Assembly (NCBI RefSeq): GCF_964199755.1
Contig: NC_133906.1
Span: forward strand, 15,225,378-15,289,377
Length of the DNA: 64,000 bases
Source: Larus michahellis
Taxonomy: Eukaryota; Chordata; Aves; Charadriiformes; Laridae
Direction: 5' to 3'
In this document: piece by piece, positions 1-64,000 of the stretch
Position numbering within the stretch: the stretch's first letter is position 1
Layout of the letters: every line of letters begins with the position of its first letter
Notes under the pieces: generated by a model
What the model saw: only the letters and a program-made list of their open reading frames with translations
Database searches by the model: none
What the model was told of the DNA's origin: nothing
Translations under genes and position numbers: made by a program

Positions 1-131
1 GCTCCCAGATGCTGCCTTTGCCTCTGGCCACGCGTGGTTTTGTTGGGCTGCTGCTGCCCTGTGTGGGTTGGGAAGCCGTGACACTCTCCTGGGCTTTGCT
101 TTGTCTTGTGGGCACCAGGGATTTCTTTCAT

Positions 132-845
132 TCATAGAGTCATAGAATGGTTTGAGTTAGAAGGGACTTTTAAAGCTCACCTAGTTCCAACCCCCCTGCC
201 CTGGGCAGGGACACCTCCCACCAGACCAGGTTGCTCCAAGCCCCGTCCAACCTGGCCTTGAACCCCTCCAGGGATGGGGCAGCCACAGCTTCTCTGGGCA
301 ACCTGGGCCAGGGGCTCACCACCCTCACAGCAAAGAATTTCTTCCCGATATCTCATCTGAAATTCTCTTTCAGATTAAAACCATTCCCCCTCCTCCTATG
401 GCTCCCCTCCCTGCTCCAGAGTCCCTCCCCAGCTCTCCTGGAGCCCCTTGAGGGACTGGAAGGGGCTCTAAGGTCTCCCCAGAGCCTTCTCTTTTCCAGG
501 CTGAACCCCCCCAGCTCTCTCAGCCTGTCCTCACAGCAGAGGGGCTCCAGCCCTCCCAGCATCTCCGGGGCCTCCTCTGGCCCCGCTCCAACAGCTCCGT
601 GTCCTTCTGCTGTTGGTGCCCCAGAGCTGGCGGCAGCACTGCAGGGGGGTCTCTCCAGAGCGGAGCAGAGGGGCAGAATCCCTCCAGCATCCCTTCCCTC
701 CGGTCTGTCAACTGCTCCACCAGCTTGGTGTCATCAGCTGAGGGTGCACTCGATCCCACTGTCCATGTCACCAACAAAGGTGTTGAACAGCACCGGTCCC
801 AGCACCAACCCCTGAGGAACGCCACTTGTCAGTGGTCTCTACTCA
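132..845 (-). mobile_element. CR1 LINE, 3' portion, avian type
   Basis: The + strand opens with the reverse complement of the CR1 3' end (tcatagagtcatagaatgg) and runs on through the familiar antisense CR1 landmarks: the 'agttccaaccccc' and 'gggcagggacacctccca' blocks, 'ccaacctggccttgaa', 'ttctctgggcaacctg', and finally 'gaacagcaccggtcccagcacc'. The element is therefore inserted in minus orientation and is 5'-truncated near 845, as most CR1 copies are. About 700 bases remain. The wording of these blocks is that of bird CR1 subfamilies, which is the main evidence that the host is avian. Open frames inside it are antisense shadows, not genes. The exact right edge is uncertain by some tens of bases. 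Confidence 0.93.
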
Positions 846-3800
846 TTATGAAAGCGCCTTTTACTTTAGGTTTTTGAGGTTTTTTGGACAGGATTCCCGG
901 CATTTCAGAACCGCATCCCAAATCTGCCATGAATCCCCATTGAACTCCACCTCCCGCCCCATCTCAGCAGCATCCCCAACTCGCTGCTCTCTCCGCAGAG
1001 CTGGGCAGGGGAGCCCCACAATGCTGAGGAGCCCTGACCCTCCCCTTCCCATAGCCCTCTAAATCCACCCCAGCCAGCCCTCACCCCCCCAGCCCCGCTC
1101 TGTGCTCCCGCATGTCCCCAGCTCTGCGCGGAGGCTGCGGGATGCTGAGGAGCATGGGGAGGGGATGCGCTGTCTCCCTGACAGAGCTGGAACTTCACGG
1201 GAAATTTATACAGCAGGGATTTAGTGACAGGCGCTGGACTGGGGCCAGGAAACTCAGCCTAAGGCGCCTTCTCCTGTGAAGAGCATCGTCGGCTCCGCTC
1301 TGAAGAAAAGTAGCCAGAGCACGGGTTTTGGGTCGTTTCCAGGTGATGGCAGCGCTGGAGCTGTGCTGCTCCATGACATTCTGGATCCAGCAGCTGCCCA
1401 AAATACGGCTTCATCCCCTGTGCCAGCATCTCCTCAGGGTCAGCGGGGTGCCTGCTCGACCTGTGCCTCGGGGGCTGCACCCCGATGCGGGACAGTGCCA
1501 GCCCGGCAAACTGAGCACCATTCCCTGTTCACTGCTCACGGCCGCAGCCACCAGGTTAAATATTGCGCTGGAGTGTTTGGTTGTTTGGGTTTGGGTTGGT
1601 TTTTTTTTGCTTTAAAGCTGATTGTGGCTTGAAGTATTTGGATAATCCATCACGGAACAGCCGCCTTCTTGCAGGTAACTGCTTCGAGATCGATTCAACT
1701 TGGCGTGTTGTCCCCCCCCAACCCAGTCCATGGCACGTGGGAAACGCCATGCCTGGGAGACCCTCCGGTGGTGCTCCGTGGCCACAGGAAATTAAAAAGC
1801 AAAAGCTGGAGGCTGAGGGAGCCGAGCAGGAAAGATGCCTGCAGCATGCTACGTGGTTGGGATCGCTGCTCGGGTCCCGCGAGGCTGGAGATCACACCTT
1901 CACAGGACCGTCTCTGGAACGCAGCCAGCGAATAATCCTCTCCTTTCCCCAAAACGGGAGCTCAGATCCAGTAAACTGCAGAAATCATATTGGAAGGGGT
2001 GACGGCGGCATGGGATGTGCTGCGGGGATGGGGTCCCACAGGCAGCTCTGCAGGAACGTGTTGGAAAACAAATTTCCCTGTCTTGGTTTGTGAATTATGG
2101 CTCCGTCCAACTGCGCCGGGATTCCTCCTGCCCTTCCTCCTCCTCCCAGCTGCCCAGGCTGACGGCCGAGGCATGGGGGTGGAGCAGCTGAAGAGGAGGT
2201 GGGTTTTCTCTTAATGAACTTCTCCCATCGGGGCAGTTTGGACATTAGAAGGGTAACGAGGACGTGTCCTCACCCAGCTGCTTCTCCAGGCTGGAAGGAC
2301 AGACCGACACGGTTATTTTTCAGGTGCTTCCTCGCTGTCTGTGACACGTCCCTGGCTCCAGGATGGGGCTGGAGGGGTCGCAGCATCCCCTGGGACATGT
2401 CCACGCTGCTGTGCTGGTGGCTGCTGGCTCTGCATCAGCCCCACCTGGAGCCCTGGGGGTTCAGCAGAGCGAAACCCAAGGGTGGGTCCCGTTGGACTGA
2501 GGTTTTCTGTTGGTTTATGTCCCCCAGATGGCTTGGCCCTGGGTCAGGGATGCTTGGAGCATCCCTGTTTTTTGGTGATGAGCTTGATTTCTGGGTTTGC
2601 CCCGATCCCTGCCAGGTCCTCAGCCCCGCTCTGCCTTTCCCTCGTCCGCGAGTGCTTTTCAATCATGCAAAACGCAATTTCAAAAAACTCGAGCTTTCTG
2701 CAGCTTCTGATAGGTGTGTGCATCTCCTCTGGCCTTGTCAGCCTCAGGTTAACGAAGGGATTGCCAATTAACTGAAGCTAATGAGTTCTGCGTGAGCTTG
2801 TTTCAGTTTTTCACGGTTGTTTGCTCCAAGAAGCAAATATTTGTGGCTTACTCAAAGCTGCACCTCGGGATTAGCCAAACATGTGTGTGTCCTGGAACAA
2901 GTGCTCGCAGAGCGTCCAGACTGGCAAGCACAGAGATGCTGACTAATTGAAATAAATTGGCAATTGTTAATAGTCCTTCTCCTAAAGGAACAAGGCAAAA
3001 AGCAAACATGGATGTGAGTTATCCTGCCGACATCAAAGGCCGTGTTTATCTTAGTGCTGCTCGCGCTGAAGAACTGCTGCAGAGTTGGGCCCTTTGGTGA
3101 GGAACCGACAACTCGCTCGTGAACGAATTTTGGAAAGAGCCCAGGCGCGGCTGCCGGCGGTCCTTCAGTCAGAGCCCGGCCAGCCCGCGGGGGCTGCGGG
3201 GACACTGGAGCCTTGGGAAGTGTCCCCAGAAAGAGCAGAGGTCTGTGCTTGGGCGCCTGCGCCATTTCCAGACCGGCGGTGGGTGCACGAAGGAGGATTA
3301 ACCCCCCAAAGCTCCACTATGCACCTCGCTGTAGAGGCGCTCGGTGTTTTTTTGCTGTGAGATGCCAGTGCTGGGGTGACGGGATGGTGCGACGCTCCGC
3401 TGCGGGGCTGGCAGTGCTTCACCCCCGGCTGCTCCCGCCCTGGCATGGAGATGGGATGTTCCCCTGGGATGCCGGGAGGGACGGGGCCCAGCACCCACAC
3501 AGCATCGCCCCGGCTCATCTCCTCCCCCAGGTAGGAGCGGGTGGATGCCTGAACCCCTCAGCAGTGCAAACCCAGTAAATTAAGAATAATCAGCATCTGC
3601 TTGTTATAGTGCTAATGAAGTAACGTTGTTTATCCAGGACTTGGTCTGGGCATTTGCCCGTGTGGTTTCCTCTTCTGGAAGTGACCTCATAAGTTGGTGA
3701 CATCAAACAGCAAGTTCCACCCTCCCACCTGCACTGAGCGTCACTCGAGGAAGGTAAGGAGCACCCAGCTAGTTCATGGAGCGATCAGGGAAGCAGCACA

Positions 3801-4124
3801 CGGAGCATCCAGACCCTTCCCAGAATGGACGAGTCACCTCCAGTTTCCTCATAGGTCCTTCCAGCATCTGTTAGAGGCCTTTGCAAGGCGTGCTCCCTCC
3901 TGCCGGCTCAGGAACACACAGAGCAAAGCCCTTTGGTACCCCCAGGTGTTGTGTGTATGATGTGGGACCAGCCGATTGGGGTCAGTTCAACCTGGGTGAA
4001 GGGAGGACTTGGACAGGAGCAGGATTTCCGACCAGGTCCAGCTGCTGGGGTGGGTCATAAAACCAACAAAAAAATGACAGCAAACTGCAAGAGCTCCCTC
4101 CAGCTCTGCCCTTGTTTCTTACAG
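846..4124. other. Non-coding DNA upstream of the CATSPER3 relic
   Basis: No recognisable exon or repeat. The first exon of CATSPER3 should lie upstream of 4125, but I could not identify it. A good donor-like site (AAG|GTAAGG) is at 3751-3757, but the frame that would splice in phase to exon 2 opens only at 3701, has no ATG and does not resemble the CatSper3 N-terminus. Open frames here show no family I recognise. Confidence 0.6.
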
Positions 4125-4278
4125 GAGAAAGGACACCAAGTCCTGCGCCTCCCTGCGCAGGCTGCTGGGCAGCCGCAAATTCACGATGCTCGTGCTCTGC
4201 ATCGTCTCCGTCAGTGCTATCTCCTCGGCTGTGGAGATCAGCTGCCACTGCCGGTGGCGCTGGGGTTCCTCTCCCGAG
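4125..4278 (+). pseudogene. CATSPER3: CATSPER3 relic exon 2 (S1 segment)
   Basis: The acceptor is cttgtttcttacag at 4111-4124. After one base completing a split codon, 51 open codons begin R-R-K-D-T-K-S and continue L-R-R-L-L-G-S-R-K-F into a hydrophobic S1 helix (M-L-V-L-C-I-V-S-V-S-A-I-S-S-A-V). From memory this aligns without gaps to the S1 region of mammalian CatSper3, including its last Glu codon, which puts the exon end at 4278. The following bases are gcgagg, so the donor is GC where GT is expected. The exon ends in phase 0, matching the start of the next exon. Its last 12 codons (rich in Trp and Ser) look drifted. Confidence 0.75.
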
Positions 4279-5015
4279 GCGAGGCGTGGTGGCACTCTCC
4301 CTCGTGCCATGGCCAGGAGGGGGGGGATGGAGGGGATGGGGGTCCGGCCCCCACCACAGCTCAGGGTGGCCACCAGCCCACTGTCCTCCCTGTGCCATTG
4401 CCTGCACCATCCCAGGCCTGGCTGAAATGCATTTCAGCTTCAGATCCTCCACTGATTCGATAATTATTGTTCTTAAAATGCAATTGTTCGGTCCTTTCCA
4501 TAGCAGCCCTTTCCCCGCTCGCGGTTTCAGCGCAGCTAGTTTTAAGCACCCTTTTAATACTCGATTTTCACATTGAAAAATCCCTCTTGGTCACACTTCT
4601 TGATTTCCTTGTCTTACACAAGCCAGCTACTGTACACAAACCTCTGAGCCTTAATTATATATCCCAGTAATATACAGCCAGGCCTGGCTAATGTCAAGAA
4701 ACCCAGTCACGAGCGTCGGAGGTTTCCGAGAGCTCTGGCTGCAGGACCAGGCTCCGTGCGGGGAATGAGCGGCTCGTGCTCGGCTCCGAGGGGCCAATGG
4801 GGTGTATGGTGCATTGGGATGGTGGTGCCAGGTGGTGCCAGGACCCTCCTGCGCTGGGTAGTGACCCGTGATGATGGTGGCGGGGTGAATCTGGCTCACT
4901 TTGGAAATGGTCCCTGTGGGCAGAGGGATGCGGTTGGGGACATTTAATGTGGGAGTGGGGGAAGCGCCAGCGCAGTCCTTGGGGTCTGGCAAGGTTTGCT
5001 TGTTCCTCTTTCCAG

Positions 5016-5261
5016 GTCACAGATGCCGCCTTCGTCGCTGTTTACGCCACTGAGATTTTACTGAAGCTCTACGCAGATCCCATCACTTACTAGAAGAGCG
5101 GCCGCATCGTCTTGGACGCCGACGCCGCCGTCCTCCTCGTTGCCTTCCTCCCGCATGTGTTGCCCGTGGACGCCACCATGCACACTCACCTGGAGGGGAC
5201 GACCAAAGGTCTCCAGACCCTCTGCATACTCAAGCTCATCAAGCACAGCAGCGGGACGCGG
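5016..5261 (+). pseudogene. CATSPER3: CATSPER3 relic exon 3 (S2-S4) with in-frame TAG
   Basis: The acceptor is tgttcctctttccag at 5001-5015 and the donor GG|gtaaag follows 5261; the exon is 82 codons, phase 0 at both ends. It reads V-T-D-A-A-F-V-A-V-Y-A-T-E-I-L-L-K-L-Y-A then D-P-I-T-Y-stop-K-S-G, where the family has D-P-I-x-Y-W-K-x-G: a TGG codon has become TAG at 5091-5093. Downstream come an S3-like L-D-A-D-A-A-V-L-L-V-A-F-L-P and the S4 segment G-L-Q-T-L-C-I-L-K-L-I-K. A gating Arg of S4 (L-R-I-L-K in the human protein as I recall it) is Cys here. Identification is strong because S2, the S2-S3 loop and S4 all match at the right spacing. Confidence 0.93.
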
Positions 5262-8200
5262 GTAAAGCGCGGCTCGCTAATTCAGAGGGGGGATCCCAAA
5301 CCCAGGGGCCGGGGGAGCCCTTGCCGTACCCAGGTGTCGGGGGCTGCCTGGCCCAAGAGCAGCTGATGCTGCGGTAGCTCGTGAGCAAAGGCAAAAAGTA
5401 ATAATTCCTGATTTTTTAAGAAGCCCATGGCTTGGCTGTCATTTCCCCGCCCCCCGCCCCCACCCTGTTTCTCCTTCTCCCAAGGAGAGGAGAGATTTTC
5501 TTTTTTACTACAGCAGACACAAAAAAAAAAACCCAACCCTATAAAACATAGGTCACATCCTATTCTTGGTCTGTGTGTATTTTTCTCTCCAGCACACCAT
5601 CTCCTACTTAGTTTTCTCCTGACGACTCTGGAGGTTTGTTTTTCAGCGAGGAGCTTATGTGGGCAAGGAATGCTCAGCCAGCATTTCTGCGTGTAATTAA
5701 TTGGCTGGGGAGCCCACCAGAAGTGGGATGTTTATGGGCACAGGGCTCTTATAACGTTCACTTCTGAGCCTTCATTTCTCTAGTTTGGATCGTAAACTTC
5801 ACTTATCACCAGGCTTTTATATGTTAATTATTCCGCGTTGCTTGGAGAAGGGAGGACACGTGGAAGCGCACGGAATAATGACTGGTTTAGGCATGGTGGG
5901 TCGGAGGCTCCAGTTTGGTCTGGCTGGTTGTAAGAGACCAAGTTGATGCACGGCAAAATGGGGAGACGTTTAAATCAGGGTAAGTGTGTGTGTGTTGGTT
6001 GGACCCTCACGCTCAAATCTTTAAATCTTATCCTACAGGTTTTCTTCCTTGTGGTCCCCAGACGAGTCATCTCCTGGCAGGGAGTTCCACCAGGAAGAAA
6101 ACCTGTAGGATAACATTTGGCACCGTTGCCCCCTGAGGCGCTTAAAATGTTGAGGTGCTTTGAAAAAATCCCACTGGGCACAAATCTGTGAGTTTAAGAG
6201 CCTAAAGGCCTTTGAAAATCTGGGCCATACGACACTGGGTCTTGATGGAAGTCGGCGGGACTTAACACCTAAGGGACTGGGGCCACTGGGAGATTGCATC
6301 CTGGCTTTGGGTGAGAATGCCTAGAATGGCATTACTGGGGGGGAAAAAATAGCAGAGAGGAAAATTCTTGAGGCTCTCACAGTCCCTTCCTGTTCCAGGG
6401 ATGCTATAAATACCCTGCAAAGCCCTGCCGCGCCGCTGCTTTCCAGCTCCGGGGGCGTTTGGGACTTGCCTTTGCCTCCTGACCTGAAGGGACAAGTGCC
6501 CTGAGCCGCTTGGCATCCCAAGAGACAACACCTACTCGCTTAAAATTTATTTTAAAATACCATAGGGCTGTCTAAATGCATTTTGCTGAAGGTGCGGGAG
6601 GCTATTTATGCCGCTGTGTGTATTGTAATTTATTAATTGAAGCCTAAATTAGCCCTCAACAGGTTAGCAGTATTTAACGCAGAGAGCTCAAACATGCAAC
6701 ACATTCTTGGCACGTTTCCCTTTATTAATTAAAAACCTCTTTAAAACACTCTGCCTTCCACCTTGGAGCAATAAATTTCCACCTTGAGGAAATAATTTCC
6801 TTGTTGTATTCCATACAGAGACGTTCTGTTAGCTGCAATCCCTGTTTTAGTGTAGGCCCCATTCATGCTTATTTCGATTTCAAAATAAACTTTAAAAATG
6901 CCAGGTTGTTCTGGTAAAAAAAAAAAAAAATTAAAAAAATAATAAAAAAAAAAGTCGACTTTTCTGCTTTTTAAAAAATATATATTTGGGATTAATTCCG
7001 ATGTAGTTTACTACCTGTGCAGACTGTGAACCACAAAGGTCTTTCTTAATAAAAGCTCGTAGGAATCCGTGGCGGTTCCTGAGGCAGCCGGAGAAGCCTT
7101 GGCAATGGAAAATGGTCCTGCACGGGAGGCGCTCGCCCGCCTGCAGTCGCTGGGAGCATTTTACAGCCCTCTCGTCACCCCCGGCTCTGGGTGGCTGGTT
7201 TTCTTTATGACCACGTGCCACAGCCCAAACCTGCCCAATGCCATGACATAACTTGGCAAAAATGTCACCTGATTTGGGGGGGTTGGATGTCTTTTGTTCC
7301 CCTGCTGGTCCCGGCCTGCGCCTGCCAGAGAGACCGACGTGTGCAGGGAGGCAGGAAAAACCTCCGCCGGCTCCTCCAAGAGCTTGTACCAAACTGGGTG
7401 AGTTTAGGGCTGGTCTCATTTGGCCTTTCGGAGATGGTTATGCAGACAACGCCATTGCGTGTGTTGTCTCTGCGTTGGGTGCTGCCCCACGTGTAGCGCG
7501 GTGGGGGGATTTTCTGGAGCAGGCAAGACTTGCAAAAGCTGGGAATTCTTCAGAGAAGTGCTGTGGGAGTCCTTAACCCATCACAACAAGGTCTGGGTGT
7601 TGGCAGCTGGAGGAGACCGGGAAGAGCCCCTCGCTCTAGCTCTGCACAAGCGTCCCCTCCAGGAGGTACCATCTGAGGAGCTCAGCCGGATGCATTCCAG
7701 AGCTTTAACTTGAGATGCTGTTGACAGTCAGAGGCGATGGATGAACAGTCCTTGAAGGGGTGCACTGTGTAAGACCCCCCTGGCACTGGCAGGCACAGTG
7801 TTCCCTGGGGAGCAGCCAGCCCGTGCTGCTGCTGCTCTCCAGGGGAAGATACCACGGATGCAAGAGACTCCGTGAAGTTGTCTGTGATTTGGAATTAATG
7901 GAAATGTTCGCATTTACCTAAAAGTTATTACCGACGATAAGCTCAGTTCACCAAACCAGCACGCCTATCAACTCCCAGGCGTGTATTTTGTGTATGTTGG
8001 TGTCATACGTGGGTCTTTACAAGAAGCGAGATGGTCTCAGAGGCATATCACGTCCCTTCCTGGTGACTCCAGGCTTTGCACGGGTCTTTCCCAAGTGGAG
8101 CAGCCATGGAGGGATGAGGGACGACTGCGGTCTCTTGTCTCCCATCCTGGCCCATCCTTTGTGGCAGGGCAGGAGCAGCTGGACACTGGGGGCAGCAGAG

Positions 8201-8702
8201 ATATCGTTCTACCTCCAGTTTGTGCTCAGACCCCAAGGCACAAGGGTTAACAGGACTGCTCGTTTTTATGCAGCTAATTAATTAGTGCAGAAGCAGGGGA
8301 AGAGCTGTATCCTTTATCAACAGGAATCCCTCACCCTGTTAGTCACTTGTCCATATTTCAGGAGGCAGCAAGAAGCCCCTGTGTGCTGGGTGTGATGCTT
8401 CTGGGACCAAGCATCGCCCTTGCCATGGTGCAGGACTTACCACTGAGCCCTGCAGGAGCCATTTCCCAGCCCAAGAGGTTGATGCATGGCCACAGCCTCT
8501 GGATTTTGTCATGCTCCCATGCATCATGATGGTTGTCCCTTCCCTCTCCTTAATTCCCAGTACAGCCCTGTAGATGCATGAAAGGGAGCTGGTTCAGCGG
8601 TGGTCCAGGGAGGTTCCGCATCTCCAGCCCTGCTTCCCAGCCTTCATCCCCTCTGAGCATCTCCCTCACCTACGGAGGAAGCATTTGAGGTTTTTTTTTC
8701 AG
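5262..8702 (+). other. Intron 3 of the CATSPER3 relic
   Basis: A 3.4 kb intron with normal GT and AG ends. It carries the hairpin at 6028-6113, sequence around 6120-6300 that resembles old archosaur or turtle MITEs ('cctttgaaaatctgggcc' type), and an AT-rich block at 6535-6900 that looks selectively maintained (see findings). A poly-A stretch lies near 6917-6953. No exon is recognised. Confidence 0.7.
6028..6113. repeat. Near-perfect inverted repeat (27-bp arms, 32-nt loop)
   Basis: The left arm 6028-6054 and right arm 6087-6113 are reverse complements at 26 of 27 positions, around a core tacaggttttcttcct and its complement, separated by 6055-6086. The match is far better than chance and better than the surrounding old repeat sequence, so it is either a recent inverted duplication or a maintained hairpin. 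Confidence 0.9.
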
Positions 8703-8885
8703 GTTTTCACAGAGACTCTTGGCCAGACGATGCAGACAGTGATGTGTGCCCTCATCCTGCTGGTCCTGCTGATGCTTGTGTTTGCCATTTTGGGAAGTGG
8801 GTGGTACGGAGATCCCAAAACCAGAGACACTGAAAACGGGGGCAGCTTGAAGGCTGCCTTCTTCACGCTCTTCAATTTAGTAACT
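8703..8885 (+). pseudogene. CATSPER3: CATSPER3 relic exon 4 (S5 and pore helix), frame open
   Basis: A polypyrimidine tract and cag precede 8703; GTAAGT follows 8885. The 61 codons are fully open: V-F-T-E-T-L-G-Q-T-M-Q-T-V, a long S5 helix (A-L-I-L-L-V-L-L-M-L-V-F-A-I-L-G), a short extracellular stretch with G-D-P-K-T-R-D-T-E, and the pore helix L-K-A-A-F-F-T-L-F-N-L-V-T. The exon ends just before the selectivity filter, as in the family. This is the best preserved exon; in isolation it would pass as functional. Confidence 0.95.
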
Positions 8886-9270
8886 GTAAGTACAGCAGCA
8901 TTTTCCAGTCCATCTCAGCCAAATGACAAACTGCAGATTTTGGAGTGCTGCTGAAGAAGCCCTTTAACTAACCTGCGACTGCATTAGGAAGAGCGTGAGC
9001 TGCTCGACAGTGACCTTGTCTTCCAGATTCCTGGGAAAATTTGCTTTGATAGACAAACTCCCCTACCCAGCATCACAAATTCAGAGGGGGAAATCTCTGA
9101 AGCTGACAGCAGAGAGATCTGTACCAATTGATTGAAACCTGGACCTCTGAGGAACAGAGAAACTGTTCAGTTTTAAGAAAGAAAGAAAAAGAAGAGGAAG
9201 ATTTCCTATGGCGTGTGAGTTATGCTGTGGTTTGGAACCAACTCTCTGGTCTGCTTAAATACATTTGCAG

Positions 9271-9410
9271 GTTGATGGCTGGACAGACTCACGGCGCGAG
9301 GTGGATCATTACGGGTTTAGAGCAGCCACATGGTCATAGTCACGTTCATCTCCCTGGGCAACTTCATCTTCTCCAATATGTTGATGGCACAAGTGATTAC
9401 CGAACCCCAG
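9271..9410 (+). pseudogene. CATSPER3: CATSPER3 relic exon 5 (selectivity filter and S6), frameshifted
   Basis: The acceptor is catttgcag at 9262-9270; the donor CAG|gtcagg follows 9410. It starts V-D-G-W-T-D, completing the T-x-D-x-W filter signature of CatSper pores with the last Thr of the previous exon. The opening frame runs to about 9329 and then meets TAG at 9337-9339. The S6 helix (M-V-I-V-T-F-I-S-L-G-N-F-I-F-S-N-M-L) resumes at 9330 in another frame, so one base has been lost between the pore and S6. Exon length is 140, where 141 would keep phase. After the shift the exon again ends in phase 0. Confidence 0.93.
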
Positions 9411-10019
9411 GTCAGGAGAGGTCTGTGGAGGCGTGTGTGAGCGTGGGTGGGTGGGTGTGCTACCAGCTCATGGGCTCTGTTGGAAAGCTGGTGCTTGGCT
9501 GCTTGCAGAAGTTGGCTTCTGGTCCAGCTGGAAACTTTCCGGATACAGAAGTCCCCAGTCGCTGAACAGAGTAAGTGGATCTTTCCCCACCGTCCTCCTT
9601 TTGGGTCATCCCTACACCTCTGCTTTGACTATTTTTCCATGGCTGCCGAAAGCTCCCGCTCCTCCCGCACAACCGGATCCCGGCTCCCCTGGGTACACCC
9701 AGGTCCTCTCGGCCACCACCCGTTTCTGCCTCCGTTTCACCCAGGGCTGCTCTCGTGGTCTTGTAGCTGCCTCTGGCCCTTCCGCAACAACTCCCTGCCT
9801 GGAGCCAGGGCCAGTCGGGTGTGCTGGGGGAATATGGCAAATCCCATACGAGAGGCATCTGCTCCCCAGCAGCTATCGGCTGCTTAACACCTCTCACTGC
9901 TGCACGGGGCTGGACCAGGGGTTTTTTGAAGCCCAAATCTCCTTAACAAATCTCTTAACCCCCCCGGTGTGAGCGGTGCTCCAGGACTCACTCGCATCCC
10001 TGTGGTTTGGCGTTGGCAG

Positions 10020-10142
10020 GACTTGGCTCAGGAGTACCACCAGGAGCGCAGAGCAGCGAGGGCGGCTGTTCTTTAGGCCAAGAAACAGAAGATCCTGAAA
10101 AAGCAGCAGAAGAACGTGAGCAACCAAGTCACGCTTGAGCAG
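10020..10142 (+). pseudogene. CATSPER3: CATSPER3 relic exon 6 (coiled coil) with in-frame TAG
   Basis: The acceptor is ttggcag ending at 10019; the donor GAGCAG|gtgggc follows 10142. The exon is 41 codons, phase 0 at both ends: D-L-A-Q-E-Y-H-Q-E-R-R-A-A-R-A-A-V-L, then TAG at 10074-10076, then A-K-K-Q-K-I-L-K-K-Q-Q-K-N. In the family this is the charged, Gln-rich helix just inside the membrane after S6. The stop replaces a codon in this helix; a CAG (Gln) ancestor is a reasonable guess. Placement and phase support the assignment more than residue identity does. Confidence 0.85.
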
Positions 10143-10781
10143 GTGGGCTGTGGTCAGCTGTGAAGAGCACTGTCTGCAAGCATCAGATGCTGTTTAATGG
10201 GGGCGAGACGTGGATGAACTGCTTTGCGTACAGGAAAAATTTCCTTTTCTGTCCTCCCCCATTTTTATAATAATCCAGGCTGTAGATCCTGTGTGCCTTT
10301 TTGGTAGGCTCATCACACGCGCGGCTCAAAGTATGACGATGGCATATAGCGGTTCAAGTATCATAAAGGTGGAGAAAACCTCTTAATCGGTTTTGATGTG
10401 TTTTGTCTGAGTTTGCTTAACTTCAAAGAGAAGTTTTAAAAAAAATCCTTTTAGGTCACGTCGAGCCAAGAGCCCAGTCCAGAAGCGGCTTGGACTCGCT
10501 TTCCGCGAGCGCTCAAGGGAGGTCGTGCTCCTTCCTGCGCTCTCGCAGCCCGTTGATGCGACGTATCCAAAACGCTACTCCGGGCTTGAAACTCACACTG
10601 CAGCGTCGGGAAGGAGAGCTGCGAGCGGCTTGATAAAGGGCTCTTGCAAAGCTGACTAGAAATAAATGCAGTAAAGCTGTCACTGCAATGTAAATGATTA
10701 GAGGAACGTGACTCCCCATTTCCCCCGACTCTTCTGCTCATTCTTGCTTTTAGAAAACGTAATTTAAAAATAATCAGTTCA

Positions 10782-10850
10782 GGATGGCTCTGTTGAGAGG
10801 GTTCTTGCCTTTGGGCCAGAAAATCACTGGTTCGAGTACGAGACTGAGTG
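10782..10850 (+). repeat. Possible tRNA-derived SINE head
   Basis: tggctctgttgagagg resembles a Pol III A box, and ggttcgagtac about 35 bases later resembles a B box (GGTTCGANTCC with changes at its end). The segment does not fold into a full tRNA by eye. It lies in intron 6 of the CATSPER3 relic. It could be the head of an old SINE or chance. Confidence 0.3.
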
Positions 10851-11161
10851 ACCGATTTGGGTCGGTGGTTTGGGTCCCACCCCAAAGGAGGGACGGGGGT
10901 CCCTGCAGAGCTGCAGGACCTGCCTGGGTGGGTGCCAGGGAGCCCCTGGCTGTCTCCCTCGGGACCTGCAGCCCATCCCGTCAGCTCCTGCTCTGCCTGT
11001 CACATCCAGCTGCTCCAGAAGTGCACTGGGGATGGGCATCACGGGCAGCCCCAGCCCGCAGCAGTGAGAAGTCTGTGCAGGGGTCTGCAGGGTGACGGTC
11101 CCAAGTGTCACCTCCTTCTTGCTAACAACATTTTCTATCTGTGTTTTGTTCTTTTTTGCAG

Positions 11162-11316
11162 CACAAAATCTCTCAAGGTAAAGATTTCAGTGGGCTGCTG
11201 GACATCAGAAAGTCTTTGCACCACTCCGATGTCATTATGGATGTTTTTTGTTTCACCATCCCATTTATTGATCTGTATTTGCTCCAGGACGACCTTCGGG
11301 ATGACCCACTGAACAG
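11162..11316 (+). pseudogene. CATSPER3: CATSPER3 relic exon 7 (C-terminal domain), frame open
   Basis: A strong polypyrimidine tract and gcag end at 11161; the donor AACAG|gtcagt follows 11316. The 51 codons plus two bases are open: H-K-I-S-Q-G-K-D-F-S-G-L-L-D-I-R-K-S-L-H, then a stretch with F-x-x-x-I-P-F-I-D-L-Y. The mammalian protein has S-L-P-F-I-D-I-Y at the same place as I recall it. It joins exon 8 through a split Ser/Arg codon, and the phases fit. Confidence 0.92.
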
Positions 11317-12511
11317 GTCAGTAATAGTGGAGCAGCTTGTGACAACAAGAGAGACTCCAGGTTACAAAAACAGATGCCCTTTTGATGTACTGAATTATTT
11401 TCTTGGAATGAATGGACATTTTGAGGCTGTTCTCCCTAGGGGAAATGCTACTGGTCTCATCACCAGCAGTGCTGAGAGCCTGGGAAGGTACCAGCATACG
11501 GCATGTGCTAGAAATGGGACTGGTTTCCTCCCCATCAGGAGAGCTAACGCCATTCCCCAGCGTTGGTGTGAGCTCGGTGTCCATCACAAATGTGCTCAAG
11601 TTCCTGCTGGAGAATTCCTCGTTCTTCATTGCACCCCAGCCCTGGCACGTCTTGGAGCTGACAGAGCCCCGGGTGTCCCCTGGGTGCACAGCCCCGAGCA
11701 AGGGCCCGTCCCCCGGGTCCAGCTCCATGTTCCACGCCCAGCATGCCTGGGAGAGAGGCGAGAGCGCATCCCGGATTTCTGGGGGCAGTGGGGCTGGAGG
11801 ACGTGTTTGCACCCGAGTCTGGGAGGTGAGGAGGACTTGCCACCTTCTTGCATTGGTAGTCCAGGCTGAGCTGAGCTTTGCCTCGGCCGTGGACTTCTCT
11901 GGATCTTGTCTGGGGAAGGACTAACCCCGGGCAGCGAGTCGAAACCGTGTAACCAGAAAAACCTCCCACAAATCCCCCAGATGGAGACTGCTGAGTTTTA
12001 CATGTCTTAGGTTAACCTTAATGTGATACAAGCCTATGATCACAGCTTGGTACCTATTGTTTAAAAACCCCGCGGTCTGGCCTGGAGTTCGGATAAAATT
12101 CCCTGGATATCAAAAATTCCCTTTTGCCCCGTTCCCCAGGTGACTGTGGCTACTGTCAGGAGTCTCTGTATTATTTCCGCCCCCGTACTTTGAAAGCACT
12201 GACCAGGACTAGTGCTTCTGAAAAGGTTTTGTTGTGTGCTTGGCACAGGTTGCGGAGCCAGTCCTGGGCTGCATTTCTGCTGTTCTCCTCTAATCTCTGG
12301 GAGAAAATTATTTTCAAGGATGTTAAAGAAAATCTACAGAGCCCAGGGGGCTCAACGTCACACGAAATTCTCGGGACCTTTCCACTGGTCCTTGCCCTGC
12401 GGGCTGGATGGAGGGGTGCTTGCAGAGGGTGCAGTTCTCCACGTGCCTTAGACATGGAGCTTCCCCTCTTGCGTGGTGTTTGGGGGTCTTTTTACCGTGC
12501 TCTCCCTGCAG

Positions 12512-12719
12512 CTTGCAACATCACTATCACAAACACGCTGGCATAGTGAGAGAGATCGTGGAAGTCATGAAAGAAAAACCTTTGCCAGCTCATGAGAAGA
12601 GGAAAAGTTCAAAGCTCTTTAGGGGGAACGTGATCCTTGGTGGCTGCCAGACCTCTGCCTACAATCTCCTCTTCAAACCTGCATTAAAACAAGCCAGAAA
12701 CATTTATGATTACAAATAA
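12512..12719 (+). pseudogene. CATSPER3: CATSPER3 relic last exon with terminal TAA
   Basis: The acceptor is ctctccctgcag at 12500-12511. After one base completing the codon split with exon 7, the frame runs L-Q-H-H-Y-H-K-H-A-G-I-V-R-E-I-V-E-V-M to a TAA at 12717-12719. The first part matches the C-terminal helix of CatSper3 (K-L-Q-x-x-Y-x-E-I-V-x-V). The last 30 or so codons extend beyond the usual family length, so the original stop may have been lost or moved. No polyadenylation signal is obvious just downstream. Confidence 0.85.
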
Positions 12720-15700
12720 TTCAGAAAGAATCTGCTCTCTTTTCTGTTCGCTGGCTGGGTGGGAGCGCAGCCGCCGGTGCTGGCCCCGCCGGTGCTGGCC
12801 CCAGGCTACAGCAGCCACTGATGGAGGGAGGCATGTCGCCGCTGGGAGCTGGAGAAACCGTGGGCTGGGAAAGGATCCGAGCCCAGGTCCTTTTCCTGGA
12901 AACCTTGTGGCAAGGCTGGGACTAGAGCCCAGGCCTCCGGCGCTCTCCCTGCCAGCTCCCTCTTTCTAAGATCAAGCTGCCTCGGCATAGCTCTGAGTCA
13001 GAGCAAACCCCCCCGCGCTGAGGCAAGGGGTCGTGATAATCTCTGAAGGAAGCAGCTCGTTTCTGTGCTCTGATGCTGATCAGTATCTTGGAATAACCCG
13101 CTTGGGTTTGTCTGGCGGTTTTAACGCAAAAAACACACCCACCTGGCTTTGAGTAATCGGAGAAGGAAAGAGGAGGCTGGTGGAGCAGCAGCCGTTCCTC
13201 CACACGGCACGGGGTGTACTGGTACGGAGGTACAGCCACAAAGCCCGGGCACGATGGCCGTGACGGTGGCAGTCGATCTGCCTGAGATGACGAGGAACGA
13301 ACCACCTTGACCCTGTCCTGGTTGTGCAGGCAACGGGGATTAGCAGAGCGGGGCTGGCTGCACGGCTTGGCTTCACCTGGGACACGGTCCCCACGCCACA
13401 GCAGGAACTGGGAAATGGGCTTTGGGGGTGACAAAAGGGAGGAAAGTGCCCGAGGAGTCATAGGTTTGGGGGGTTGGCTCTCTGTGGGCTGGATGACATG
13501 GGAAAAGGGGTGGGTGCCGCATGGTGGGGACGATGGGGGCTCAGGGCTGCTCCTGGGCTCCTGCAGCGACTGCCTTGGACATGAGCCTTGGACACTGGGC
13601 TCCTGTGAGCCTCCAGTAGCTTGGACATGAGGCTGCCACAAAAGTTGCCTTTGATGGCACTGCTGGTATAACACCAGGTGTTGAGTTTTTCTCGGTCTTG
13701 ATAGCTTTTATATGACTGTGCCTTGCGATTCTGCACAATCAGTGGGAGTTCAGTATTACCAGAGGAACATCTAAAAAATATCCTTTTTGCTGCTCTGCTA
13801 TGGCTTCCAGCAGTAAAATAAACAGGAGCCAGACACGAGCAGTATCTAAGAACAATTACTGACACAACCCTGCGGAGAGGGGTGGGTAGATTTTGCAGAG
13901 CGCTCTCTGCCCTGCCTGCCTCTTGCCAACCCCAGAGAACTCATCCCCCTGGTTCTTTAAAATCCTTTCCGATACCAGCTCCGGGTTGCCGTTGGCAGTG
14001 GGTTTGTGCCCCAAAGCCTTCACCCGAGCCGGTTGAGAGCCACTAACGGGAGCTCCTCGTAAAAGGGCTGAGGAGAAACCAACGACACGAGCTCCAGCTC
14101 AGTTTGGTTTTCATGTTCTCGTTTGTAATAATTTTGTGTTTTATGAGGTATACTTCCTAAAACTTCCCCAACATGATGGAAACACATGTGGTGCTATAAT
14201 AACGTGATGTGACCCTTCTGGTGGAGAGACGAGATCAAAACCTGCTTTTCTCCGACAGCTCCATGGGATTCGGCGCAGTGCGATGGACAGTCGGTGGGAC
14301 GTGGGGTACCCGACCTTCCCCCAGGGATGCCCGCACCGCTCACCCCTCCAGAAACACTGCCTGCGTATCTTTGCATGCTCAATTTCCAGAGGAATTGTTC
14401 TTGATAATTCATTATTTAAACTTTTTTTCTCTCTCTTTTTTTTTTTTTTTTTTTTTCCTCCTAGGGGTAACCCAGCTCTGTGCCCATGCATGCCCATGAG
14501 TCATGGAAAACGTCGTTTAGGATTTTATCCGAAGAGCAGGTTTGCCCCTGTGCTCACTTCAAGGACAGAGCCAAACCGGGGGAAGCAAACACTGAGCCTA
14601 GAAATGGTTTCTGCGGGCTTCAAAGCTAATAATGCCAAGGTTAAAGGACCTTTGCTGATTTGAATTAGCAAATCCCTCTACAACAGGTGAGACTGAGGCA
14701 TCAGCGTCACTGGCTGCATCTGGGCCACGCCACAGTAGGTGTCACTGAATTAGGATAATTCTTGCCGCGTTTGTGGCCGGGTGAGTGACGAGGGTCACTT
14801 TGCCCGTCACCCAGGACCTCTGGCATCCCCTTCCCCTCAGCGGTGGGCGCAGAGGGTCCCCAAAACCGCAGGGCTGGCTCTCACTGCACCTACAGCAGCA
14901 CCCTGCCGGGCATCCCCAGCTGAGGATGCGGGCTGTCGGTAATCATGGTTTTCATTATTTTAATGATGAAATAAAACTTTTGTGTAGTGTGAAAAACAAT
15001 CCAAAGCCTCCCTGTGTCGATAGGATGGGTTCAGACAGGCTGGAACAATGGTGCACCAGGGCTGGAGACCACAGGACAGCAACCAGAGTGAAAGGACACC
15101 GGTCACAAACAGTCTGGGGGTATTTTTTTAACTGAAAATAAAATTCTAATGGCAGGAAAGTGCAACAGTGATGTCGGTGAATAATTCAGGATGAATGCAG
15201 AGGCTGGCAATCACAGGTAGCAACCAAAAATTGGTAAAATCCTCTAACCTTGCCAATGGATTTTTAATTTCCAGCTGGGAACGGCAAAGTGCTCTCGAGT
15301 TTTTCAGATTCCTTAAAATATTGAGGCCTTGCTTGATGGCCGGAAACATTGCTGCTTTGGGAGAAGCCTCTCTGCCTCTTGTTTTGGCGCTGGAGATGTG
15401 CATACGAGCCCAGGAGCTGCAGAGGGCTGTGGCGAGGTGTGTGTCATGGGTGGCATTTTGGGTGCAAAAAGCCTGAGTGCTGGGTGCGGGAGCAGACAGG
15501 CTGCGGTAACAGCACCCAGGGATGTCCTTGGACACTTCTGTGCATTTCCCACCTTCACCTTACATCCCTATAAAGTTCTTTTTCTTGCTATTTAATTTTC
15601 CCTGCACCTCTGCATACCTTTGAATGGGCTGAGCTGGACCAAGAACTGCTGAAACGCTTCGAGAAACACTCTGGATGTTTTGGGAAATCACTGAACTGTT

Positions 15701-18700
15701 TTGCCCAGGCTGGGCATTGGGAAGCAGCCCCCTGGCCAGTGGCTTTGGTTTTGGGAGGTGCCAGCAGCATTTCTGGTACCCGACCCACAGCGTGATGCTG
15801 CCCCTTGGCTTTGTCCTGGGGAGACTCAGAGAGCAACCAAATACAAAATACGAATATTTGCTGAGAATACCAGTTCCCACCTATTAATCAGGGAAATTAA
15901 TCTACTTTGTGAGTTGGCTTCTCCTGCACTTTGGGCTGGCATAAATTAGGGCCAGGCCAAAGAAGTCAGGAGGGCTGCACCGGTGTAAACCGGACTTCAT
16001 AAAATAAAAAGGAGAGGCCCCTTTTGTCAGGCGATGGCTTTTCCTCAGAAGCTAAATGATACATAATGTTTATATAGTGTTTTGCCTCTCCTAAATGCAG
16101 GGCTAGACATTAATTGATTCCAGGTTTGCTCTCTGAAGTAGGTCAGCTCTTCCCGCTCCGCAGATAAGGGGGCGGTGGGGATTGCCGAGGGGTCAGGGCC
16201 GGTGCGGGGGCACCTCTGCGCATCGCCACCGCCCCACGCCGCCTCCCGAAATGTACGTGGAAATCAGCTGGGACTCTGTAAACCCAGCTACATTAAGCCC
16301 GGTTCAAATGAAATCTGTTTATGTCTCCAATGCTCGCTGCCGGTCAAAGCGGGACTTAGCTAACCCAGCGCTGTTTGTCTTCCAAGCCTCTTAAACCCCC
16401 GCTCTGACCATCTTGAAGTGAAATATAAAGTGCTCGCTGGGACCTGGAGAGAGGCCAGGGAGCCGTTTCGGTCTCCAACCCCTCCTCGTGCTTTTGCTCG
16501 TGGGGCCATTTAGAAAAAAGCGTCGCACATTTTAAACAGTGATGGAAAAAAATAATTTTAATTCACTTCTGTTTACATAGCATTGGAAGCTTGTGAGGGT
16601 TTGTGGAGGCGATTATTAATGGTTTCAACTGGCGCAGTAGAAACGCTGCCTTGGTGTGGGAACACGGGCTGGGTCTCCAGCCCCCGGCGCTGGTTCAGCC
16701 GAGCACCGGCCCCATGGGCTGTGCTGGAGGAGATAGGGAGGGAGGACCTAATGGTTTGGTGGGTCCCACCGTTGTGTTTCCTTTTGGCATCTTGGAAACG
16801 GCCTCCTGCCCTTTCTGCTGATGTTGAGCTACCAAAACCCGAAGTCGGGATCTGGAGAAACACCTGGCTCTTCCTGGTGGTCTCCATTTCTGGGTGCCCG
16901 GTGTGGAGGTGTTGGGTGGCCAGATTGTAGGGAAGTGCGGCGTCCCCACCCTCAGAGCATCACTCCTTCCCTACTGTCTCAACGCTGACGTGCAAAGCCT
17001 CCGTCTAGCTTCATTTTCTAAATTTGGTCCAGCTTTTTGGGAGCGTGTCCCTTTATTTTTGGATTGGTGAACCAGACTGTGCTCCTCCGAAGCAGGTGGA
17101 GTCATGCCCAAATGTGCCCTGGGTGGACCTGAGAGAGGAACTGAGTCCCGTGTAATGTGCCCTCATCTCTTTCCGACCGGGAAGGAGGTGGGGATGAGCA
17201 GGCACAGGCACCCCCGCGGCACCAGCCCGGCCTGCGTGTTACACGCATCCTTGCACGCGTCCATCAGAAGCCTCAGCCATGGTTTTACTGGTCTATCGCA
17301 CAGCGGGCTCTTGCACCTATAAAACTGCTCTTAATTACTTCCTAAGTTACTAACCAGGGTGACGTTGATTTTGTCTTATAACCCAACAGGGCTTTGTCTA
17401 TTTAGTACAATCCCCTGCCCAGCCAAAGTTTCTTGTCTACGTGTGTTGGTGTATGACCAGAAACTGCATGCACGTGTCCGTGGCTGGTTTTTGGACACCC
17501 ATTGACCTGCTCTCTGAAACTGCCTGTGCCATTTTTGCTTTCCAGCCTGTCCCCACCACGCTGCAGCACTTCCCCACGCTGTGATGCTCCTGTGGGGCTT
17601 TGGCAGGTTGTCAGGCGCCTGCACGGGGAGTGACACAGCCCGGGAAGAGCCTGGGTTGGAGGGTGACAAGCTCCTGGTCCTCCCTCCCAGTGTGGCCAGC
17701 TCACACGTGCACAGGGAGGAGGGACCGTCCCCTGTCACCGCGGCACTGACTGCCTCCGATCTGCTTTCACCCTGCCTTGGAGCTGAGTTTGAAGCAATGG
17801 CTGTAGTAGCAAAGAAAATAGTAGAGAAAACGATAGTTGGGACCTAAGCCCACGCCAGCATCAGCTCCCGCAGCACCCAGACTCCGCTTTGAAGCTCTTC
17901 ACTCAAAATACTACCTCCGTAGATCCCTGGGGATTACCCTGCGACGTGGTACTCATCCGGGTGCCAGTATTACAAAATGCATATGCACACAATTTACCTG
18001 CCTACTTTGCAAGTCGGCCTCGCACAACAGATTAGGGGGGCGCTTAAAGGCATGTTGGTGTTAGAGGCTGGATCGCAGTTACTACTGACGCTCCGGCTCT
18101 AGCTGAAACAAGTGAAGGACTAATCTGACCTCATTAACCAACACTGATGTATTCTAAAAACAAATCTGCAATGTGTGAAACATTGTATTTAAAAGAGAAA
18201 AAATAATTTATGAGGATAAAGGAGTTCGGAGGCTTTTGCATACAGAGCAGAGGCTGGTCTTTTCTAGAGGACTTCCTCGAGGGGTTGTGACAGATTTCTC
18301 CGAGGCTGCAGACCCTGAACAGTGTAGTTTTATGACAATTAGAAACGGATAGAGAAGGGACTTCCCTCTGCAATTATGGGGTTGCAGTACAGTTTTTTTT
18401 CCTATGTTGGGAGAAGGCGTTGGATGAAAGATGTGTGAGTAGCCCAGGGGCTGAGGAACGCTTCGTGCGCTTAGTCATCACCTGAGTGAATCAGGCAGGG
18501 AGAACAGCCTTTATTCTCTGAGATGACCCCATCTCAGAAGGATTTTCCTTGAAAAAGGCTCAAAATTTATCCTAAAAAACGTGCTACCGCGTGGAGTCCA
18601 GCTTCGCACAAGAGGTAACCTTCAGTTGGATGCTGTATTTGATACGAGGCTCATAGGTGGCATCGTGATCTGATACATAAAAGCCATGAGACCCGGAACC

Positions 18701-21700
18701 ATCCCCACTGCCTGTCCCAGCAGCAAGGAATATTGCAGGGGAGGGTTTGAACTTAGTGGGAACTTCCCCGAGTTCAAGGAGTGGAGAGTCCAGTTAGAAG
18801 GAGATCAAGAAAAGGCCTGAAAATGGGCTTTCTGTCATCATAGGAATAATTACCCGAATCCTTCAGTTCACGTTTCTCTTGTGTGCCTGCGCACCGAGGC
18901 TAATTCCAAGTGATCAAATTATTCTGGACTGATGCTGGCACGGGAAGGGGATCGGTCCCAGAGTTTTCGGATCTGACATTAATGCTTACAGGTGGGAGAG
19001 AGCACGTGGGGAAAATGCAACTGGGGACAAGCGTGGTAGGAAGCCACACAAAATCTGAAACCAACCCAGAATCTGGCTGTAAAACACCCAAGTGATTGCA
19101 ATGGATGTTTCATTGCTTACCATCCTCAGCATCGAGTGTACCCCAGGGGCCGTGTTTTCTCTCCAGTTTTCCTTTTTGCGTCGAAATTGGGCGCTTCCAA
19201 AGAGATGCCCATGCAGGCTGGTTTGTCCTGATTAGCTGCTGGCCCCCATGGCACAATCTCCTCGCAGATGTTCTCCTGGCAGGCTGTGCCCACGCCTGGT
19301 CCCTGCCTCACCACCGGGTTACTGCCTGCAGGTGCAGATCGGCGATCCCGGACGGAGACCTTCGGGAGTCAGGTCCTCGGCCTCTGGGCTTGGATGCTAC
19401 AAAGAAGAAAATGGTAAAAGAAAACATTTGGAAATCTGTTTCTTATTTACTGTCCTGCCAAGTTGCTGTTAAGACTTGCTGGAATCACAATCCCAGAAAA
19501 ATGAGCGTGGAAAGGATTTTCCTGCCGATATTGCTGGCGGTGGGAGAGACCTTGCCGCCTGCCGCGGGCTGGGACAGGTGGGGACGGGGACAGGGACAGG
19601 GATGGGCTTTCTGCTTGCTTGTGAGGGTGAGGAAAACACTTGCAGATGTTCCTTCTTTCTCCTCAACTCTTTCTGAGTGGGAAGTTTATTAAATATTGTG
19701 AAGAACTGCAGGGAAACTTGGAGAAGAACTACTTGGAAAGACAGGTTAGGTTTTGGTGGTGGTGAAGGGTAAACGTGATGTCAGATCCGTGGTGGCAGGA
19801 GAAAAAGCATCAGATTCTCAGGCCAAAGAGGGTTTTTGCTGGATGTTTCCATGCTCATGGCATCACCTGGAAGGATCTCCCAGCACTACCAAACCATGAG
19901 GTACCAATGGAGGCACTGAGGCAGTCATTGCTCTGCTGGCTGTGGAGCAGAAGAGGACTTGTGGTACTTCCCAAGTACTTCCCAAGAGCTCTTCCCAAGG
20001 CAGCAAGCTCTCACATCTGCCGTTTTCACCTACAAGCGCCCGCCTCCCTCCTGGGAATGCCGCTCATCACCCCCGGCTGCTCGCGCACACGGCAACTGGG
20101 GTGAGCCAAGCAGGGAAAGTTTCCCAGAGACTTATGGGCCGTGACGCCAAGACTCATAATTGCCTTGGCAGAGGTGGCCACAGTTGTTCGAACCTGCCCT
20201 CTCGCCCGTGAGTCAGAGGGGAAGTGCCAGAGTCATGGGATGGCTGGGAGCAAAGATGCAAAGCTGGGAGTTGCTTTCAGAGTTGCTTTTTATTTCCTTC
20301 AGGGCAAGTCTGAAAAACATTAGCGAGGGAGCGAGGGAGACTCCGGCAGCCTCAGATCCTGCCTGCAGCCCTGCAAAGGCAGCGCCAGGCCCTGCCGGTG
20401 GGGATGGCTGGCAGCATCTGCAGGGATGGGACTGTCTCTGGGGTCCCCAGCGACGGCGATGCCACGGCAGGGAAAGCAGCCGTGCGGTTTGTGGGCACCC
20501 GCAGGTGAAGTGGGTGAGCCTTGGCACCGGTGACGCGTCCCGTGAGCCGTTCGGGGCATGTCTTGCAGAGGCGGTGTTCACCTGGCAGCCACCATCCTAC
20601 GCCCCGTGTATGGGGCCACATACGTGAGTTTGTCCTATTTAGGTCAGAAAGCATCAGGAGATGGCTCAACAGGGTTTCCTGAGGACAAGTGGCTTTGGGC
20701 ATCTCGGAGGATCTTCTGCAGTGACAGCACTTTTGCTCTGGGGGGTTTGATGGTCTCTGGTCTCTCTGGTCTGTGCAACGGAGCAAAGAGCAGAGCCGAG
20801 GGGGATAAAAGCTCAGCATCGCCAGCCTGGGGAGCAGGGATGGAAGCTGCTTGCTCTCCCAGCATCGTCCTTGTCCGTGACACTCCATATGAGCATGGGG
20901 AGAGAGGCACAGGAAGGGCTGGGGGCCCAAGGGGGCCAGGACAGATGGGTGCTGGTGGAGCCGGTGCTTTCCAAAGCCTTTGCGGGGAGGACTCGGCACA
21001 TGAATTGCTTCCAGCACATGGAAACCATGATGGGTTATGGTCAACCTGGGTCCACAGGATGGCTGAAATGGTCAGAAAGTGGTGAGAGCAGGGGTGTCCT
21101 GACGCAGGCATTGGATCTGTCTGGAGGCAGGTGGGAATGGACCCCCCAGTACCAAGCTCTCCCCAACCTTGGGGAGGTCCTGTCGCCTGCAGACTCCAAG
21201 TTCATGGCTCGGAGCCATCTCTTGTTTAGTCCCAGTGAATTACCGAGCCCCAGGAAGCCTACCTTACTGAGGCTTTTGTAGAAGTCAAGGGCTCAAATTG
21301 AGCAGAAGCTTGGGAAACCGTTTCCCTTGTTAAAATAAATGTATTAGTTTAATACGTACCAGGAGAGGATAGGGAGTTCTCCTTGTTAAATATTTACCAG
21401 TCAAACCCTGCTGAGGACTTACTTGGAGCAATTCAGCTTTAGTGATTTCCTTCTATTGTGGTCTCAGTCTCCAGCATCGCTGGGAAACCGCCCGGCAGGG
21501 TCAGGAGTGCTGGCGGTGGACCCGAGCCCCGGGTGGCGAAACCAGTGCCAGGATGGACGCCCGATGGTCCTGGGACACCGCAGAGCCTCGGCGGGTCCCC
21601 ACATCCACCTCAAGACCTCCATGGGGATGCCAGAACCCGCCCGGAGTGATGGAGTGAGCCGCCATGTTTCCGAAGGGAGCGAGGCACAGGAAAGATGCTC

Positions 21701-22484
21701 AACAACCAGGCAAAAATAAATTAAAAGGAGAAAAGATGAGTAGAGGCACAAAACTTTGCTCTGTGCCTTACCTCTCCTGGCAGCCCCTGAGAGCATCCTT
21801 ATAGCACTTTCCCAGACACGCCGCTGTGAATTTTAACAAGGAGCGTAATTTCCATGGGGGCTGATCCCTTCGGGAGCGTGTATCTTTGAAAAGAACCCAA
21901 AATGTGAATTATCTTCATTTCCCTAAGATGTCGCTCCTGCTATCCCATGGTGGAGTTAAGCCATATTCCAATAATCTTCTATAGTTCAGGATTTCCTGAC
22001 ATAGCTCTTCTATTTATAGGAACAATTTTATATTTACGTTATTTACATGTACATATACTAATTTGACACACATTTGCATTAATAATTTAACTGTCATTTA
22101 CAAGTTTATATTCCAGCAATCTCTGATGCTTCAAGATTTCTTAACGCTGATAACACACTTTTTTCTTATCAAGCTACATTCAGATTATTTGTAGTTTTGG
22201 TGACTCCATGTTGCTTTGTAACCCTGTTGCTTCTCCTTAAACTCCCCAGAATAAAATGGAAGTACCGGATGGTGGGGAAACATGGGGATCTCTATGGAAA
22301 TGCTCAGAACTTGCTGGACCCTCGCTCTCCTGAATGCAGCGATCGCAAGTTTTTCAAGGATCGTGTTATCGTGGATTTTTTAAAGAATGACTCTATTAAT
22401 AACATTAAGAGAAAACAGATGGGTCAGGTTTGCGACCAGAAATGTGGATATTCCAGGAGACATCAATTGTTAGAAGTAAACAAC
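12720..22484. other. Intergenic spacer, left part
   Basis: About 9.8 kb between the CATSPER3 relic and a MITE-like element. I see no exon with matching splice sites and family similarity, no RNA gene and no clear repeat apart from a T tract near 14437-14457. GC-rich patches around 13.1-13.6 and 20.3-21.1 kb give long overlapping open frames on both strands, which is a sign of composition rather than coding. Confidence 0.6.
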
Positions 22485-22644
22485 AGCCCTGATTCAACAA
22501 AGCTCTTAAGCAGACACTTAACTTTAAGCATACACTTAACACAGGCTTCAGCGAGGCGTTAACATATGTTCTGCTATATAAGGAGGGACTTAAGTACGTA
22601 CTTACAGTTAAGCTTGTGCTTAAGTGCTTTGTTGAATTGGGGCC
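22485..22644. mobile_element. Palindromic MITE-like relic, about 160 bp
   Basis: The left end (from gattcaacaaagctcttaag at 22491) is matched by the right end (cttaagtgctttgttgaattggggcc, to about 22643) in reverse complement over roughly 45 bases with a few mismatches, including internal CTTAAG and TTAAC/GTTAA words. Non-autonomous DNA elements with this wording, full of TTAAGCA words, are common in turtles and crocodilians as far as I recall; the PIF/Harbinger-type 'Chompy' group is a possible match. The host here appears to be a bird, so this would be an old, shared insertion. Confidence 0.7.
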
Positions 22645-25600
22645 AACACTTCAGCTCTCCCTCTGTCTCCCTAACATTAACTGTGCCTGACGTCCAGGAA
22701 ATCCAAGCAGGGGCTGCTGTACTCACCTACCGGCATTTCTTTTCCCTTCAGACAGTGGCTGCGTCTATTTTGCAGCACGGACGGAGCGTTTTGGACAGCC
22801 GGGTCAGGACATCAGTCATGCACCTTCGTGCCCCTGTCACTCCCCATCCCTTGGGAGCCCCACGGCATGGTGCCCAAGGGGCCACCTGCGGAGAGACCGA
22901 GAAAAGGTCACACTTGTCAGGCTCTGTGAAGACCCCACCTAGAAGTCTTTCGTGCCTTTATTTTTATTGTTTTTTAAACCAAGATATTTTTTCCATAATA
23001 CTTCGCATGTTCATAAAAGACGCTTGCTTTGTGCTTATTTTTAGGCGGTTGTTTTTTTTTTAGTCCTGAGCACCAAGATTTGCACTGCGCAATGATTTAG
23101 CCCCCCTGGTTAATCTTTATGCACGAAAACTTAATTTTGCAATTTTTTCCTTTTGTAGCTTTTTCTCCTATTACATTGCCCATCCACTGAGTTGGGTATA
23201 TCAACAGATGAACATTAGCGGGAAAGGCTTGGAGTCTTCACAGCTTACTGATGACCTCCTGAACCAGCCTGGATGCTCTGAGATGCCCTTCCAATTAGCT
23301 TGAGACTCTTCTTCTTGGCTGTAAGTCACCTTCATTTCAGATCAAAGTTGCTGAGGATGAAGGTCTTCCCATTCTGGTCACTGTAATGGCACTTTGAATC
23401 AACTGGAAACCCCAAAGCCTAGCTGTCAGTTTTTTTTCCACTGCTTGGGATCAAATCATCATAATTTGTTGGCTTTTATTTGCAACAAACCAGATTTCTC
23501 TGAAAAACTGAACAGATCTTGTTTCAGGAGCCGGGGGAAGCTCAGGGAAAGTGGGAACCAAAGTTGATACCTCCAGACCCAAGTGACATGAGCAAATCCT
23601 GAACCAAGCATCTCCAGAGTTTCCCTGATCTGTAGGTGAAGTTTTGCTCTTCTTGCAATCAAAGGGAACTCTAGCACTTGCTTCAACACCTTTCTCCCCA
23701 GGATTTTACTTCTGGACAGTTTTTAAACTGCGAGTGTGTCAGAAGCTCTCTGGAAGAGAGGAGCCCATTGGACAGCAAACCTGCCGCCTTTCCCAGCCCC
23801 AACTTTCTTCTACACCACCCCTCTACCCAGAAGGTCATGGCTGGAGAGGCATGGTCACGGCAAAAGAGAGGATTTTGTTTCACCACTCAAAGCCAAGTGT
23901 GACAAACCCATGGCCTGCAGTTAGACGTGACTCAGGGGGTGTTGTCTAGATACAATGCTAAGTTTTCTTGAATAAAAAAAAAATAATGAAGACCTCAAGG
24001 CCCAGCTCTTCACTGCTTATTTTCTCTGCCGATGGCAGCATCCAAGTTCCAGTTATTTCTGTCTTGGAAAATAAAAAACGCTACCAGAAGAAAAGGAATG
24101 TGAGTTTGCAGCTCAGTTTGGTACCTGGAAGACTCCAGGCTGGAGTGCACAGCCCTGATTTACGGTGTACTTGTTAAAACCACTTGTTCTTGTCATAACA
24201 AAACAGATCGAAGTGAAGCTGGGTAGAAGGTCTCCTTCTAGTTGACACTTCATCATGGCTTCTTACTCTGTCTTAGGTTCTGGGGGTTTACAGTTATATA
24301 AAACTTAATGAATCAGTACACTTTAGATTTCCTTCCTAATGCATATGGGTTCAATTAACTGCACTGTTTGCTTATTTAAGCGTTTTCATTAAATTGCTTT
24401 ACTATATTTTCCCGCAATTGAAGGGGAACATGGTGAGGCTGATGCCATCTGCCACCATCGGTTTAGCAGAACCTTTTTCTTTGTTCAGACCCATTCTTTT
24501 TTATTAGAAGAGACCCTCCTACCCCCAGTTCCCTGTGTGCCACGCTCTTATTGCTTTCTCCTCTTCTGCCTGCAGACTGATAAAAAGTTTGTGCGAGGAC
24601 CTTTCAGGTATGGTATTTTTTAAGGCTCTCTTTTACAAGATCAGGTTGGGTTTTGCTCCCCCTTCTCTCCCCCTGCCTGCAGATTCCTTTTTGCTCCGGC
24701 TTGTGAATAAATAATTGTTGCTGTTACAACAGCTCGCAGCTCTTGCTGCCTGGCTCCGCGGGGTGGGGATTGCTTCGGCTCAAACACCCGGCCAGGCTAC
24801 AGGCTCGGCCCAGGACAGCAATGACAAGGCAGGGGAGGCTTTTTCCTTTTTTTTAAGGAATAGCTGATCCTAGACATCTCACCAAACCTTCCTAAAGTTC
24901 CTTGCATGGCAGGGGGTGGTGTCCCTGTTTCAGCCGTGGCTTCATTTTGGTGTCGTTAGGACTTCCCACACTGTGCTCCCCCCAACACTGAGGCAGTGTT
25001 TTCTTACATTCCTCCTTTTCGCATTACTCCATCCTTTCAAGCTGCATCTCGCCAGTGGAAGTGCTCACCGTGAGCGGCCCCGTGCTTCTCAAAGGGCTGG
25101 TGGTCCCCAGGGGGCTGCTGCCAGCATCCCTCCGAAACACCTCGCACCACCACGGGGATGCCCATCAGGGACTGACGCTGCCTTACCCCCGTTTTACAGA
25201 CAAAATAAACTCAATAAACTCACCCACTTGGTTTGGGGTGCAATCTGCATCCTGTTACACAAAGCCAGTGCTTTATAGACATCACTAATAGGAACAACAC
25301 CTCCTGTAGAATATAATAGAAGAAGGAAAAACATTCATCCTCGAGGACTCTTGTCCAGAGGTCGGCTTTTTTGATTTAGAAATGCAGCGTTTGATATTGC
25401 ATGGGTTATCTGCCACCTCTCAGGTAGGGAACAGAGGAAGGCATTAGTGCTCCCAGAGCAAACTGGTATTTTGCAATACAGTCTGGGGAGGAAAACGCCC
25501 TAGCGTTTATCATTTTCTGTTCCCTGCTACAGGCATTTTATGTAAGGGAAGATGCAACGAGAATAAATATCTTGCCCTAAAGGTACACAATGAACCTGTG

Positions 25601-26516
25601 GCAAGGCCAGCAAAAGAAATGCTTTTAACCATCGCTCGCAAGAGCCTTGCCCAAGCAGTACTTTCGGTGAGGGGCTGGCAGCCCCTTGTCCTGCCCAAAG
25701 TGTGAGGAAACTGCTGCGGCTGTGGAGGACCAGGGGATGATGCTGTGGGACCCTCACCCAGCCTGTGCCCCCTTTTGTAGAGGGGTTGCACTTTGTGGAG
25801 CAATGTACCAGACCAGACAGCTCCAAGAATGAAAAGAAAAGAAAGAAAGAGAGAGAGAGGAAGGAAAAAAAAAAAAAACACCATCCAAACCTTTCTGTTT
25901 TCAGTAAAGTGAAATGAAGAAAAAGCAAAATGTGGAAAAATACATTTAAACCGGAAGGAAATGCATTTCCTCCTCCACAACTGGTAAAACATTTTTTCTT
26001 CCTTTTCTTATTTTCAAAAAGGTTTTCTGATTTCTGGTGGGTTTTTTTTCAATAAAAAATGCAGTGAAGACACCAAATATTTTGCAAAACATCACTGAGT
26101 TGCCGAATTAACCTTTTTGGGTGGAGGGGAGGGGGAAATCAGCTGGAAAAACATCATCCCGGACCCTCAGCTGCATCCCAGTCCCCCCCTGCCCGTTGCC
26201 GGCTGGGCAGGGGCACCCTAACCTCTGCTAACAGCCCCAAGGCTGCAGGGACCCGCATGCAACCAGCTGGATTTGCCAAAATCATTAAGGAATCACCTGA
26301 AAAAACCAAACTGGTGCAGAGCCTGGGCTCTGGGAGGCTTTCTGAGAGAGTGGCTTGACAGCCCTGCCAGCTCCAACCTCTCTCTGCTGCCTTTTCTTCT
26401 TGAAGTGAGGCATAAAATAAATTGAAGCTGCTGGCTGTGGTAAACATTCCCTCCAAACATGCCTGTTCTTGATACCCCAAATGCAGATATTCAATTGTGG
26501 AAGAAAATGGAGAAAG

Positions 26517-26547
<31 letters not shown>

Positions 26548-28380
26548 GAAAAGGAGAGAGAGAAAAACCCCGACGCTTCCAAGACACTAAAAATAGACTC
26601 TGATCACTTACCAAATGGTAAAATGAAAATGATTTGCTTTGAATAGTCTCCAGAAAGGCTCAGATACAATGTCTTGTGGAGCAAAATTGAATCAGTTGAA
26701 AGTGCAGACGCCAGCTCAGCCTAATCCCTCCCAGCTGCTTTGCTTTGCTTTTTTTCCAACAAGCAGCCCCTAAAAGTCGTCTCCCTAATCCTGCAAACTG
26801 AAATTCAATCTTGTATTTTTTTTTTTAAATCAAGTTTCAAGCCTGGGGCTTGCAGGGTGGGGGAAGAGGAGGAGGGAGGGCTTTGGGGTTGCCTCCTTCC
26901 CCTCGCCCTGACTGCAGTAAACACAGCCTTGAATTCAAGGAAAAGCTTTAGACTACAATTCGCTTGGCTTGAGCCAAACACACAAATCTGATGCCTTTAA
27001 AGCCCCTCCAGCAGACGGTAGATAGCTTTGAGATGCTCACTAAATGGCTGTCTGGTTGCTGCCTTTTTTGTTGTTGATTGGGGGCCCAAGGAGACCTTGT
27101 CTCTGGGTTGTTTTTTCTTTCTTTTTCTTTTTTTTTTTTTTTTCGGTGTCGGCTTTTATCAGTGTATTTGGGTTGGGCATTTACCTAATGCAAAGACCAA
27201 GACAAACAGTTTCTGGCAGAGGCTGGTGATTGTGGCCAGCAGCGCATGTACAGGCTCTGCTATCTCGGGGAATATCGAGAGGTATTTATGACACTTTCCC
27301 AAGAGTTTCCCGACTCCTGCCCTCCTCTCCCCCAGCTCCAGCCCTGTGTGCGACTTGCAAGGTCTTAGCAAAGGCTCCTGCGGCATCCCGGTTCCCTCTG
27401 CGGCACCTGGGAGCGTAACTCCATCCACTTCCAGACTTTCCTTGTCAGTCTTTGCCACCTGATGGTTCACTGAACCCCAAACTTTTTCTGGCATCAAGTG
27501 GCACTGGTTTGGTTTTGGAGAGTAATTGAGAAGAGATAAAATAACAGCAAAGCATTCAAAATCAAATCCCACGGCTTAGCATCCTGATAATCCAAATTCC
27601 TGGGTCTGAACATTTCCAAACTCAGGGTTTCAAAGCTTTTCCCGGCTTCAGCCATGCAGGCTGGCCCTGCGAGGCTCTTGGTTGAACCCAGGTCATGGTC
27701 CAGAATCTGAGCAGAAAAACCCCCACTTATGGCTAAGAGTGTGAAGAGGGAAGGTGTCTATCTTACAGTGTAGAAACTCCCCTAGGAACAGCTGCAGGCA
27801 GGTGTAGATTTGCCTGGTCAGGGAAAGGTTCAGAGTACCAAAAAAAAAAAAAAAAAAAAAAAAAGGGAAATAAAACTTATAAGGAGAGAGTGGAAAGCTC
27901 AGGTGGAAACCTTTGATATCACTTTGCTTACCCTGATGTATATGATGACAAAAGACAACACCACTGCAGCTGGCACACCCTTGTGGGTATCTCAAGTTGG
28001 AAATCGGTCCCGTATCCATGAAAAACACACATTTCACAGATGCAGAGAATCCCAGTGTCCACTTTTCTTTATCTTGTTGACGCAATGATCTTGACCCCAC
28101 CACCACGTCAGGAGCAAAATTCTACTTGTTTGCAAGTGGCTGTTATTTCTGCTTTGAGACACGTGGGGTTACGTGACATTTACTCAGCCAATATCCGTTC
28201 TTGCTCTCTGTATCCCTGTACCCATCAGTCAGATGCAAGGCTGGGTCACCGAGAGTGACAAAAGCATTATTACTGAAGTTATTTTGAGCTGAATTACCTC
28301 TTGTATAATGAGGGACAGCACATTGGGCACCAGGATCAAATGGCCCCATGTGTTGGTTGCTGGATTTTATGGTGTAAACC
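22645..28380. other. Intergenic spacer, middle part
   Basis: Non-coding. Holds homopolymer tracts (A-rich at 25866-25878 and 26519-26533, T-rich at 27129-27143, a run of 24 A at 27840-27863) and no recognised exon. Long antisense open frames near the A-tracts are artefacts of the tracts. Confidence 0.6.
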
Positions 28381-28805
28381 AATGGACAGTTTAGACAAAC
28401 ATACAGAAATAAATGGGTAGAGATACACAGGTACACAGAGGGTGGATGGATTAGAATAATTGGCATCATTACATAGACATATACAGGGTCTGTGCAGGGG
28501 ATGGATAATTTGATATTAATACAGAAGAAGTGAAGATGGAAGAAAAACCTGTGTATTTGACATGGACTAGACAGCCGAGGCAGGGGTTTGGTGTGGTGAG
28601 TGTGGCCTTGATGCACATCAGGATAAGTAGAATAGATGTAGGATACGCTGTGTTAGAGCAAGTCCCATCTCGGGGGGTGGAAAGTTTATGTAGGAGCATA
28701 GCAAACCTATGGGGTAAATATGTAGACAGAAGAGGCACTGTCTGGATTAGCCATAAAATAGAAATATTTGGAAATGTAGAGCCAAGTATGGGAAAATTAT
28801 AGAGG

Positions 28806-28896
28806 GGAAGGAAGGAAGGAAGGAAGGAAGGAAGGAAGGAAGGAAGGAAGGAAGGAAGGAAGGAAGGAAGGAAGGAAGGAAGGAAGGAAGGAAGGA
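28806..28896. repeat. (GGAA)n microsatellite, about 22 units
   Basis: Uninterrupted ggaa units run from 28806 to about 28896. Together with the following degenerate gaaaag stretch and the AAAAG array it forms an almost pure purine strand of about 330 bases. The antisense open frame through it (Phe/Ser/Leu repeats) is not a gene. Confidence 0.98.
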
Positions 28897-28974
28897 AAAT
28901 AAGGAAAAGAAATTAAAGAGAGAAAGAAGAGAAAAGAAGAGAAAAGAGAAGAAAAGAAGAGAAAAGAAGAGAGA

Positions 28975-29137
28975 AAAGAAAAGAAAAGAAAAGAAAAGAA
29001 AAGAAAAGAAAAGAAAAGAAAAGAAAAGAAAAGAAAAGAAAAGAAAAGAAAAGAAAAGAAAAGAAAAGAAAAGAAAAGAAAAGAAAAGAAAAGAAAAGAA
29101 AAGAAAAGAAAAGAAAAGAAAAGAAAAGAAAGAAAAG
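28975..29137. repeat. (AAAAG)n pentanucleotide array, about 32 units
   Basis: Near-perfect aaaag units run from about 28975 to 29137, flanked on the left by a mixed agaaaag/agagaaaag stretch (28905-28974) that looks like its mutated edge. Confidence 0.98.
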
Positions 29138-31066
29138 ATGAGAGTAAACCTGAAATCAGCTAGACAGATAAATGTGCATGGGATGGATTGCAGTACACCC
29201 GAGCCTGATAGCTGTGTTAAAGCGAGCAAATAGGTGTCTGTATATCACATATTGGTTTGTTGAATGGGTGTGGAACTGATAAATATGGAAGCGAGAAAGG
29301 TGGATTGGGTAGGCAAAGTAACTGCTGGGTGGCGGGGAAGTTAAGCAGAGTAAATGTAATGTGGATAGATTAAAATATGGAAATGTGGACTATCACAAGG
29401 AGGTATTGTAAGTACATAGCTATAATAGGTAGCAAGTAGATAAGTACAGACATAATAGAAAACTTAGCTGGACATATGGAATAAATGGAGACATCAACTG
29501 GTATCTGTATCAATTAACATGTTTAGGTAAAGGGACATGCAGAGATGTTCTGGGCTACATAAATTAAACAGAAGTGACACGAGCAGCAGTGACACTAACA
29601 GATCTAAATGGGAAAATGGATGTAAGGAGGAAGAGGTGATCAACTGTAAATACTGGGACTATTCCAGGGTTAGGTCAGCTGAGTAAAAGCTGGATGGATG
29701 GGTGGATGAAGAGATGGGTATATATACCCACTGAAGGGTTTGTTAACTGAGCTTGTTTTAGCTAGAAAGATTGACTAAGTAAACCTGTAGAGAGCAGATT
29801 AATCAATTAAAGGCCAAAAGAGAAAGAGATTAGATTGAGATGGACAGGTTTATGGAAGACAGAACGCGTGTTGTCTAGGTAAAGGGATGGAAAGATAGCT
29901 GGAATGATGGAATAATATATGATTAATACAGACAGAAAATATGGGCTGGTAGGGTGAATAGGGCACTGATGATGGGGAATGTGGATAGAGGGGGGAACAG
30001 ATAAAAGAACAATAACAGAGTTAATAGATGAGTAGTTAATAGAGTAATAGATGAGTAATGCCCATAGAGAGGGTAGTTAGTTGTCAATTGTCTCAACGAA
30101 CACAAAAAGAAATGTGAAAAAAGCGATGTACAAGACATAGGTGAGCAAAGGAGGGATTGGGTAGGTGCATACAAAAAAGATAAAGTGCACAAACGTGAGA
30201 GGAGAGTAGATATGGGAAAAAGCAAAAAAGCACTAAAGGAAGAGTCAGATAAAATAGGCACAGAGTAAATAGATTACATATACAATTCATACAAAATAAA
30301 GAGATTATGCTGAAAAAACAAGCTTGGAACAATTAGCAAGCTAACAGGTTGGACTAGGTATTGAGTAGATAGAGACAGAGGAGTATTCATGAGCTGGGAG
30401 TGTTGAGAAATTAGCCCGCTGATCAAGTACGAATTAGAGGGATGTTAAATGGGGGAATAAATCCTGGACAGGATGATGGATGAAGAAGGATGTGGGTGCC
30501 CATACAGATGAGTGGGTACCAGGAAGCTCGACAGAGTGGGTTCGAGTGAGCAGAGAGATGAATATGGATGGCAGAAGGAGGAAGACGAAAATACATAGTT
30601 TACCATGTGCTATGGAAATACAGCGAGATTAATTAAAATTTGCATCAGATTGACTAGATAGGTAAGTAGTCACGGGCATTAGCTTAATGAGTATGTATAA
30701 AAGAGACTGCGAAAAAAATCGTTAATCGTGGCATTAGTTGCAGCGATGTCTTAGGCATGACAGGCAAAAGCAGAAGTGGTGAATACATTAGTGCTATAAG
30801 AAAGGAGGAGAGAGATTAGTAGATGTGAGATAGACTAGATGTGTGAGACATGAATGTATGCAACATAGGCAAAGAGGTCAGGTAAATGAGAATCCACGGA
30901 GATAATGGATTGCTATGTGTTATGAAACTCAAATATAAACACCTACAGGGATGTGTGGGAGACAAAATTAGGTGATCCGCAGTCCTAAGATGGACAGAAA
31001 GAGAACAGATCTGTTTGCACAAGAAATAAGCATAGAGAAATTACACGGTCAAGGCTGAGATGTGAC

Positions 31067-31472
31067 TCCCACACCAAACCTAAAACTAACCCCAATTCTA
31101 AATCCTGACACAAACCCGACCCTGGTCTTAAAGCTTGTCCTAACACAACACTAAGCCAAACCTAACCCTAACCCAGCAGTATCTGAACAGAGCACTAACC
31201 CATAATCCTAACCTCACCTAAAACTCTGCACCCACCACTAACCCTAACGCGAGTTGAGACCTACCGCTGACCCTGACACTAACCATAATCCCATCCGGAA
31301 CCTAACCCATGCCTCACCCTAACCCAGCCGTAACCAGACATAATCCTAAACACTGAACCAACCCTATCCCTAACTCTAAATCCATCTCAGCCCAGCCCTA
31401 ACCCTAACCAAACCCTGACTCTGACTCTACGCAGTAAGCCTTAACCCTATCTCTAACTTAATCCTAACCTTG
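31067..31472. repeat. Degenerate interstitial telomere-like (CCCTAA)n block
   Basis: About 400 bases dominated by CTAA words on a G-poor strand. Six exact CCCTAA hexamers can be placed (31166, 31242, 31318, 31368, 31396, 31402), two of them adjacent in tandem, with many one-base variants such as cctaaa, actaacc, tcctaac and accctat. The base bias (C, A and T rich, few G) switches sharply from the purine-rich field on both sides. This is what a decayed vertebrate telomeric array looks like, oriented with the C-strand on +. Confidence 0.8.
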
Positions 31473-31990
31473 CACCTTAGAGGAACAGGTAAAAATATAT
31501 GATACATTTGTATCCAGCTGACACTAAACCATGTTAAAACAAAAGAAAGAAGATTAGGTAAATATGTCAGAGATGGAGCTGTCAGTTTTACGTATTATAA
31601 AGTTATACGGTAGTTGTTGTCTACAGGGGGGTAGGAAGGTTGGCTAAATGAGTGGGTATAACACAGAGATGAAGAAATTAAATAACTCTGTATAGAACAA
31701 TCATACCAGAGAGCTCGGAGTATGCAAGTAAATAAGAAAATCATAGTTACGATCTCAGATCAGAAATCAGATGGATGAAGATGTATAGAACAGAGTCGTA
31801 CATGCAACCAGTGGTTAAATCATACATCCAGGTAGGCTTGAGGTAGATATTCCTGTGGGATAGACAGGTAAGGAGCGAGGGAGGAGGAGATGTAAGGCAG
31901 GTGAACACACACAGAGCGGGGGAGCCAGGGAATGAATAGGTATGGTTGCTGTCAGAGCTTGTTGGAGAGGACAGGCAACAGGGTGGGTTC
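31473..31990. repeat. Decayed purine-rich repeat field, right part
   Basis: After the telomere-like block the same A/G-rich, gataga/gatgaag-type sequence returns (for example agatggatgaagatgtatagaa near 31768) and fades out near 31.9-32.0 kb into ordinary DNA. The telomere-like block is therefore embedded in the field rather than at its edge. Confidence 0.5.
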
Positions 31991-34748
31991 AGGTCAGGAA
32001 AGCAGGCAGAGCCGTAGATTGGCAGTTTCTCTCTTCTTCAAATTACGGCCCCTGCAGATGTGCCCGGTGGAGGTGCCAGCCGCTGCCCGGTGAGCTTTAG
32101 CCCTTTAGCCCATGGTGAACGCTGCTTACTGCTCTCCCCGCAGCCCTGGGAATGAGATGGCGCCAGCGAGGGGAGCGTTCCTCACACGGGGCATCACAGC
32201 CGGGGCAGACAGGACAGTCTGGGGAGGTACAGGCGGGTGGGAAGGGGCTGTAGGCTGCTGTGCTTAGAGGTAAAGCACGAAAAGCCACTTAAGGTAGGAG
32301 GATGAGCTTTCAGAGGACAGGATCCAGTCCTTTTTGCGAGGGGTTGCACAGGTCCTGTGCTGGACCCAGCCCAGTGCCACCCCGCCAGCCCGTGGGACCG
32401 CAGAGGTGGGTCAGCAGAGGGGCCAAGATCCATGTTGGTGGGCACTGCAGAGCGCAGGGCGAGAGGCGCAGGCGTTCTGCCCTGCCACAACCGACAGCCA
32501 GCTTTCCTCCAGCTCCAAACGTCTGCACTGACTCAGAATATTTTATTCTCTTCACCGCGGGGAACAAGCTGGCGACGCGGGCAGGAATCGGTGCGGGATG
32601 TCCCAGCCCTGGTCTGCGCTGCTGAACCCGCCTCGGAGGGGATGCTCACCAAAGCTGCCGGCTTCTGCAGAATAAGGAGGGAGGGGGCTGCTGCCTGCGT
32701 TAGCCGGGTCCTGGGGAGGGGGGGAGCGGGCAGGCCCCCAGCCTCCTCACCTCCCTTTCCAGGTTTGCTTTCAAAGGTTCAAAACCTGCCTCTGCGAATG
32801 TTTAAAGAGCGGGGGTCTTGCTTCGTGAGAGCGCAAGATTGAATTTAGGACCTGACTTCAACCACGGACTTGGGAAAGCACGGCTCTCCAAAACGCTTCC
32901 TTCGCCTCTCTTAACTTGATGCTTAAACTTTAAGCGACTGTAGTTTGCTGACTTTCGCAGAGTGCGAGCAGCGGGGTGTGAGGAGGGCTGTGATCCTCCA
33001 TGGGACACAGCCAGCGGCACATCTCCAGCTGGCCTCCGTGGGACCAGGGCTTCACCCCATGCCTAGAAGCATTTTGCTGGGTAGTTTCCTTCAGTGCTTA
33101 AGTCCTTTCCTGAATTAGCTCTTAAATGAGCGTTCCGTTCCCTCCTTCTAGACTTCCTGGGAAAAAAGAAAGGAAGGGAGTGGAGGGATAGTGGGAATTT
33201 TTGAGGTGCCTGAGCCTCTGGAAGGGCTTTGGGTTCCCACAGTTTCACCCAGGCATTAGAGGAGCCTCGGAAGGAGCCAGAGCAGATACCTCTGATAGAC
33301 ACAGGCACTGGGTGCTTTTAAAGATCCCACTGTGTACTTAGCTGTATCTTCAGACATCTAAATCCCTCTAAAAGTCTCACTCTCAGTGTCTAAATCCCAG
33401 GTGCCTAATTCACTTCTAGGAAAATCTCACACCAGGGCTGATTCACGGAATCATTTTTTTAAATCTGGTCCTCACTCACACAGGGCTTTTGAAAATCCCC
33501 CTGCTAATCTCCTATACCCGGGCATGTATCACTCTGAAGCCTGTAAAATAAATTGCTTTGCACTCCTGGGGGACAGCCGCTATTTTGTCCCTGCTCGTAC
33601 TAAGTCAGATTTTTCTTTCTTGCATATTAACACATAGTTTTGTTTTGGTTTGGGTTTTGTTTTTTTTTTTGAGGGGGTGGGGGGAAGCTCTGAAGCTGCT
33701 TTGCGAGACTCGAATTAGCAACCCGCATGGGTTGCCCCTTTTCCGTGTTATTCCAGGGAGGCATCGCCCGCTGCTGTGGGTTGTAGGTCTGTACCAGCGG
33801 CGGTGGCGGGAGGAGCTGGTTCTGGGCTGCTCATTTCCACCGGTGGCGTTCGCCCGTGGGCACAAGCCTTCGCTCAGCTCCTGGGAAGATTTGTGACCAT
33901 ATTTGCCCATCTCTAGCCGAGATTAAGCATCGTTACCTGTTTGGGGTTTTTTTTTTTGCGAGAAATTACTTGGGTGAAGAAGAAAAAAAAAAATCAAACA
34001 CATATGTTCTTTCATTTTTCTTTTTTTTTTTTTTTAATTTCCTATGGGAATTTTGATTTGTTGGGAAGTTGGGTTTTTTTGGTAAATAAAATCTTCGCGC
34101 ATATGCTTTCTTCATTAGAGAAATTGGAGTTGGCGACAAACAAATGACTTTTTTCCTGTTTAAAAAAAATAAATAAAAAATAATAAAAAAAAATCACGCT
34201 GCAAAAGGAAAGGCTGGCTGCCATTGAAACATTTTTGATAGAAAATCTGCCTGCAGCCCTACTGCTTAATCAGTTTGGAGCAGAGCGTAGCCTGTAGCTT
34301 GTTAATAAGAGCAGCTTGCCCGAGCGGTTTGCACAATGGTGAGCTGCAGAGGAGGCTCGTTGCATAGCTGTGGATTTTATTTTGCAGCTCTGTTAATTAA
34401 AACATATTTTACTTTGAAGAGGTTTTTACTGTTTTCTATGAGGGTGAGCAGAAAACTGTTCTCCTGGATAGATTAAAGGAAGGATCTGAAGTATTTTTTT
34501 AGAAGTAACAACTTAACGTTGTTTGATGGGCAAACTCTTAGCAAAAACAATGTGTAGTTTCTTATTTTTATTTGTTCTCGGTCCTTGTATACAGGCTGCT
34601 TTATGAGCCTGAATGTCTTGGCTGTTTTGATAATATCAAACTAAATTTTCACATGTGAGTTGCCAGACTGGAACTGAAAAGTTGTCGCAGATTCCTGTTT
34701 AATTGGTAAAGTAATTTTTACTTATACAAGGGTAAACTAAAATAATAA
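31991..34748. other. Intergenic spacer between repeat field and second MITE
   Basis: No gene recognised. The stretch 33310-33500 has repeated taaatccc / cttttgaaaatccc words like very old archosaur or turtle interspersed repeats. T-rich tracts are at 33659-33671 and 34021-34035. Confidence 0.55.
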
Positions 34749-34972
34749 GGCCTGAAACTGTGCCATTGAAGTTAATGACAAACCCTTCATAGGTTTCACA
34801 TAAAGCCTGTATTTTTATTATCCCAGTTCCACTGACTTTTGTTGCAAGTTTGCAGCAAAATGTTAGGGCATTTCTAAGTGTTATTTTTATTATACAAAAT
34901 CCCATTAAAATCAGTACTGAAGCATCCCATTAATTTAAATGGGACTTTGCATAGTTTGCTGAGTTCCAGGCC
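34749..34972. mobile_element. Second palindromic MITE-like relic, about 224 bp
   Basis: The ends read ggcctgaaactgtgccattg on the left and, in reverse complement, ggcctggaactcagcaaact on the right, followed on both sides by a ccattgaagttaatg-like word and its complement (cattaatttaaatgg). The paired 'cattgaagt(t)aatg' words and ggcc termini are typical of old palindromic DNA elements. The internal region is AT-rich and has no coding capacity. Confidence 0.55.
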
Positions 34973-37900
34973 ACAGATAAAGAAAAGTATGCAATTTGGA
35001 GTTAAACTGACCACAGTTTTTTATTAGAAGACATTTAATCTCGAACAAACAGGGCAGTCTGAGGCATGAAGCCTTTGTGAACTTCATCTGGGCTGGTGCA
35101 ATCGCAGCCTCCACCGCGCGGCAACCTCTGGGTCGGTCGCCTGGGACCTCTCAGGACCATGCAGCGTTCCCCAGCAAACCCCTAGCCCGGGTAGGTATGC
35201 AAAGTGCTCCCCAGGCACCCAAGGAAATGCTAACGGGGAAGCCAGCACACCCAGAACAAATGGAAAACTCGATTCAGCTGTTTCTCTGGCTCCAACTATC
35301 TGCTCGCCTTGACAAAGGCAAGGCTGCAATCTGGGGGCTCTCTGCTGGGGCTCCCCCCTGCTGGAAGGCAGAGTCCCACCGGGCTGGAGCCACACTGGGC
35401 CCAAGCGGTGCAGGTTCAGAAATCACCCGCTGGAGCTTCATGCGCTGGAAACCACTGGCAGGAATACGCAGGGCGAGGGATGGAAAACCATTGCCCGCGG
35501 TGTGTGGGAACAGCCGCCAGGCAGACGCTGGCACGGGGAGCTTGAAAACCAAAGTGCGAAGAGCAGTGGGGAGAGACATTTTATCCATGGGACAGCCTTT
35601 TGGTGACTTTGAGGGGCTAAGGGACCATTAAATGACATCCCCCCTCATCTGCCCCCAGCATGGGCACACACCTGGGTGCCTCCAAGGGCATATCCCTAAG
35701 GAAGCTGTGCTTGGGCAAGGTGGTCCCAAACTTTGTATCAAACACATCAAAACCCCAAAGAATTCAAGCTCTAACCATGGTGGGGGAGACCTAAAGGCTG
35801 CTGGAAGCAGGGCATCTGTAAAAGTGCACAGGGAAGGTGTAGGAGCTGCTTTCTGCTCAGCGTCTCCTTGGAATTTTCCTTTCCCTGAGCCATAAATATG
35901 TCAAGATGCCCAAATTTTGCCCAGCAGCAGCGAATCATCTCTCCCCGGTAGGTTCACAGGGCAGGGGGACACTGGTGATGGCCACCGACACCGAAACCCA
36001 AGCCGGCTGTGTCCCTGGTCCCCAGCTCTTTCCCGCAAACTGAGATTCGGGGGGGGGGGGCGAATCAGGACTCCAACAACTGGAACTTGCAGGAGGGTTT
36101 GGCTAAACGTGAGCCCTGCAGCCGCTGGGCTGATTTAGGACTAACAGTGCTACCTCCAGGAACAGGAGAAAATGAACACCGAAAATCCAGGCTAAAATAA
36201 AAGCCGGGAGCTTGCGGATGCCCTCCCGGATGGAAGCTGGAGGGGAAAAAAATCAGGCGTTTTCCTGGTCTGGTACACGCTCCCGCAGCCAGAATAAGTC
36301 ATAAAGCAGCCGAGGAGACTCGGCTCCTCTCTGCTGAGCCCCCGGGTGAGGTGCAAAGCCATCGAGGAGCCCCCCGACCCCGGGACGGGCACGGACACCC
36401 CCCCAACTTTGCTGCCAGGGAACGGCTCCTGCGGCTGCGCTGCCCTGCGCGGCCGCGGAAGCCCCCAAGGGGGGGGAGCAGCGCAGGGAGCTGCAAACCC
36501 CGCGGAGGGGTGTTTAGGGGTGTGTGGGAGGGGTGTGGGACATCCGCGGCCGCGCAAACAGCGCGTTTGAGCGGCGGGGAGGCAGCCCCGGCAATGGCTT
36601 TTTCCCGCCGCCGGATCCGGCCTCGCCGCAGATAATTTATTAATTCGTTGGTTGAATTATGTCTTTTTTTTCCCCCCACAAAATATTAATAATAATCATT
36701 ATAGCAATGAAATAATAATGAAATCAGTGTCTTTTGTGCTTGCAACAGCTTGGGAAAAAAAGAAATAAATCGAACAACCCTTAAAATTGAGGATCTCGGA
36801 GAATTTGGAGGAGCAAGAGAAAAAAGCACCTTAGAAAACGGGGAAAACGGTTCAGCGGGAAGGAGCGGTCCCAGGGCTGCGACACGCCGCGGTGGGGGGG
36901 TCTTCAGGGTGCGAGGATTGACTCTTTGGGGAGAAAAAAAACACCAAACCCAACCCATTATTATTTCGTTCTTCTTTCGTGCGAGCAGAAACGCAGGCGG
37001 CGAGGAGCGCTGCCTCTCCCTCCCCCCCCCCCCAGCCCCGCTGCAATGGCAGCGGGGAAAATCTGCTGGAAAATTAGAAATTAGAGGTGGGGAGGATTTG
37101 CACTGCCCGAGCCGCCCCCCGGGATGGCAGGGAACCCGCACCCCCTCCCCGAAAAAGGATGCCTTCACCCCCACCTTTGGCCGGGTCCCTGCCGGGGTGG
37201 GGCGGGGGGGGACACGTTGGGCGACGGCGCAATTACCGAGGGGAAGCGGAGGAGCCCTCCCCAAAATGCCACCACGGGCTGGGGAATGGGGGAAGAAAGC
37301 TGCTTTTCTTCTTATTTAGTCGATCTCTTAAACACGGCCAGAAAAGAACATTAAAGGCATTTCTAGATTTCGTTTCCGTTTTTGGTTTTTTGTTGTTTTT
37401 TTTTTTTTTTATTATTCCCATGCTCTTAATTTTGAAAAAAAAAAAATAAAATCACAAAACATAACTTATAAAACAATATATATACTGCATCCTTATCCAC
37501 AACAGCATAATTGAAACATCCAGCGTAACGTTTACCACAGGTGTGAAATACACTGGGAAAGAAGTACCGTGTGCATTTTATATTATGTTTCTTTGTCATC
37601 TACAGGTAATAAGTATCGACAAAAATAAGCAACAAATATGCCTGCAATTAAACTTCATATGCGTTTTGTATGCGTATTAATAAAGATCATATTTATCAGT
37701 TCCATGTTTGGTTTTTTTTTCTTTTTTTTTTTTTTTTTTTGCCAACAAGCACTTGTTAAAGTATCTACATTTACATAATAACACCTTAAGATAATAACAC
37801 CTTAAGATCGGAGTTTGTGGGTTTTTTTTTTTTTTTTTTTGGTTCCTTGTTTTTCCTTCACAGTTAGAAAAGCAAGGAACACTTTCAGCTTTGCTAAGCA

Positions 37901-38980
37901 ACCTTTCCGGACGCTGAGGCTCTCTATTTCTCTAGCAGAGATGCAGTATCTGGATTCACTTCATAACAGACCATTTTTCGTCTTTTTTTTCTCTTTTTTT
38001 CCCTAGACTTTCTAAAAGGGGTTTGTTTTTTTGTTTGTCTTTTTTTTTTTTTTTAAAAGAGAAAAAAAACCGCCTGCATTTAAATAAAGATGAATGATAA
38101 TTTCATTATCAGGATGGGGAGAATGCTGAACAGTTTTCGCAGCGCTGGAGGGTTTCTGTGCTCTCTCACAACCGGGGATACTGCAGTCTTTTGGAAAGGA
38201 TGAAGAGGTAGGAACCTTGAGCTGCTTAGTATCAGGAATGACTGGATTATAGCTTCCAACTAAAGAAAAAACATCAAGAATCATGCATTTTAAAAACAGT
38301 TTATTCAACGGCCAAGGACAATGATCCGGCACAATGCAATGGTAGATATAAATATAACCTTATATAAGTGGTTGACCCTTGTCATTATTATTTTTAATAG
38401 TTTCATACCTAATATTTTAACCATTTTTCCCGCAGAATCTACTCTGCGAATTATATTTTTTTCTGGCGCCCCCCCCCCCTTTTTTTTCTTTTTTTTTCGA
38501 GTGTGATTCTGTTTCTCAGTGGTAAACATTAACCAAACTCTTCCCGTGCGACAAGCGGCCAAGAACCGTCACACCAGCTCTTACCATCGAGGCGTCCCCC
38601 TCCCTCCCTCGCCGCCCCCCCCCCCGCGGGGAAGCGGCCGCCTTACCAACTCCTGTGCAAGTTCAAGTAAACACATACAACCCGCATAATCCAGAGAAAA
38701 AAATTGCAACTCATCCATGTACCAGATTTCGGTGTCTTTTGCAAAAGTTTTCTGGTCCGTTTACGGTTTTTGATGGTTTATTTTTAATTTTTTTTTTAAA
38801 GCGCAGTTTTATTGGTTGCGCCGTTGCATTAATATTGTTTTTTTCCTAGACAGTTGAAGTCCGCGGAGCTTTTGGGGTGTTTGTTTTGGTTTTTTTTTCC
38901 TTTTTTTTCGGTGGTGTTTTGTTTGTTAGTTTTTTCCTCTCTCACTTGCTCGGGTTTTGCTTTTAATCAGTTTTAATTAC
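34973..38980. other. Spacer downstream of PITX1, including CpG-rich and 3' UTR candidate DNA
   Basis: 35.0-36.2 kb is ordinary non-coding DNA; 36.35-36.65 and 37.0-37.3 kb are CpG-rich with two CGCGGCCGCG palindromes. From about 37.3 kb to the PITX1 stop the DNA is AT-rich with many T runs on + (A runs in the PITX1 sense) and is the likely place of a PITX1 3' UTR. Sense-strand AATAAA signals for PITX1 are at 38986-38981, 38813-38808, 38782-38777 and 38305-38300; I cannot tell which is used. Confidence 0.5.
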
Positions 38981-39091
38981 TTTATTTTTTTTTCCCTTTT
39001 ACGTTAAACGTCGATTTGCTTTGTCGGCGGTGGTGGGTTTTTTTGTTTCTTTTTTTTTTTTTTTTGTCGGAGGTGGTTTGTGTCAAGTCCG

Positions 39092-45462
<6,371 letters not shown>

Positions 45463-45692
45463 TTATTCCACACAGAAAGGAACAAGGAGCTTTTTTTTTT
45501 TTTTCTTTTTCTTTTTTAAAAGAAAAAAACAAAAGCAAACAACAAAACCAAAACCAAATCCACTTATTACTAACAGTATTATTTTAAGGGTGTCGGAAGA
45601 AGAGATCTGGGCAGTGCCTGGAAGCCGGTTGTCTCTGCTCGGGGAGAAGCTCGGCAGTCCGGCCGCATAGGCAGGGAAGTGGTAAAGATCCC

Positions 45693-45698
45693 TTATAG
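45693..45698 (-). promoter_or_regulatory. Candidate TATA box of PITX1
   Basis: On the minus strand the word CTCTATAAGGG covers about 45699-45689, some 270 bases upstream of the PITX1 ATG. A start site about 30 bases downstream (near 45665) would give a 5' UTR of about 240 bases that includes an A-rich tract (45528-45491). An AGGTCA half-site (45752-45747) and TTTAATC words lie just upstream. This is inference from position and sequence only. Confidence 0.4.
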
Positions 45699-45829
45699 AG
45701 AAACGCGAGTTGAGAGTTGGACAGTTTAAAGCTAAAGAGATTAAAGTGACCTGCCCTAGAACAAATGCCTGTAGTTAAACGGGGCTCCTCCCCCTGAAGG
45801 TTAAAACCTCCCCGTCTCGCTAATGCATC

Positions 45830-47800
45830 ACTCCATCTAGCGCTCGCCCAGCCCGGGCGGACCTGCCTCCGCGCTCCCCGTCGATGTGCGCGACTTGCGC
45901 GGCCGCGGCCAGGCCCGCGGACCCCCGGCCGGCCCCTGCCCGGCCCCCGCCGCCCGGCCGCCTCTCCTCCGAGGATGCCCCCTCCCGCCTCCTCCCCCTC
46001 CCCCGCAGCCTCCCCTAAAGCCGGCGAGGTATTAAAAATATTTCAGAAACGAATGGAAAGGTGGAAAAATCACTCCCAGCCGCTCGGGGGGCGGCTCGGG
46101 ACCCCCTGCCCGCCCCCAGCACCCCGCCGGCCCGCCCTCCTTCGCAGCGTCCTGCCAGCCGGCAGCGCGCAGGTTGCGCCCCCGCGCAGCGCGGCATCTC
46201 CGCGGGTAGCCCCGTACCCAGCCCGGCTGGGCCTCCCGGCCCGCGGAACCTCCGCCCCCACTCCCTGCAGTGGACGCGCAACCTGCGCACCCTTCAGCAT
46301 CCCTGCACGGGGCTGCGCGGCCCGTCCCGGCGTGAAGCCACCCCACCGCGAGTTTCAGTCCCGCGGAGAACAGGTCCCTCAGAGCTGGAGGGGATTTCTT
46401 TTGGGGACGGACTCCTGGGGGTTGTGTCTGAGCTGGTTTTGTCCTTTTTTTGACATTCTTTTTTTCCTGGCTGCGGGGTTTATAACACATCGGCTCGGGC
46501 CCTGCCTGGCGGCTGGGGGACCGCAGCCTGGGGAGCAGAGGCAGAGCCAACGCTCCCATCACACCATCTTTCAGCACATGATTAATAACAAATAATTTTC
46601 CTCTCGCAGCCGAACTCGCGGTGACCCTCCGGAGGGGTGTCTGCGGCTCTGCCAGCCCGGGGGGCGGCGGGGAAGGGGCGGGAGATTCCCCCCCCGGTCG
46701 CAGCGGGCAGTGCGGTCCCCGGGGCGGGTGGAGCGGGGCTGGTCTGGAGACACGGGACACGGCCTGGAGCCCTCCCGGGTAACATCTCGGTTTTTAGGGA
46801 GGTGGAAAACCCCACGGGAAGCCCTCAGCCTCGGGGGGCAAGTGGGAAGCGGGGTACCGGCGGGGCAGGCGGCGGGGGGCTCGCTGCACCGGGGACGGGG
46901 GCGAGGGGAAGGGGGAGAAGGACCCTGGCTGTGACTCTGCCCGGGGAAAGGACCTTCTCTCCTCTTTATTTTCTCGGCTCACTTTAACTGATCCATCCTG
47001 ACACTCTATTTTGCTTTCAAATCAAGTAAAGATGTGGGAGAGAACTTTTGAACTGGTTTATGGAAAAGTGGAGGGAAGCAATGTTCCAGCCGCGCAGGCT
47101 TTTTCCTACTAGCCCGGGTGATGCAGCCGGGCCCGCCCCGCGCCCACCCCCCCCGGTAGCCCCCATGGGCCCACGGAGCCGGGGACACCCGGGGAGAGCT
47201 CAACGCTCCCAGACCCAACCCCTGCACCTCTGATCTCCAGCGCCTTTTGCAGTTTAGGGGAGGTACAGGTGGGTGCTGTCAGGGTCAGGTCTGCCTACCT
47301 CTCGCTTTTCCTTTTTTTTTTTTTTTTTTTTTTAGTGGCACATTGTTGTCCGTCTGTCTGTCCGCCGCTCCCGGCTGAACTTCGCTCAGGAGTTTGCAAA
47401 CGACGGGGAATTTCGGGCACCCGAGGTGAACCAGGCAAAGATGGACGTGGTCTAAAATGCAAATATTTACCAGGGCCTCCGGGCTTCGAGGGGCTCAGCT
47501 GATGTAGGAGCCCGGGAAGGATGGAGACCTCCTCCCGGGAGAGAAGGGAGAGGTGGCGATGGCTTTTCGCCCGAGGAGAAGGAAGGTGACCGGATCGCAA
47601 ACGTGCACCGTGCCTGAGACCCTTCACAGTCTTTTTTTTTTTTTTTTTTGGCTTTATTTCCGCGGGCCGGGAGTGGCGGCAGCCCCGGGGCAGGTCTCCG
47701 GGGGCTCTCCCCGCTGAGCGGGAGCGGGATGGAACCCGGAGGGCCGTGCTGGAGGGGGGACTGCCAACAGCCCGGCGGCTCCGCTCCGGCTATTTTAAAC
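45830..47800. other. CpG-rich DNA immediately upstream of PITX1
   Basis: Very GC- and CpG-rich from 45.84 to about 46.35 kb and again 46.6-46.95 kb, with one CGCGGCCGCG palindrome at 45898. This is the expected promoter CpG island of PITX1. Long open frames on both strands (about 200-240 codons) overlap each other and show no known domain, so they are not called. Confidence 0.6.
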
Positions 47801-48247
47801 CCACTGCTCACAGCAGCCTCAAAAACGGAGGCGGGATTTTCTTTCTTTCTTTCTTTTTTTTTTCTCGTATTTTTTTTAATGCTCCTAATTTAAATGCTCC
47901 TTTGTTCTGCTCTACAAAATTTATTTTTAAAAAATTCGTTCTAGGCTCAACTCCTGCCGGCCGGGCGCGGGGAACAGTTCAGCCCCGGGCACCGACGTGA
48001 TTTCGTCCAGGCGATAACGTCCCTCCCGGGGCGACGGCCTCGCCGGCTCCTTCTGGGGGGGGTCCCCGGGTCAGACACCCCCCGAAATCGGCGTTAAATG
48101 GAGAGTAACGGGCCGCTCCCGCCGCTCCCGGCCCCGGGGAGGCAGAGCAGCGCCCGGCTCCCTCTTGTCACCCCCATGGGTGTCCGTGGAGCGGGTCAGA
48201 CATTTACCGCGCACCTGCGCACGGGTCGGCGGTCTCAGGCGGGCGGA

Positions 48248-48291
48248 TATATATATATATATATATGTATGTGTGTATATATATATATAGG
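48248..48291. repeat. (TA)n / TATGTG microsatellite
   Basis: Two (AT)n runs with a short gtatgtgtgt interruption inside otherwise GC-rich DNA about 2.8 kb upstream of PITX1. Confidence 0.95.
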
Positions 48292-48569
48292 TGTGTATGT
48301 CTTGTGTATGTCTCGTATTCGTCTTATGGGGATTTAAGGGCGTCCTCTTGCTCCGCGCTTCGGGGAGCGGGCGCACTCCCACCGCACAGACCCAAATCCT
48401 CGCGGTTCTTCCCGTCGCCGGTCGCGACAACACGTGTCGCGACAACAGAGCGCACCCTCAGGGCTGTCAACCCGCAATTTGCGCTTTCCTCCTCTCTCCT
48501 CCCTGCCTTACCCGCTGCGTTCCGGGATGCTGGGGACATCTCTCCTCCGGCAACCCCCTCCAGCAGACT

Positions 48570-48612
48570 CTACGTCACTCGTGTGACGTCATGCCTTGTT
48601 TCCCTGACGTCA
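48570..48612. promoter_or_regulatory. Cluster of three CRE (TGACGTCA-type) motifs
   Basis: Two perfect palindromic CREs (48584-48591 and 48605-48612, 21 bases apart) and one half-type site TACGTCA (48571-48577) fall within 43 bases of CpG-rich DNA. CREB/ATF proteins bind this motif. The target gene is not known; PITX1 is the nearest gene, 3.2 kb away. Confidence 0.6.
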
Positions 48613-49033
48613 CGCCTCGCCTTTCAGTCAGGCCAGGACCCAAAGCAAAGCCTTGATGTCCCGCTCGGAGCCGGCTGCTCTTCCCGCGACGTGAAGGCGC
48701 GACGGCGGCCCCACGGGACACACACGCACACAGGTTTCCCCTCCCCTGGGGACCCGCGACCCGCGTGGGCGTGGGAAGGGCCGGAGAGAGACGGAGGAAA
48801 GGGTCGGGCCCTCGGACCCGCGGCCGGGACGCGGCCGCTGTGCGCGGGTGGCGGGAGGGATTCGCGTGGGAAAGCTCCGCGCAGCGCGGAGTGGGGCTGG
48901 CCGGAGAGCACCACCGCTCCGCGCCCGCGCAGCCACCGCACCCCCAGCCCCCCCCCCCGCCTCGCGCTGGGGGCTGCATCAGGGATCTATGAAACGCTGG
49001 AAGCCCGCAAATAAACCGCTCCGCTTCCTCCTG

Positions 49034-49074
49034 CTATAAATAACCCAAGAACGAGGGACGGCGCTTATAAATAA
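49034..49074. promoter_or_regulatory. Two TATA/MEF2-like boxes 31 bases apart
   Basis: CTATAAATAA (49034-49043) and TTATAAATAA (49065-49074) both fit TATA-box and MEF2 consensus words and sit at the edge of a CpG-rich stretch with the CRE cluster 450 bases to the left. They could mark a start site transcribed to the right, away from PITX1, or MEF2 sites. There is no transcript evidence in the sequence. Confidence 0.3.
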
Positions 49075-49504
49075 ATCAGCGCTGGCCACGCCGGTGACAA
49101 CCCTGTGAAGAAAAGGACGAGACGCGTCTGAACGAGAGAGGGACTCCCACTGTCTCCCGAGGGGCGGACGGAGCCCGACGGGGCGCAGGGGATGGGGCCG
49201 TGTCGCCCGCCGGGTGCCGGGGAGGGGGTCCCTGCTTTCGGAGAGGAGCTCCCATCCCCGACGGGCTGTGGTGGTTGTAGCCAACACAAAACCACCTGGG
49301 CCGTATATCAGGCGGCGAAGTTCAGTCTCTGCCAGCTTTTCCTCTTCAGATTTATTAGTGTTGTATAGACTCAGATTCAGTCTATAAATTATTGGGAATT
49401 GTTACAAAAATGAAGGCATCTCCTCCCAAATGCACCTCTGCCCGAGAGGAGAGGGAAGCCCTCTGAAAAAGAGCTGCAGTGAGACAAGAGAGGAGGGAGA
49501 GGCT

Positions 49505-49735
49505 CCCCAGCCCAACCAAACCCAGCCCAACCAAACCAAACCCAACCCATCCAAACCCAGCCCAAAAATCCAACCCAACGAAACCCAAGACCAGCCAACA
49601 CAACCCAACTCAACCAAGACAAACCAAATCAAACCACGCCAAACGAAACCACAACCAACGCAACCAAAACAAGCCAAGCCAAACACGAACAACGCAATCC
49701 TAGCCAAACCAAACCAAACCAAACGAAAGCAGCCA
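49505..49735. repeat. Imperfect CCAAA/CCCAA pentanucleotide repeat
   Basis: About 230 bases built from ccaaa, cccaa and caacc words with almost no T on the + strand; the cleanest stretch is the aaccaaaccaaaccaaac near 49705-49723. The antisense open frames rich in Gly, Trp and Leu are products of the repeat. Confidence 0.93.
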
Positions 49736-49739
49736 ACCT

Positions 49740-51960
49740 CTAGCTGGTGCCCCCTTGGCGCAGCCCAGAACCCGGGAGCTGCTGCAGGAAAACAGCTTTT
49801 AATAACAAAAACATCCTAAAAGTGCCCAGCGGGCGGCGAAGAGGCACGGACGGGGCGGTGTGAGATGCTGGAAGGGTGCATCTCCCCTGTGCCGAGCGCC
49901 GGCAGCACTGCGATAGCGCGCAGGGGCATTTTTAAAGCTTCCCGCTATGAAAATGTCCCCCGCACGGGTGGACGAATGGTTTTCGGCCTCCAGCCCCTGC
50001 TCCCGGTCTTCGCTGGTGCGTGGCTCGGACCCATGGGATGCCCACACGGGTTGTGAAGAAGCAGAGGCCGGGGATGTGCGCCGGGATGTGCGCAGGGCAG
50101 CTCGAGGCCCCGCGGAGCGCAGACCGCACTGGGGGAGCGGTGTTTATTGAGGCAGTGCACCGTGTCTGTGTGTTTGTGTGTGTGTGTGTCCACCAGGACA
50201 GTGTTCCAGGGGTGTCCTGCCCCAAAACAGCATCTCCCCAAACACTGCCTTACGCGCAAGGTAGAGACCCTAATGTGCGCCCCCGCGCAAGGCAAAGCTC
50301 AGCACTCCCCGCCGCGACGGTAGCCCCCGTCCGAATAGGGAAAAAGGAGCAAACCCCAAGTAACGGCGACCACGAAACGAGCCCCGACACCCCCCGGACT
50401 CCGGCGGGAGCTGGGTCGTCCCCCCCCGCCCCGGGCCGGGCGGAGCGGGCAGAGGGAAGCAGAGAGGGGGAAGAAACCCAGCCCAGAGAGCATGTTAAAT
50501 CGCTCAGGAGAGGAAGGTGGAAAATTACGCTGGCTCCCAGCCGGCCTGTCCTCCTCTGCGCAGCCAGGAGAGCAATTTTCCTAAGAAGTTGAGCAAAACG
50601 AAATCAGCCCCTTTTGGATCCGCAGTCCTCTTCACTCCCCGCGCCGGCCAAGCCACCGCCTTCCGCGGGCGCGCAAGGCCCCCTCCACCCCCGCGCAGCG
50701 CTGCCCGGCGGATGCTGGGCGGGAGGGTTTCCAGGGCGATCCCTGCCCCATCCCGCTTCCCTCGGCCCCACTGAATGGCTCTCCCTGCCATTCAAACCCA
50801 ACGTGGGACAGGGAATTTTCGCGGGGAGTTTGGTCCGTGACATCTCCCGGGGCACCTGGGGCACCCGGGGCTGCGTCTCGTCCCGGTCCCCGTCCGTGTC
50901 CCCCCCTCCCCCGCCATCCCCATCCCTCCCCGGGACTGCCCCGGGCGCCGGCGGCCAGCGGCAGCGCTTGCAAAAACTCGGGATGAAAAAGTTGAAGGCT
51001 TAATGTTTTCTGACAGATACAAATGATACCCCAAGGCTTTCTTGAAATGCAGCAACTGACGGCTGGAGAAACGGTTTTCCTATTCGGGTTTCTGCAGCTG
51101 GAAGCAGACGTGGGTGGGGGGGAGTTTCCCCTCGGCCCTCCTCCCCCTACCCTCACCCCAAAAAGAAAACCATCTCCTGGGTGTCCGCTGCCAGTCTGGG
51201 ACAACTCTTTTTTTCCCCAAATGCCTGGCAGCACCCTGGCCCAGAGCTGCTTCCCACCCCTCTCCGCATCCTTCAGACCACAGGCGCTGAGCTCTGCTCT
51301 AAGAAAATATTAATTTGCTGTTAATTTGCTTGGGTTTATCTCTGCCCGTTCGCAGCCCGGTGTGAGCAGGAGAGTGTCAGCGCCCTGCAACGACAACGCC
51401 GGAGGATGGACAGCTCGGGAATACGGGGGGTTATTTCGAGGGGAATTACGAGGGGAAAGAGAGGAGAAAAGTACAATATAGTCCCACAATTCCCTCTCTG
51501 AGCAGAGGGAACATGCTTTTCTTATTAATTGATGGAGGAAGGGGCACCGGAGTTTGCTAGGCAGCCTGCTCAGGTTACTCTGTGTATCTTTAGATCCCAA
51601 AATATGTCTCTTTTGTGGACTAAAAAAGATGCCTCTGAAGGAGGGTAATCAAAGGCCCGCGCACTCCGTTGGCATTTATTGAAGACCCTTTTACAGCAGA
51701 AAAAAAAAGAGGCTGCGTTTGGAACCACCGACATTATGTTTCCATGTGGGTTTCCTCCACCTTGTTTCGGGCGAGCAGCCTCTTAATTGCTGCAGCATTT
51801 GGATGGGGGGAAACACGTTTCCCTTAAACAGGACATTTCCTGAAAGGCTGAAATATTCTAATAACGCGCTGGGCTCTTTAATGTTCTCAGAACAGCAGCG
51901 AATTTCTGCAGAGCCGCACATTTCCTGCTTTAAAATGTAAAATCAGAGAAACAATTAACC
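49740..51960. other. GC-rich non-coding DNA upstream of PITX1
   Basis: No exon recognised. Includes a short (GT)n run near 50164-50189. CpG content falls toward 51 kb. Open frames overlap on all frames and have no family similarity that I can see. Confidence 0.55.
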
Positions 51961-51997
51961 TTTGTGTGCATTCAGCTTATTCTATATTATTTTATAT

Positions 51998-52100
51998 CCC
52001 CCCCTTTTTTTCCTTTTATTTTTTTTCTTATACATTTTTCTCTTCTTTTTTTTCCCCTCTCTCTCTCTCTTTCTTTTTTTTTTTTTTTTAATTTCCCCCC
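51998..52100. repeat. Polypyrimidine tract (T/C-rich, about 100 bases)
   Basis: Runs of T and CT on + with very few purines, including a (TC)n core near 52058-52072. It is followed at once by GC-rich DNA. Confidence 0.9.
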
Positions 52101-52199
52101 GAAAGGCTGATTTCTCCCCGCTGCCCGGTGGCACCGCGCGGCTCCCGGCGCAGCTTTGGCGCAGCCCCCGCTCCTCTCCGCTGCCCGGGGAGCAAACAC

Positions 52200-53260
52200 C
52201 GCCGAGATAAAGGCACCGGGACAATTTTCTTTCCAGTTTCATTGTGGGAACGGCCGTATCTTAACGGGCACATCTCGGGGAGAGATAGGAACATACTGCC
52301 TTCCAGAGGGCTGTGCTAATCAGCACGCCGGGTTAGATATAAAAGTTCAGGGCAAATAAAACGAATTAGTTTTATTAGCACGTTTAGGAGGCGGTCTAAC
52401 GAAGGAATTCGGCTTTACTAGAGAATGTTTTCTCCTCCCCTTTTGTTATTTAAAAGCAACATATATCCGAGCAGCTCATCACGGGAGGGAAATAACGCAT
52501 CGTTCAATCTGCGGTCATTTTCTGGGACAAAGGCGCTCCTTTCTCTAAACCCGATAAGAAGGATATACCCTCTTGGAAATCCACAATTTCATAATAAAAC
52601 CCTCGTGAACAATAAAACCGACTGTAAAGGACAGGCTGCGGAACCCGCCAGGTTATTGTTCGGCGGTGGGTTTCTATAGGAAATAATCTGCCTCCATCAC
52701 ACGCGCCTCTACCTCGGCTAAAACTTTCCCAGGGAAATGTTGCCACCTCTCCAGCGCGGGATTTCCAGGGACTTTGTCCATATTTCAGGCAAACGAAGGA
52801 TTTTGGAGAGGTTCTCTCAGTGAAGTAGCTCTCAGAAAATACTTAAAAGTCAGTTTTTAGATCAACGGCTGGAGTTGGCGCAGGGAATAACCAGGAGAAC
52901 ATGGACCTTGGTTTGTTAAGTGGAAATTATGTATTTTTAAAATATTATTTAAAAAAGCAAACGGCGTCTCGGTCCCCGGTTCAGGCATAACAGTATTGTT
53001 TTATGTTCAATTCGTGCCTCAGACTTTGTGTCCGCCTGCAGTGCTGTTGGCAAAATTTGGGGAAAAGGGACGAAATAGTAGAAAACTCGTCTAACTTTTT
53101 TAACGTGAGACCTAAAAAAAGTCTCCGAAAGCGTCGGTGGAGAGCCCTCACGTCTATTTAAGCAGGGTTAAGACGCGGGGGAAAAAAAGCCTTTTTCCCC
53201 CAGCTCCGAGAATTTCACTCCCGCTGCAGGAGGCGTTATCCCGGAGCGATGCTGCCAGAG
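52200..53260. promoter_or_regulatory. CNE-like block about 7 kb upstream of PITX1
   Basis: Balanced-composition DNA with homeodomain-type words, such as a 7-base inverted repeat around gaatta (52356-52375: ATAAAAC, GAATTA, GTTTTAT), and few repeats, between CpG-rich regions. It resembles the conserved non-coding elements that surround developmental regulators, but conservation cannot be shown from one sequence. Confidence 0.25.
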
Positions 53261-53399
53261 CCTCGCACTGTGTGTAGTTGCCAAAGATGGTGTTTATTTT
53301 TCAAATCAGAAAAAAAAAAAAGGTGGAAAACAAAACAAAACCAGAGGGACTGTATAATACTATTTTTCTGAAAAGGGAATTCACCGACGGCCCAGACTA

Positions 53400-54620
53400 T
53401 TCCCACCCGCTCGCCCCGCTCATCCCCGAGAGCGGCCGCCTCTTCTCCGCGGCAGCGCAGCTCCAGCGGAGCATCGCCGGGGGATCGCGTACTCCGGGCC
53501 CGCACCCCCTGGACCCCCCGCTCGTCCCGGGGACCTCCCGCCCCGCCGGGGCCGCCTGACCCTCCGCGCTGCCAGCGGCCAGCCCCCGCCGAGGGCACCG
53601 GGGACCCGGGGGCGAGCCGCGGTCTGCTCCGCGCCCCGCGCAGAAGCGCTGGAGGCTGAAAAAGGCGCGGTAGGAAAAAAAAAATTAAATATATATGTAT
53701 GAAAAAAAATATATAAAATGAAGTAACCTCTCTGGAATTGCATTTCCCAGCGCATTTGTCAGAGCTGACGAAGCGCAGAGGCCCCGAAAGAATTTATACA
53801 CGGCATAAAGATGTCAAGGACTGTGCGGGGAGCGGAGCGCGGAGCGGGCTGCCCGTCGCGCCCCGGCCTCCGCGGGCGCGGAGCCGCCGCCGAGCTGCGG
53901 GGCGGGAGGCGAGGCGAGGCCGCGGTGAGGGGCGGCACGTCCCGTCTCGGCTTTGTTTCCCAGCCCCGGAACGCTCCGCACCTCCGTCCCCGCAGCGAGG
54001 GGGGACGCGGGAGGGGACGGGGACACGGCCCCGCGGGGAACACGCGTGGGGGGACACGGCGGACACGCGTGGGGCGTGCCGGAGCGCCGGGCGCAGGCGT
54101 GGGGGGGCGGGACGGGGCTCCCCCGCGGGCCGTCGGTGAAGGACAGGCGGCGACACGCGTGGGGCGGGCCGGGGTCGGGAGGGGGGAACACACGCGTGGG
54201 GCCGTCCCCGGGGTCACTTACCGGGCGGTGCGCTCGGCGGCGGCGGCGGCGGCGGGGTGCCGGGCCCGGCGGGGGCTGTGTGCGCCCCGGCCGCCGCTCC
54301 AGGGTTTTCTTGGGAGATTTCCCCGTCTCCTCCTGACGTCAGCCCCGTCCCAGGGTGCCGCAGACGGGGGAGGGCCGGGGGCAGGGCCGGCCGCACCGGG
54401 AGACCGGCGGCACCGGCCGCCCCGCGTCCCTCACCTCCGGCCCGCCGCACGGGGCATCCCCGGCACCGGCCCCCCCCGGCCGGCCCTCGGTGCGCGGCCC
54501 CGGGCCGGCCCCCGGGGCGGTTTGGTGCTGCTGGTTACGCGGCCCCTGCCCTCTTCATTTCCTCCCGGCCGGTGCGCTTGTCCGAGGGGGTAGGGACAAG
54601 GCAAACCCACTTATTTTGTC
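53400..54620. promoter_or_regulatory. CpG island with CRE and splice donor, possible distal promoter
   Basis: Very CpG-rich from 53.4 to 54.6 kb, with a (GGC)n run at 54235-54256, four ACACGCGTGGGG words, a perfect CRE at 54334-54341 and a strong minus-strand donor G|GTAAGTGA at 54222/54221. Together these suggest a first exon transcribed leftward, toward PITX1. The long open frames (up to 260 codons) are low-complexity Arg/Gly/Pro/Ala sequence and are not called as genes. Confidence 0.35.
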
Positions 54621-54976
54621 TTATTTTTTTGGTTTCCTCCCTGAAATACGCTCCCGGTTCAGGACTTCAGCCTGGAGGTGGGTGCGCGGTGTCGAGCACC
54701 CCGGGGGAGGCAGCAAACAGCACCCAGGGCTGAGCGAGGATGGAGCTGGGACACAGGGCTCCGGGGGCATGCTTCGGTGGCTGACATGGTGCTGCCCACC
54801 CATCCCCAGGCCCTTCATCCACTTTAATTTTCCAAGGATGCTTCTGGACTTTCAGACACTTCATTTCTTATACCTACCCTCCCGGAAGGTCCCCTCCCAA
54901 GAGAAGAACACCCAGGTCATGCAGTGACCCGAGCGAGCACCACGGTGGGGACATGCCTTGTGCTTTCCCCAGTAGA

Positions 54977-55006
54977 GCGGGTCACACGCACACACACACA
55001 CACACA
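54977..55006. repeat. (CA)n microsatellite
   Basis: A short, nearly pure CA run between the distal CpG island and AT-richer DNA. Confidence 0.95.
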
Positions 55007-58000
55007 GAGGCTATAGCTGTAGCTGAAAACCAAGGACAACGAATATGGAATGGATCAGAAAGATAAATAGCATAAAATCAGGAACAGTCCAGTCCCACAC
55101 TTGCCATTTGTTATAGAGAGAAGAAGTAAATGGGATTCACATGTCGAGCATTAGCTGCTTGTTAGTCTGTAAGATAATATTAACTTTAGTGTTTGCTGGT
55201 TTACTCCAGTTTTCCAAAGGCAGTTCCAGGAGGCGCCCAGCCTGTAATTTAGGATGGCACATACTGTGTGAAAGAGGCTTTGGCACCGGGGCCTACCAGC
55301 ACATCAAGGTGATATTAACATAATAAAACGTTTGGAGAGGGAGTAGGAGCTCATAAATTAATGCATTCTACTGTTTTAATGCTAGGAGCTAACAATGCGT
55401 TTCCTGTTCGGCTGATCGTCCCCGCTGCAGCCTAACAGCTGTTTTAAAGGTGCTGTGAAATTAAAGAGAGGGAAGATGATTGTCTTTAAATCAATGTTTA
55501 ATGATGTGTTATTAGGAGAAAAGTCTTCCTCCAGCAGATGTTTACATGCTGAGGATGGAGGGGAGCTTCCCAGGCTGCCTGCCGGAGAAGCAGGGGGGGA
55601 CGCCCCCGTGTCCCACCAGTCTTGCAGATGGCCCTGATGTCCCCAGCACAGGGGTACAGCCCGCTCGGCGCCGGGCTTGGCTGAGCGCTAGCACTGGGAG
55701 AGGCTTTGCCCAGGTCTTTGGGTGGGTGCTGAGGAAAATCCTCCAGGATGCTGATTTTCCGCAAGGTTTTCAAGTGATTTGAGTGGTGACCATGAGCAGG
55801 TGACTACAGCAAATGTCGAGAACATCCTGCCCATGTTCTGCGCAGCTCAGGGCTGGCAGGATCCTTCCCCCGTAAAGATTAGATATGGATGCAGGAGTAT
55901 CCCCCTGTGCAGGAGTCTCTGGAGGACAAAATCCTTTTTAGCGGCGGATCAGAAGAGCTCTGGAGGGGCAAACAACTGGTCAAAGACCACACAGCAAAGG
56001 AGTGGCAGGGCTGTCCCGTGGGCCTTTGGGCTGCAAGGGCAGATCATATGCAAACCCCATCCCTCCTAGCCTAGGAGACCATCCTTGCTGAACCTGTTAA
56101 TGTGGACTGGAAGCCTTTCCGAGCTCTTCACTTGCACCGGTCAGTCGGATTGAGACACCTCTGGCCCAGCACTAACAGCAGTCTCCAGGTACTAGAAACA
56201 TAAATGTACCTTTGAGGCAAGATTTAGGAGTGAACTTCTAGATGTGGCACCTAAAATAAGGTGGAAATCGAAGCTGTGAGCGTAAATCTTTCTGTAGGTG
56301 CCTGAGTCTTGTTATTTCCTTTGTGTTTGATCCAAAGAAGGATTAATTAGTCTCAGTGACTGTGCTTCAGCTTCCAGTTTAAAAGATGGCCATCATAAAG
56401 CTTCTCCCCCAGAGGAGACATCAGATGGATTCAGATGCCAACCCCACACAGGAACTGGTGCCCAAAAGACCCTGAGGAAGGCGGGTTGCTGGGGGTTGGG
56501 AGGGAAGGACCATCCATTGCTGGGCACCTCGTCGCCAGGTCACCCTCCTGCTGTCAACCAAAACAGCATCAAATTGTCTCCAACCCAACCCTGTTTCCAA
56601 AAGGATGGTTTCCACAGCCAGCCTCGTATTCCGCATGATGGTGGCACAAACTGTTCCTACACAAGCAGAAGAACCATTTGCAATTGCTTCTTTTAATCAC
56701 CACAAATGTTCGTTAAAAGTAAGTCTTTCCGTATTTCCAAATATAGTGAAGAAATGACTCTCCAAGCTCACCCATTCCTTTATTTGCAGCTTTCCCTGTT
56801 AGTGCATCCTTGGAATAATGTTTAAAAGGCCACACTGCTTCTTTGGGAGAAATGGGGATGTTTGGAACATGAGTGGATTGTAACATTTCTAAACTTCCCA
56901 GAAGAGGCAAATTATAGAAGAATAAGCTTCTTTCTGTGCACGCACATTTATTTTGGAGCCAAATGGAAAGGAGAGCACAGAAGAAAAAAAAAAAAAAGAC
57001 AAATTGTTTGGAAAATATTGTCCGTCCCAAGACAGACCCAACCATATGGGGGGAAGGGAGTCAATACTGAAATTTTCCCTTTCTGTTTGAGTCCAGCAGC
57101 CCTCCCATTCACTCCGCTGGGAGGTTTGTGTGAGTCAGACCTGCAAGATCATCCACGCAGGGTAGTATTTCCAACACTTCAGTCCCCTCCCTGCTTCATT
57201 CCTATTCCCTACTGAAAGAAGTGGGGAATAGGAGTGAAGTGGGGGTGTCCCCCTGCTCAGATTTACGGTAGGAGCAGCGGGATGGGACCCAGAGCCATCC
57301 ATGCTCCTCCTCACCTCATCCACAGCCCGGCATCCCTGAAGATGAACTACAGCGGAGGAAAAGGCAGAACAGCTCTGCCACTTAGAAAACCTATTTGTGA
57401 GTTTATGCAGATCATTGCGAAAAGCAAAAAACACGCAGGAGCACGGAAAATTATGTATGAGGAGCTGGAGAAGTCCTCTTTCCAGCCCTGCCCAGCCTCC
57501 TGGTGGGACTCCAGCAAGTCGTATGAGGTTTATGTGCCTGCAACCAACTACCCCGACATCCCCCCAGGGCGTGGGCAGGTTAAGGCAGGAATAGGTGTTA
57601 GGGAAATGGAAGAAGCTATAAAAGAGCGGAGTTTATTGGCATTTTGATCATGCTTGTGAAAGGCTGCTGTAGCCTCACTGGATCGATAATGCCAGATCTG
57701 ATTTCTTCGTGGACAAAACGAGGCATTGCTGCCTTGGCGGTTAGATGGAAACACAGAAAATACTTGTTGTGGCAAGGAAATCCCTTCGTTCCTTTTAAAT
57801 CACCAAATTTATCATCATCGTCATCTTTAAGTAATAAACAAAGCGATATTTATTTGTCCCTGACTGCTAATGGTGACATTTATTCAACAACAAAAAGAGC
57901 TGCAGCAATTGTGTACGTTGGCAATTAGTGGCGTGCAGAGCGAGCGCGCGAGATACTTTGAAAGGAGATGTTGGGAAAGAGGTTTTTTTTTTTGTGTGTG

Positions 58001-61000
58001 TGGTTGCGTTTATTCCCTGGTGACGTGCTGCTAACAAGCTGCCAACCAAGGATCACCCACAACAAACAAAAACAAACAAACAAAGTTTTGTAGAGGGTGG
58101 TAATACTTAGTTTAATTCTCTTAGGCCTTTAAAAATAATTATAGCCCTGTTTGTGACAACTGGAAAGGCCCCATTTACTCCAATAAAATGGCTTGTTATT
58201 CTTGAAGAATGACATTTGGAGTTGTTTCCTTATACAATGTAGACATTAATGGGAGTAAATCTCAATCAATGAAATATTGACGCATTTCTCATCTTTGCAC
58301 TAGCAGCGTTTTTGATTCCGCAGCTTGTGGTCGGCTGTTTACTTGCCAGTTAAATCACAACACATTTAACAACTTTCTAGAGATCTGTCAGGACTTACTG
58401 CCAACGAACAGGATCCTGGGGATTTGGGCTTTAGTGAAAAGTTATTTAAGATCTAGACATCGAACCAAGTATCTCTATTGCAGTTTATTCCATTCATTAC
58501 CGATTTGGGGGGAAAGTGATAAATGGCACATAGACCTTCAAACTAACACACACGCCTCCAGTGATCTCACGAGGTAGTCGTTACATCGGACTCCAAACAC
58601 TCTGCCGTGCTTAGTATCATTCGTCTGTGCTTTGAGAGCACAGCGGTGGCTTAGCTCGTGCACTGTCTGAATGTCTTGCTGGATCTTCATGTGCCACAGG
58701 TTAGACCTTGGCATCTGCTTGAACCAGCTTCTTAGGTCTTGGTGGAAAAAAACCAAACCATATAGATATAATATAGATACTCCAGTTGAGAAGTGTTTAT
58801 CTTCAGCCTTAACAGGGACCGAGCATATATTTAAAGGTTAATTTGTGCTCGTTCATGAAGAGATGGCTGCGGGCAGAGATGTGCAATATTCTTGGGGTTG
58901 TCACAGGATATGTAGTTTATTCCTCCCTCTTCCCCAGGGATGGGCTTTGGGCCATGGTGAGAGGCAAAAGGGGACTTTGCTCTGGCCTGTCCACTCTTAG
59001 CTCCTGACGTTAAAGAGTGGAGCGAGACTTTCTCAGAGCCAGGACTGCCTCCTCTCCAGCCCTCTGGGACCTTCTCCGTCTCGTATTATTATTGCCGTAT
59101 CTATTACCATTAACAACTTCCAAAGTTGTTCTAAAACTATTTAAGTGCCTGCTGATCCATCTGAAACTCATCTCCATTCTGCGCGCAAGTCCCAGGCGTT
59201 AATCTTTATAGGTGACGGTGCTGGCCTGCCAGTGGAAATGAGATAAATACACATTATTTGGCAGAAACTATATATCGGACAGCGCTTTCTGGCAGCATGC
59301 ACAGGGCTTCATACAAATGGAAACTGATGGCTTAATATTTTGTTACGTTTTTCCCACCAGAGTTATTACCTCCTAATTGCAGGGATGGATGAAACCGAAG
59401 AGAGTGTGTTCGTTCGGAGGGAGGCTGCCCTGTGTCAGCCTTGAGCTGTCACCGGGAAAGCGGGCGTCGGGGGGCTCCCACTTTCTGCCCTGGCCATGGA
59501 TGAAGCTGGGGTTAAACACAGGCTGGCATGGCACTAGAGGTGGCATTTCCGAGGGAATTTGTGCTTTCTGTGGCGTTCCAGGGACATGGGAGGTTGCAAC
59601 CGACTCTGCACTGATTTCTCAGTACGCATCTCATTAATCATGGACCTACCATACTAAGCTGTATTTAGATGACCTCTTTAATTGCCAAACCTATCCCCGA
59701 GGTCTGCTGAATTCAGTGAGGCAGAAAGGAGAGGCGGCTTCCAGAGGGAGCCTGAGAGCGTCCGGCCGAGCCAATGTGACAAAACATCGTTTTATACCCC
59801 TTTGCGTGCTTTACAGCAGAGCTCGGCACCGGGCTGAGGATGCTCAAGGTGGATTTGGTAGTTGCACGTGTAAAGACCTGCTGGATCTCGTTATTCTCAA
59901 AAGCTTTGCACCACATGATCTTCCTCGGAGAGCTTCCTGTGCATAGGGTGCTCCTGCTGCCATCCCACCCCGGCTCTCCCCACGGGCCAGAGGACATCAT
60001 CCTGCCAAAGATGGCCAGGCCACCGCACTTCTGCTCTCCTGAGACCTCTCTGTCTTAGGCCACAGTTTCAAAGCCAGATTGCCAGCTTTCTGGCCCATGG
60101 CAGATGCCTTGTTGATGTCTGATTTACCATGATCAGCAGCAGAAGTTCAGAGGCCCCTCTGAAGACAAAGCAGCACAGAATAAGGATTTGCACCATCATC
60201 CCTCCACCTGCTTTCAAAATCAGCTGGTCATTTTGGTGAGAGAATTTTTTTGTGCCTGTTTTAACAGTGAAGACAAAATGATGATAGACCCTTTATAGAG
60301 AACGGCTCTTCCATGCCATGGGGCAAAGGCAAGTTTTTATTTTCTGTTTTGTAAAGTTGGACGGTTCCCGGAGCAGGGACAGGCCCTCGGGAGGTACCGT
60401 CCCAGGCTGGAAACCCGCCCAGGGTCAGGAGAGGGAAGGCACTTCTGGCCACTGCAAATATGGAGCTCAATGTAAATATATTTTCTCCAAGGACATGAAA
60501 GGGCTGAGCTCTCTCCTGCTGAAACACCGCTACACTAAACCAAAGATGCTCATAGCAATGGAAGAGTGAGAAAATGAATGAGTTTGGGTGCAAATACTCG
60601 GTGTTTAAAAAGCAGAATTGTCCATGTGTGTATATTAAAAATGCCTTTAGCATTTTTGCTCTCCCAAAGGGAACATCTACAGAAGAAGACTAACCTGGAA
60701 CTCTCCCAGCGACTGGGCTGACCACAACGTAATCACCAAAACTGGGTATAAGGTTAAAATTAAACACCTGCGTGGAAAGTATTTGCAGAAGAGAAGTCCT
60801 CATTTGCCTGTGAGCAAGAGAATAAAAGCACTCATCCAGCTCAGTGAAATACTGTGAGATCTATGGGTGGGAAGTGCTAAGTGTTACAATTATTATTTAC
60901 TATATATTAATATTTGTTATTCAGGAGGATTTGTGTGTGGAGAGAACTTGGAGGATCTGGGCTGGCTTTGTGTGTGCTGGGACTCTCGAGGGATTTTTTA

Positions 61001-63560
61001 GTGTCTACCACAATTATAGATGAGGACTGAGTGAAACCTTGTGGTTTTACTCTACAAAACGTTAAGTTCAGCAACTGCCCATGTTTTCAGGGGAAAAAAA
61101 ATAGAAATGAAAAACAATCTTTCAGGATGTATTTGAAGAGTATTTCAACGCTGTGGCTGGGGCAGGCTTTTTAAAGAGGGATCACACATGGCTATGAGGG
61201 AAAACTGTAGGCTTAGGCTCCTGGTCATAAAATCGAGCCCTATGCAGGAGGGTGGCAGGTATTTTAATCCCCCTCTGTCTCCCCCAGCACGCAGAGAAAA
61301 TCCACCTGCACGTGCTGCTCACAGAGGTGGTTTTGCCTCTGTGTTGTTCGTAGCTGTTATGTTTGGTGTGAGGATGTACCTGGCTGTGGCTTTTCTGGCT
61401 TCACCTTTTGGTTCCTGCAAAGGAGAAGAGCAGAACGCTTCCCCCTTGACTTGAGGAAGTTGAATTTTTTGTGTTTTGAAAGATGACACGTCTTTCTGGG
61501 TGAACGGCACAAATTGCCAAAAAACATTTAAGGTGTGTTTGTATAATTGCTTACTGTACGTCTCCGGATTAGCGAGTGCATTTAGATGTTTAGTTTTAAG
61601 GACCGGAGTTTATTCTGCTTCATGATTAAGTAAACACTGGAAGTTTGGATCCTCCATACCGGATAAGACCTCTGGTTCATCAGGTCTGGTGTCCTGGCAG
61701 TGACTCACAGCTGATAGCGGGAGAAGCCGTGGTGCCGGAGCGCAGCGATGGAGCCGGGATGTGTGTGCTGGGCTGCGGGGACCAGCTGGGATCCTATCTT
61801 GCCCCTCCTGGGCAGCAAACCCTTTGGTTTCACATCGTTGCACCTTCTTTAGCTTTAATACACCATAAAATGTTAGAAACGCTTCTTCAAAAGAGCCTCA
61901 TGGTCTTCACCGACAGCGCCTGCAGAACTGCTGCTCGTCTTTTCCCTGTCGTGGCCATACTGGCACTCTGCCATGAGAAACCTCCTGTGGTTTCTGCTCT
62001 TACATACTGGCGTGTCCCGGCATCGCTACTCCCTGGTGTGCTGGGGTCCTCGATCACGGCTCACACAGAGAGAAATTGCTGGTATTAAAGACTGCAGGTG
62101 GGAAAAGCATTCCCCAGGTTTACTTCGGCGTTTATAACCACTCCTCCTATCGCTACAGTGCGTCTGAGCCGAGCTGCGGTTTGGTTTTTTTAAACTTCAA
62201 CCCTTACGTGACATATAATAACTTTAAACTGCGTTACAAGCCAAGATTACAAGGTATAACATGAGATGAAACAGTATATGGGAAATAAGGATCCATGAAA
62301 GGTTTTGTACAAAGGAAGTAACCCACTGTACATAAACTGGGTAGTTGCTCAGGGCAAACCTTTAGGATTTGATGGATTGTTATCCCGGGGATCCAGTGTT
62401 AAAGAGTGTTTATTTATTATAGCTGCCTAGTCCTCCTCCTCTCACCATGTCCCAGCCTTGGGGCTCTGAAAGGCTCAGTAATGCCACTTCTCCCAGGCTG
62501 CCTCTTCACCCATCCCCATCACTTGGGGGTTTCCACTTAAGGCTGGAGCTCAGACCTGTGCTGTTCTCCTGCTGTCTGCTCTAAATAAACAGGAGAAAGC
62601 AGGTTTAGCACTCCTGCCCTCAGGAAACCTGTGTGTGGTTGCTCTGTCCCCTTGTCCCCTGTGCCCGCGTGTCCCAGCCCTGCCACCCTGCTGCCACCGC
62701 TGCCACCAAGGGTCTGCACCTGATGCTTTTTGCAAGAGCTCTGAGAGGTGATACTGTTCCACTTCTGTTACCACCTAATGCTGCTGCTGAGCATTTCCAA
62801 CCCCCTAATTACAAATGTGAACGCAGTGAGTCAGATCCCGATGGATGGCTCTTCCCAGATACCTTCCTCTTTGTTGGGTGACTCTGACTCTTCCTCATCA
62901 AGGCAGGATGGGAACTCTCCCATGAAAACAACTGGAAATCCTGTTTTGTGGAGGGGTACAGCTTCTGTGTGGTACAAAAGCTTCCTAGATTTGACTGAGG
63001 GAGTGCTTTGATGTGGAATTGAGGCCAGCCAAGGTCCCTCTCATGACAAAAGAGACAGAAAAAGAACAAGAATATTATCCATGAGCTTGCAGTGCTCACA
63101 CTCTTTTTCAGCTCTTCATTTGGATAAATTTCTTTTACATTTCTCCATTTCATGCTATTTAACTGCAAATTCAAATACAGTGCAATATTATCCAGCTCCA
63201 CTCTTTTTTTTGTTTTGTTTTGTTTTGTTTTGAAGTTCAGGTTGCATTTGTTTTGGTTGGAATTTGGGAGAAGTGACTGTGCCCTAAGGGCAGGAGGTGT
63301 GACTGGCAGAGCAGGGTACATCCCTAATCCGCTGACTGCAGTGACACTCCTGGCAGGACTGGGAACTGGGAGTCTCTTTTGTCTGACGAAAGGAACACCG
63401 TGTTAGAAGCATGTATCACTTGATAAAATATTCCTCCTGTAGAGACGGAAAGGAAATAACCTCGGAGGCCAGAGACAGAAATTACATTATCCATTACGCC
63501 TGGCAGCACATAGCCCAGGGTTTAGTCATGGGTAGTCGTAACCATCCAAACTGCTGTGCT
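55007..63560. other. Non-coding DNA upstream of PITX1, right flank
   Basis: No gene recognised in 8.5 kb. Stretches at 57640-58320 and 59060-59350 have low repeat content and AT-rich, homeobox-type words (taattatag, cattaacaac, taataaacaaagc) and look like possible conserved elements. Simple repeats: caaacaaa near 58060-58082 and (GTTTT)n at 63207-63232. Longer frames such as 57234-57647 and 61645-62088 have no identifiable family. Confidence 0.5.
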
Positions 63561-63830
63561 CCCATGGCTCCCCTGGAAGGATTATTCTGCAGGCTAACAC
63601 TTTTCATCCTTGGGAAATATCTCCTGATATTCAGCCTAAATCCTTCCTTTCTTAATGTCATCCCATTACTCTTAGTTATGCCCCATGCATAATTCCTCTC
63701 CCTCCTTGATGTTTACAGCCTCCAAATACTTGGAGGCTGTTATCATGTCCCCTTAGTCATCTCCTAGCTGAGCTACATGTGTTTGGCTCTTTTAACCTCT
63801 CCTTAGAACTCAGCCCACACTCTCCATCCC
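63560..63830 (-). mobile_element. Old CR1-type LINE fragment
   Basis: Antisense CR1 landmarks are readable but diverged: 'aatatctcctgatattcagcctaaatc', 'atcccattactcttagttatgccc', 'ggctgttatcatgtcccc', 'ttttaacctctcc'. The element is in minus orientation like the copy at the left end, but belongs to an older subfamily shared more widely among sauropsids. Edges are approximate. Confidence 0.75.
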
Positions 63831-64000
63831 GGCCACCTCACCGTGATGCTCTGCTTTTCTCCAACCCCCTTCCCGATGCCTTCCCCGCCGCTGTTCTGCC
63901 GTGAGGGGCTCTGACCGGGATGCAGCCTTTCCCGCGGAGCTGGGCGGGCAGGGCTGTCCCCGCGGGGCATCCTTCGGGACACACCCCGGTCCCCATGTCC

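Follow-up and report, generated by a model that had tools for sequence, protein, structure and literature searches.

CATSPER3 is a calcium-channel gene needed by mammalian sperm. Degenerate CATSPER3 copies have been described from chicken, where synteny is conserved, and from zebra finch (PMC2572835), and CATSPER3, B, D and E are described as fragments in zebra finch (PMC6679542). As excerpted, published surveys report that CATSPER1, 4 and G are missing in Neognathae and present in ratites (PMC6679542), that CatSper is kept by only two palaeognaths among the birds surveyed (PMC6660944), and that CATSPERB occurs in a ratite only (PMC4290089). An excerpt of a 2024 study counts 9 bird CATSPER3 sequences and states that 'only CatSper1 is absent' in birds (PMC11289002), and CatSper loss has been tied to hot internal testes, a thermal idea (PMC12006431, as excerpted). 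No selection test on neoavian CATSPER3 was found in the literature searched; other papers may contain one. A first-pass annotation of the locus described here gave CatSper genes as reported absent from birds, a statement contradicted by long CATSPER3 models in kiwi, tinamou, ostrich, rhea and emu, and by PMC6660944 so far as its excerpted text goes. A bird CATSPER3 relic is not new in kind, since degenerate copies were printed in 2008 and 2019 (PMC2572835 and PMC6679542, as excerpted). New here are a fuller anatomy of such a relic and signs that constraint was lost before most modern birds diversified.

The window is the whole 64-kb stretch of Larus michahellis DNA that was analysed. We conclude, with a probability of about 0.95, that its CATSPER3 locus is a unitary, non-processed pseudogene in a neoavian bird. 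Condor CATSPER3 (P0001) matches each of exons a to g by tblastn (E values from 9e-28 to 3e-9), and these 7 exons follow one another in order along the + strand, with their junctions checked; an eighth, CATSPER3 exon 1, is probable at 3800-3911. The exons and the syntenic neighbour within the window are as follows.

3800..3911, + strand: probable CATSPER3 exon 1, decayed; palaeognath peptide profile; ACG for ATG; 112 bp against 113; donor GT changed to GA
4125..4278, + strand: CATSPER3 exon a (S1 region); tblastn with condor, E 2e-16; donor GT changed to GC
5016..5261, + strand: CATSPER3 exon b (S2-S4 region); E 9e-28; TAG at 5091-5093; 6-bp tandem insertion
8703..8885, + strand: CATSPER3 exon c (S5 and pore start); E 6e-25; open
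9271..9410, + strand: CATSPER3 exon d (VDGW filter, S6); E 1e-10, in two frames; 1-bp deletion at 9319-9320
10020..10142, + strand: CATSPER3 exon e; E 2e-15; TAG at 10074-10076
11162..11316, + strand: CATSPER3 exon f (FIDLYL motif); E 3e-17; two 3-bp deletions
12512..12608, + strand: CATSPER3 exon g (last); E 3e-9; TCA in the stop place, 12609-12611
39092..45423, - strand: PITX1, syntenic neighbour; three coding exons by eye; homeodomain parts, OAR motif PF03826

The seven ordered exons of a CATSPER3 pseudogene in a bird had been claimed at 4125..12719. The exons stand; that extent missed the probable exon 1 and took in read-through past the lost stop (12609-12719).

The best match of the read-through, with X at the breaks, is mouse CatSper3 (7eeb_C; 1.7e-53, 185 bits), and bird and reptile CATSPER3 occupy the top of the protein search with it. 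The exons could instead derive from a different voltage-gated channel gene, which the first-pass annotation had named as a refuting case. Matches to Pfam Ion_trans (83 bits) and to Cav channels do exist, but the best other channel, Cav1.2, reaches 66 bits against 185, no exon matched a different family better, and with the protein search and synteny also pointing to CATSPER3 the chance of such an origin is next to negligible. The selectivity filter of CatSper channels follows the rule T-x-D-x-W. The T-V-D-G-W motif reported earlier is present at 8883-8885 and 9271-9282, split by the intron between 8885 and 9271.

Gene order in mammals is PCBD2-CATSPER3-PITX1. The relic likewise lies between PCBD2, just upstream of the window, with exons 23.1 kb and 4.1 kb upstream on the same strand, and PITX1 on the - strand at about 39.1-45.4 kb, which is the place beside PITX1 where it had been expected. 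A sheep read-through model (P0149) is a fusion of PCBD2 with CATSPER3. Elsewhere in the window, an avian-type CR1 repeat was recognised by eye at 121-840, and at 28806-29138 (GGAA)23 precedes a long GAAAA array, with strong purine skew over 28-30 kb. Within the 64 kb, Rfam gave 0 matches at the gathering threshold and ARAGORN 0 genes.

The relic retains its introns. Because acceptors are AG at 7/7 sites and donors GT at 5/7, with the probable exon 1 included, it is not a retrocopy. The changed donors are GA at the probable exon 1 and GC at exon a; GC splice donors can work. Both premature stops replace Trp, that in exon b relative to palaeognath and other functional genes and that in exon e relative to palaeognath genes. 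The 1 bp deleted in exon d shifts the frame, and three indels keep it, namely the 6-bp tandem insertion in exon b (near 5115-5126) and the two 3-bp deletions in exon f. With the start-codon place of the probable exon 1 reading ACG and the stop codon lost, the disabling lesions comprise two stops, one frameshift, both terminal codons and two changed donors, and the locus lacks the open frame with a start codon expected of a functional subunit. That the gene works and its breaks are assembly errors is very improbable: no point was found in support, and assembly errors would produce neither the loss of start and stop with changed donors nor 84/359 residue changes that fall on fixed and variable sites in like proportion (see below).

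The exon 1 peptide was located at 3800-3853 with an 18-residue profile of three palaeognath peptides. Its score, 31.3, was the top of a six-frame scan of the 64 kb (next place 18.7) and was reached by 0/300 random sequences generated from dinucleotide statistics of the 4.1 kb upstream, in a scan made somewhat favourable by a profile length prompted by an earlier tblastn look. At 22 residues the three-peptide profile still ranked the place first (0.003); a seven-peptide profile, with turtles and gharial added, ranked it first at 18 residues (0.003) and third at 22 (0.057). With 30 residues, which reach beyond the presumed frameshift, both profiles left it outside the window's top four, and the second half scores weakly by itself (rank 162 of 127894). 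The borders fit: the exon spans 112 bp where the kiwi peptide predicts 113, and its end falls at the expected end of a split arginine codon. The length suggests a 1-bp deletion within the exon, which would be the second CATSPER3 frameshift.

The genome searched is an assembly of 1,405,500,149 bases in 616 contigs, and no second CATSPER3 copy was found in it among scored candidates; within that scope there is no working copy elsewhere, and the pseudogene is unitary. Kiwi CATSPER3 gave 9 matches, 4 of them the relic locus; the remaining 5, considered as a second copy, have 24-36% identity and open frames and were read as other channels.

Whether other CATSPER subunit genes survive in this species had been raised with the first-pass annotation. 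CATSPERB proved to be a stop-ridden relic, and CATSPER1, CATSPER4 and CATSPERG gave no credible match. The CATSPERB_C family (PF15149) is above cut-off at three stretches within 2.4 kb, on another contig:

C4:40750047-40752472: CATSPERB relic; three matched stretches with at least one internal stop in each

The part of one of these stretches that precedes its stop aligns with mouse CatSper beta (1.3e-4). For CATSPERG (PF15064) the one genome match scored 19.3 bits, below the cut-off of 27, in an uncalibrated search; the two family searches gave matches in 0/14 control genomes. Mouse CATSPER4 (237 residues) found 0 genome matches at E <=0.01 and mouse CATSPER1 (266 residues) no credible one, both in uncalibrated searches; 8 CATSPER1 matches of 26-33% identity with open frames were read as other channels. 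As a control, a rat CATSPER3 query hit the CATSPER3 relic in two exons (1.6e-9 and 4e-8) and gave 8 further matches elsewhere, so that a CATSPER1 or CATSPER4 relic in a similar state would probably be visible with a mammalian query.

Residue changes were counted in an alignment of 17 neoavian models and the Larus relic with 44 CATSPER3 proteins assumed to be functional, 7 of them palaeognath and 37 non-bird. Fixed sites are the 81 columns in which uniformity among the 37 non-bird sequences is at least 95%; the other 281 sites are variable. Intronic read-through in the neoavian rows was masked, and the relic was compared with the Neoaves majority with Calidris left out. It has changed at 17/80 fixed and 67/279 variable sites, 84/359 in total, a fixed/variable ratio of 0.88. 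The palaeognaths, each against their own majority, have ratios of 0.00, 0.07, 0.19, 0.20, 0.12 and 0.12, with 0.68 for the Rhea model; six pooled, leaving out Rhea with its odd C-terminus, give 11/480 fixed and 289/1639 variable changes and a ratio of 0.13. Under that palaeognath ratio, at least 17/80 fixed changes have a probability of 4e-10. These counts are those of neutral evolution and show that amino-acid change ignores functional constraint on the Larus michahellis CATSPER3 lineage. The intron control was mixed: non-exonic identity to the relic was at least as high as exonic in 3/27 models and lower in 24/27, some on very few residues, in a protein-level alignment where frame slips at indels depress intron identity.

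The Neoaves stem carries derived residues at 10/81 fixed and 47/281 variable sites (ratio 0.74), the Neoaves consensus being the majority of annotated models rather than a reconstructed ancestor. The 10 fixed changes compare with 1.8 expected under the palaeognath ratio (P = 2e-5). By the same count the short palaeognath stem, with 2/81 fixed and 14/281 variable changes (ratio 0.50; P = 0.10), is not significant with respect to constraint.

We examined 20 annotated neoavian models, 14 among the best 120 of 201 proteins and six more, which carry organism names, from a second search (106 proteins from at least 7997 candidates). By eye, a normal exon 1 is present in none of them. At least one of exons a to g is without an in-frame match in 17/20, and all seven are in frame only in condor, fulmar and Balearica. 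Out-of-frame exon stretches occur in 5/20 scanned models (two Grus, Ciconia, one Accipiter and one Buteo), and by eye also in exon b of Balearica and Mycteria. Across the 17 aligned models the fixed/variable ratio lies between 0.26 and 1.11. The palaeognath ratio is rejected for condor (P = 0.0015), fulmar (0.00002) and Aquila (0.007); a ratio of 1 fits condor and fulmar, and Aquila falls below it (0.03). Crane and stork rows are low, at 0.26-0.51 in 5 rows. With P values uncorrected over 18 rows, Grus americana and Ciconia are compatible with the palaeognath ratio (0.08 and 0.19), Balearica and Mycteria barely reject it (0.04 and 0.04), and a ratio of 1 is rejected by Grus americana (0.006), Ciconia (0.004), Balearica (0.004) and Mycteria (0.04). 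Grus japonensis rejects neither. Several neoavian CATSPER3 database models thus look like the same pseudogene; cranes and stork are less clear.

In the tree, the relic is inside the neoavian clade with 100% ultrafast bootstrap, and groups with Calidris and Patagioenas at only 64%. It shares derived residues with Calidris at 9/48 comparable sites, the best other rows having 3/27 and 6/62. With the avian-type CR1 repeat, the tree and the shared residues point to a shorebird relative, weakly in this last step. Resemblance to annotated pseudogenes, with exons missing or out of frame, is frequent among neoavian models P0001-P0006, P0008, P0010, P0011, P0022, P0026 and P0036, and others. A segment 1.2 kb before the window (C15:15224190-15224291), not recognisable as CATSPER3 exon 1, is 81% identical to the first exon of the Grus americana model (MPCKQLW...); similar starts occur in pelican and pigeon models. 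Positions 3008-3095, outside the CATSPER3 exons, match a 30-residue stretch of the Accipiter gentilis model at 25/30 residues.

The relic had been expected to show how the gene was lost and to let the loss be dated. Its decay pattern does bear on the date. Its lesions do not show the first inactivating event, because no stop or frameshift common to Neoaves was found in the protein models, which show little of such lesions. Since the Neoaves stem already carried changes at 10/81 fixed sites, constraint on CATSPER3 probably lapsed before the Neoaves radiation. Simulated drift on the relic's codons gives d = 0.129 per site for its 84/359 changes and d = 0.063 (0.029-0.124) for the 10/81 of the stem. 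At a substitution rate of 1.9e-9 per site and year these values would correspond to about 68 and 33 (15-66) million years. The Neoaves crown lies near the end of the Cretaceous. The figure of about 68 million years would fit that crown, and that of 33 (15-66) million years would mean that constraint ended on the neognath or Neoaves stem.

Alternatively, CATSPER3 still worked at the Neoaves crown, and its loss came later and separately in the Larus lineage and others. This would suit out-of-frame stretches that differ between lineages, the in-frame exons a to g of the condor and fulmar models, and the crane and stork ratios, which fit constraint better than a ratio of 1. We nevertheless regard it as unlikely, given the excess of fixed-site changes on the Neoaves stem, the tip ratio of the relic, the lack of a normal exon 1 in all 20 models by eye, and the frame breaks within the Grus, Ciconia, Accipiter and Buteo models themselves. 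More doubtful still is a persistence of CATSPER3 in Neoaves, partly constrained, beyond that of the other pore subunits, with its decay latest in some lineages (cranes and storks) and a near-complete protein still encoded in others (condor and fulmar); this would imply stepwise channel loss and a role apart from the heterotetramer.

Under the early loss that we favour, constraint on CATSPER3 would have lapsed on the neognath or Neoaves stem, plausibly in the course of losing the entire CatSper channel; the exons would have drifted ever since. They may still be readable because about 0.13 substitutions per site would spare about three quarters of the residues, with about three stops expected. 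The relic has 2 stops, against 3.3-4.3 expected at d of 0.13 to 0.18. We ascribe no function to it today.

Compared with known systems, the locus adds the near-complete anatomy of a bird CATSPER3 relic. It resembles the chicken and zebra finch CATSPER3 in being a broken gene with conserved synteny and short conserved stretches; those copies are described as fragments, whereas the Larus relic can be followed, splice sites included, through seven exons and a probable eighth (PMC2572835 and PMC6679542, as excerpted). Palaeognath (kiwi, ostrich, emu, tinamous, rhea) and reptile CATSPER3 share the exon order and residues of the relic, the seven main palaeognath models being 48-51% and further isoforms 41-45% identical to the read-through among the best 120 of 201 proteins. 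Unlike the relic, palaeognath CATSPER3 keeps its fixed sites in 6/7 models (ratios 0-0.20; Rhea, with its odd C-terminus, 0.68). The closest relatives of the relic are the neoavian models (condor, fulmar, pelican, cranes, storks, hawks, eagles, falcons and Calidris), which like it are without a normal exon 1 by eye, with condor, fulmar and Aquila departing from the palaeognath ratio. They differ in that databases predict genes there, that 5/20 have out-of-frame stretches, and that Grus americana and Ciconia are compatible with the constraint ratio. By the fixed-versus-variable site test several of these database entries behave like pseudogenes, which bears on the count of 9 bird CATSPER3 sequences with only CATSPER1 absent (PMC11289002, as excerpted). 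The probable placing of the loss before the Neoaves radiation, with wide error, matters for ideas that invoke hot internal testes (PMC12006431, as excerpted).
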